From a virus, in IMG/VR virus record IMGVR_UViG_3300008107_000892, positions 1 to 37,022 of that record: a stretch of DNA of 37,022 nt; one strand, 5' to 3'. The translations under genes were made by a program, and so were the position numbers. Of the stretch, positions 1 to 37,022 are shown in pieces. Position 1 is the stretch's first letter. Every line of letters begins with the position of its first letter. A model generated the notes under the pieces. That model was not told where the DNA came from and ran no database searches. It worked only from the letters and a program-made list of their open reading frames with translations.

Positions 1-1514
1 ATTTCACGAATACTATTACCAGAATTATACCTAGATTTTTTAGCTTCTTCAGATGCTTCCTTTTTCTTTATTAAATTTACAGTTTTATTCAGGCCAAGTA
101 TTTTTGCAACTTCTTCTTGATCATTAGTTTGAGTCGTTGCTTTTGCAGTTACATCTGTACTTGTCCTTCCAATGTCAGAAGTAAACACATAGTTGGAAGC
201 CCCAAACTCTCTTCTGTATGGAGCCAATAGACTAGATGCATATGGTCTAATTGTTAGCCCAATAGGACCAAGTGAAGATATAACTGCATCAATTCCTCCA
301 ATCATAGAAGATGCAACTATGCCCATAGGAGCATTTAATATAGTTCCATCGTAAATTTTTGGAAGAGGAATAACTGCTTCAGGGCCAGCCTCACCAATTA
401 ATGCTCTTGTTGGTTTAGTTACAATACCACCAACAGCGAGTGCAGGTTCTTCTTTTTTAGATATTGCACCTTTCATCCAATCATATAATGTTGAAGATGC
501 CCAATCTCCAAGAATTCCTCCTAGTGCTCCACCGACAATAGTTCCTGGGCCAGGAAATACAGATCCAACAAGTGCCCCCAATCCCATCCCTAAAGTAGAT
601 CCAACAGTTTTAAACAGTGCCTTATCTAATGGATCTCCCAGTAATAAATTAATGCCTAAATTTAATAATGGTCCAACTACTGGAATACCTCCTATCGTTT
701 TTGTTGCAATTGCTTTTAGTGGCCCACCGACAAGTTTAGTAAGTCCTCCAACAGCAGGAGCAACAGCTTTAGCTAAAAATTTAAAACCAGTTTTACCAAA
801 TACTTTTAAAATTGCTCTACCAAGTCCTCGGCTCAATCCTCGTTTAAAAATATCAGCGGTCTTAGTCAATTTTTGAGCGAGATCAGCTGCTCCTTTTTTT
901 ATACCAGACTCTTTAAATGCACTAAATATTTGTCCAATTTTATCGCCATTTTTAATAACAAATTTTAAATCTTTAATTAACTTAAAAGGATTCAGTAAAT
1001 ATCGTATTCCAAAAAAGCCTACAATTGCAGAAAACAGTCCAAAAATTCTTTCTAATATTGATCCCCCAAACAATAAACTATGCAGACCATCTAATAAATT
1101 AGTGACTGATCCCGTTGCAAACCAATCTATAAATTTAAATACCCCAGTTAAACCTTTAACTATGGCCTGAACCTTTGCCAAATTTTCAGGATCACCAATC
1201 CACATCAATGCCTTAATTTTAGCAAAGGTAATGAGTAAATCTATTATTCCTGAAGAAGCTACCTTCTCACTTTTTTTCAATAATTTAGATTTCTTTGGTC
1301 TGATTTTTTTAGTTTCTTGCCTTCTTTCTTTATCTAATATTTTTTGCTTTGTTGCAAATTTATTTTTTGTATCTTCATATTTTTTTTCTAATTTTAATCT
1401 GTCCTTTTTATATTTTAATAGAGTTATTGCAGTACTACGAATTCTAGTAAGTTCATGCAATCGTTTGGACGCATGTAAAAAATTACTTGTTTTGATGGGA
1501 GATAGTGCCTGCAT
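1..1514 (-). CDS. Tape-measure-like tail protein, second tandem copy (partial, runs off window)
   Basis: An open frame runs from ATG at 1514 to the window edge, about 504 codons with no stop, so the 3' end is missing. It begins with a charged, probably coiled-coil stretch (about residues 1-85), then hydrophobic and Gly/Ala-rich segments. Near residue 365 it carries GEAGPEAVIPL, a motif that recurs in phage tape-measure proteins. It is a paralogue of the upstream 949-residue protein: both have a QxIVxx/FVNxF-type helix, a VGFF..(R/K)xLLNP segment and GGIVTKPTxA before the GEAGPEA motif. The start lies 1 nt after the upstream stop (TAAAATG), implying translational coupling. No peptidase motif is visible in the part present. 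The role is inferred as tail-length determination or internal tail structure. Confidence 0.7.
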   Translation of the reverse strand, partial: MQALSPIKTSNFLHASKRLHELTRIRSTAITLLKYKKDRLKLEKKYEDTKNKFATKQKILDKERRQETKKIRPKKSKLLKKSEKVASSGIIDLLITFAKIKALMWIGDPENLAKVQAIVKGLTGVFKFIDWFATGSVTNLLDGLHSLLFGGSILERIFGLFSAIVGFFGIRYLLNPFKLIKDLKFVIKNGDKIGQIFSAFKESGIKKGAADLAQKLTKTADIFKRGLSRGLGRAILKVFGKTGFKFLAKAVAPAVGGLTKLVGGPLKAIATKTIGGIPVVGPLLNLGINLLLGDPLDKALFKTVGSTLGMGLGALVGSVFPGPGTIVGGALGGILGDWASSTLYDWMKGAISKKEEPALAVGGIVTKPTRALIGEAGPEAVIPLPKIYDGTILNAPMGIVASSMIGGIDAVISSLGPIGLTIRPYASSLLAPYRREFGASNYVFTSDIGRTSTDVTAKATTQTNDQEEVAKILGLNKTVNLIKKKEASEEAKKSRYNSGNSIRE

Positions 1515-1515
1515 T

Positions 1516-4365
1516 TTATGGTGCTATTGGATAATTGATTAATGAATTTGGAGCAGTTGTACCTCCTAACCTAGGAGACATTGCTTGAGATTTTGCTTCA
1601 GTGATAGTTCTATTTGGCTCACCTAAAGTAATAACGTTGCCCCCACCTTTAGATTTTTGTTTAGTTTCTGATTGAATCTTCAAATTTTCCCTTTGAACTC
1701 GCTGTAAATTTTGAGAGTTTCCAGAAGTTGATGGTGTTACGTTAGGGGTTGGTTTGGGTGAAGCTACAGGGGCAGAATTAGTTGCAGGACCACTTAACAT
1801 CTGAAATAGTTTACCAAGATTCTCTGCTACAGATGCTGCCATTTCAGCGGTAAATGTTTCTGCAGTTTCTGCTGAGTCTGCTGGAGAATCAGTACTAGTT
1901 TTAGAGGATGTTTGACCACTTACAGATGGAATAGCTTTGCCAGAAGACCAACTGATTGGATCTATTTTTCCTCCTATAGTTCCATTCCAAGAACTACCAA
2001 TTTCCCAATGTAAGTGTGGCCCAGTACTTCTTCCTCCTCCATGCTGGTGACCACTTAGTGCAACTTGTTCACCTGCTTTAATTTGATCTCCTGATCTCTT
2101 GGAGTAATCGCTTACATGTCCAAACAAAGAGTAAACTCCATTAGAACTTTTTAGCACCATAAAGTTCCCCCATCCACCTGGATTCTTTCCAGTTTCTTTA
2201 ACAACACCATCAAAAGGCGCAAGCAATGGAGTTCCTACTGGCATCGGAATGTCGGTTCCACCATGCTTTGAACTCATTCTTCTACCTAATACCACACCAG
2301 AAGAATCTTCAGGAACAGGTGCCCATCCGCCGCCAAGCTTTAAAAACTTTTTAGTTGAAACATTTGGACCACCACTACCAAATCTTGGATACATTCCATA
2401 ATTAATTGCATCCAAAACTTTTGGTCCGCCCATTCCTTGGACTGCATTTTTATTCAATACATATTCATTTGGTTCTAACAATGCAGGAATCTTATCTCCA
2501 GTACCTTGACCAGGGATACTACCTTCTGTTTGGGATGGATATGTAAATATAGAACTTACTTTAGGAGCTGATGCTGGGGCTGGGGTGGCTCCTGCTGGGG
2601 CTGGGGTGGCTCCTGCTGGGGCTGAAGGCGTTGATGGTGCTTTGGCGGGTGCTGGGGTGGCTGAGGGTGTTGAAGGGGTTGCTGGTGTGGTTTCAGGTGC
2701 CACATCAGGTTTTGATTGCTTGCTGATCAGAGCACCGAGAATATTTCCAAGCAATCCTTTTACTGAAGTGTCATTGCTTGGAGAAAACTCTTCTCCTTTT
2801 TGCTGTTGTATATTGACTTCATTCTTTCCAAATAAAGTAGAAATATCACCAAGTCCAGTAGATACTGCAGAGGTAACTCCACTTACAAAATTAGTCATTC
2901 CTGTAACTAATCCTGCAGGTAAACCAAAACTACTTGCAATCCCAGATATTAAAGGAAGAATAAATTGACCTATACCTGGAATTTTCCCAACAGTAGATGA
3001 GATGAGTGCTACTATACCTGCACCAACAATACTAAATGGTAAAGTCAATAGCTTCATGAATTTAGGAATCATCTTATTAGTAGACGCTTTAAAGCCATCA
3101 ATACCAAATGATCCTAATTTATCCAGTGGTAAAATAGCTTCTGGCCCTGCTTCACCAACAATTGCTTCAGTTGGTTTAGTTACGATTCCACCTTTAGCTA
3201 GCATTGGAACACCTTGTTCCTTTGCAATATCTCTTCCAATTAGAGCCGCATCAATTCCAAGTGATGCGGCAGTTCCCCATCCAGGAAGTAGTCCTGCAAC
3301 TCCTGAAAGTACCTCACCACCGGCACCCAACCAATCTCCTTTAGATGCTCTGTCTGCAGCAAAAAATGCACTCGATACCGCACCAATAACAGGAAGTGCT
3401 TTTAGTAGTGACTTACCAGTGACCTTAGCACCTCCTTTTGCTGCCGCTGCACCCGCTCCTTTGGCGGCTGTTCCTGCAGCCTTTCCGGCAGTGCTGGCTG
3501 CCTTTGCACCAGTTCCAGCAGCTTCTGCTCCAGTTGCAGCCCCTTTTGCAGTAGCTGTCGCACCTTCTGTGATCTGTTTGCCAGCTTGAGATAACGCTTC
3601 ATCTGCAGCCTCTCCAGCTGCCTTAGGTATTAGATTAGTAAAGAAATTAATTACTCCATTTATTGCATTTGGTATTACCTTCGTGAAAAGGTTTCCAATC
3701 ATTTTAATATCTGAAATAATTTTAGTCGGATTTAATAACCATTTTAAAGTAAAAAATCCAACCGCAGCTTCAAGGAAACCAAATACCCTAGTTACTCCTT
3801 CTCCACCAATTAGTTTAGACAATCCACTAAACAGTTTATCAATTCCAAACCCAACTATGGCGTTTAAAAATTTAAATATATTCCCAAAAAGATTAACAAA
3901 GTCTTGAATTTTTTGTACATTCTCTGGATTACTTGCCCATTGAAGAACTTTGTATGCAATAAATGTTTTGATCAATCCTTGGAAAAAATTTCCTATTCCT
4001 TCAAGAGTTTTTTTACCTTGCTTAACAAGTGGATTTTTTTCTTCTTTTTTAGTCTTGTCTGATTGTTTTTCTTGAAGACTTTCTTCATCTTTGAATTGTC
4101 TTTTTTCTTCAGACAAAACAAATGCTTTAATAGAATCTGTTAGAATTTCAAAATGTCTTTTTTCAAGAGAAACTAAAGTTTCTAATGCTCGTTTAATATA
4201 ACTTAATTCTTTTATTTCTTTATTTGCTATTGTCTTTTCAGAAGCTTCACTTCTTGAAAGTGTTTTTTTCCCGCCAAAAACAGCACCACCAAATTTAGTT
4301 GGATCAATAAGGGGAGATGTTTTTATGGATGGATTCTTTTTAAAACTAAAAAGTGAAGCTGCCAT
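1516..4365 (-). CDS. Tape-measure-like tail protein with M23 peptidase domain
   Basis: The 949-residue protein has a charged N-terminal helix region (about 1-130), hydrophobic segments (about 150-230), a low-complexity Ala/Gly/Lys stretch (about 240-320), GEAGPEAILPL near residue 405, a Pro/Ala/Thr-rich linker (about 555-610) and an M23-type metallopeptidase domain at roughly 695-800. The zinc motifs are visible as HGGTD and HLHWE. M23 enzymes cut peptidoglycan cross-links, so the domain probably opens the host wall during DNA ejection. The GEAGPEA motif, the length and the position right behind a gp26/frameshift cassette all point to a tape-measure protein. T4 uses gp29 for that job and no gp29 homologue is evident here. 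The exact product name is inference. Confidence 0.75.
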   Translation of the reverse strand: MAASLFSFKKNPSIKTSPLIDPTKFGGAVFGGKKTLSRSEASEKTIANKEIKELSYIKRALETLVSLEKRHFEILTDSIKAFVLSEEKRQFKDEESLQEKQSDKTKKEEKNPLVKQGKKTLEGIGNFFQGLIKTFIAYKVLQWASNPENVQKIQDFVNLFGNIFKFLNAIVGFGIDKLFSGLSKLIGGEGVTRVFGFLEAAVGFFTLKWLLNPTKIISDIKMIGNLFTKVIPNAINGVINFFTNLIPKAAGEAADEALSQAGKQITEGATATAKGAATGAEAAGTGAKAASTAGKAAGTAAKGAGAAAAKGGAKVTGKSLLKALPVIGAVSSAFFAADRASKGDWLGAGGEVLSGVAGLLPGWGTAASLGIDAALIGRDIAKEQGVPMLAKGGIVTKPTEAIVGEAGPEAILPLDKLGSFGIDGFKASTNKMIPKFMKLLTLPFSIVGAGIVALISSTVGKIPGIGQFILPLISGIASSFGLPAGLVTGMTNFVSGVTSAVSTGLGDISTLFGKNEVNIQQQKGEEFSPSNDTSVKGLLGNILGALISKQSKPDVAPETTPATPSTPSATPAPAKAPSTPSAPAGATPAPAGATPAPASAPKVSSIFTYPSQTEGSIPGQGTGDKIPALLEPNEYVLNKNAVQGMGGPKVLDAINYGMYPRFGSGGPNVSTKKFLKLGGGWAPVPEDSSGVVLGRRMSSKHGGTDIPMPVGTPLLAPFDGVVKETGKNPGGWGNFMVLKSSNGVYSLFGHVSDYSKRSGDQIKAGEQVALSGHQHGGGRSTGPHLHWEIGSSWNGTIGGKIDPISWSSGKAIPSVSGQTSSKTSTDSPADSAETAETFTAEMAASVAENLGKLFQMLSGPATNSAPVASPKPTPNVTPSTSGNSQNLQRVQRENLKIQSETKQKSKGGGNVITLGEPNRTITEAKSQAMSPRLGGTTAPNSLINYPIAP

Positions 4366-4369
4366 TTAT

Positions 4370-5262
4370 CTACAACGATGTTGTTGTTCGGTTTCTATTA
4401 TTTTCCTCTTCAATGTAATCAACTAGCATCTGAACATAAATTTCTCGTTCCCATGGCAGCATAGATTCAATTTCGGAAAGAGACCATTTATGATGCTGAA
4501 GTAATATAAAATTAACCCTGAAATAATTTTCTAGCGATTCATGCGCTAGTGCTATGCGAAAAAAGATGCAAGTCCCTCTAGAACCACATCACTTTCTACA
4601 TTGGTTACTGGGTTAGTAACTTTGATAGTATGTGATAGTTTTGGCATAGTCTCAAAGAACTTTTGAATCAACAGAAACTGTGCGGTATCTAAGCTATCAA
4701 GGAAATCATTAATTTCTTTTTTAGAGAAACTCTTTGTTTCATATACATCTTCACCTTCTACAACTTGCTCAATACAAGATGCTGCAATTTCAAATATATC
4801 TTCAGTCTTTGCACTAGCTGTGAAGTTTGTTTTAACAAACATTTCCATGCTAGGATATTTCATCACCACAGAAATACTATCAGTTAAAGGAATAATCCTA
4901 GAGTGTTTATCAGATTTTTGAATCTTAATCTCTTCAACATTAAGCTCTATTGGAACTGTAGTTTCCCCATCATCAGGACAAGTAAGGTTGAGTTCTATCT
5001 GTTCACCAACAGACTTAGCACGAATATTGAGGAATAGATATTCGATATCGAATATAGCTAAGTCATCAACTTTAACTTTGGAAATAATACAATTTTTTAG
5101 AATTGTTTTCACTGCATTGATCATCTGAGATTCATCTTCAGATTCCATTGCCATCAAAAGAACCTTCTCTTCTCTCACTAGAAATGGTCTATACTTGATT
5201 AGCTGATCTGTAGATGGTAAACGCAATTCATACGTTGGGGTGGTAATTTTAGGTAAAGGCAT
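4370..5262 (-). CDS. Predicted -1 frameshift fusion of gp26 (about 297 residues)
   Basis: After residue 235 of the gp26 frame a -1 slip on TTTTTTC (plus strand 4558-4564) enters a frame that stays open for 62 codons, to TAG at 4370-4372, 4 nt before the ATG of the tape-measure-like gene. The extension has no plausible start of its own and would otherwise be an unexplained gap. It reads as a compact helical protein segment (contains HHKWSLSEIESMLPWERE). This is the same design as lambda gpG/gpGT, where the frameshifted protein is a tape-measure chaperone. The frameshift itself is inferred from the sequence, not shown. Confidence 0.7.
4531..4564 (-). promoter_or_regulatory. Programmed -1 ribosomal frameshift signal
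   Basis: Reading the minus strand, the slippery heptamer TTTTTTC (4564-4558) is phased as T TTT TTC in the gp26 frame. After an 8-nt spacer comes a perfect 6-bp stem, CTAGCG (4549-4544) with CGCTAG (4536-4531), and a 7-nt loop. Heptamer, phase, spacer length and stem all fit the standard -1 frameshift arrangement, and the zero-frame stop sits in the spacer. Confidence 0.75.
4552..5262 (-). CDS. 26: gp26-like baseplate hub / tail assembly protein
   Basis: The 236-residue protein resembles the T4 gp26 family (Pfam T4 baseplate protein): a conserved N-terminus with LPSTDQLIKYRPFLVREEK, a CPDDGE patch, and an acidic C-terminal half ending LASFFA. T4 gp26 is annotated as a baseplate hub subunit. 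Its position one gene before a tape-measure-like protein matches that of tail-assembly chaperones such as lambda gpG. The zero-frame stop (TAG, 4552-4554) follows directly after a slippery T TTT TTC heptamer, so this frame probably also initiates a longer frameshifted product. It is spaced 35 nt from the upstream tube-like gene. Family assignment is fairly secure; the chaperone role is inferred from context. Confidence 0.8.
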   Translation of the reverse strand: MPLPKITTPTYELRLPSTDQLIKYRPFLVREEKVLLMAMESEDESQMINAVKTILKNCIISKVKVDDLAIFDIEYLFLNIRAKSVGEQIELNLTCPDDGETTVPIELNVEEIKIQKSDKHSRIIPLTDSISVVMKYPSMEMFVKTNFTASAKTEDIFEIAASCIEQVVEGEDVYETKSFSKKEINDFLDSLDTAQFLLIQKFFETMPKLSHTIKVTNPVTNVESDVVLEGLASFFA

Positions 5263-5297
5263 AGTAAATACTATAACATAATCTCAATATATTTAGG

Positions 5298-6131
5298 TTA
5301 GTTAGTTATCTGTAACCAGTTTGATGATTCTTGGGTACTTCCACTTGCAGTTTGAGATGAAGGTACTGCAAGTTCATACTCAAATGTTACTTGAACTTTA
5401 ACCAACTGAGAGGATCCACTAGACAAAGGAATAGAAGAAATAGTAGTTGGAAAACAATTCCTCAACCTAACTGAATAGGTATAAAAAGGTTTTCCAAATC
5501 CAGGTAAAAGTGGTCCATTGTAATCTGGTATAATGTCAGTATTTTTATAAAAGTTACGTTGCGACTCAATATTAGTAACTCGTGGTCTAGTATTTTTCCT
5601 ACTACTTCTATGTCTTTCTAGTTTAGCAACAATAATATCTGCTACATAATCATCACGATATCTAGTTCTTCCGAGATCTGTTTTAGTAGTAAAATTTAAA
5701 TTAGTATTTGATACAACTCCTCCTGCTAATGCAACGCTACCGTAAATATAATTACCCCATGCATCAAATATTCTTCTGATCTGAGCATCTGCATCTAAAA
5801 TAAACGATATTGTAATCTCATTATTCACAATACCATATGCATATTTCATTGTAGGAGTATTAGTTATTCTATAATCTCCAGTTGAAATTGAGTATCCAGG
5901 AATAGAACATTCTTCTGCATATAATCTTAGTAGTCCTTCCATGAAAGACTCATTAGTAGTATTCACATTATTTGTCATCCCAAGATTAAAGATATTTTTT
6001 AATAACTGAGAATTTTTAGATTCATTACTCAAATGAAACTGAATATCATAAAAGTTGCTCAGAGAAAATCCATACTTCTGAACATAACCTTTAAACTCAT
6101 TGAAGTTGGTAGGTGTAGTATTGATGCTCAT
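5298..6131 (-). CDS. Tail-tube-like protein, possible gp54-type tube initiator
   Basis: The 277-residue protein has an N-terminus with YGFSLSNFYDIQFHL and a central ISFILDADAQIRRIFDAWG segment, typical of the beta-barrel fold shared by tail tube proteins (T4 gp19, gp54). A C-terminal beta-rich part (VKVQVTFEYELAV) also fits. It lies in the baseplate block between gp26 and gp4, and gp48 is close by. In T4, gp54 and gp48 together form the tube-initiation platform, so a gp54 role is plausible. Its ATG overlaps the upstream stop by ATGA (6131/6128). I cannot exclude another tube-fold baseplate protein. Confidence 0.5.
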   Translation of the reverse strand: MSINTTPTNFNEFKGYVQKYGFSLSNFYDIQFHLSNESKNSQLLKNIFNLGMTNNVNTTNESFMEGLLRLYAEECSIPGYSISTGDYRITNTPTMKYAYGIVNNEITISFILDADAQIRRIFDAWGNYIYGSVALAGGVVSNTNLNFTTKTDLGRTRYRDDYVADIIVAKLERHRSSRKNTRPRVTNIESQRNFYKNTDIIPDYNGPLLPGFGKPFYTYSVRLRNCFPTTISSIPLSSGSSQLVKVQVTFEYELAVPSSQTASGSTQESSNWLQITN

Positions 6132-6691
6132 TTACGGCTGTCTCCCCAGACAAAAGATTTGCTAACTTGTTTATATGAACCTGCTTGTCTACTTACAAAA
6201 CTTTCCAAGGGTAGAAAAATAGATTTCATCCAGTCTTCACTATTTATTTTAAATAGTGGTGTATCAAGACCTTCATAAACATAATTATGAAAGCACTGTT
6301 TAGGAATTGTTGGTCGTCCATCTATAATACTCTGCAGAACTTTATAACGTGTTGGATAATTTAGATAGTGAAGATTAGCCCCAAAGAATTTCCTTCCACC
6401 TTGTAGCATATACACTAAAGGAAACTCATCGTAATATGGAAGTTTCCTGGCCCAGGTTGCCTTATACTCAAACAAATATAGATTCCCACCAGATGGAATG
6501 AGAGTTTCATCAAGAGTAACTAATGTTTTGTAGATGTCATTCTTTCTGGCAACTTCCGCAACTGTATCTTTATACCAACTATATGATAGAGCGTGAAATC
6601 CCTTTCTTTTTTTATTTGCTATTTCGTCTACCTGTTCAAATATATTAAGCGGTGATGTATTCTTCGTCCTAGCTGATACTTCTCTTCTCAT
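6128..6691 (-). CDS. Conserved phage protein of unknown function between gp4 and tube-like gene
   Basis: I do not recognise a named family with certainty. The 187-residue protein is soluble, rich in aromatic residues (SYSWYKDTV, LPYYDEFPLVYML) and basic at both ends. The YDEFPLVY-type motif is one I associate with structural or head-completion proteins of large tailed phages, but I cannot name it. Its ATG overlaps the gp4 stop (ATGA at 6691/6688), and its own stop overlaps the start of the tube-like gene, so gp4, this gene and the tube-like gene form a coupled late operon. A virion-assembly role is inferred from that context only. Confidence 0.55.
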   Translation of the reverse strand: MRREVSARTKNTSPLNIFEQVDEIANKKRKGFHALSYSWYKDTVAEVARKNDIYKTLVTLDETLIPSGGNLYLFEYKATWARKLPYYDEFPLVYMLQGGRKFFGANLHYLNYPTRYKVLQSIIDGRPTIPKQCFHNYVYEGLDTPLFKINSEDWMKSIFLPLESFVSRQAGSYKQVSKSFVWGDSRK

Positions 6692-7125
6692 ACCTTTAGC
6701 TCCGATTCCGTGAGGATTTTAAACTTCCACATTCTATCATCACAGAATTCTTTGGCAGCTTTCCACTTAGCTTGATTCTTAACGTATTCAGTCACTTCAT
6801 AGATATAACTTTTAGTTTGTCTTTGAGGTTTCTTTGGTGGAACAGTTTGCTTACTAGGTTTTATCTCAATAAGGTACTTTGTAATAGTACCATCAGCTTC
6901 TTGAATTTTAGCATAAAAATCAACAAAGTATCTATGGATTTTATTATCTAGTGGAGATCTGTATGGAATCACACATTCCTCAGATGCCCATTCTAATACA
7001 TTAGATCTAGTATCACAGTACTTCATGAACTTCAATTCCCATGAAGATCTATAAATTATATTTCTATAATCTCCTTTATACTTGCGAATATTCGTTGGGA
7101 TAAATTTTCCCTTTAGAGTATTCAT
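6688..7125 (-). CDS. 4: gp4 head completion protein (nuclease-fold)
   Basis: The 145-residue protein matches T4 gp4 (50/65) in length and pattern: KGDYRNIIYRSSWELKFMKY, then VLEWASEECVIPYRSP, then a HRYFVDFYAKI...YLIEIKP core that resembles a PD-(D/E)XK nuclease fold with E, D and ExK positions. gp4-type proteins act at the head portal vertex after DNA packaging so that tails can join. The gene starts the minus-strand late operon and is divergent from gp48. Its start codon is embedded in the opposite-strand late box (CATAAATA at 7123-7130). Confidence 0.85.
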   Translation of the reverse strand: MNTLKGKFIPTNIRKYKGDYRNIIYRSSWELKFMKYCDTRSNVLEWASEECVIPYRSPLDNKIHRYFVDFYAKIQEADGTITKYLIEIKPSKQTVPPKKPQRQTKSYIYEVTEYVKNQAKWKAAKEFCDDRMWKFKILTESELKV

Positions 7126-7130
7126 AAATA
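7123..7130 (+). promoter_or_regulatory. T4-type late promoter box for gp48-gp53
   Basis: CATAAATA on the plus strand lies 31 nt upstream of the gp48 ATG at 7162. This matches the T4 late -10-like box read by gp55 with gp33. The first three bases are the complement of the gp4 start codon. Confidence 0.65.
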
Positions 7131-7156
7131 CTTATTATAAAAGGTATATCATAAAA

Positions 7157-7164
7157 TATTTATG
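7157..7164 (-). promoter_or_regulatory. T4-type late promoter box for the gp4 operon
   Basis: CATAAATA reads on the minus strand from 7164 to 7157, 31 nt upstream of the gp4 ATG (7125). Its first three bases are the complement of the gp48 start codon, so it mirrors the plus-strand box exactly. Confidence 0.65.
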
Positions 7165-8160
7165 GCTGGTATAACAATAAATAAAGGATATAACCCAGGT
7201 ACAATTAGTACTGATAAATTATATTGGCCTGAAAAACATGAAATGTTTGATATGCTTAAAATTAATGTAATGGAATACGTGCCTATTGCAAGTGCAAAAG
7301 ATGTTAGAGGAGCTGCCACATTAGATTATATTACTAATATTCAGAGTGGTGATACAGTAGAAACTGGCACATGGCAGGCAGTAAATAGCACACGAGCATC
7401 TAGACCAAAACATAAAAAACTGGCATCAGTTTTACTACCAGTTCCTAATGATATTAATTATACTGATCAGCTCGATTGGTCTTCAGAAAAACTAGGAATG
7501 TTAGGTAAAATGCTACCTACATTGGCAGGAGCTGCAGTAAATGATCCAGGTGAGATGGGAAAAATAATTAGTCAAATGGCTGGTGCTGGAACTCCAGAAC
7601 TAATATTAAGCGCAATAACAAGACTTACTCCTGGCAATTTACCTGCAGAAGCATTAACTAGTGGAATTGGCGGAAAAATATTGAACCCATATGTTGAGCA
7701 AATCTTTAAAGGAATTGCAATGAGAGAATTTAGTTTCTCATGGAAACTAGTTCCAAGAAACGCATCTGAGCAAGTTACAATTCATAATATTATTAGAACT
7801 CTTAGACATTATTCTCTACCAAATTACAGTGGATCTGGTCCTGTTCAAGGAACACCTACTCAAACAGAGCAATTTGAAAAATTAAATAAATTAGAAGACA
7901 GATGGTTAACTGTCCCAAACATATTTGATTTAACTTGGATGCAAGCTGGGACTGAAACATCAATACAATCACTTCCAAAAATTAAACCTTGCGTATTAAA
8001 AAATATTCAAGTTAATTATACTCCAGATAATGTATGGGCTACTCATCTAACTTCTGGCAAAGCATTAAGCGGACCTGCTCCAGTTGCATATGAAGTAACA
8101 ATGGCGTTTGCAGAAACGGAAATTATTACAGCAGATGATGTCAGCAATGGAGGTTACTAA
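7162..8160 (+). CDS. 48: gp48 baseplate tail-tube cap
   Basis: The 332-residue protein is of the size and type of cyanophage gp48, which caps the baseplate hub and initiates tail tube polymerisation. Visible features are an N-terminal Gly/Ile-rich strand, a central helix-rich segment (about 110-175), IAMREFSFSWKLVPRNASE near residue 187-205, and a C-terminal beta region ending MAFAETEIIT, typical of tube-type folds (FSFSWKL, VTMAFAE strands). It is followed directly by gp53, sharing TAATG (8160), the gene pair used in T4-like cyanophages. Transcription is probably late, from the box at 7123-7130. Confidence 0.75.
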   Translation: MAGITINKGYNPGTISTDKLYWPEKHEMFDMLKINVMEYVPIASAKDVRGAATLDYITNIQSGDTVETGTWQAVNSTRASRPKHKKLASVLLPVPNDINYTDQLDWSSEKLGMLGKMLPTLAGAAVNDPGEMGKIISQMAGAGTPELILSAITRLTPGNLPAEALTSGIGGKILNPYVEQIFKGIAMREFSFSWKLVPRNASEQVTIHNIIRTLRHYSLPNYSGSGPVQGTPTQTEQFEKLNKLEDRWLTVPNIFDLTWMQAGTETSIQSLPKIKPCVLKNIQVNYTPDNVWATHLTSGKALSGPAPVAYEVTMAFAETEIITADDVSNGGY

Positions 8161-8813
8161 TGTTTTTTGATTCACAGCCAGATTTCTATTATCCATATAA
8201 AGGTGGATTAAAGTTATCTAAAAATCTCTTTCGCAGAGTTAGATTTAGAGATAACTTAAATGCTTTGTACGTGGCATCTAATCGCTACACAATTCAGCAA
8301 GGAGAAACTCCAGAACAAGTATCAAATAAACAATATGGATCTCCAGATTGGTATTGGACTATTTTGATACTCAATAATATTATTGATGTTAATAATGATT
8401 GGCCTGTATCAGATTATGAATTAGACTTAGCAATAGAAAAGAAGTATGGAACTACACAGGATAATATTAAATTCTGGGAAACAAAAGAATTATATGAAGG
8501 CAGTAATCGTATCCTAGAAGGTGGAATAATTATTGAATATAATGAGGGAAGATCAGCACAACAAGTAGCTGGTTATTATCCTTCATATACATTCATCGCA
8601 CCAAACAAATCTCAATTGTCTGGCTCTCAAGTAATGACTCCTATTACTAATAGAGAATATGAATACAGAGAGAACGAAAAGAAAAAAGAAATATTTTTAA
8701 TTAGACCAAATTTCCTAACCAAAATGGAAGAAGAAATTGCTACTCTGTTTGCATATGATACAGAGTACAAGATTGATTCTGCAGGGGTTAGATTACCAGA
8801 AACTTCCATATAA
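8160..8813 (+). CDS. 53: gp53 baseplate wedge protein
   Basis: The 217-residue protein matches T4 gp53 (196 residues) in its N-terminal half: FRRVRFRDNLNALYVASNRY, then YTIQQGETPEQVSNKQYGSPDWYWTI, the LysM-like segment of the family. gp53 is the last subunit added to baseplate wedges and allows them to join around the hub. The C-terminal half, with NEKKKEIFLIRP, is more variable. The ATG overlaps the gp48 stop (TAATG). A bidirectional hairpin terminator follows within 10 nt of the stop. Confidence 0.85.
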   Translation: MFFDSQPDFYYPYKGGLKLSKNLFRRVRFRDNLNALYVASNRYTIQQGETPEQVSNKQYGSPDWYWTILILNNIIDVNNDWPVSDYELDLAIEKKYGTTQDNIKFWETKELYEGSNRILEGGIIIEYNEGRSAQQVAGYYPSYTFIAPNKSQLSGSQVMTPITNREYEYRENEKKKEIFLIRPNFLTKMEEEIATLFAYDTEYKIDSAGVRLPETSI

Positions 8814-8815
8814 AA

Positions 8816-8838
8816 AAAGGAGGCTTAAAGCCTCCTTT
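8816..8838. terminator. Bidirectional intrinsic terminator between gp53 and gp32
   Basis: AAAGGAGGCTT (8816-8826) pairs with AAGCCTCCTTT (8828-8838). On the minus strand, for gp32, it is followed by a clean T-run; on the plus strand, for gp53, by a weaker TTT tract. It separates the two converging transcription units. Confidence 0.85.
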
Positions 8839-8845
8839 ACTATTA

Positions 8846-9748
8846 TCAATCTTCTTCAGCTAATCGAGCAAAGTAGCTTAGAGTGTCGTCTTCATCTTCA
8901 GTGCTAGTAGAACGAGAAGAGAAGGAAGGAGTGGAAGTAGCAGCAAAAGTAGCGACGTTTTCAACTACAGATTCCTCATCTTCATAAGTCTCACGATCAA
9001 TACGTACAGCTGGCTTTGAGTTTAGAACATCATTCAAACGCTTAGCTAGCTCTTCATAAGTTTTGAAGTTGTCATCTGCAGAGAATTGAGCTAGGCTATG
9101 AGCCTTTGAATAGATTTTCTCTAGCTTATCATCATCGAAATCACCTAGAGTTCCAGGATTTGAGAATTCAGATTTGTCGTAGTTCCAGTAACCATCAACC
9201 TTGCGAAGCTTCAGTTTGAAATCCGCACCAGTCCAAAAGTCGAAGGGATTGATTGGCTTCTCATCTGCAAATGCTGGTTGCATAGCTTCGGTGATCTTAT
9301 CAAAGATCTTCTTGCCAAACTTGTAGAGGAATACTTTGCCTTCGTTCTCGGGGTGTGCAGGGTCTTTGATTACGTAGATGTTGGTGTAGTAGGTTAGCTT
9401 ACGCTTCTGTTTGCGAGCAATTTCTTTGTCTTTCTCGCTACCGCTGTTCCAGAGTTGACGGTTTAGATCACCTACAGGATCTTTCTTGTTTAGGGTGGTC
9501 AAAGAGTTTTCAATGTACCATCCACCAGGACCTTGGAAAGCATGGCTCCAGACTTTGGCCCATGGCACATCTTCGCCATCTGGTGCTGGTAGAAAACGAA
9601 TTACAGCATAACCGTTACCTGATTTGTCCATTTCAGGTTTCCAAAACCTTTCGTCTGCACCTCCTTCAGTGCTAGACATCTTTTCGATTTCTTGGTTTAG
9701 CTTGTCGAATGAGTTGGTTGAATTACGCTTGAGTGTTGCAAAAGACAT
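8846..9748 (-). CDS. 32: gp32 single-stranded DNA-binding protein
   Basis: The 300-residue protein (T4 gp32 is 301) has the family order: a basic N-terminus for cooperativity, the OB-fold core (FWKPEMDKSGNGYAVIRFLP; YYTNIYVIKDPAHPENEGKV; GKKIFDKI), and a Ser/Asp/Glu-rich acidic tail used for partner binding. It coats ssDNA during replication, recombination and repair. The start at 9748 (MSFATLKRN) is preferred over an upstream in-frame start because it has GGAG 9 nt upstream and gives the T4 length. No cysteine occurs anywhere, so the zinc site of T4 gp32 is absent. A consensus promoter (9811-9839) gives a 5' leader of about 55 nt that can fold, reminiscent of T4 gp32 autoregulation. Confidence 0.95.
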   Translation of the reverse strand: MSFATLKRNSTNSFDKLNQEIEKMSSTEGGADERFWKPEMDKSGNGYAVIRFLPAPDGEDVPWAKVWSHAFQGPGGWYIENSLTTLNKKDPVGDLNRQLWNSGSEKDKEIARKQKRKLTYYTNIYVIKDPAHPENEGKVFLYKFGKKIFDKITEAMQPAFADEKPINPFDFWTGADFKLKLRKVDGYWNYDKSEFSNPGTLGDFDDDKLEKIYSKAHSLAQFSADDNFKTYEELAKRLNDVLNSKPAVRIDRETYEDEESVVENVATFAATSTPSFSSRSTSTEDEDDTLSYFARLAEED

Positions 9749-9810
9749 GTGGATTCTCCGTATTGGTGAGATTAAATGGATTTGGCTTGTGGACCCCAAC
9801 CCATAAGACT

Positions 9811-9839
9811 ATGGTAGCAGAGTCAGAGAGATTTGTCAA
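9811..9839 (-). promoter_or_regulatory. Sigma70-type promoter for gp32
   Basis: TTGACA (9839-9834), 17-nt spacer, TACCAT (9816-9811). The -35 lies in the last codons of the DUF1825 gene, so gp32 can be made separately from its upstream operon. Confidence 0.75.
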
Positions 9840-10158
9840 GTGCCTCCTTGGCTCGGATGATGTCTTCCTTCATGTGGGTGAAGATTTGTGACACGTCCAC
9901 CTCGGGAGGCACCCCAAGGAATGTAGCAGATGTTCTTAGCATACTAACAAATTCTTCGGCTTCTGTATCGCTAGAATACTTTGCTCTGAAATAAAGAAGC
10001 TCTTGAAGTTCTACAAGTCTATTTAATTTATCTAAACAATCTCTACGAGTTTCTTCAGATTTTTCATATGGACTATACATAATTGTAGCAATCTCGTGAT
10101 ACAATTCTGTCATTTCCGTTAATTCATCACGAATTAGATCTTGTTCAAAAAACGACAT
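9823..10158 (-). CDS. DUF1825 family protein (cyanobacterial type)
   Basis: The 111-residue all-helical protein starts MSFFEQDLI, the signature N-terminus of DUF1825, a family found in essentially all cyanobacteria and in T4-like cyanophages, with no established function. The body is acidic with a CLDKLNRLVELQELLYFRAKYS helix and ends KEALDKSL. It is inserted between gp59 and gp32, genes that are neighbours in T4, and overlaps the gp59 stop by TGATG (10158). The context suggests a role in replication or late transcription. The host origin of the gene is inferred from the family's distribution. Confidence 0.75.
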   Translation of the reverse strand: MSFFEQDLIRDELTEMTELYHEIATIMYSPYEKSEETRRDCLDKLNRLVELQELLYFRAKYSSDTEAEEFVSMLRTSATFLGVPPEVDVSQIFTHMKEDIIRAKEALDKSL

Positions 10159-10745
10159 CAGCTAGAAACCTTGGACAAAACTATCTGCTTATATTTAGGT
10201 TTATCTAAAGAAAGGAATGGTTCGTATTTCACCACCTTTCTTTTGATGTCCGGCCAAACTATAGGATCTATAATGGACTTATCAAAGTCCTTGATAAAAT
10301 TTAATAGCTGATTAAGAATAACCAGCGTTTCTAAATTTATAGAATTGGAAAGATACTGTTTTATAATTGGAGGATGAGTCGTTGTGATTTTGAATAGATC
10401 TTCAAATGAATTATCTCTCAATAATACATCTAGATCATCTGAAAACACAAAACTCATGCTCTGAATTTTTTTCAGCCAATTTAAATAGATGGATGCGTTC
10501 TCTATTTTAGAGATATCCCCGATCCAAGTATCACCATTCTGTACAAAGTGAGCCACAAAATATTGAATCAATTCATCCTGATTAAATTTTGTGGCTAGCT
10601 TTTTGAAGAAGTATTTGTCTCTTCGTTTTTCAAAAGATTGAAGAGTAGTTCTTGTTTTCCCATTGAAGGTAAAATAGTTGTAGCTATCTGAAGTGAAGTG
10701 TAATTTTATTGCAAGGTAAAGTTTGTAAACTTCAAACCCATTCAT
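10158..10745 (-). CDS. 59: gp59 loader of the replicative helicase
   Basis: The 195-residue protein (T4 gp59 is 217) has the family's N-terminal signature EVYKLYLAIKLHFTSDSYNYF and a following basic segment (FEKRRDKYFFKKLA). gp59 binds fork DNA and gp32 and loads the gp41 helicase. The start overlaps the gp33 stop (ATGA, 10745/10742), and the order 33-59-32 is the T4 order, here with DUF1825 inserted. Confidence 0.9.
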   Translation of the reverse strand: MNGFEVYKLYLAIKLHFTSDSYNYFTFNGKTRTTLQSFEKRRDKYFFKKLATKFNQDELIQYFVAHFVQNGDTWIGDISKIENASIYLNWLKKIQSMSFVFSDDLDVLLRDNSFEDLFKITTTHPPIIKQYLSNSINLETLVILNQLLNFIKDFDKSIIDPIVWPDIKRKVVKYEPFLSLDKPKYKQIVLSKVSS

Positions 10746-11080
10746 AAAGGCAATCGTGCACGAGAAGTTTTTTTCATAAAGTTCATACGCTGGGCATCAA
10801 CTTTAAGTTTTTCTTTAAGTGGCTTGGAAATTAGTTTTGAAACACTTTCCAATTCAATACTATTCTGCTCACAATATACTAATATTGCGTCAATGTAACT
10901 AAGTCCACCATGATTTGTTTTAACAATTTCTTCCACTTCCATGGAAAATTTAGATGCTGTCATAAATTTATTCTCTATAATTTCATCAAATGACTCAGTA
11001 GCTTGGGGGGTATGTTTATAAAACGATTCGTTTCGTATTGGACCCCTTCCGTTTTTTTTAAGTTGTTTATCTGAATTCAT
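10742..11080 (-). CDS. 33: gp33 late-transcription coactivator
   Basis: Starting at MNSDKQL (11080), where ATG shares a base with the upstream stop (TAATG), the protein is 112 residues, the same as T4 gp33. An upstream start in the same frame would overlap the nuclease gene by 34 nt and is less likely. The N-terminus is basic and probably disordered; the core has FMTASKFSMEVEEIVK and YIDAILVYCEQN, and the C-terminus ends KKTSRARLPL. gp33 links RNA polymerase carrying gp55 to the sliding clamp at late promoters, consistent with the late boxes in this window. Confidence 0.88.
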   Translation of the reverse strand: MNSDKQLKKNGRGPIRNESFYKHTPQATESFDEIIENKFMTASKFSMEVEEIVKTNHGGLSYIDAILVYCEQNSIELESVSKLISKPLKEKLKVDAQRMNFMKKTSRARLPL

Positions 11081-11757
11081 TATTGAAGTGGCATAGAATT
11101 TTGAGTGTTCCATTCTTTAATGTATCCCATCAAAACATTCATGTATTTCATGATATCGTACTCCTGGAAGACTTGAATTTCTCCGTTTTCGCAGGCAATT
11201 AAAGTTACAAGTTTCTTTACTTTGATACCAGTACGTTCATAATACATCATTGCATACGCACATTCCTGAGCAATATAGTTTTCGATCCACTCTCGCTTTT
11301 TAGGTTCAGTGGAACTTTTGAAATCTATGATTGCTAATTCATTCTCATATTCTGCAATGCAGTCAACTCGTCCAGCAAGTTTTAGTCTGTCACTATATAA
11401 TGCTCCTTCCAAAACATGGATATTATTAATCTTGTTTAGGAAGGGCTTTAAATGTTTGAACATGAACAATGGAAGTACTTTATCCTTGTACTTATCTTCA
11501 TTGAACATATTATTTAGGTAGTCTTCATTCATAGAGTGAAGACTTGTACCTCGGGAAGCTGCCCGTGAGGAAATTCGATTAGCTTCCTTTTCTCCTACTC
11601 GCTTCCTCCATTGTAGAATGGATTTTTTTGAAGTGGCACCAATGACAGTAGTAACGGAAGGATACTTGTTACCTTCAGGGGTAACATATAACCTTCCGTT
11701 GTCTGAGGTTATGGCTTCTAAATCAATTAAAGGTGCATGATCTAAATGTACAAACAC
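11080..11757 (-). CDS. PD-(D/E)XK family exonuclease
   Basis: The 225-residue protein shows the motifs of the RecB/lambda-exonuclease-like superfamily: RGTSLHSMNEDYL (motif I His/Glu region, about residue 70), GRVDCIAEYENELAIIDFKSS (catalytic D and D-x-K, about 130-150) and YIAQECAYAMMYYE (motif IV, about 165). It probably degrades DNA from ends, for host genome breakdown or recombination. The start is GTG at 11757, 1 nt after the PhoH stop; no nearby in-frame ATG exists. Neighbours gp33 and PhoH are co-oriented and touching. Confidence 0.8.
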   Translation of the reverse strand: MFVHLDHAPLIDLEAITSDNGRLYVTPEGNKYPSVTTVIGATSKKSILQWRKRVGEKEANRISSRAASRGTSLHSMNEDYLNNMFNEDKYKDKVLPLFMFKHLKPFLNKINNIHVLEGALYSDRLKLAGRVDCIAEYENELAIIDFKSSTEPKKREWIENYIAQECAYAMMYYERTGIKVKKLVTLIACENGEIQVFQEYDIMKYMNVLMGYIKEWNTQNSMPLQ

Positions 11758-11758
11758 G

Positions 11759-12514
11759 TCAGAATCCCAAATTCAATTTACTAATTAGATAACTGCGGAT
11801 AAGACCAGATCGTACAATATCTGGAATTCCAAACTCTACCATGGAAAACTCTTCCATAGTTTGAAGAATGCTCATAAAGTTTAGAACTCCATTCTTTTCA
11901 TTGGTCTTGACCAAATCAGTCTGCTGGACATCACCACAGAAGATAATTTTAGTATCCTGACCAACACGAGTGATGATAGAATCTAGTTCATGGAAGTTAA
12001 GGTTCTGGCTTTCATCTACAATGATAACACAGTTGTCAAGAGTAGTTCCACGAATGAATGAAGTGCTCCAGAAACTTACTGTTCCTTGACCCTTTAGGTT
12101 GCCATATAGAGCTTCAAACGAAGCATCGTCTGGCATTTCAAACATGTACTTCACCATGTTCTTATATGGGATCTGGTAAAGACTTGACTTATCTTCATGA
12201 TCTCCAGGAAGGAAACCAATTTCTCTAGTGGAAACTAGAGAACGAACCATATAAACTTTTTCATATGGAGTCTTTTCATTTAAAACATCTTGAAGAGCAA
12301 GATATAGGCTAATGAAAGTTTTACCAGTGCCAGCAGCACCATAAAGGAATAGATTCTTTTCTTGGGCATATGCTTCAAACACCTTTTCTTGTGCTGGAGT
12401 CAGTGGTTGAATATCAACCATAAGGTCTGCATCAATTGGCTTCTTACGCCTCATCTTTTTAGAGGACATATCTGCAAATGAGCTTTCATTCTTTCTTCGG
12501 CGGGAACTTGTCAT
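11759..12514 (-). CDS. phoH: PhoH-like ATPase
   Basis: The 251-residue protein has a Walker A motif GAAGTGKT (about residues 59-66), a Walker B VIIVDESQN (about 160) and a sensor FCGDVQQTD, the PhoH pattern. PhoH-like proteins are ATPases linked to RNA metabolism and phosphate stress, and the gene is nearly universal in marine T4-like cyanophages. The first 30 residues are very basic. The ATG overlaps the stop of the preceding small gene (ATGA, 12514/12511). Confidence 0.92.
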   Translation of the reverse strand: MTSSRRRKNESSFADMSSKKMRRKKPIDADLMVDIQPLTPAQEKVFEAYAQEKNLFLYGAAGTGKTFISLYLALQDVLNEKTPYEKVYMVRSLVSTREIGFLPGDHEDKSSLYQIPYKNMVKYMFEMPDDASFEALYGNLKGQGTVSFWSTSFIRGTTLDNCVIIVDESQNLNFHELDSIITRVGQDTKIIFCGDVQQTDLVKTNEKNGVLNFMSILQTMEEFSMVEFGIPDIVRSGLIRSYLISKLNLGF

Positions 12515-12690
12515 ACTTCAAAAGTTGAGTTGGGATATGAGTTTTTGATGCGACCTAACACATCTTTGAATGAGCCAGGGACTTTAGAATTTTTCCAGTC
12601 CCCAACTTCACTGATGGAATACATTCCTGTTGGAACTTGGGTGATGTGTGGGTTTTCTTTTAGATATGGCTCTCGATCAGCCATATACAT
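12511..12690 (-). CDS. Small protein of unknown function upstream of phoH
   Basis: I do not recognise it. From ATG at 12690 (MYMADREPYLKENPH) it has 59 residues; an ATG two codons later (12684) is equally possible, and a TTG at 12699 opens the same frame. It is a small soluble protein with no cysteines, ending PNSTFEV. It overlaps the 3' end of the upstream gene by about 14 nt and the phoH start by 4 nt, so translation is probably coupled. Confidence 0.6.
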   Translation of the reverse strand: MYMADREPYLKENPHITQVPTGMYSISEVGDWKNSKVPGSFKDVLGRIKNSYPNSTFEV

Positions 12691-13186
12691 CCACTTCAAA
12701 TGAAACTTTTTCTCCGAGGTAATAATTACGATAAGACTGAATTGTGTCAGTTTGCTTATATTTATCGGGCATTGCTAAAGGCGGATCAATCCAACCTAAT
12801 TCTGAAAGATTAGTAGGAGGATATTTTAGATACTCCTTCAAAGATTCGGTAGCATGAAATTTACCGTATCTCCTAGTGTATTCGATGCAACATTGCTCAA
12901 ACAGTTCATAGAGCCAGTTGTAATGTGATCTAGAACTCCTAGCCCAGATAGCAGAAGGGTGGTTAATATGACAAGCTTTATAGAGATTTGATTCTCTTGG
13001 CTCATCGAGTTTGAATCTCTTGATCTGTCGATTCTTATTAGAAAGTTCGTAATAACCAATACCGTCAAGAACTCGATGAGCGGTTGATAAAAGCTGTGCA
13101 TATTCAACAATCATTTTAACACAATGTTTGTCACAATGTTCCTGGGCACAGATGGTTGGGTTGCAATTCAAATAAAAAATGTTCAT
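12677..13186 (-). CDS. Conserved phage protein with Cys/His-rich N-terminus
   Basis: The 169-residue protein begins MNIFYLNCNPTICAQEHCDKHCVKM, followed by EYAQLLSTAHRVLDG and a KACHINHPSAIWARSS segment, a pattern I know from uncharacterised proteins in many cyanophages and other large phages. Clustered Cys and His residues (CAQEHCDKHC, CHINH) suggest metal binding, which is inference. It lies between thyX and phoH in the replication/nucleotide block. No enzymatic assignment is safe. Confidence 0.7.
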   Translation of the reverse strand: MNIFYLNCNPTICAQEHCDKHCVKMIVEYAQLLSTAHRVLDGIGYYELSNKNRQIKRFKLDEPRESNLYKACHINHPSAIWARSSRSHYNWLYELFEQCCIEYTRRYGKFHATESLKEYLKYPPTNLSELGWIDPPLAMPDKYKQTDTIQSYRNYYLGEKVSFEVDVYG

Positions 13187-13203
13187 AATGAAGAAATTTC
13201 ACA

Positions 13204-13792
13204 TTACCAGTCTAGTGCTTCTGCTACGTCAGGGAAGCAGGTTCTAAACACATCTTTACATTCGTTTGCGATGTCCATGTGTTCTTTCTGAGTTCCATTT
13301 GAAGAACGCAGATTGATATAATGAATCCATGACCTGGCTGAGCCCTTCATATAAATTCGAGTTGGAGTTGCTAAGGGAAGTACAAATCTTGCACATTCCT
13401 TTGCTACACCCTGTTTGAGAAGAGAATCATAGAGTTGCTGACCTTTCTCAAAGTATTCTTGAATCTCACCTTGCTGGTACTCCTGGCTTGTCAGTTAGGA
13501 GTTTTGTATCAGCATACCGTTGTGAAAATTCTTGAAATGTAAATGAACGGTGACGAAGCACTTGCGCCGCTATTCCTCGGGTAGTATTAATCTCCAGAGT
13601 CATATCAGCTTGCTCAAAAATACTCCAGTGGTTTTCACGAATACAATAGCGAAGAAGTCCAGCAGCAGTATCAAATTTTTCTTGGTTTGCTGGATTACTT
13701 ACACGAGCAGTATAAGTAATCACTTCCTGGGCAGACTTACCTTCCAGCTTGCCTGCACCTTGGCTTAATGAAATCAAAAAAACATTGCTCAT
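13204..13792 (-). pseudogene. thyX: thyX, flavin-dependent thymidylate synthase, frameshifted
   Basis: ThyX makes dTMP from dUMP using methylene-tetrahydrofolate, FAD and NADPH. The first 108 codons from 13792 (strong GGAGG upstream) encode the N-terminal half with the signature LRHRSFTFQEFSQRYAD, then reach TGA at 13466-13468. The C-terminal half continues in the +1 frame from about 13490 to TAA at 13204 (KECARFVLPLATPTR, RSWIHYINLR, GTQKEHMDIA). Relative to the cyanophage ThyX proteins I know, the loop after SQRYAD, usually with an RRQD..NRQNS segment, is missing. So a deletion of several tens of nt, not a multiple of three, explains the break. Either the gene is dead or the assembly lost bases here. 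Confidence 0.85.
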
Positions 13793-13794
13793 AA

Positions 13795-14142
13795 TTAACC
13801 TCCAATAGCTTGGCGAAATTGATTACTCATGTTTGATGAATATTTTGGTTCAGTGAATAAATTTTCTGGAACTTCTCCAATCATTGATTCATGAATAATT
13901 ATAAGTTTCCGTTGAATATCATTAATAATTTGATATTCTTGAACTTCACGATCTTCACCAGGAATAGAATCAAGATTTGCAGATTCTTCATTACTATCTC
14001 GTGTAGTTTCATAGATACTATCTTGGTATGCAATGTTATTTTCATATTGAATATACATCAAAATATTTTCCAAAATAATTAATTCTTTAGGAGAAAAGAC
14101 CTCCATCAGTTTTGGATTCCATTCAGAATAAATTGCATTCAT
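13795..14142 (-). CDS. Acidic protein of unknown function upstream of thyX
   Basis: I do not recognise it. From ATG at 14142 (MNAIYSEWNPKLM) it is 115 residues, acidic, predicted helical, with a central variable Ser/Glu/Asp stretch (about 55-75) and a C-terminal NMSNQFRQAIGG. The frame opens further upstream, but that would overlap the previous gene by about 40 nt. Its stop lies 2 nt before the thyX ATG, with the GGAGG of thyX inside its last codons. Confidence 0.6.
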   Translation of the reverse strand: MNAIYSEWNPKLMEVFSPKELIILENILMYIQYENNIAYQDSIYETTRDSNEESANLDSIPGEDREVQEYQIINDIQRKLIIIHESMIGEVPENLFTEPKYSSNMSNQFRQAIGG

Positions 14143-14144
14143 AA

Positions 14145-14402
14145 TTACTTTTTCTTTTTGGGTTCTTTTGGTTGAACTCCCCATAGTTTGGGGTTGACTT
14201 TTCCATCAGTCCAGCGGATGTCTTTCAGACCTTCTCGGTACTTGTCCCAGTACATGTCGAAGATCTGTGCCCGCTTGTTACACACTATTATATCATACCT
14301 TGTCTGGTTGTCAACCTCATAGGTGACGAGATATGAATTGAGTGGTAACGACTTATCTTTAGCTAGTTCTCTATTACAATCCTGATGTACGATTTTACAC
14401 AT
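14145..14402 (-). CDS. Small basic protein of unknown function
   Basis: The 85-residue protein has a beta-strand-rich middle (SYLVTYEVDNQTRYDIIVCNKR), a MYWDKYREGLKDIRW helix and a Lys-rich tail (KEPKKKK). I know similar proteins only as uncharacterised cyanophage products. It is spaced 1-2 nt from both neighbours. Codons about 31-40 coincide with a perfect TTGACA-16-TATAAT promoter, so part of its coding constraint may be regulatory. Confidence 0.6.
   Translation of the reverse strand: MCKIVHQDCNRELAKDKSLPLNSYLVTYEVDNQTRYDIIVCNKRAQIFDMYWDKYREGLKDIRWTDGKVNPKLWGVQPKEPKKKK
14287..14314 (-). promoter_or_regulatory. Consensus sigma70-type promoter inside a CDS
   Basis: TTGACA (14314-14309), 16-nt spacer ending in an extended TG, then TATAAT (14292-14287). 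It would transcribe the 115-residue protein gene and thyX, and read towards the phoH-gp32 region. Confidence 0.7.
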
Positions 14403-14403
14403 G

Positions 14404-14856
14404 TCACGACCTATTTCCCCACTTAATCTCTGGATAGGCTTCCTCGATGCAAGCTCTGGTAATTTTATATTTCTTACCTAGAGTTTTATCCTTTACCATG
14501 CAGAGAACTTTAGCTTCATCCTGATGAAGACTTTCTAGTAGTTGGATAAACATGGTCTCTCGCTTGTTGTTTGCAAGACCATCATTACCACCCTTGACAA
14601 AGTTATACAGAATTCGATATTCATGTAGAAGGCGAGTATGCTCGGTATCTACTGGAGCTTCGTTTGGTGTGTATGGAACTTCACCTGAGGGAAGAAGTGT
14701 AATAACACTTTCATCGAAGTTCCAAATTAGGATGGATTGAAGTGCTGCAGTTTTATACTTGTGAAGCAGATCAATTTTTTCCTTTTTTGTTTTTGCGTTT
14801 GATATTTTTTGTAGGACTTCAGAAAGTAGAAGTCGTTCTACTGGTAGTTCAGCCAT
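14404..14856 (-). CDS. DUF6433 family protein
   Basis: The 150-residue soluble protein has the pattern LLLSEVLQKISNAKTKKEKI, ALQSILIWNFDESVITLLP, YNFVKGG and REAYPEIKWG-like ending, which I recognise as DUF6433, a family conserved across T4-like phages next to RNase H. Function is unknown. The ATG (14856) follows the RNase H stop by 3 nt with GAGGA in the RNase H terminal codons, so the two are coupled. Confidence 0.75.
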   Translation of the reverse strand: MAELPVERLLLSEVLQKISNAKTKKEKIDLLHKYKTAALQSILIWNFDESVITLLPSGEVPYTPNEAPVDTEHTRLLHEYRILYNFVKGGNDGLANNKRETMFIQLLESLHQDEAKVLCMVKDKTLGKKYKITRACIEEAYPEIKWGNRS

Positions 14857-14859
14857 GAG

Positions 14860-15741
14860 TTAAAAATCCTCCAATTCATTTAATAATGATGCTAACCTGT
14901 TTTCAATGAAGTAATTCATTGAAATTTTATTTGGTGTATGACTATTTAACAAGTTATACTCCGAGATAATTTTATCCTCTATTTCAGATGGGATACAGGC
15001 TAAATCTATAAGTTTTTGATTGCGATGATAGTTAATTAATTGTTGTTCATTGCAATAACTTTCTGGCTCAGCATTAATCCATTTCGCAATGTTCTTTTTG
15101 CTAATAGGTTTTTGCCGTTTACCAGAGACAAAGGTATCGGATTCAGATAGAAAATTTGGAATACCATCTGATCTATCACCTTTAATCACATGTTCTTTGA
15201 TGTATAACTTAGGATTGATCCCATCGTTAACATACTTTTTTTGAACAGGATTGTATTGGGTTACACAGGGATACTTCGATAATTGAATGAAGTCCTTATC
15301 ACCTGATAGAATTAAAACCTTTTCGGTTTTTAAATTTTCTTTTTGCTTTTTGATATTTTGTACGGTAACGTACTTCGATAGAGTTGCAATAATGTCATCT
15401 GCCTCGGCCCCATAAATTTCCAATACAACGTATGGAAAATTTTCTCTGATTTCATCCCGAATTTTATTCAAGATTTCAAAGATCTGAGACCAATCAAATA
15501 CAGATTTCTCTCTATCTTTTTTTCTGTTTTGTTTATAGTATGGAAAAACTTCTTTTCGCCAATAGTGTTTACTATCGTAGCAAAGAACTAGATTTCCATA
15601 CTCTGCATGAAATTTTTTCTTGTATGATTTGAGAGATGTAAGTACCATGTGACGAACCATATTTTCATCTAGTCCGTCACTCAGTCTAGTTTGCATCATC
15701 AAATTACTAATCATACACTGATTCATATCGACCAGTATCAT
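14860..15741 (-). CDS. rnh: RNase H, 5'-3' FEN1-type nuclease
   Basis: The 293-residue protein (T4 RNase H is 305) has the FEN/5'-nuclease acidic sites in order: D5 (ILVDMNQ), D at CYDSKHYWRKE (about 54), YGAEADDIIATL (about 110), SGDKDFIQLS (about 145) and KGDRSDGIPNF (about 187). It removes RNA primers and adjacent DNA from Okazaki fragments, stimulated by gp32. The basic arch segment KQNRKKDREKS is present. GAGGA precedes the ATG. It lies 3 nt after the small acidic-tail membrane protein. Confidence 0.92.
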   Translation of the reverse strand: MILVDMNQCMISNLMMQTRLSDGLDENMVRHMVLTSLKSYKKKFHAEYGNLVLCYDSKHYWRKEVFPYYKQNRKKDREKSVFDWSQIFEILNKIRDEIRENFPYVVLEIYGAEADDIIATLSKYVTVQNIKKQKENLKTEKVLILSGDKDFIQLSKYPCVTQYNPVQKKYVNDGINPKLYIKEHVIKGDRSDGIPNFLSESDTFVSGKRQKPISKKNIAKWINAEPESYCNEQQLINYHRNQKLIDLACIPSEIEDKIISEYNLLNSHTPNKISMNYFIENRLASLLNELEDF

Positions 15742-15744
15742 AAA

Positions 15745-15978
15745 TTAATCCTCTTCGTCGTCTTCGTCGTCTTCTTCCTCGAAACGTACAGCAATTAATT
15801 CTTCGGTAATGTAGTTTCCATTTTCGTCATACATTTCTGGATGACCAGTTGCATGTGATGAAATTGGATTAAAATATTCGTTTGCGAACCATCCAAAAAC
15901 AATACCAACTAAAAATGATAAGCCTATTAAAACAAATCCTACTGCAAATACAGTAAGCAAAAGTAATAGATTTTCCAT
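15745..15978 (-). CDS. Small membrane protein with acidic tail
   Basis: The 77-residue protein has one long hydrophobic stretch (about residues 3-33), a short polar middle with HATGHPEMYDENG, and a very acidic C-terminus (EEEDDEDDEED). Architecture suggests an inner-membrane protein with a cytoplasmic acidic tail. I do not recognise a family. It is the first gene of the RNase H group and follows a 52-residue ORF by 19 nt. Confidence 0.65.
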   Translation of the reverse strand: MENLLLLLTVFAVGFVLIGLSFLVGIVFGWFANEYFNPISSHATGHPEMYDENGNYITEELIAVRFEEEDDEDDEED

Positions 15979-15997
15979 TGATTTTTCCTTTAGAGTT

Positions 15998-16156
15998 TTA
16001 GTCTTGTATATCTTCTATGAAGATCTTGACTTCCACCCTGTAGTTTCTTTTGAAAAAGGAAACTAATTTATCGAAGTGGAAGTCAGGCTTTTGCAAGTCT
16101 TTTTTCCTCCCACTTATCATTGCTCTTACATTTTTATTTAGTAACTTTTCAGTCAT
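15998..16156 (-). CDS. Small basic protein, ATGA-coupled (52 residues)
   Basis: ATG at 16156 overlaps the TGA of the upstream 233-residue gene (ATGA). The frame runs 52 codons, MTEKLLNKNVRAMISGRKK to FIEDIQD, and stops with TAA at 15998. It fills an otherwise empty 175-nt gap. It is basic, helix-forming and lacks cysteines. No family is recognised; coupling and codon content make it a credible gene. Confidence 0.6.
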   Translation of the reverse strand: MTEKLLNKNVRAMISGRKKDLQKPDFHFDKLVSFFKRNYRVEVKIFIEDIQD

Positions 16157-16854
16157 GTAATAACCTTGATGAGAATGTGTTTGGAAGTCATTCGTCCAGT
16201 TGGAGTCTTTGGTTTAGTAGTCAAATGATTCCCAATAGTTTCCACATTAAATTTAGTAGATGAGATTACTTCAGATAGAAACTCTTCTGGCTTCCTGAGA
16301 GTTCGGACCCAGGACTTATCAGGATCAAACCCATCTACCATAGTGCGTCGAACTGTTAGTGATCGCCCAGTGTAATAACAGAGTTCTCGCTTCTCGACAT
16401 TGTACAAGAACACATGTTTTGAACCAATGATTTCTGTTGGCGAATGTGGCTTGTAGGTATCATTTCCAAATACAAGTTCTTTGTCGTATAATGTGACGAG
16501 TCGAACTAGTTTTTCTGGAGTAACTCGACGTTTCTTACGAGTAATCTTTTTAGCACTTTTGTATGCATAAAGATCATCTACAATCTGATTGAGGAGTTCT
16601 TTGAAGTCACGAAGCTCTGGACGACGAAAGTTACCATAGCCTTCTTTGATTACTTCATCATCACCATCTAGTGCAATAGATAGTTCTTCAATCTGATCAG
16701 TAACAAAACTGAGTTTGTTATCTACAAAATCGTTGATCGTCCTACGATCAATATCTTGAGACTTTAGGAATTGAGTAAAGCTAGCCTTTGGCTTTTTACG
16801 AGTTACGACAAAGTTATCAATAACTGTGTCGATAAAAGCTGCGATTTCACTCAT
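16153..16854 (-). CDS. Conserved cyanophage protein of unknown function
   Basis: The 233-residue protein is soluble and basic. The N-terminal half is helical (FTQFLKSQDIDRRTINDFVD), the middle carries KITRKKRRVTPEKLVRLVTL, and the C-terminal half is beta-rich (GSKHVFLYNVEKRELCYYTG). The basic linker suggests nucleic-acid contact, which is inference. It is coupled by ATGA to glutaredoxin upstream (16854/16851) and to the 52-residue ORF downstream, forming a three-gene unit from the promoter at 17109-17137. Confidence 0.65.
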   Translation of the reverse strand: MSEIAAFIDTVIDNFVVTRKKPKASFTQFLKSQDIDRRTINDFVDNKLSFVTDQIEELSIALDGDDEVIKEGYGNFRRPELRDFKELLNQIVDDLYAYKSAKKITRKKRRVTPEKLVRLVTLYDKELVFGNDTYKPHSPTEIIGSKHVFLYNVEKRELCYYTGRSLTVRRTMVDGFDPDKSWVRTLRKPEEFLSEVISSTKFNVETIGNHLTTKPKTPTGRMTSKHILIKVIT

Positions 16855-17087
16855 AGTAGATTGTTTTCCTTTAGGTATTGAATGGTATCAGAAGCTCCAC
16901 CGATTAGCTTGTCGCCAATAACAACTCGTGGAAAGGTGGAACCTTCTCCAAATTCTTGAATAAAGTTTACTCTAGTAAAATCAGTATCTAGTTTGTACTC
17001 GACAAATTGAACCTCAAGTAGCTCAAAAACTTTTTTAACCTTTTCGCAATAGGGACAATTTTCTTTGCTGTAAATCGTGACTTTCAT
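16851..17087 (-). CDS. grx: Glutaredoxin
   Basis: The 78-residue protein has the dithiol motif CPYC (residues 11-14), the cis-proline segment TFPRVVIG (about 52-59) and GGASD, the glutathione-binding signature. It probably supplies electrons to the phage ribonucleotide reductase (nrdA/nrdB in this window), as T4 NrdC does. It is the first gene after a terminator-promoter module. Confidence 0.92.
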   Translation of the reverse strand: MKVTIYSKENCPYCEKVKKVFELLEVQFVEYKLDTDFTRVNFIQEFGEGSTFPRVVIGDKLIGGASDTIQYLKENNLL

Positions 17088-17108
17088 AGGACCTTGGTTT
17101 GCCTTCGT

Positions 17109-17137
17109 AGTATAGCAGAAAAAAGGAGGGCTGTCAA
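17109..17137 (-). promoter_or_regulatory. Sigma70-type promoter for grx, overlapping a terminator
   Basis: TTGACA (17137-17132, followed by G), 17-nt spacer, TATACT (17114-17109). The -35 sits across the loop of the terminator hairpin at 17125-17144, and the hairpin's 3' arm and T-run form the spacer. Confidence 0.75.
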
Positions 17138-17144
17138 GCCCTCC
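17125..17144 (-). terminator. Intrinsic terminator upstream of grx
   Basis: GGAGGGCT pairs with AGCCCTCC across a 4-nt loop, followed on the minus strand by TTTTTT. It ends the small operon 17151-17694 and shares its DNA with the grx promoter. Confidence 0.85.
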
Positions 17145-17150
17145 AGAAAA

Positions 17151-17306
17151 TTAAAATTTCTTAAACATCCATAGAAATTTGATGTATCGCAATTGCAAAT
17201 ATACTAGAAAATGGTTTACCTTTATGGCAATCCAATCTAATACATTTGGATCGCTAACGCAAACATAAATAAACACTGTTGCGAATAGTAAAAAGTATAA
17301 TTGCAT
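17151..17306 (-). CDS. Small membrane protein (51 residues)
   Basis: ATG at 17306 shares a base with the upstream stop (TAATG), and the frame ends with TAA at 17151, just before the terminator. The sequence starts MQLYFLLFATVFIYVCVSD, a single transmembrane helix, followed by a second amphipathic/hydrophobic segment and a basic end (LWMFKKF). It has no recognised family. Coupling and the terminator right after it support a real gene. Confidence 0.6.
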   Translation of the reverse strand: MQLYFLLFATVFIYVCVSDPNVLDWIAIKVNHFLVYLQLRYIKFLWMFKKF

Positions 17307-17491
17307 TATACTAGTGAATCATCTGTAGTGACATTTTCTGGTCGATCAAAGTAACCATTTTCCATAGCTTCTGTTAGAAGTTCTGTAATGTATTGGTCTA
17401 CTGAGATACCTTTTTCTTCCGCCAGGATGTGAGCAATGGCAGCAGTCTTATCATCTAGTTCAATTTCAATCTGTTCATTTTCAGTAGTCAT
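17306..17491 (-). CDS. Ribbon-helix-helix-like small protein
   Basis: The 61-residue protein has a short strand (IEIELDDK) followed by two helices (AAIAHILAEEKG, SVDQYITELLTEAMEN), the layout of ribbon-helix-helix DNA-binding proteins. It is acidic, which is unusual for a repressor. Assignment rests on pattern only. ATG overlaps the upstream stop (ATGA, 17491/17488), and the gene lies in a three-gene operon with a zinc-finger-like protein and a membrane peptide. Confidence 0.5.
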   Translation of the reverse strand: MTTENEQIEIELDDKTAAIAHILAEEKGISVDQYITELLTEAMENGYFDRPENVTTDDSLV

Positions 17492-17694
17492 GATGGGAAA
17501 TTAAAATAAGGGTTTTCATCGTATCCTGGGGGATAGCTTGCTTCTTCATCATAGCATGGATTTGCACAGGGAGCATCAACTTTACGATACTGACATACTC
17601 GCTTTGCTAGATACTCTAAATCTCCTGGCTTCCCAAAAGAAAATTTAGCAACACCATCTTCAATAATAACACCACACGCAGGACATTGTTTCAT
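17488..17694 (-). CDS. Small zinc-ribbon-like protein
   Basis: From ATG at 17694 (MKQCPACGV) it is 68 residues, with CPAC at the N-terminus and C..C-type pairs near ANPCYD and VCQYR, enough for a zinc site. The C-terminus is Pro/Tyr/Glu-rich. A TTG start 5 codons upstream is possible. Function unknown. It leads the operon with the ribbon-helix-helix-like protein. Confidence 0.6.
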   Translation of the reverse strand: MKQCPACGVIIEDGVAKFSFGKPGDLEYLAKRVCQYRKVDAPCANPCYDEEASYPPGYDENPYFNFPS

Positions 17695-17717
17695 ATGCAC
17701 CCCGATCAATAGTGATA

Positions 17718-17873
17718 CTATTTAGTCTCAGGGTGATATTTGTGCTTTAATTCGTTGACAATCATAACAGATTTTTTTAATCCGAGAGCATATTCATTAT
17801 GCCCATGTTTAATTGAAATCTGTATGCTGTGTTGGATCCGTTCATAAAATTCTTTGTAGAATTGTTCGCTCAT
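17718..17873 (-). CDS. Small His/Lys-rich protein (51 residues)
   Basis: From ATG at 17873 (MSEQFYKEFYERI) it is a 51-residue helical protein with HGHNEYALGLKKS and HKYHPETK. The open frame extends upstream through tRNA-Ser, but that part is tRNA sequence and is excluded. It lies 17 nt downstream of the tRNA, so it is probably on the same transcript. No family is recognised. Confidence 0.55.
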   Translation of the reverse strand: MSEQFYKEFYERIQHSIQISIKHGHNEYALGLKKSVMIVNELKHKYHPETK

Positions 17874-17890
17874 AAAATAATAACGGACAG

Positions 17891-17973
17891 CGGAGAGAAC
17901 AGGAATCGAACCTGCGAAGCTTTTACACCCAGCCGCTTTCAAGGCGGTGTCCTCGACCAACCGGACTCTCTCC
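17891..17973 (-). tRNA. tRNA-Ser (anticodon TGA)
   Basis: The acceptor stem GGAGAGA pairs with TCTCTCC, the anticodon arm is CCGC-CTTGAAA-GCGG, there is a long variable arm as in class II tRNAs, and the T-loop is TTCGATT. Length 83 nt; discriminator G; no encoded CCA. Confidence 0.95.
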
Positions 17974-18007
17974 AAAAAAGTAACCTTACGGTTACATATT
18001 ATATATA

Positions 18008-18160
18008 TCAAAGATTATTAAGTTGTCTTAGTTGCTGTAGATCTTGTTGAATTTCTGCAGGACTTTTGATTTTGTCTTCATTCAGACTAAGTTCTGGAGT
18101 TAGTACGGTTTCTTCTTCCTCTACAACAGAGGATTCAATGTCAATGATTTGATCTTCCAT
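18008..18160 (-). CDS. Small acidic protein (50 residues)
   Basis: ATG at 18160 opens a 50-codon frame (MEDQIIDIES to QLRQLNNL) ending with TGA at 18008, 34 nt before tRNA-Ser. It has an acidic run VVEEEET and a predicted C-terminal helix rich in Gln and Leu. It fills a 180-nt gap. No family recognised. Confidence 0.5.
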   Translation of the reverse strand: MEDQIIDIESSVVEEEETVLTPELSLNEDKIKSPAEIQQDLQQLRQLNNL

Positions 18161-18187
18161 ATGATTGTAATAGTAAAATTTTAGTTA

Positions 18188-18586
18188 TCAATTTATATAT
18201 CTGACATCATCTACATACCCAGCATTGATTGCATTTTGTATCATCATGTCAGATGAACTTCCGGGGGTAGGTTTAGCAGAAAAATAAACTACAAAATATG
18301 CATCAGGATTGACTGCTTTCAATAAAGCACCATTTGCTATAGCTTTTTTAACGCTATCGGTACGTTGGGCTCCTGGACGCTTTTTATGTCCAGAAAGTCC
18401 ACCTTTTGCTTCGATGTATTCAGTAATTAACCCATCTGTTGCAACAAAGTCTACATCAATTCCAATTGAACTAAATTTAAAATTTCTATGTACAATTTGT
18501 TTCATGGAATCTTTTAGATGCTTCTCTACCAAAGATTCAAATAACATTCCTGTTTGTTTACTTGTTGATTGAAAATTTTGACTCAT
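18188..18586 (-). CDS. Putative PD-(D/E)XK nuclease
   Basis: The 132-residue protein has a nuclease-fold pattern: GMLFESLVEKHL (helix with Glu, about 13-24), GIDVDFVATDG (Asp, about 42) and EYIEAKGG (E-x-K, about 57-63). Such small proteins are common in phages and resemble restriction-endonuclease folds. The substrate is unknown. ATG at 18586 follows the T-run of the psbA terminator with no space, and a promoter at 18615-18643 overlaps the psbA stop. Confidence 0.55.
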   Translation of the reverse strand: MSQNFQSTSKQTGMLFESLVEKHLKDSMKQIVHRNFKFSSIGIDVDFVATDGLITEYIEAKGGLSGHKKRPGAQRTDSVKKAIANGALLKAVNPDAYFVVYFSAKPTPGSSSDMMIQNAINAGYVDDVRYIN

Positions 18587-18592
18587 AAAAAA

Positions 18593-18612
18593 GGGAGCCT
18601 AGTGAGGCTCCC
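18593..18612 (-). terminator. Intrinsic terminator downstream of psbA
   Basis: GGGAGCCT pairs with AGGCTCCC across a 4-nt loop and is followed by TTTTTT on the minus strand. The T-run touches the ATG of the next gene. Confidence 0.85.
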
Positions 18613-18614
18613 AT

Positions 18615-19681
<1,067 letters not shown>

Positions 19682-19743
19682 AGTTTTAAAAGTTCGTAAT
19701 TAGTTATAAATGTTATGTGAAGAAACGTAACGTCCCTTCGACT

Positions 19744-19777
19744 TATTTATAGTACCATGGTTTCCAGTGCTTGTCAA
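19744..19777 (-). promoter_or_regulatory. Composite psbA promoter: sigma70-type plus late box
   Basis: TTGACA (19777-19772), 17-nt spacer, TACTAT (19754-19749). The -10 overlaps a T4-type late box TATAAATA (19751-19744), so psbA could be transcribed both early and late. Confidence 0.7.
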
Positions 19778-19787
19778 GGGGTCTAGG

Positions 19788-19794
19788 ATAAATA
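19788..19794 (+). promoter_or_regulatory. Late-type box for the plus-strand trio
   Basis: ATAAATA lies 16 nt upstream of the ATG at 19811 and back to back with the psbA promoter. Confidence 0.5.
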
Positions 19795-19810
19795 CATATA
19801 AACTGTTCTT

Positions 19811-20011
19811 ATGAATGAGAGAAGAACATTTAATACTCCCATTAGGGAGCCTTGGAATGCCCCAATCCATAATATGCTAAAAGCAATAGACAATCATACT
19901 AGATTGTATATGCAGACAGGTGATATCTGGCACGAACAAAAAGCAAATCAACTCAGGCAATATCTGCACGAGTTAAAAACTTGGATACACAAAGAGGAAC
20001 ACCATGAATGA
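19811..20011 (+). CDS. Small protein of unknown function, plus strand (66 residues)
   Basis: The 66-residue hydrophilic protein is helical (MLKAIDNHTRLYMQ, KANQLRQYLHELKTWIHKEE) with a His/Glu-rich end. It is the first of three overlapping plus-strand genes in a minus-strand region, divergent from psbA. Its stop overlaps the next ATG by 8 nt. Not recognised. Confidence 0.6.
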   Translation: MNERRTFNTPIREPWNAPIHNMLKAIDNHTRLYMQTGDIWHEQKANQLRQYLHELKTWIHKEEHHE

Positions 20012-20120
20012 TTTTCCCTGGGGAGTTGCAATAGGACTTGGTATAGTTCTATCAGGAACTTTGGGTTGTATAGTTTATATTATGATGTTGGACTATCTAG
20101 AAAGTAATGAAAAACATTAG
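20004..20120 (+). CDS. Single-span membrane peptide (38 residues)
   Basis: ATG at 20004 opens 38 codons, MNDFPWGVAIGLGIV to YLESNEKH, with one transmembrane helix (about 7-28) and a charged end, stopping with TAG at 20118. Start and stop overlap the flanking genes. Its size resembles small thylakoid subunits, but I cannot match it to a named one. Confidence 0.6.
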   Translation: MNDFPWGVAIGLGIVLSGTLGCIVYIMMLDYLESNEKH

Positions 20121-20367
20121 TGCATTTACAGTAGTCAGGTTAGTAATCCTTGCATGGTCTGCAGTATTACTGACGTTTGGTTATATGGATTACCTAAAAA
20201 AAATGGATGCCACTTTCATAGCATCCATCTTTACATCTACATTAGCAACCTTTGGAGTGGATGCAGCAAATAAAAAATCAAAGACCAGCTTTGATAAATC
20301 TGTAGATTGTGATGCCTGCAGATCCAAGAGTAGCAAAGAGAGCACCCAAACTACTGAAGAAACTTGA
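20107..20367 (+). CDS. Small membrane protein, possibly holin-like
   Basis: The 86-residue protein has two hydrophobic segments (about 8-26 and 37-52) and a polar Lys/Ser/Thr-rich C-terminus with CDAC. Two spans plus a charged tail fit a holin, and a GH24 lysozyme lies within 1 kb on the other strand, but this is only suggestive. The last 90 nt overlap the 3' end of the convergent minus-strand gene. Confidence 0.55.
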   Translation: MKNISAFTVVRLVILAWSAVLLTFGYMDYLKKMDATFIASIFTSTLATFGVDAANKKSKTSFDKSVDCDACRSKSSKESTQTTEET

Positions 20368-21057
20368 TACTTGTTCCTCTAAAGGTTTTTTCTCCATGTG
20401 GAATAGATCTCGGTTTTCGTAAACCCATTTCCACATAGGCACTCTCATATCCTCTGGAACCATTGGGTCAATCCAAGAGCTGACTTCATTCTCTCTATCA
20501 TCCACAAGAATGCCTTTACTATTGTATGAGCGAATTCTTTGAATGTTATATTCACCTGTATAATCTACACGTTTGTTAGCAATCTCATCGGCAACCCAGA
20601 AATCTACATCTGCTTGTATTCTTTCCCAATGTGTTCTCATAAAGGTAACGTCTAATTCAACATCACCATTTTCTGCTCTATAAGGATGTGATACACCATT
20701 AACACAAACTTGTAGTTTGCCTGGATGTAATTTGCTTTTGGTAGGAAACTCTTGGCACAATAATGGTTTAGGCATCATCCAAGATGTTTTTGTCATCACA
20801 ACATAGGGAATAGCAATAGACAAAGTTACTGGTATTCCCCATAAAAGTATTCTTTTTCTGTGCCCATTGATTAGTGATTGGGCGGCTTCACCAAGGTCTT
20901 TTGTTTTAGCAGCATGGATTACCAAAAGATTACGAAATGATTGTAGTCTTCTACGAAATCCACTGTCATATTCCGAAGCTTCAGCAACAAGTATCATCTT
21001 ATCCAGCTTCTGTAACAAGACCACATGATCTGTGTTGTTACATTGCTCGGCAGGCAT
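20278..21057 (-). CDS. Membrane protein of unknown function next to lysozyme
   Basis: The 259-residue protein has a cytoplasmic helical N-terminus (about 1-70), a transmembrane helix (ILLWGIPVTLSIAIPYVVM, about 71-90), a large soluble domain (about 95-225) with two cysteines (LLCQEF, QVCVNG) and a second hydrophobic segment at the C-terminus (FFSSLGALFATLGSAGITIY). The topology suggests a periplasmic middle domain. It is minus-strand, directly after the lysozyme gene. No family recognised; a role in lysis or envelope contact is inferred from position only. Confidence 0.6.
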   Translation of the reverse strand: MPAEQCNNTDHVVLLQKLDKMILVAEASEYDSGFRRRLQSFRNLLVIHAAKTKDLGEAAQSLINGHRKRILLWGIPVTLSIAIPYVVMTKTSWMMPKPLLCQEFPTKSKLHPGKLQVCVNGVSHPYRAENGDVELDVTFMRTHWERIQADVDFWVADEIANKRVDYTGEYNIQRIRSYNSKGILVDDRENEVSSWIDPMVPEDMRVPMWKWVYENRDLFHMEKKPLEEQVSSFFSSLGALFATLGSAGITIYRFIKAGL

Positions 21058-21085
21058 TAGTTTATTATAGAGATTTATTAACTAT

Positions 21086-21718
21086 TTATTTAAGTTTAGC
21101 TAATCCTTTATCCCATAAGGCACCTTCAGCTCTGCGTCTACGTGCAAGACCTTTCTCTACACTGGAGCCTGGGTTACGATAACGATAAAGTGACTCTGGC
21201 ACCATATGCCAAGACTTGTCCTTTAATACTTTAGTGATTGTAGTAAATCCATCCGAACCATAGAAGTTAGCTCCAAGATTATATGCAAATGAAAGTAATG
21301 CTCCTCGCATCTCATCATTCATTTCATTCCAGTATGGAATCTTGGTAAGTGGTGGTAGGAATTGATTGCGAATCTGGTATTCTAAAAGTTGATCTGCTTG
21401 CTGTAGCGTGATCTTATCAGTAATTTTGAATGGATTTCCATTCATGTTCTTGGTGCTTCCCCAGCCAATAGTGATAGGAAGTCCACCAGTATGTGGATCA
21501 TAATAAGCTGTTAATGCACACCCTTCAAACTGTTTAATTAATTCAACACCACACTGAGGAACTACAGATGTGTTGGGCTGGGCATACTGATTTCTAAATT
21601 TTTTAGCAAATTCTTCTAGTATTTCTGGTGAAGTATTTTGCTGAAGGTACTCCCATGCATCCATCTGATGCATGTAACCTTCGGTGTGTTTCGCTGCATC
21701 TGTTAATTTTATAGACAT
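21086..21718 (-). CDS. Phage lysozyme, GH24 family (endolysin)
   Basis: The 210-residue protein from ATG at 21718 has the GH24 core: the catalytic triad pattern E-8-D-5-T appears as FEGCALTAYYDPHTGGLPITIGWGST (about residues 82-107, split here by family spacing), then LLSFAYNLG and a C-terminal GLARRRRAEGALW helix. These enzymes cut the glycan strands of peptidoglycan. The first 75 residues are an extra helical region with no signal peptide or SAR helix visible, so release would need a holin. The ATG follows a terminator T-run with no gap. Confidence 0.88.
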   Translation of the reverse strand: MSIKLTDAAKHTEGYMHQMDAWEYLQQNTSPEILEEFAKKFRNQYAQPNTSVVPQCGVELIKQFEGCALTAYYDPHTGGLPITIGWGSTKNMNGNPFKITDKITLQQADQLLEYQIRNQFLPPLTKIPYWNEMNDEMRGALLSFAYNLGANFYGSDGFTTITKVLKDKSWHMVPESLYRYRNPGSSVEKGLARRRRAEGALWDKGLAKLK

Positions 21719-21743
21719 AAAAAAAGGAGGTATTGAACCTCCT
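21719..21743 (-). terminator. Intrinsic terminator between hli and lysozyme
   Basis: AGGAGGT pairs with ACCTCCT (loop ATTGA on the plus strand) and is followed by TTTTTTT on the minus strand. The T-run runs straight into the lysozyme ATG. Confidence 0.8.
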
Positions 21744-21752
21744 ATATTTATT

Positions 21753-21872
21753 TCAAAGAATTCCAGGAATGATTTGACCAGTGGTGAGATATGTCCCCAC
21801 TGCAATTACAAATCCTAGCATTGCAAGACGACCATTGAGAGTTTCTGCTTCAGGGGTAAATCCAAATTTCAT
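21753..21872 (-). CDS. hli: High-light-inducible protein (39 residues)
   Basis: ATG at 21872, with AGGAG upstream, opens MKFGFTPEAETLNGRLAMLG, followed by a hydrophobic helix with TTGQIIPGIL, and a TGA at 21753. The ExxNGRxAMxG motif is the chlorophyll-binding signature of Hli/LHC-type proteins. Cyanophage Hli proteins are thought to protect photosystems during infection. It is the last gene of the hli-peptide-ferredoxin-hli operon. Confidence 0.92.
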   Translation of the reverse strand: MKFGFTPEAETLNGRLAMLGFVIAVGTYLTTGQIIPGIL

Positions 21873-21887
21873 TTTAGTTCTCCTAAA

Positions 21888-22094
21888 TTAAAGGTTTTCT
21901 TCTTGTTCGGTTAAAATCACACAATCACTAGTGGGATATGCAACACAAGTTAGCACCCAACCAGCTTCAAGTTGTTCATCATCAAGGAATGATTGCTCTT
22001 CGTTGTCTACTGTACCGCTAATGAGTTTGTCTTCAGCACATTGAATAGTTTGTTCAGTGCCATCAGGGGATTGAAGAGTAATAGTGTAAGCCAT
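21888..22094 (-). CDS. petF: Plant-type 2Fe-2S ferredoxin with internal in-frame deletion
   Basis: The 68-residue product aligns at both ends with petF ferredoxins: [19 protein letters not shown], then [20 protein letters not shown] and [12 protein letters not shown]. Between D22 and K23 about 28-29 residues of the usual ~97 are absent, including the CxxxxCxxC loop with three of the four cluster ligands; only the Cys in LTCVAYP remains. It cannot bind a normal 2Fe-2S cluster. Phage ferredoxins feed electrons to reductases such as those for bilin synthesis. The junction is near 22028. Start overlaps the upstream peptide's stop (TGATG). Either decayed or misassembled. Confidence 0.9.
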
Positions 22095-22180
22095 CAGTAT
22101 GTTTTAGAAAGTTGATTTACAGAATGTGCAAGTAGTACAAAAAATGCAATACTTGTTACGGTGAAAATTAGTGCGGTCAT
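22094..22180 (-). CDS. 28-residue membrane peptide in the hli operon
   Basis: ATG at 22180 directly follows the hli TAA (TAAATG). The 28 codons encode [20 protein letters not shown] plus a short polar tail, a single transmembrane helix, ending TGA that shares a base with the ferredoxin ATG. The tight coupling on both sides argues for translation. Its size resembles small photosystem or cytochrome subunits, but no match is recognised. Confidence 0.6.
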
Positions 22181-22375
22181 TTAGAAGATCCCGAAGAAGA
22201 AATTACCTGTGACCAGATAAGAAACAAGACCAGAAACAAAACCGACCATTGCCCAGCGCCCATTGTACTTTTCCTTTACTTGATTGGGGGTATCCATACC
22301 ATAGTTTTCGTAGTACATAGTGGGTTCTTTGGCCCACATATTTTGTTGACCACGATCATTTGATGTTACAGTCAT
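22181..22375 (-). CDS. hli: High-light-inducible protein (64 residues)
   Basis: The 64-residue protein has a polar N-terminus of about 30 residues and then EKYNGRWAMVGFVSGL with a single helix ending VTGNFFFGIF, the Hli signature with its chlorophyll-binding Glu and Asn-Arg. It is the first gene of the four-gene photosynthesis operon, driven by the promoter at 22399-22427. Confidence 0.93.
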   Translation of the reverse strand: MTVTSNDRGQQNMWAKEPTMYYENYGMDTPNQVKEKYNGRWAMVGFVSGLVSYLVTGNFFFGIF

Positions 22376-22398
22376 TAGCGATTAAAAATTACAGTACC

Positions 22399-22427
22399 AG
22401 TATACATGAGAAAGGGGAGCTTGTCAA
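22399..22427 (-). promoter_or_regulatory. Sigma70-type promoter of the hli operon, nested in a hairpin
   Basis: TTGACA (22427-22422), 17-nt spacer, TATACT (22404-22399). The -35 lies in the loop of the hairpin at 22414-22433, the same layout as at grx. Confidence 0.75.
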
Positions 22428-22433
22428 CTCCCC
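22414..22433 (-). terminator. Hairpin terminator downstream of the porin gene
   Basis: GGGGAG pairs with CTCCCC; the minus-strand tail is TTTCTC, a weak T-run. It lies 13 nt after the porin stop. Confidence 0.65.
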
Positions 22434-22445
22434 ATTGTCAGAAAA

Positions 22446-23324
22446 TCAGAACTTGAAGCCCAGACCAGTGGTGAACACAGGACTATAAGCGGCATCAGAA
22501 CCACCATAGGCATTACCAGCATTCGTGGTGGGGAACTTCAGATCAGCAAAACCAACTAGTGAATTGGTAATACGACCTTCCACACCAAGGGCAAGTACAA
22601 CTTGACCCTTCTCACCAACAGCAGACTGATAGTTAGCCTGAGTATCGTTAGCAAAGGGAACCTGATAACCAACACCTGCATATAGGTTAGCAGCACTTAC
22701 GCCAGCCTTGCGAGCAAGAGACCAGTCATAAGAAACTAGAGCACCACCAGCAGTACCGATGTTGTTGTTAGGACCAGCAACTGCATTTAGATAGGGACGT
22801 ACTGATACCGCATTCTGGTTACTAAAGTTCTTCACAGCATAACGTGCCTGAAGAGTACCACCAGAGATAGTGCGATTGGCAGTGTACCCACCACCATCAA
22901 CACCTTGCTTGTTCAGCAGTACACCTAGACCAACATAGTTACCTACACCTTGAGCCTTTTGTGCAGCAGCAACTTCTAGTGCAGTTACACGAGCATTAGT
23001 TGCACCTAGTTCTTTTGCAAACTCTGCACGTAGAGCAGCTGCTAGTTGTGCATCAGCTGCGGTTTCAAATTCACTAATGCGATCAAGACATGCATTAGTT
23101 AGTGCTGCAAGTTGAGCACGAGTGGCAGGTTCACCAGGACGGAAAGTACCATCAGGAAAACCAGCAACACAACCATAACGTGAAACTAGGTTAGCGATAG
23201 CCTGATAAGACCATTCAGTTGGTTGAACGTCACGTAGTTGGGTAACACTAGTGACTTGTGCCATCGCAGGAGCTACAGTAGAAGCAGCAACTACACCAGC
23301 AGTTAGAAATGAACGAATCATCAT
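22446..23324 (-). CDS. SLH-domain porin, cyanobacterial outer-membrane type
   Basis: The 292-residue protein has a signal peptide (MMIRSFLTAGVVAASTVAPAMA, cleaved near 22), an SLH domain (LRDVQPTEWSYQAIANLVSR...GFPDGTFRPGEPATRAQLAAL, about 30-80), a coiled coil (about 85-125) and a beta-strand region ending GLGFKF, a C-terminal aromatic typical of outer-membrane barrels. This is the order of cyanobacterial Som-type porins, but host proteins are much longer (about 500 residues), so the barrel is short. It probably inserts in the host outer membrane. Base composition is richer in GC than its neighbours, consistent with host origin. It has both a sigma70-type and a late promoter. Confidence 0.8.
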   Translation of the reverse strand: MMIRSFLTAGVVAASTVAPAMAQVTSVTQLRDVQPTEWSYQAIANLVSRYGCVAGFPDGTFRPGEPATRAQLAALTNACLDRISEFETAADAQLAAALRAEFAKELGATNARVTALEVAAAQKAQGVGNYVGLGVLLNKQGVDGGGYTANRTISGGTLQARYAVKNFSNQNAVSVRPYLNAVAGPNNNIGTAGGALVSYDWSLARKAGVSAANLYAGVGYQVPFANDTQANYQSAVGEKGQVVLALGVEGRITNSLVGFADLKFPTTNAGNAYGGSDAAYSPVFTTGLGFKF

Positions 23325-23350
23325 AATTTTAAATGATTAACTACAGATTT

Positions 23351-23358
23351 TATTTATA
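23351..23358 (-). promoter_or_regulatory. Late box upstream of the porin gene
   Basis: TATAAATA reads on the minus strand 27 nt before the porin ATG, downstream of the sigma70-type promoter. Confidence 0.55.
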
Positions 23359-23397
23359 TTGTTAGAAACCGTAACAGTGTTCGGTCCCTTCCCCAAT

Positions 23398-23426
23398 ATT
23401 ATAGGGTAAAAGGTGGGGGTTGTCAA
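23398..23426 (-). promoter_or_regulatory. Consensus sigma70-type promoter of the porin gene
   Basis: TTGACA (23426-23421), 17-nt spacer, TATAAT (23403-23398). The -35 is the centre of an 8-bp perfect inverted repeat, GGGGGTTG-A-CAACCCCC, which could be an operator. Confidence 0.8.
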
Positions 23427-23577
23427 CCCCCCTTTGCAGGCTCGCCACTTGCCCTTTGACTGGAGGCAAGAAACCAGGCGGGAGTAAGCATTCCTCATCC
23501 GCACCAGTCGGCATATTTACTGTCCATCCGACGAGGACTAACTTGGGTCATTTGACTCCACCAGGGTAATTTTTAAG
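23427..23577. other. Intergenic region with several hairpins
   Basis: No gene is visible in these ~150 nt. They hold short inverted repeats: CTTGCC with GGCAAG near 23450-23472, GTCGG with CCGAC near 23508-23533, and GTCA with TGAC near 23547-23557. They are GC-richer than the surroundings. The region could be the structured 3' end of the 65-residue gene's mRNA or a small RNA. Confidence 0.35.
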
Positions 23578-23775
23578 TCATTCCAAGACTTCTAAAGCTT
23601 TGTATATTTGCCAAATATACTGCTTGTGTTCTTGAAGTTTATCAATTGTCTCTTGTATTTTAACATAATTTTTCAAGTCCATTCGGTCTTGAATTTGTTT
23701 GAGTGTAGTAATTACACCCTCAATTTCAGTGCAAGCATTTGATAACTTGATAGAACAGTAGATTGAATTGTCCAT
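23578..23775 (-). CDS. Small coiled-coil protein (65 residues)
   Basis: The 65-residue protein is helical with heptad-like spacing (IEGVITTLKQIQDRM, KIQETIDKLQEHKQY). No membrane segment, no recognised family. It is preceded by a possible promoter (TTGACA-18-TAAAAT, 23913-23942) inside the upstream gene. Confidence 0.6.
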   Translation of the reverse strand: MDNSIYCSIKLSNACTEIEGVITTLKQIQDRMDLKNYVKIQETIDKLQEHKQYIWQIYKALEVLE

Positions 23776-23850
23776 TTGTTTAAAAAGGGGGTTGCTCCCG
23801 ACCAGGGTTTTTAAAGACTCTCCATGTCTTCTAGGTTATTTAGGGTTGTA

Positions 23851-24057
23851 TTAATCTCTAGGTTTTGGCTTATTGCATTCGTTGCAATAAAACGAAAACC
23901 CAGATCGAAAATATTTTACCACTTGATAGTGGTCTTTGTCAAGGGGTAGAACAGTGTGACACTGAGAGCACTGTCTAGTCCCACCACCAACAGAGGTTTT
24001 CAAGGGTGTTGATGAACTGTTCCCAATAGACAGTGCGGCTAGGATTCGGTTTACCAT
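23851..24057 (-). CDS. Zinc-ribbon protein overlapping its upstream neighbour
   Basis: The 68-residue protein ends in a CSQCHTVLPLDKDHY...FYCNECNKPK zinc ribbon (about 30-64), the type found at the N-terminus of HNH-family proteins. The first 28 residues overlap, in another frame, the last 83 nt of the 196-residue gene, and no later ATG exists before the first Cys. AGGA lies upstream of this ATG. The ribbon is convincing; the exact start is not. Confidence 0.6.
   Translation of the reverse strand: MVNRILAALSIGNSSSTPLKTSVGGGTRQCSQCHTVLPLDKDHYQVVKYFRSGFSFYCNECNKPKPRD
23913..23942 (-). promoter_or_regulatory. Possible sigma70-type promoter inside the zinc-ribbon gene
   Basis: TTGACA (23942-23937), 18-nt spacer, TAAAAT (23918-23913). 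It would drive the 65-residue coiled-coil gene. Confidence 0.45.
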
Positions 24058-24565
24058 CTTTCATGTCCTGTAGATACTCAATTATGCCACGAACCACTGG
24101 GGTGTCTTGGAAGTATTCGTGCATTCTGTAACAATTAAACTTTTCATTGTATTGGATGAAGTCATGTAGAGGTGCTGTGTTGCGACGATGAGCACGAATG
24201 AATACATCTTCATCTTTGATGCCATGCTTATTACGAATGTCTAATGGTGTATACCTTTCTTCTTCTGGAATATCATCCGTCAGTATTGCATGTTCAGGTT
24301 TTTCAAAGACAAAATGAAGACCTTCATAATACTTCTCCATCAACTCTAGATCTGGAGCAACACGAAGTTCTTCGTTTTTTTCTAAGTAATACTGCATTCG
24401 ATTGATTGCATCTGGATCTGTCAATCGAAATACAATATTCCCAATGTAGTAATCTACAGGACCACCGTAGAGACTACTTGATTCCCTCTTACGAAAAGAG
24501 AGGTGGATTATTTCAAATCCAGCCTCTTCATTCTCTTCTCCAACTAGTCCTTGTGGTATAGTCAT
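23975..24565 (-). CDS. Acidic protein of unknown function (196 residues)
   Basis: The 196-residue soluble protein is acidic with alternating strands and helices (FEIIHLSFRKRES, YYIGNIVFRLTDPDAINRM) and ends LENLCWWWD. No catalytic motif or family is recognised. It is 2 nt from the 67-residue gene and its end overlaps the zinc-ribbon gene in another frame. Confidence 0.6.
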   Translation of the reverse strand: MTIPQGLVGEENEEAGFEIIHLSFRKRESSSLYGGPVDYYIGNIVFRLTDPDAINRMQYYLEKNEELRVAPDLELMEKYYEGLHFVFEKPEHAILTDDIPEEERYTPLDIRNKHGIKDEDVFIRAHRRNTAPLHDFIQYNEKFNCYRMHEYFQDTPVVRGIIEYLQDMKDGKPNPSRTVYWEQFINTLENLCWWWD

Positions 24566-24567
24566 AA

Positions 24568-24771
24568 TTAATGAAATCCAAAGTTGTCTAAGTCTTTACC
24601 GTGCTTTAATTCTTGCTTACGAAGCTTTTTAAGCTCCTTTACTAGATCTTTGATTTGCTTGTATGCATCATCTGCATGGAGTTTTCCACCAACTTCAAGC
24701 CCAACAATAACTTGAACTCTATCGCCAAAGTGAGCTAGTTGTTTTTCAAAAGTTGTTAAGTTTTCGTACAT
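24568..24771 (-). CDS. Small helical protein (67 residues)
   Basis: The protein has the pattern TTFEKQLAHFGDRVQVIVGLEVGGKLHADDAYKQIKDLVKELKKL, two amphipathic helices around a short hydrophobic turn, with a basic C-terminal helix. I have seen similar sequences only as uncharacterised cyanophage proteins. It lies 19 nt downstream of tRNA-Thr. Confidence 0.6.
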   Translation of the reverse strand: MYENLTTFEKQLAHFGDRVQVIVGLEVGGKLHADDAYKQIKDLVKELKKLRKQELKHGKDLDNFGFH

Positions 24772-24790
24772 GGCAGGTATTCAATTTTAA

Positions 24791-24864
24791 AGCCCAAGAT
24801 CGGACTCGAACCGATGGCCTACGCTTTACAAAAGCGTTGCTCTATCCAACTGAGCTACTCAGGC
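24791..24864 (-). tRNA. tRNA-Thr (anticodon TGT)
   Basis: Acceptor GCCTGAG with CTTGGGC (two G-T pairs), anticodon arm ACGCT-TTTGTAA-AGCGT, T-loop TTCGAGT. 74 nt. The stop codon of the upstream gene lies inside its 5' end. Confidence 0.93.
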
Positions 24865-25115
24865 ATATCCTCTGGATTTTCTAAGTCTACAGGAAACAGA
24901 CATGGATGACATTCTTCATCAATCAAATAAAACGAAGTACGGTATAAGTCTTCTGGAGTATACTCCTCATTATTTGTTGCATCTATCTGAATATATGGAT
25001 CCTGTTGCATAAGCTGAGGAAGTTCTTCAAATGTAAACGGAACATTGTTTATGAAATACATTTCCACAATCTCATTGTTATAATAACAATACTGTGAGGA
25101 AATCTTGTATTTCAT
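24855..25115 (-). CDS. Acidic protein of unknown function (86 residues) ending inside tRNA-Thr
   Basis: From ATG at 25115 (MKYKISSQYCYY) it is 86 residues; a GTG four codons upstream is possible. It is acidic with a beta-rich first half (EIVEMYFINNVPFTFEEL) and ends NPEDMPE. The TAG stop (24857-24855) lies in tRNA-Thr, 10 nt into the tRNA. No family recognised. Confidence 0.55.
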   Translation of the reverse strand: MKYKISSQYCYYNNEIVEMYFINNVPFTFEELPQLMQQDPYIQIDATNNEEYTPEDLYRTSFYLIDEECHPCLFPVDLENPEDMPE

Positions 25116-25149
25116 AACTGTATCCACCGATACTGATATTTATCGGTAA

Positions 25150-25221
25150 CTGGAGTGGCAGGGATCGAACCTGCGACCAATCGGTTAACAGCCGACCGCT
25201 CTACCGCTGAGCTACACTCCA
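25150..25221 (-). tRNA. tRNA-Asn (anticodon GTT)
   Basis: Acceptor TGGAGTG with CACTCCA, anticodon arm TCGG-CTGTTAA-CCGA, T-arm GCAGG-TTCGATC-CCTGC. 72 nt, discriminator G. Confidence 0.92.
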
Positions 25222-25445
25222 TTATGGTAGGTGGAGATAACTTGTACCTACGTTATCTCTCTTTACTTTCACTTAGCCACAGAATACTAGACCAAGGAGC
25301 GGTTTTGGCACCTACAATTTAAGGGCAAGAATGTCCACCTACGATAGAATCTACGATGTGGCCGAGGGGATCCTTTGTTTAATACAACGTTCCTTGTTGT
25401 ACCCTTTACTACAGCATTCTGGTTTATCAGTCCAGTGCCATTAGT
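25222..25445. other. 224-nt spacer in the tRNA array
   Basis: No convincing minus-strand gene is seen. The spacer contains an 8-bp stem (GAGATAAC 25234-25241 with GTTATCTC 25252-25259), a CCAA/TTGG hairpin near 25293-25309, and ACAAC/GTTGT near 25384-25400. The hexamer GTAGGT recurs on both strands. It may be a tRNA-array leader or a structured RNA. Confidence 0.35.
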
Positions 25446-25517
25446 ACCTCTGGCTGGGAATCGAACCCAGTTTCCAAGTGCATTGTCTGCCTGTCTTTAC
25501 CAATAGACTAACAGAGG
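25446..25517 (-). tRNA. tRNA-like gene with a non-canonical anticodon arm
   Basis: The length (72 nt), acceptor stem (CCTCTG with CAGAGG), D-arm (GTCT with AGAC) and T-arm (CTGGG-TTCGATT-CCCAG) are all canonical. The anticodon region cannot form a 5-bp stem with a 7-nt loop, and no T33 is in place, so no anticodon can be assigned. It may be a decayed or recombined tRNA. Confidence 0.6.
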
Positions 25518-25522
25518 ATAAA

Positions 25523-25687
25523 CTAAATTTGCCCTAGAAGATATTCTACTGTATTTGCCACATCATTCATAGCATCACGAAGATTAGGACGTTGACCAGA
25601 CTCTTGTTTAATAACCGGTCTATGATCATCAGTTAGAGTCCACCTCCACTGATCCATATCTTTACAATACCAAAGATTAATCTTCAT
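25523..25687 (-). CDS. Small protein of unknown function (54 residues)
   Basis: ATG at 25687 opens 54 codons, MKINLWYCKDMDQWRWTLTD to YLLGQI, ending TAG at 25523, 6 nt before the tRNA-like gene. Trp-rich N-terminus and a C-terminal helix. It overlaps the upstream small gene by 11 nt, which supports coupled translation. Confidence 0.6.
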   Translation of the reverse strand: MKINLWYCKDMDQWRWTLTDDHRPVIKQESGQRPNLRDAMNDVANTVEYLLGQI

Positions 25688-25835
25688 GTTTATAATACTC
25701 TAGTTCAATCCAATTAAGAAGTGTCTGAAATGCATTGATGGATGCTTGAGTACAATTATCTTCTTTAAGTCGATGAATGTAAAACTCAAGAGCTTCAATG
25801 ACCATCTGACGATCAGTTTGTGAAATAAGTGACAT
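25677..25835 (-). CDS. Small helical protein (52 residues)
   Basis: ATG at 25835 opens 52 codons, MSLISQTDRQMVIEALEFYI to WIELEYYKHED, ending TAA at 25677. Two helices separated by KEDNCTQ. Located between tRNA-Gly and the 54-residue gene it overlaps. No family recognised. Confidence 0.6.
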   Translation of the reverse strand: MSLISQTDRQMVIEALEFYIHRLKEDNCTQASINAFQTLLNWIELEYYKHED

Positions 25836-25854
25836 AATAACCTCAAGATGAGGA

Positions 25855-25925
25855 AGCGGGAAACGGGGATCGAACCCGTGATTTCAACTTGGAAGGATGA
25901 CGTGTTACCGCTACACCATTCCCGC
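25855..25925 (-). tRNA. tRNA-Gly (anticodon TCC)
   Basis: Acceptor GCGGGAA with TTCCCGC, anticodon loop CTTCCAA, T-arm ACGGG-TTCGATC-CCCGT. The anticodon stem has one T-T mismatch. 71 nt. Confidence 0.9.
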
Positions 25926-25974
25926 AGTGACCCCTCTGTTTGAGCATTGTTAATAGGCTTGAGGGGTATTGATT

Positions 25975-26214
25975 TTATTTAGTGAAAGTAATTACATCAG
26001 GTGTTGATGATGGAATTACGGTATCTCCTAGTTTAATTTGATATTTTGCACTAGACTCCTGAGCTTTATTCATTACAATAATGTAACCTAATTTTTGTAG
26101 TGCTTCAGCAATAGAATGAAGAGTATAAGGATCTTCATGCATTGCACCTAGTTCAAGTGCAGAACGAAGTGCATGTTCAGCTTTTTCAATTTGATACTTA
26201 ACCGAGTCTCCCAT
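25975..26214 (-). CDS. Small soluble protein of unknown function (79 residues)
   Basis: From ATG at 26214 (MGDSVKYQIEKAEHALR) it has 79 residues: a helical half (AEHALRSALELGAMHED, SIAEALQKLGYIIV) and a C-terminal part with LGDTVIPSS. The same frame opens through tRNA-Ala upstream, which is tRNA sequence and excluded. No family recognised. Confidence 0.6.
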   Translation of the reverse strand: MGDSVKYQIEKAEHALRSALELGAMHEDPYTLHSIAEALQKLGYIIVMNKAQESSAKYQIKLGDTVIPSSTPDVITFTK

Positions 26215-26233
26215 AGAAATAATATAGTGGGAA

Positions 26234-26306
26234 TGGAGAATAGGAGACTTGAACTCCTGACATCCTGCTTGCAAAGCAGGCACTCTACCAACTGAGTTAA
26301 TTCCCC
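26234..26306 (-). tRNA. tRNA-Ala (anticodon TGC)
   Basis: Acceptor GGGGAAT with ATTCTCC, anticodon arm CCTGC-TTTGCAA-GCAGG, T-loop TTCAAGT. 73 nt, discriminator A. Confidence 0.94.
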
Positions 26307-26392
26307 AGATGGATTAAGTGTGATATATCTCATAAGGATATAACAGGGACTTAATCTCTATCCGTATACTGACTTTGCAGTTCACCGACAAT

Positions 26393-26425
26393 TTACCGTC
26401 AGAATGGAAGTTCTGTTAACGGTAA
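26393..26425 (-). other. Stem-loop abutting the 3' end of tRNA-Pro
   Basis: Two stacked stems, TTACCGT/ACGGTAA and CAGAA/TTCTG, separated by a 3-nt bulge, with a 6-nt loop. The outer stem ends one base before the tRNA-Pro 3' end. No T-run follows, so a processing or stability element is more likely than a terminator. Confidence 0.6.
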
Positions 26426-26500
26426 TCGGGATGATAGGACTCGAACCTACGACTTCCGCTTCCCAAAAGCGGCGCTCTAGCCAAACTGAGCTACATCCCG
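26426..26500 (-). tRNA. tRNA-Pro (anticodon TGG)
   Basis: Acceptor CGGGATG with CATCCCG, anticodon arm CCGCT-TTTGGGA-AGCGG, T-loop TTCGAGT. 75 nt. Confidence 0.95.
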
Positions 26501-26503
26501 AAA

Positions 26504-26574
26504 TAGGAACACTGGGAATTGAACCCAGACCAACCCGTTATAAGCAGGCCGCTCTACCATTAAGCTATGCTCCC
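26504..26574 (-). tRNA. tRNA-Ile (anticodon TAT)
   Basis: Acceptor GGGAGCA with TGTTCCT (two G-T pairs), anticodon arm GCCTG-CTTATAA-CGGGT, T-arm CTGGG-TTCAATT-CCCAG. 71 nt. TAT would read the AUA codon directly, an anticodon that is rare in bacteria. Confidence 0.85.
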
Positions 26575-26583
26575 TAGACTAAA

Positions 26584-26838
26584 TTATCGAACTTCGTAAT
26601 CTAGTCTACGTATTCGCCTTTTCGGCACATCAACTTGATCAATAACTTTGGGTTTTGGTTTTGGTTTCATAAATCCACTTACCATTTCAACTTGGCTGAT
26701 GTCTTGTCCTATTATAACAGGTAACCCATTGTTGTCAAGTCTTATGTAGGTCTCGTTAGGACACTTACATGACTGACCTCTGTTTGGTGTTGCTACCTGA
26801 AGTGTTGCATTGCAACATTTACATCTGATTGTGTACAT
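26584..26838 (-). CDS. Zinc-finger-like small protein (84 residues)
   Basis: From ATG at 26838, with AAGG upstream, the protein starts MYTIRCKCCNATLQV and has a second pair in SCKCPNE, a four-cysteine zinc site. The C-terminal half is Pro/Lys-rich (KPKPKPK) and basic (KRRIRRLD). A GTG ten codons upstream touches tRNA-Arg and is less likely. A consensus promoter lies within codons about 34-42. Confidence 0.6.
   Translation of the reverse strand: MYTIRCKCCNATLQVATPNRGQSCKCPNETYIRLDNNGLPVIIGQDISQVEMVSGFMKPKPKPKVIDQVDVPKRRIRRLDYEVR
26711..26738 (-). promoter_or_regulatory. Consensus sigma70-type promoter inside a CDS, for tRNA-Ile/Pro/Ala
   Basis: TTGACA (26738-26733), 16-nt spacer with extended TG, TATAAT (26716-26711). 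It points at the tRNA-Ile, tRNA-Pro and tRNA-Ala genes. Confidence 0.72.
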
Positions 26839-26867
26839 TGTTTCATACCTTAAATATTCAGTTGTCA

Positions 26868-26941
26868 CGACTCAGGAGGGACTTGAACCCCCGACCAACT
26901 GCTTAGAAGGCAGATGCTCTATCCAACTGAGCTACTGAGTC
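26868..26941 (-). tRNA. tRNA-Arg (anticodon TCT)
   Basis: Acceptor GACTCAG with CTGAGTC, anticodon loop CTTCTAA on a CTGC/GCAG stem, T-loop TTCAAGT. 74 nt, discriminator G. Confidence 0.94.
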
Positions 26942-27018
26942 AATTGTTGGAAACTCATAAGATATTTACCTTATGTATATTACCAGAAGTATTAGAGGAC
27001 TTCCGAACCAACTGATTT

Positions 27019-27047
27019 AGTTTACCATGTCTTGGGGCAGTTGTCAA
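27019..27047 (-). promoter_or_regulatory. Sigma70-type promoter of the tRNA array
   Basis: TTGACA (27047-27042), 17-nt spacer, TAAACT (27024-27019). The -10 contains the stop codon of the upstream lipoprotein gene. tRNA-Arg begins about 70 nt downstream. Confidence 0.7.
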
Positions 27048-27426
27048 CCCATGGGGCACACAACCTGATTTCCCCGCCAAGGGCACGACACTCATCAGTA
27101 TAACACACATCTGTGTCAACTGGTTTCTCTGAGTACCGTGGAGTTAATACCTTAGCATATTTATCGTCTTTTGTCAAGCGTTCATAATCACGGATTGCTT
27201 TGTCCACGGTTCGCTCGACATCTCGTTCCACTACACCAGGATTTTTTTGAAGTTCTGGGATTAGTGGAGAATCTGGTTGATATGTTTGAAAATATTCATA
27301 AACAATATCCCAGATATGTTTTTCTTCTATCTTTAAGCAAGAAGAGAGTGATGCTACTATTAAAGATAAAACTAGAATAGTTCTAATAGATGTTTTCTTT
27401 TTACCAAAAGAAAAATTAAATTTCAT
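27022..27426 (-). CDS. Putative lipoprotein (134 residues)
   Basis: The protein has a basic N-terminus, a hydrophobic helix and a lipobox LSSC (Cys about 30), so it is probably lipidated and exported. The mature part is helical (VERDVERTVDKAIRDYERLT) with four cysteines near the end (VCYTDEC, LCAPWVDNC), suggesting two disulphides. Phage lipoproteins serve as outer spanins or superinfection-exclusion factors; neither is shown here. It is 7 nt from the stop of the upstream gene. Confidence 0.65.
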   Translation of the reverse strand: MKFNFSFGKKKTSIRTILVLSLIVASLSSCLKIEEKHIWDIVYEYFQTYQPDSPLIPELQKNPGVVERDVERTVDKAIRDYERLTKDDKYAKVLTPRYSEKPVDTDVCYTDECRALGGEIRLCAPWVDNCPKTW

Positions 27427-27433
27427 AGGTTAA

Positions 27434-27727
27434 TCATTTTGGGTCATCATGTGATAGCTCACGGTCTATTATACCTTTGATTTTTTTGATTCTTTCTTGT
27501 GGACTTTTTGTTGTTTTTTTAGAAGACGGCTTACTGGGTTTTGATGGTTCATCACCAACAACCGATGCAGCCATTTGTCTCATTTTTTTAATTCTATCTA
27601 GTTGTCTTTGATGTCGTTCTAGATCTTGTTGCATAAGTTTTTTATGAGCATCATCAAACCCATCTAAAATAGATTCATTAAGATTTACTATATATGCTTC
27701 TAAACAAAACTCTTGAAAGGTTTTCAT
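27434..27727 (-). CDS. Basic protein with T4-like capsid-targeting N-terminus
   Basis: The 97-residue protein begins MKTFQEFCLEAYIVNLNE, closely resembling the capsid-targeting sequence of T4 internal proteins and Alt (MKTYQEFIAEA). The rest is very basic (RIKKMRQ, KPSKPSSKKTTKSPQERIKKIKG). T4 proteins of this class are packed in the head, cut after the targeting sequence by gp21, and injected. A late-type box (GATAAATA, near 27776-27783) precedes it. The targeting signature is seen; packaging and injection are inference. Confidence 0.6.
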   Translation of the reverse strand: MKTFQEFCLEAYIVNLNESILDGFDDAHKKLMQQDLERHQRQLDRIKKMRQMAASVVGDEPSKPSKPSSKKTTKSPQERIKKIKGIIDRELSHDDPK

Positions 27728-27755
27728 GATGCTCTTTATAGTTCTTTATGAGGAA

Positions 27756-27774
27756 GGGGAGAACTTATCTCCCC
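27756..27774 (-). terminator. Hairpin downstream of the RlpA-like gene
   Basis: GGGGAGA pairs with TCTCCCC across a 5-nt loop; the minus-strand tail is TTCCTC, so termination would be weak. Confidence 0.5.
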
Positions 27775-27786
27775 ATTATTTATCTG

Positions 27787-28149
27787 TTAAACTCTATAGT
27801 AACAGACTCTTGCCACTCCCTGTCCTGGAGACGCAATAGTAGAGAATGCCCCGTAGGACAGGTCGAGGTCTCGTCCTCCGACATATGGACCTCTATCATT
27901 CACTCGCACAATAACTGATCTTCCATTTCGTTGATTTGTAACACGTAACCTAGTGCCGAATGGAAGCCACCTATGTGCAACAGATCGACCATATGCATTA
28001 TATCTTTCACCATTAGCGGTGGTTTGGCCGTGATATCCATCACCTACACCATAATATGATGCCAGGGAACATCCGCTGGCTGCCTCAGCTTTTTGGGGCG
28101 TAAATCCAAGAAGGGTTGAAGCAATAAGAAGTGTTGAAATAAAACGCAT
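27787..28149 (-). CDS. RlpA-like double-psi beta-barrel protein, exported
   Basis: From ATG at 28149 (MRFISTLLIASTLLGF) the product is 120 residues: a signal peptide cut near AEA-AS (about 21), then the RlpA-like barrel with ASYYGVGDGYHGQTTANGE, LPFGTRLRVTN, VIVRVNDRGPY and RDLDLSYGAF. RlpA-type proteins bind or cut peptidoglycan glycan strands. The catalytic Asp of the family is present in NDRGPY. The frame opens further upstream, but that part runs through tRNA-Tyr. The role is likely host-wall modification, possibly at lysis. Confidence 0.82.
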   Translation of the reverse strand: MRFISTLLIASTLLGFTPQKAEAASGCSLASYYGVGDGYHGQTTANGERYNAYGRSVAHRWLPFGTRLRVTNQRNGRSVIVRVNDRGPYVGGRDLDLSYGAFSTIASPGQGVARVCYYRV

Positions 28150-28227
28150 TAACTTTAATAGAACTCTACATCCCAATAGAAGGGGGGTACACCCAACCTC
28201 TCGGAGGGCACCTTCCTGGGCACAAAC

Positions 28228-28266
28228 GATAACACTCAACCGCATATAATAAAAATTGGTGTTATC
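28228..28266 (-). other. Stem-loop downstream of tRNA-Tyr
   Basis: GATAACAC (28228-28235) pairs with GTGTTATC (28259-28266) across a 23-nt AT-rich loop, 2 nt from the tRNA-Tyr 3' end. It resembles the element after tRNA-Pro and may mark the tRNA 3' end. Confidence 0.5.
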
Positions 28267-28268
28267 AA

Positions 28269-28350
28269 TGGGCAGGGAGGGATTTGAACCCCCGTAGGCA
28301 GAGCCAGCGGATTTACAGTCCGCCTCCATTAACCACTCGGACACCTACCC
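28269..28350 (-). tRNA. tRNA-Tyr (anticodon GTA)
   Basis: Acceptor GGGTAGG with CCTGCCC, anticodon arm GCGGA-CTGTAAA-TCCGC, long variable arm, T-loop TTCAAAT. 82 nt. Confidence 0.94.
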
Positions 28351-28359
28351 GATAACAAA

Positions 28360-28388
28360 ATGTTACCACACATTCATCCAGTTGTCAA
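28360..28388 (-). promoter_or_regulatory. Sigma70-type promoter of tRNA-Tyr
   Basis: TTGACA (28388-28383), 17-nt spacer, TAACAT (28365-28360). The predicted start is within a few nt of the tRNA 5' end. A late box TATAAATA (28407-28400) lies just upstream. Confidence 0.7.
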
Positions 28389-28414
28389 GGTGCTTGGGAT
28401 ATTTATAAAACTTA

Positions 28415-29107
28415 TCAGGGCTGGAAAACCCTACCCCATCCATCGTTTCTGTTTGGACACCATCTACGCATTAGATCAGTTCTCTTATATACAGCTCCTT
28501 TACCATTAGTTACTGCTCCAGTATAACCATCATTAAGTGAACCGTATGGATCATTGACTACATAATCTCCTGCTGGAGTTTTACCAATTACTACAACCAT
28601 GTGCCCACCAGTAGGATTAGATAAAGAGCCACGGTGCAGGATACCAATAACGATAGGTCTTTGAGCAGCAAGCTCACGATCAAGATCATTAAAAGTGAGA
28701 TTGTAACTAAAGTGTGACTTAATACCATAGCTTGCGAGAACTTTGGTCTGAACCAAATGATCAGTTGTATCACCGATTGTAAATACTTTCTGAACATATG
28801 CATCATCACCTTTAGGTCCTTTTAAAGTGCCTGGTTTAAAATACTCAAGACACATAGCACAAGCAGAGCTGTTACAAGTACGGTTAGCATCTCTGTAATT
28901 ATCAGTTTGAGGAAAGAATGGAACTTCTAGGATATTTGATTTTGGTTTATCTGGTTTAGTCCTAAAGATTCTAACCCAGTTAGCTTCATCCTGCATTAGG
29001 TCTTGAGCTTTGAGAACTAGATCCTTTTCAAATTGCTCTACCGCAGCTACATGCTTTGGATTAGTTTCGTCGTAGTGTTTAAAGAAATTGTGTAAATCAA
29101 TCTGCAT
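28415..29107 (-). CDS. C39-like cysteine peptidase
   Basis: The 230-residue protein starts at ATG 29107 with GGAG upstream. It has the papain-like C39 triad: Cys in NRTCNSSACAMC (about 75), His in GGHMVVVIG (about 170) and Asp in YVVNDPYGS (about 185). Such domains process peptides or cross-links. In phages they occur in lysins and virion proteins. No signal peptide is seen. The start overlaps the stop of the upstream nuclease gene, and the first 60 residues are helical. Confidence 0.7.
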   Translation of the reverse strand: MQIDLHNFFKHYDETNPKHVAAVEQFEKDLVLKAQDLMQDEANWVRIFRTKPDKPKSNILEVPFFPQTDNYRDANRTCNSSACAMCLEYFKPGTLKGPKGDDAYVQKVFTIGDTTDHLVQTKVLASYGIKSHFSYNLTFNDLDRELAAQRPIVIGILHRGSLSNPTGGHMVVVIGKTPAGDYVVNDPYGSLNDGYTGAVTNGKGAVYKRTDLMRRWCPNRNDGWGRVFQP

Positions 29108-29441
29108 TGGTCTCTCCGAATAGTTTGATAAAGTACTCTGCATCAACAACGACTAAAGGTTTCTTGTGATTCTTTTTCATAACAACAATAGGTTCATAAT
29201 CACCTGAATTAGCTTTAGCTTGATCATAAGCCTCCCATACATTCAACTTCTCAACATTCTTACATTCAATTGAAAAAGGAAACTTAGCTCTAGCAGCTCT
29301 GGCCATGATCAAATCTTCACCACCCGCACCCATAGATCTTGATTCAATATCTTCAGGATGTACATCTAGTTGTTCTATGAGTTGATCTCTAACCCATTTC
29401 TGTAGATTCCTACCTTTAGCTTTAGCACTCTGAGGTTTCAT
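29097..29441 (-). CDS. Holliday-junction-resolvase-like PD-(D/E)XK nuclease
   Basis: The 114-residue protein has the pattern GRNLQKWVRDQLIEQL (helix with basic face), SRSMGAGGEDLIMA (Asp, about 47) and FSIECKNVEK (E-x-K, about 58-60), then KKPLVVVDAEYF. This is the order of small phage resolvase/endonucleases of the PD-(D/E)XK fold. It may resolve branched DNA before packaging. It is first in a two-gene unit with the C39-like gene, behind a perfect promoter (29493-29521). Confidence 0.65.
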   Translation of the reverse strand: MKPQSAKAKGRNLQKWVRDQLIEQLDVHPEDIESRSMGAGGEDLIMARAARAKFPFSIECKNVEKLNVWEAYDQAKANSGDYEPIVVMKKNHKKPLVVVDAEYFIKLFGETNAD

Positions 29442-29492
29442 AATATATCTCTAAGTAATATCTAAGATATTTATCTGAACCCTGACAGAGTT

Positions 29493-29521
29493 ATTATACA
29501 GGGTTTTAAGGGTCTTGTCAA
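29493..29521 (-). promoter_or_regulatory. Consensus sigma70-type promoter of the nuclease/C39 unit
   Basis: TTGACA (29521-29516), 17-nt spacer, TATAAT (29498-29493), followed about 20 nt later by a GATAAATA late-type box. Confidence 0.8.
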
Positions 29522-29530
29522 GCCCCCCTA

Positions 29531-29596
29531 TCAAAAATCCCTAAAAGGCCAGAAAACATGCTTTTTTTCTACGGTTTTACTAGGGTTCTCAGCCAT
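29531..29596 (-). CDS. Possible 21-residue peptide after terminator
   Basis: ATG at 29596 touches a terminator T-run and opens MAENPSKTVEKKHVFWPFRDF with TGA at 29531. There is no ribosome-binding site apart from the T-run, so this is weak. It is listed because two other genes begin the same way. Confidence 0.25.
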   Translation of the reverse strand: MAENPSKTVEKKHVFWPFRDF

Positions 29597-29621
29597 AAAA
29601 AAAGAGACCCCATAGGGTCTC
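29597..29621 (-). terminator. Intrinsic terminator downstream of the 431-residue gene
   Basis: GAGACCC pairs with GGGTCTC (loop CATA) and is followed by TTTTTTT on the minus strand. Confidence 0.85.
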
Positions 29622-29643
29622 AGGAAAAGGTTTGAGCTTAAAA

Positions 29644-30939
29644 TCAGCCTTCTAGAATCTCAGAGATCCATGCATCTGACATGTTAGCCATGATAGATTG
29701 AGCATCTTCTGGAGTATCGGCATAGCCTTCATCTAGGAGATGAGCAAGAACTACATCATAAAGATCTTCTCTTTCTTCTGAATAATAGTTTTCAACAATC
29801 TGATTTACTTCATGATCGCTAAATGAATCGAGAACTTCAACTGCCTGGTCAAAGGTTTCAGCATAACCTTCGTTAATTAGATATTCAAGAATATAATCAA
29901 AATTCTCACCGAGTCTATCAGCAAGTTTTCTATTCCATGCTGCGGATGCAAACTGATAATTTCCTTTGGTAAATGGTTTACCTTTTTTAGTAAGTTTAGC
30001 TGGAGGAAGTGCTTTTACAGATGAAGAAGATGTAGTACCACTTTTGTTCCCAACACCTGCATTCCTATAAGGAGCAGGAGATCTTGGACCTTTTGGTGCT
30101 GGAGATGGACCTTGTTGGGGTTTGAATGTTCTGTTTACATTCTGTCCACCAGGTCTCCAAGTTGGTTTTGATGATGATGATGATGCTGGTTTTGGACCCT
30201 GCTGAGGTTTGAATGTTCTGTTTACATTCTGTCCACCAGGTCTCCATGTTGGTTTTGATGATGATGCTGATGATGATGGTTTTGATTCAAACTCAGAAGT
30301 ATCCGCACGTCTTGCAGCAGAAGCTTGGGCTCTTGCTGCTCTTCTCATTTGACGACCAGTTTCTCTTGCCTTTGCTTCCTTTGCTGCTTGTCCACTAAAT
30401 TCTTTCTTGGCAGCACTATACCCAGCTTTTGCGGATTTTTTAACATTACTCAAAAATCCTTTAACTTTCTCCTTGGCAGATGATAGTTTGCGTCCAACTT
30501 CAGCAGCGCCTCCCATAGCAGCAGAAGCAGCACCAGCACCTAAAGTCTTTGCTCTATCTGCAATATTACGACCAGCACGAACTGCAGCAACTTGCATTCT
30601 TTTTATTGCATGTTTTCTGCCAACTCTTTCACGCTCAGCAGACTTTTCTCTCTTTGCGGTTGCCGCTGCGGATTTTCTCTCACGAGTTGCTTTGTTTTGC
30701 AGTCTATTCATTCTTTCCATTTCACTTTCTTCGGAAAGAATCTGAGAGTCAAGTAATTGCACACACTCGTTAAGTTTGAACTCACCTTCAGAAAAAATGG
30801 CTTCCATAATTATGGTAAGCTCATTATCGGAAAGATCATCAACAAATGATAAATCTTCTTCAACTGCGAAAATATCTTCTCTTAGTTCGTCGTCATATAC
30901 GGCGAAGTAAGACTCATAAAGTTTTTGGGTACTTGTCAT
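29644..30939 (-). CDS. Large repeat-bearing basic protein, probable virion-internal
   Basis: The 431-residue protein is acidic at both ends and very basic in the middle. Residues about 1-70 and 345-431 are helical and acidic (LREDIFAVEEDLSFVDDL; DYILEYLINEGYAETFDQAVEVL, repeated as DVVLAHLLDEGYADTPEDAQSI). The middle is Lys/Arg/Ala-rich (about 75-215) and then carries two copies of a Ser-rich WRPGGQNVNRTF unit. This is the charge plan of a DNA-binding head protein. A late box lies 32 nt upstream of the ATG. No family is certain. Confidence 0.6.
   Translation of the reverse strand: MTSTQKLYESYFAVYDDELREDIFAVEEDLSFVDDLSDNELTIIMEAIFSEGEFKLNECVQLLDSQILSEESEMERMNRLQNKATRERKSAAATAKREKSAERERVGRKHAIKRMQVAAVRAGRNIADRAKTLGAGAASAAMGGAAEVGRKLSSAKEKVKGFLSNVKKSAKAGYSAAKKEFSGQAAKEAKARETGRQMRRAARAQASAARRADTSEFESKPSSSASSSKPTWRPGGQNVNRTFKPQQGPKPASSSSSKPTWRPGGQNVNRTFKPQQGPSPAPKGPRSPAPYRNAGVGNKSGTTSSSSVKALPPAKLTKKGKPFTKGNYQFASAAWNRKLADRLGENFDYILEYLINEGYAETFDQAVEVLDSFSDHEVNQIVENYYSEEREDLYDVVLAHLLDEGYADTPEDAQSIMANMSDAWISEILEG
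30105..30292 (-). repeat. 87-bp tandem coding repeat, two copies
   Basis: The unit encoding Ser-rich KPTWRPGGQNVNRTFKPQQG occurs twice with an 87-bp period (for example GGTCTCCA at 30152 and 30239 on the plus strand). Runs of TGA triplets on the plus strand (Ser codons TCA on the gene strand) flank each copy. Confidence 0.85.
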
Positions 30940-30970
30940 TGGAGTTTCTATAAATGTTACTTTATAGTAT

Positions 30971-30978
30971 TATTTATA
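30971..30978 (-). promoter_or_regulatory. Late box of the 431-residue gene
   Basis: TATAAATA on the minus strand, 31 nt before the ATG at 30939, in the short gap after nrdB. Confidence 0.6.
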
Positions 30979-30994
30979 AAAACTCCGGCATTGA

Positions 30995-32158
30995 CTAAAG
31001 TTTAAATCCAGAGAAAGTATCGTTTTTCATATCTTGTTTAATGCCACCAATAACATACGATTCAATCTCTGTTTCTTGTGGAGCATTCTGCATCATCTTA
31101 GAATTGAGCCAATGCTCAGTCCAGGGAAGAGGATTGTTTGACATAGAAATATCAAACTCTGGCTTTAGTCCAAGAGCTTTCATCCTACGGTTTGCAATAT
31201 ACTCAACATATGAAGACAATAGTTTTGCATTCAAGCCAATCATGGAACCATCCTTGAACAGATACTCTGCCCAAGCTTTCTCTTCATTTACTGCACGAAG
31301 GTACATCTGACGTACATTGTCTTGCTCCTCTTCAATGATTTCTAGCATCTGCGGATCATCACCATTCTTCCAGTTCTTGATGATATTCTGGGTGATGACT
31401 AGATGCTGAGATTCATCACGAGCAATTAGGCCAATGATCTTTGCAGATCCTTCCATGAGTTTTAGTTCACCAAATGCAAATGAACATGCAAATGAAACAT
31501 AGAATCGAATGCCCTCAAGAATATTCACATTCATGACAGCACGATATAGTTTACGCTTCAGTTCTTTGAGTTCAATCTTTGCAGTAGTATGATCTCCTAG
31601 TTCCCATAGCTTACCACCACCCCATTGCTGAGCAGATTCGATGAGTTCATCGTAGGCTTGGGTTACACTAGTAGCACGTTCTAGAATCTTTTCATCATCT
31701 AGAATAGTATCAAATACTTCAGTTACATCAGAGTATACATTCTTGATAATGTATGTGTATGAGCGACTATGAATCATCTCCATAGTTTCCCAGATAGTCA
31801 TGCAAGCTTCTAGTTCAGGAAGGGAACAATATGGCAAAAATGCCATACCAGGACCACGACCCTGAACCGAGTCAAGCATGATCTGATACTTCAGGTTTGA
31901 AGTGAAGATATGCTTTTGTTCAGGGCGAAGTGTTTGATAGTCTGCACGATCTTTTTGGAGGGAGACCTCCTCTGGTCTCCAGAAATATCCAAGCTGCTGT
32001 TGTGTTAGCTTTTCAAAGATAGGATACTTGTATGAATCATACCTTTGAACTCCAAGAGGAGCACCAAAAAACATTGGTTGCTTTTTGGTGTCTACATGAT
32101 TGCTGTTGAATACGGTCATACCCTTGATTTCACTGTTGGTATTTTTGATAAATTGCAT
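30995..32158 (-). CDS. nrdB: Ribonucleotide reductase small subunit NrdB
   Basis: The 387-residue protein (T4 NrdB is 388) starts at ATG 32158 with AAGGAG upstream. The di-iron ligands are visible in order: D/E in YLSxL..E-type segment LPELEACMTIWETMEMIHSRSY (E, E, H; about 95-120), the radical Tyr region RSYTYIIKNVY, and the second set in ARDESQHLVITQNI (E, H). It makes the tyrosyl radical used by NrdA. The C-terminus carries DTFSGFKL. It lies 11 nt after nrdA. Confidence 0.93.
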   Translation of the reverse strand: MQFIKNTNSEIKGMTVFNSNHVDTKKQPMFFGAPLGVQRYDSYKYPIFEKLTQQQLGYFWRPEEVSLQKDRADYQTLRPEQKHIFTSNLKYQIMLDSVQGRGPGMAFLPYCSLPELEACMTIWETMEMIHSRSYTYIIKNVYSDVTEVFDTILDDEKILERATSVTQAYDELIESAQQWGGGKLWELGDHTTAKIELKELKRKLYRAVMNVNILEGIRFYVSFACSFAFGELKLMEGSAKIIGLIARDESQHLVITQNIIKNWKNGDDPQMLEIIEEEQDNVRQMYLRAVNEEKAWAEYLFKDGSMIGLNAKLLSSYVEYIANRRMKALGLKPEFDISMSNNPLPWTEHWLNSKMMQNAPQETEIESYVIGGIKQDMKNDTFSGFKL

Positions 32159-32169
32159 GTAAGTTCTCC

Positions 32170-34470
32170 TTAGATTTTGCAGCTTTCGCAATCGTCGTCT
32201 GATTCTAGTTGACTTAGTAATTGAGTTAGAGCTTCACCCTTTTCTTCTACATCGCCATCAGACTTACTATCATATGTGTTTTGATAATAGCTTGTCTTCC
32301 AACCATACTTGTATGTTGATAGAAGATCTTGAGCCATAACAGATACTGGAACTTCATTGTCTGGATAGTTTTCTGGATTGTAACTCCAGTTACCAGAGAT
32401 TGCTTGATCAAAAAACTTTTGCATCACAGCAACAATATTAATGTAACCAGTGTTACTAGGCATATCCCAAAGAAGTGTATAATTCTTCTTGAGAGATTGG
32501 TAGCTTGGGACAATTTGCTTAAGTGGCCCTTTCTTTGATTTCTTAACGGACAGGTAATCTCTAGGTGGCTCGATTCCATTTGTTTCGTTTGACACAACGG
32601 AACTGCTCTCCGATGGCATTTGTGCGGACAGTGTTGAGTGCCTGAGACCGTGAGCCAAGATGGATGTTCTAAGTGTTTCCCAATCATAGTTAAGATTATT
32701 CTGTACGATTTCGTCTACATCTTTCTTGTATGTATCAATCGGAAGAATACCTTGGGAATACTTAGTACGATCAAAGTAATCACACTTACCCTTTTCAATA
32801 GCAAGTTGATTGGATGCCTTGAGAAGATAATACTGGAATGCTTCAGTTAGATCATGTACTAGTTTCCATGATTGAGGATCTTCATATTTCACTCCATTGC
32901 GAGCAAGGAAATGAGCCAGACCAATATAACCAACACCAAGAGAACGACGTGCCTTGGTTGAAATACGTGCAGCTTCGATTGGATAGTCTTGATAATCAAT
33001 CAGTTCATCCAGAGCACGAATTGAAAGATCACATAGTTCTTCCATCTCATCAAAGTTGCTGATCTTACCTACATTGATTGCAGATAGAATACAAAGTGCA
33101 ATTTCACCTTTTGAATCATCAATATGATCAATAGGAACTGTGGGAAGTGTAATCTCTTGGCAGAGATTAGACATATTTACTTTGTCAAGGAAGGAAGAGT
33201 GTGAGTTGCAATGGTCAATATTCATGATGTAAATACGACCAGTTTCTGCACGTTCCTTGAGGATATTTAGAAATAGTTCCTGAGCGCCGATAGTTTTTCT
33301 TGGAATAGTTGTATCTCGTTCGTAAGATACGTATAGCTCGTCAAATCTATCAGTGCCAAAAGCATCATACAGACCAGGAACGTCGTGTGGAGAGAAGAGT
33401 GTAACTTCTCCGTTTTGAATGAATCGTTCATAGAAGAGTTTGCTGATTTGGATACTGTAGTCTAGCTTACGAACACGGTTATCCTCGGTTCCCTTATTGT
33501 TTTTTAATACAATGATATCTTCTATTTCTTGATGCCAAATAGGGAAGTGAACAGTTGCCGAGCCACCACGGATGCCGTTTTGAGTGCAACATCTGACCGT
33601 CGCTTCAAATTTCTTGAGGAAGGGAATAACTCCTGTATGGGCAACCTCTCCACCACGAATTTTGCTATTGATACCCCGGATTCGGCCTGCGTTGATACCG
33701 ATTCCAGCACGCTGAGCCACATAACGGCCAATAGCCATGTCAGAGCTGAAGATAGAATTGAGAGAATCGTTAGAATCAATAAGCACGCAAGAAGCAAATT
33801 GACGAAGAGGGGTCCTAACACCTGCCATAATTGGTGTTGGAATGTTAATTCGGTGCTTGGAGATTGCGTTGTAGTATCGTTTGACATAATCTAGTCTTGT
33901 TTCCTTTGGATATTCTGCAAACATAGCTGCAGAAATTAGCATGTACATGTACTGAGGAGTTTCATAGATTTGCTTTGAACTCCTATCCTGTACCAAATAT
34001 TTGTCTACTACTTGACGAAGACCGGCATAAGTAAAAATATAGTCTCGCTCATGATCAATCCAAGAATTAATCTTGTCCCATTCATCATCAGTATACTTAC
34101 CAGAAAGGGATTTATCATAAACACCTTTCATAATTCCCTGGTATAGGTGATCACCTATTGAGGGGAAACCGTTTTTCCAATTAGCTCCAAAGACTTGCTT
34201 ATATAAACCGAAAAGCAAGAGACGAGCAGCAACATACTGATAATTTGGATTATCGAGACTGATAAGGTCGCTAGCTGACCTAACCAGGATTTCTTGGATT
34301 TCATCTGTTGTAATCCCATCATAAAATTGAAGACCGGATTGAATCTCAACTTGGGATGCACTAACACCAGCTAACCCACCACAAGCACATTCAACCATAT
34401 TATGAATCTTATCTAAATCTAGAGATTCAAAAGTACCATTACGTTTTTTAACTTTAGTACCGTTACTCAT
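32170..34470 (-). CDS. nrdA: Ribonucleotide reductase large subunit NrdA
   Basis: The 766-residue protein converts ribonucleotides to deoxyribonucleotides. It has an N-terminal ATP-cone (KKRNGTFESLDLDKIHNMV), FASCVLIDSNDSL with the redox Cys (about 210), MSNLCQEITLPT with active-site Cys, MPSESSSVVSNETNGIEPPR substrate loop, and a C-terminal DDDCESCKI redox pair. The ATG at 34470 overlaps the gp61 stop (ATGA) with GGAAG upstream. An ATG 4 codons earlier is possible. All catalytic positions are intact, unlike those of the auxiliary genes. Confidence 0.95.
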   Translation of the reverse strand: MSNGTKVKKRNGTFESLDLDKIHNMVECACGGLAGVSASQVEIQSGLQFYDGITTDEIQEILVRSASDLISLDNPNYQYVAARLLLFGLYKQVFGANWKNGFPSIGDHLYQGIMKGVYDKSLSGKYTDDEWDKINSWIDHERDYIFTYAGLRQVVDKYLVQDRSSKQIYETPQYMYMLISAAMFAEYPKETRLDYVKRYYNAISKHRINIPTPIMAGVRTPLRQFASCVLIDSNDSLNSIFSSDMAIGRYVAQRAGIGINAGRIRGINSKIRGGEVAHTGVIPFLKKFEATVRCCTQNGIRGGSATVHFPIWHQEIEDIIVLKNNKGTEDNRVRKLDYSIQISKLFYERFIQNGEVTLFSPHDVPGLYDAFGTDRFDELYVSYERDTTIPRKTIGAQELFLNILKERAETGRIYIMNIDHCNSHSSFLDKVNMSNLCQEITLPTVPIDHIDDSKGEIALCILSAINVGKISNFDEMEELCDLSIRALDELIDYQDYPIEAARISTKARRSLGVGYIGLAHFLARNGVKYEDPQSWKLVHDLTEAFQYYLLKASNQLAIEKGKCDYFDRTKYSQGILPIDTYKKDVDEIVQNNLNYDWETLRTSILAHGLRHSTLSAQMPSESSSVVSNETNGIEPPRDYLSVKKSKKGPLKQIVPSYQSLKKNYTLLWDMPSNTGYINIVAVMQKFFDQAISGNWSYNPENYPDNEVPVSVMAQDLLSTYKYGWKTSYYQNTYDSKSDGDVEEKGEALTQLLSQLESDDDCESCKI

Positions 34471-35447
34471 ACTTTCTTCCATGTAGTAAATTTAACTTTG
34501 GCTTCCAACCCTTGATATGTATTTTCTTTGATTATCTGCTGGGGGTTGAGACCAGCAATGATCATATCATTTATATCCTTTTCTTTAACTGAAGTTGGCC
34601 ATATAACTACTTGTTCTCCTGCACTGATAAGCTTGTCATAACGTTGAACTATTTGAAGATTGCGAGGTTCATTATCTAGAATAAAAACTCTATCTTTGTA
34701 AATAGATTTTTCTAGATGAACATCGGATCCACACATGGCGATTGCATTAGACAGAAAAAGAGAGTCGAAAGGACCCTCTGTGACATAGATGGTTTTGTCG
34801 AAATCTAAAGAATCAAGTCCAAATAGTTTAGCGTACTTATCATCCAGGATGGTAGTAATATAGCGTAGTTTTGCAGTTTTGTCAAGAGCCCTCCCCTGAA
34901 ATCCGAAAAGATTTCCACTTTTGGACATGAGGGGGATGATGATTCTAGACTCTTTAATTTTTGCTTCAGTTTTGGCCCACGCATGAAAATCCTCGGCGTA
35001 ATAGAACTTAGAAAAAAACTTTTCTGGAATCTGTCTGTTGAGAAGGTATTCTTTTGCTGGGTGTGAATTATTTAGTTCTGATATCTTTTCTAGCTCAGAC
35101 AATGGAGTTTTCTTGAAGACTGGCTTTTGAAACTCAAATTTAGGTTCTGCTGTATTTGAGCCACGACCAGTCAATCCAGATTTAAACCTTTCCATGACAT
35201 ATTCATCATGGATAGTAACATCTAGATCCTTTAGGAAATTAGCTAATGACCTTCCTACACCGCAGTTATGGCACTTAAATACCATATCTGCATTCTTTGC
35301 ATACAGGAATCCTCTAGCACGGTTTTTGTTTTTTGTGGAGTCTCCACAATAAGGACACCGAAAGTTATATAGATTTTCTTTCTTCTTTGTAAATTTGTTT
35401 AGTCTGGTTGAAATGAGGTTAATGTATTTGATGTCAATGTAACTCAT
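34467..35447 (-). CDS. 61: gp61 DNA primase
   Basis: The 326-residue protein (T4 gp61 is 342) has an N-terminal zinc site, FRCPYCGDSTKN and FKCHNCGVG (about 29-62), and a TOPRIM segment, IYVTEGPFDSLFLSNAI with VFILDNEP (about 215-260). It makes RNA primers for lagging-strand synthesis with the gp41 helicase. The ATG overlaps the upstream stop (ATGA, 35447/35444). Two consensus promoters flank it: one before the gene and one inside it that would serve nrdA. Confidence 0.93.
   Translation of the reverse strand: MSYIDIKYINLISTRLNKFTKKKENLYNFRCPYCGDSTKNKNRARGFLYAKNADMVFKCHNCGVGRSLANFLKDLDVTIHDEYVMERFKSGLTGRGSNTAEPKFEFQKPVFKKTPLSELEKISELNNSHPAKEYLLNRQIPEKFFSKFYYAEDFHAWAKTEAKIKESRIIIPLMSKSGNLFGFQGRALDKTAKLRYITTILDDKYAKLFGLDSLDFDKTIYVTEGPFDSLFLSNAIAMCGSDVHLEKSIYKDRVFILDNEPRNLQIVQRYDKLISAGEQVVIWPTSVKEKDINDMIIAGLNPQQIIKENTYQGLEAKVKFTTWKKV
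34857..34885 (-). promoter_or_regulatory. Sigma70-type promoter inside gp61, for nrdA-nrdB
   Basis: TTGACA (34885-34880), 17-nt spacer, TATATT (34862-34857), about 390 nt upstream of the nrdA ATG. Confidence 0.6.
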
Positions 35448-35860
35448 TTTTTGGTGGTGTGCTCAGTCCCTCCATTATAGGGCATTACGAGCATGTTGTC
35501 AATGAATGGGACCACCAGACCGACCACTAGGACAACTGCCCCTGAGATGGCGGCCACCTGCCACCTAAACTTTAATAAATCTCCAACTGTTTTTTCTACT
35601 TCTTCTACTCTTTCAATAACGTGTTTATGCTCTTCAGTATTACTTTTTTTGATATCCTGCACCATACTAATGATAACTTCATCAGATTTAGATGTTTGCT
35701 CTAGTCTTTCTTCATGAATAGCTAACATCTTACTGATTGTTTGACTAGTTTCACCGATCTTTTCTATTGCAGATTCAATCTTTCTCATCATTTTCTCGTA
35801 TATGCTTAGCTTCTCTTCTAGTAAAGCTAATTTAGTTTCTGTGGTTTGAGATTGAAACAT
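35444..35860 (-). CDS. Coiled-coil membrane-anchored protein
   Basis: The 138-residue protein has a long coiled coil (about 1-92; LALLEEKLSIYEKMMRKIESA, VIERVEEVEKTVGDL) and one transmembrane helix (VAAISGAVVLVVGLVVPFI, about 100-118), with a short polar tail. This layout is common in cyanophages without a known role. The last codons (IDNMLVMPYN) coincide with a perfect promoter for gp61. Confidence 0.65.
   Translation of the reverse strand: MFQSQTTETKLALLEEKLSIYEKMMRKIESAIEKIGETSQTISKMLAIHEERLEQTSKSDEVIISMVQDIKKSNTEEHKHVIERVEEVEKTVGDLLKFRWQVAAISGAVVLVVGLVVPFIDNMLVMPYNGGTEHTTKK
35474..35502 (-). promoter_or_regulatory. Consensus sigma70-type promoter for gp61, inside a CDS
   Basis: TTGACA (35502-35497), 17-nt spacer, TATAAT (35479-35474), within the last 20 codons of the coiled-coil gene. 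Confidence 0.8.
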
Positions 35861-35874
35861 GCATCTTCTCCTGT

Positions 35875-36075
35875 TTACTGAGCTGGTTGAACACCTCTAG
35901 TGGATGCAAATGTCGAAATCTTTTCAAATCCAGAAGAAGATGAATTGATTTCGTTTACCTTTTTTCTCTTTCTTTTTTTAGAGGCAGGAATTCCAGGTGG
36001 TTCTACACTTGGAGGTAAGGATACTGCAGATCCAGTTCCAACACTATTAGCAGCAACTTCTTCGTTATAATTCAT
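35875..36075 (-). CDS. Small low-complexity protein with basic patch
   Basis: The 66-residue protein is Ser/Pro-rich and disordered-looking, with a KKRKRKK patch (about 33-39) and no cysteine. The ATG overlaps the upstream stop (ATGA, 36075/36072). It may be a small virion or DNA-associated protein; nothing firmer can be said. Confidence 0.5.
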   Translation of the reverse strand: MNYNEEVAANSVGTGSAVSLPPSVEPPGIPASKKRKRKKVNEINSSSSGFEKISTFASTRGVQPAQ

Positions 36076-36434
36076 ATCTTATTAAGTTCTTCTAAACAAT
36101 AATTATCTGGATTAATGTGAGGGATAGTGTCTGGCTCTAACCTGTCTAAAAACACAATAAAGGATTTTAAATACGTCCAGTATTGAGTTTCAATTTTGAA
36201 AAACAGTAGAGGTGTGGCAGCATCACCAAAAATATTATAAACAACTATAATGTGATTTAACAAAAGATGAGTTTTCAGAATTCCAGTTTTATCATATCTT
36301 TTAAGTAATCTTTTGATATACTTAAATCGTTTTAGGTCTTCAAGAAAATCATCTTTTGTTAATGCATTTGGGTTGTCATAATGTTTGATCGCAAATAACA
36401 AAAAGTTATCATCATTCAATTCAGTAAATCTCAT
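36072..36434 (-). CDS. Conserved phage protein (T4-like structural neighbourhood)
   Basis: The 120-residue helical protein has the pattern MRFTELNDDNFLLFAIKHYDNP...FLEDLKRFKYIKRLLKRY, which I know from uncharacterised proteins of T4-like and pelagic phages encoded near structural genes. The C-terminal half is hydrophobic-helical (HLLLNHIIVVYNIFGD). It is 39 nt after the stop of the Ig-like virion gene. Confidence 0.7.
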   Translation of the reverse strand: MRFTELNDDNFLLFAIKHYDNPNALTKDDFLEDLKRFKYIKRLLKRYDKTGILKTHLLLNHIIVVYNIFGDAATPLLFFKIETQYWTYLKSFIVFLDRLEPDTIPHINPDNYCLEELNKI

Positions 36435-36472
36435 TTGTTATCAGGCATAAGTTAGGGTAGCTGAATTAGAGA

Positions 36473-36976
36473 TTACTTCGTTAGAGTTAGAGTATTTGTG
36501 GTAGCCCCAGTGTATACTCCAGCGTTTGTAATATTGGTCCAACGAGTTCCAGTTGGAGTCTGAACTTGCCACTGATAGGTAAGTGTACCAGGAGTTCCAG
36601 TCGTTGAAGTGGTAACTGCAAAAGTTCCGGTGAATGGAGTTGCTGCACCAGTTACGTTTGCTGGCTGAGCAGTGATAGTTACTGCAGATGCTACGTCAGC
36701 TGCGATTGTATCATCGGCCTGAGTTTCGTTAGCATTGGTATCTGGGTTTCCAAGTGCAACTAGCTTTTCTGCCTTGTGGCGAGTATTTCCTGCAGCATCA
36801 GTATAAGTAAAATATGACCACCAACCAGGACCATCAATACCACGTTGACGGTTTTCATTTAGTCTTGCTTCGGTTTCATCTACAAATACAATTGTTTTTG
36901 CTTGTGATGATGCAGCAATAGTTCTTTCGACTTTAGTTTTATTTGCGTTAGAGTCAGTTCTTCCGTATAGAGACAT
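36473..36976 (-). CDS. Virion structural protein with Ig-like C-terminus
   Basis: The 167-residue protein has a conserved cyanophage N-terminal domain (MSLYGRTDSNANKTKVER, TIVFVDETEARLNENR, PGWWSYFTYTDAAGNTRHKAE, about 1-75), then a Thr/Ala linker and an Ig-like region with TYQWQVQTPTG (about 95-167). Such domains decorate capsids or tails. The late box at 37011-37018 and AGAGGA before the ATG fit strong late expression. The Ig-like end is short and may be incomplete as a fold. Confidence 0.75.
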   Translation of the reverse strand: MSLYGRTDSNANKTKVERTIAASSQAKTIVFVDETEARLNENRQRGIDGPGWWSYFTYTDAAGNTRHKAEKLVALGNPDTNANETQADDTIAADVASAVTITAQPANVTGAATPFTGTFAVTTSTTGTPGTLTYQWQVQTPTGTRWTNITNAGVYTGATTNTLTLTK

Positions 36977-37010
36977 CTAAAAAATCCTCTTGAAATTTTT
37001 ATTCTATTAA

Positions 37011-37018
37011 TATTTATA
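37011..37018 (-). promoter_or_regulatory. Late box of the Ig-like virion gene
   Basis: TATAAATA on the minus strand, 34 nt before the ATG at 36976. Confidence 0.65.
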
Positions 37019-37022
37019 AAAA

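Follow-up and report, generated by a model that had tools for sequence, protein, structure and literature searches.

In an uncultured phage related to the T4-like viruses of marine microbes, the gp26/gp51 locus very probably uses -1 ribosomal frameshifting, the standard means by which long-tailed phages produce their tail-building helpers, to yield two tape-measure chaperones, a short form (TAC-N) and a long form (TAC-NC). The locus lies on the minus strand of the window analyzed here, which comprises the 37,022 nucleotides at positions 1 to 37,022 of IMG/VR record IMGVR_UViG_3300008107_000892 (Table 1). The 3' end of gp26 reads GCA TCT TTT TTC GCA TAG, so that a T TTT TTC heptamer of the X XXY YYZ type stands in the gp26 phase and is followed by an 8-nt spacer, GCATAGCA (4557-4550), which contains the zero-frame TAG. 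An open -1 frame runs from 4588 to 4373, is closed by a TAG at 4372-4370, and ends 4 nt before the ATG (4365) of a tape-measure-like gene; joined to gp26, it encodes a fusion of 297 aa. An earlier note, made from the letters of this stretch, had claimed the heptamer, the spacer with its stop, a 62-codon -1 frame and the 4-nt gap, and all were located where it had placed them. The zero-frame product matches PF12322 (T4_baseplate) in a Pfam search (E 4e-73) and phrog_150 ('baseplate hub') in a PHROG search (E 2e-80). The -1 peptide matches phrog_634 ('baseplate hub assembly catalyst', gp51; E 6e-26) as well as the C-terminal end of phrog_150, and homologues of it are found in 591 phage records. 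No ATG, GTG or TTG occurs in the -1 frame of the window before an ATG at 4462, which is well within the conserved domain of the peptide and therefore leaves the window with no usable start for gp51. Taken by itself, the window proves little, since TTTTTTC is a common string in it (17 occurrences on the plus strand and six on the minus strand, 23 in total) and the hairpin that follows the heptamer is no better than those of shuffled sequences.

Table 1. Features of the gp26/gp51 region, in window coordinates.
Feature	Position	Strand	Basis
Tail tube protein, upstream of gp26	5298..6131	-	PF23849 E 1.7e-13; phrog_45 'tail tube' E 3e-31
gp26 zero-frame ORF, 236 aa, short chaperone form (TAC-N, 'G')	4552..5262	-	PF12322, phrog_150
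GAGGG, Shine-Dalgarno-like, 9 nt upstream of the heptamer, candidate stimulator	4574..4578	-	core conservation
Slippery heptamer T TTT TTC (X XXY YYZ), gp26 phase	4558..4564	-	sequence and conservation
-1 frame extension, 62 codons and stop, gp51 / TAC-C domain	4370..4558	-	phrog_634
Zero-frame stop TAG, one codon past the heptamer	4552..4554	-	sequence
6-bp stem with 7-nt loop, probably incidental	4531..4549	-	unconserved
Tape-measure-like protein, 949 aa, M23 peptidase domain	1516..4365	-	PF01551 E 9.5e-22; downstream of gp26/gp51

The decisive evidence comes from the conservation of the site. The junction was compared in 79 related IMG/VR contigs, from which 23 representatives with less than 85% amino acid identity in gp26 were drawn. 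The string NNT TTT TTC stands at the end of gp26 in 79/79 contigs without exception, and hence in 23/23 representatives, and gp51 is found in the -1 frame in every contig where the junction could be read; the heptamer and its frame, whose absence from relatives the earlier note had named as grounds for abandoning the frameshift, are thus kept. Among the representatives, the codon preceding the two phenylalanines varies (AGT, TCT, GCT, AAT) but T is always its last letter, and the site invariably spells the pair as TTT followed by TTC. The 23 gp26 genes use 185 TTT and 110 TTC codons, the site included, and their other conserved Phe columns are mostly mixtures of the two. Under an assumption of independence, codon choice alone would produce the invariant spelling with a p of about 10^-20, a value that is overstated because the sequences are related. 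In-frame T TTT TTC occurs at 23 of the 5414 positions in these genes, every one of them at the gp26-end site. The slippery site is therefore non-random: its conservation across relatives is decisive, and the contrast with the other Phe columns survives the relatedness of the sequences.

Two elements flanking the heptamer were considered as possible accessory signals. The earlier note had described a perfect 6-bp stem with a 7-nt loop downstream of the site, and this structure is present as described (CTAGCG/CGCTAG at 4549-4544 / 4536-4531, loop CATGAAT); it is neither conserved nor covarying across relatives. Its stability falls within the range of shuffled sequences (z -0.64), all six pairs are kept in only 2/23 representatives, and, in the alignment of relatives, 75% of cells are paired and no pair has changed on both sides. 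The hairpin was accordingly rejected as a conserved signal, given its breakage in relatives, its lack of compensatory change and its shuffle-like stability. That the stem survives in part among relatives may be due to its overlap with the conserved codons for L A H E S L E. Upstream of the heptamer, a GAGG or AAGG core is present in 23/23 representatives, and in the near group a GAGGG or GAAGG stretch sits 8-10 nt before the site. By analogy with the internal Shine-Dalgarno stimulators of other genes, this stretch may act as a stimulator; we regard that role as a possible one only, because the stretch doubles as the codons for a conserved Glu-Gly and, in the survey of cultured phages, is missing from several distant groups.

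To place the site in a broader context, the gp26/gp51 junction was read in 20 cultured T4-like phages from several families. A gp51-like peptide is encoded in the -1 frame in all 20. The heptamer is T TTT TTC in 14 of them, T TTT TTT in two (Melnitz and phiM7) and T TTT TTG in one (AF3), and none of these three spellings was found in the remaining three, which are Ackermannviridae. The site is kept in Kyanoviridae, Schizotequatrovirus, Ceceduovirus, Nanhuvirus, Menderavirus and Pseudomonas phage Milchi. Pelagibacter phage Mosig also retains the heptamer, with the zero-frame stop nine codons downstream of it. At the gp26 ends of the Ackermannviridae, the -1-frame gp51-like ORF is kept in the sequence ..GAR ATT TTC ATT TAA TTTTTG.., and it holds no ATG before about +35; an ATT start and a different shift are candidate routes to its expression. 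The first 15 nt from the gp26 stop are identical in GEC_vB_GOT and IME250. In BUCT-ZZ01, the gene that comes after gp26 and the -1 ORF encodes a late sigma factor and not a tape-measure-like protein. The records of AS-yj, LPCS28, S-WAM1, S-BM3 and GEC_vB_GOT leave the gp51-like -1 ORF unannotated.

The distribution of start codons in the -1 frame bears on alternative routes to gp51. In 39/79 contigs, the distance from the gp26 stop to an ATG is about 14 nt or less, so that separate initiation of gp51 is possible there alongside the shift. No ATG, GTG or TTG occurs early in the -1 frame of 34/79 contigs, the clade of the window included, and in these contigs the shift is consequently the only ordinary route to gp51. 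An early start codon is likewise absent from the -1 frame of AS-yj (Aeromonas), LPCS28 (Cronobacter), Milchi and Melnitz. The earlier note had held that a separate start codon used for the 62-codon segment would count against frameshifting; such an ATG does follow the stop in about half of the relatives, but it is absent from the window, and the slippery site is never lost.

The co-occurrence of ATG and heptamer in 39/79 contigs raises the possibility that these relatives use both routes, with frameshifting yielding the fusion and re-initiation yielding a free gp51, for a total of three products. By eye, however, no obvious Shine-Dalgarno sequence precedes that ATG, its position encodes Met or Leu in the fusion in any case, and the window itself lacks it, so that the use of both routes is on the whole unlikely. 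It is nonetheless compatible with frameshifting at the locus, to which it would add a product in relatives and not in this phage. An extension to many cyanophages, which would make TAC-N, a frameshifted TAC-NC and a free TAC-C, with the heptamer and the adjacent stop sufficing in the absence of any conserved downstream structure, is quite doubtful.

It is very improbable that gp51 is simply a small separate gene, with a start of its own coupled to gp26 termination and an incidental heptamer next to it. The ATG-bearing contigs could be read in this manner, as could the listing of gp51 as a separate CDS in database records (e.g. P-SSM2, S-PM2 and KVP40) and the TAATG found at the gp26 stop of Vibrio phages YC and D532. 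A standard start is missing, however, from the window and 33 other contigs, as it is from the four cultured phages named above; the heptamer is unchanged whether or not a contig bears the ATG; even genomes without such a start show conserved -1 coding that extends all the way to the heptamer; and in T4 the fused form is itself a natural gene, gp51. That polymerase slippage on the T run of the heptamer, rather than ribosomal slippage, makes the fusion is barely credible, since the related contigs all have a run of exactly six T and none has more, a length that is short for transcriptional slippage, and the codon phase NNT TTT TTC is fixed.

The arrangement in T4 and PG7 indicates what becomes of the site when the two forms are encoded separately. 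In T4, gp26 and gp51 are separate genes on opposite strands. PF12322 covers T4 gp26 along its length, with nothing else matched, and T4 gp51 matches PF12322 in full before running into the gp51 C-domain; the PF12322 and phrog_634 domains of the window are thus homologous to those of T4 gp51. T4 and PG7 both carry two paralogues, a gp26 that is the short form and a gp51 that is the short form fused to the C-domain. Judged by its spelling, the Phe-Phe pair of gene 26 is no longer slippery in these phages, since it reads TTC TTT in T4 and TTC TTC in PG7, with G or A as the last letter of the codon before it. T4 therefore differs from the window in having two opposite-strand genes and no slippery site, where the window has one locus with a slippery site. 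Among the phages whose junctions were read, those in which a single gene must serve both forms have the slippery spelling, and the two T-even phages, with their two genes, lack it; the Ackermannviridae are the exception, having neither the slippery spelling nor two genes.

Gene order bears on the function of the locus. The gp26/gp51 locus has the tail tube gene upstream of it and the tape-measure-like gene downstream, and this placement, together with the conserved -1 site joining gp26 to gp51, makes a G/GT-type chaperone by far the best reading of the locus. The 949-aa product has fragments with matches, the best at E 4e-6, to several PHROGs named 'tail length tape measure protein', through segments around GEAGPEAILPL and GDKIPALLEPNEYVLNKNAV, and the protein carries hydrophobic segments; no convincing similarity to T4 gp29 was found for it. 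Elsewhere on the minus strand of the window, the ORFs at 29644-30939 (431 aa) and 22446-23324 (292 aa) have no PHROG match at E 0.001.

We infer the slippage itself, its rate and the chaperone function. Most ribosomes would stop at the TAG past T TTT TTC and release the 236-aa gp26 as TAC-N, and a minority would slip back by one base, as the tRNA-Phe in the P and A sites pair anew with TTT TTT, and continue to the 297-aa gp26-gp51 fusion (TAC-NC). If the locus works as lambda gpG/gpGT does, the tape-measure protein encoded immediately downstream would be coated by both forms, and the long, rare form would use its C-domain to recruit tail-tube subunits. In phage P2, which is also contractile, the E/E+E' pair results from -1 slippage at a T-rich heptamer that precedes the tape-measure gene, and the window shares with it a -1 shift site, a T-rich heptamer and a tape-measure-like gene downstream. 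The likeness to lambda gpG/gpGT lies in a short and a long form with a common N-terminus and in gene order, lambda V, G/GT and H corresponding to the tube, gp26/gp51 and tape-measure genes of the window (PMC5009743 and general knowledge). The window differs from lambda in its heptamer (T TTT TTC versus G GGA AAG), in belonging to a contractile-tailed phage and in its N-domain of about 236 aa. Family searches reported no relation of gp26/gp51 to lambda G/T or P2 E/E+E'.

Predicted structures were examined for more distant relationships. The AlphaFold2 model of gp26 is confident (mean pLDDT 87.7), and that of the C-domain is all-helical (mean pLDDT 85.0). No solved structure matched gp26 or T4 gp51 by sequence, and a Foldseek search of the PDB returned no significant match for gp26 or the C-domain. 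The HK97 tail assembly chaperone 2OB9 aligned to the gp26 model weakly and non-significantly (E 3.8, probability 0.28, target TM 0.37), a predicted resemblance that is suggestive at most. The gp26 model matches predicted structures of gp26-like proteins from many other phages. DUF6760 was considered as a relative of the C-domain and rejected, its matches all being sub-threshold (best E 0.0094, 7/28 members).

The abstract of a study by Vladimirov, Gautam and Davidson (2022, Virology 566:9-15) reportedly names T4 genes 26 and 51, and frameshifting is said there to be conserved in several T4-like groups. Papers citing that study attribute to it the presence in some T4-like phages of two genes, one short and one long and fused (PMC10885494), and poly-T slip sequences in their TAC-N genes (PMC12846349); as presented in those papers, the TAC-N/TAC-NC genes are the same as gp26/gp51 of the window, which for its part is an uncultured Kyanoviridae-like contig. 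T4 gp26 and gp51 had already been given as hub assembly chaperones in 2010, gp51 being required yet absent from the particle and the presence of gp26 in the hub being disputed (PMC3004832). The mechanism of lambda G/GT is also established, and G-T frameshifting has been described as widely conserved except in T4 (PMC5009743, 2016). A literature search by gene name returned no direct report of a gp26/gp51 frameshift. The earlier note had treated the re-annotation of gp26 from hub subunit to tape-measure chaperone as new; it is anticipated by the chaperone listing (PMC3004832) and by the T4-like TAC genes of Vladimirov et al. 2022 as conveyed by the citing papers. Because these precede the present analysis, both the mechanism and the re-annotation are already known, and the window is a further instance. 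The details added here are the start-codon distribution, the unconserved stem and the loss of slippery codons in T4 and PG7, and these may overlap with Vladimirov et al. 2022.

For this uncultured T4-like lineage, the analysis indicates that a single frameshifted tail chaperone comprises both gp26 and gp51; in public records, gp51 is still either listed as a gene of its own or left out. If some relatives do make three products, their locus would be an intermediate toward the two-gene solution of T4. The slippery single genes of cyanophages and others and the split paralogues of T4 and PG7 present recoding and duplication as alternative solutions, and the slippery or non-slippery spelling of the Phe-Phe pair offers a simple codon-level test for whether frameshifting is in use.
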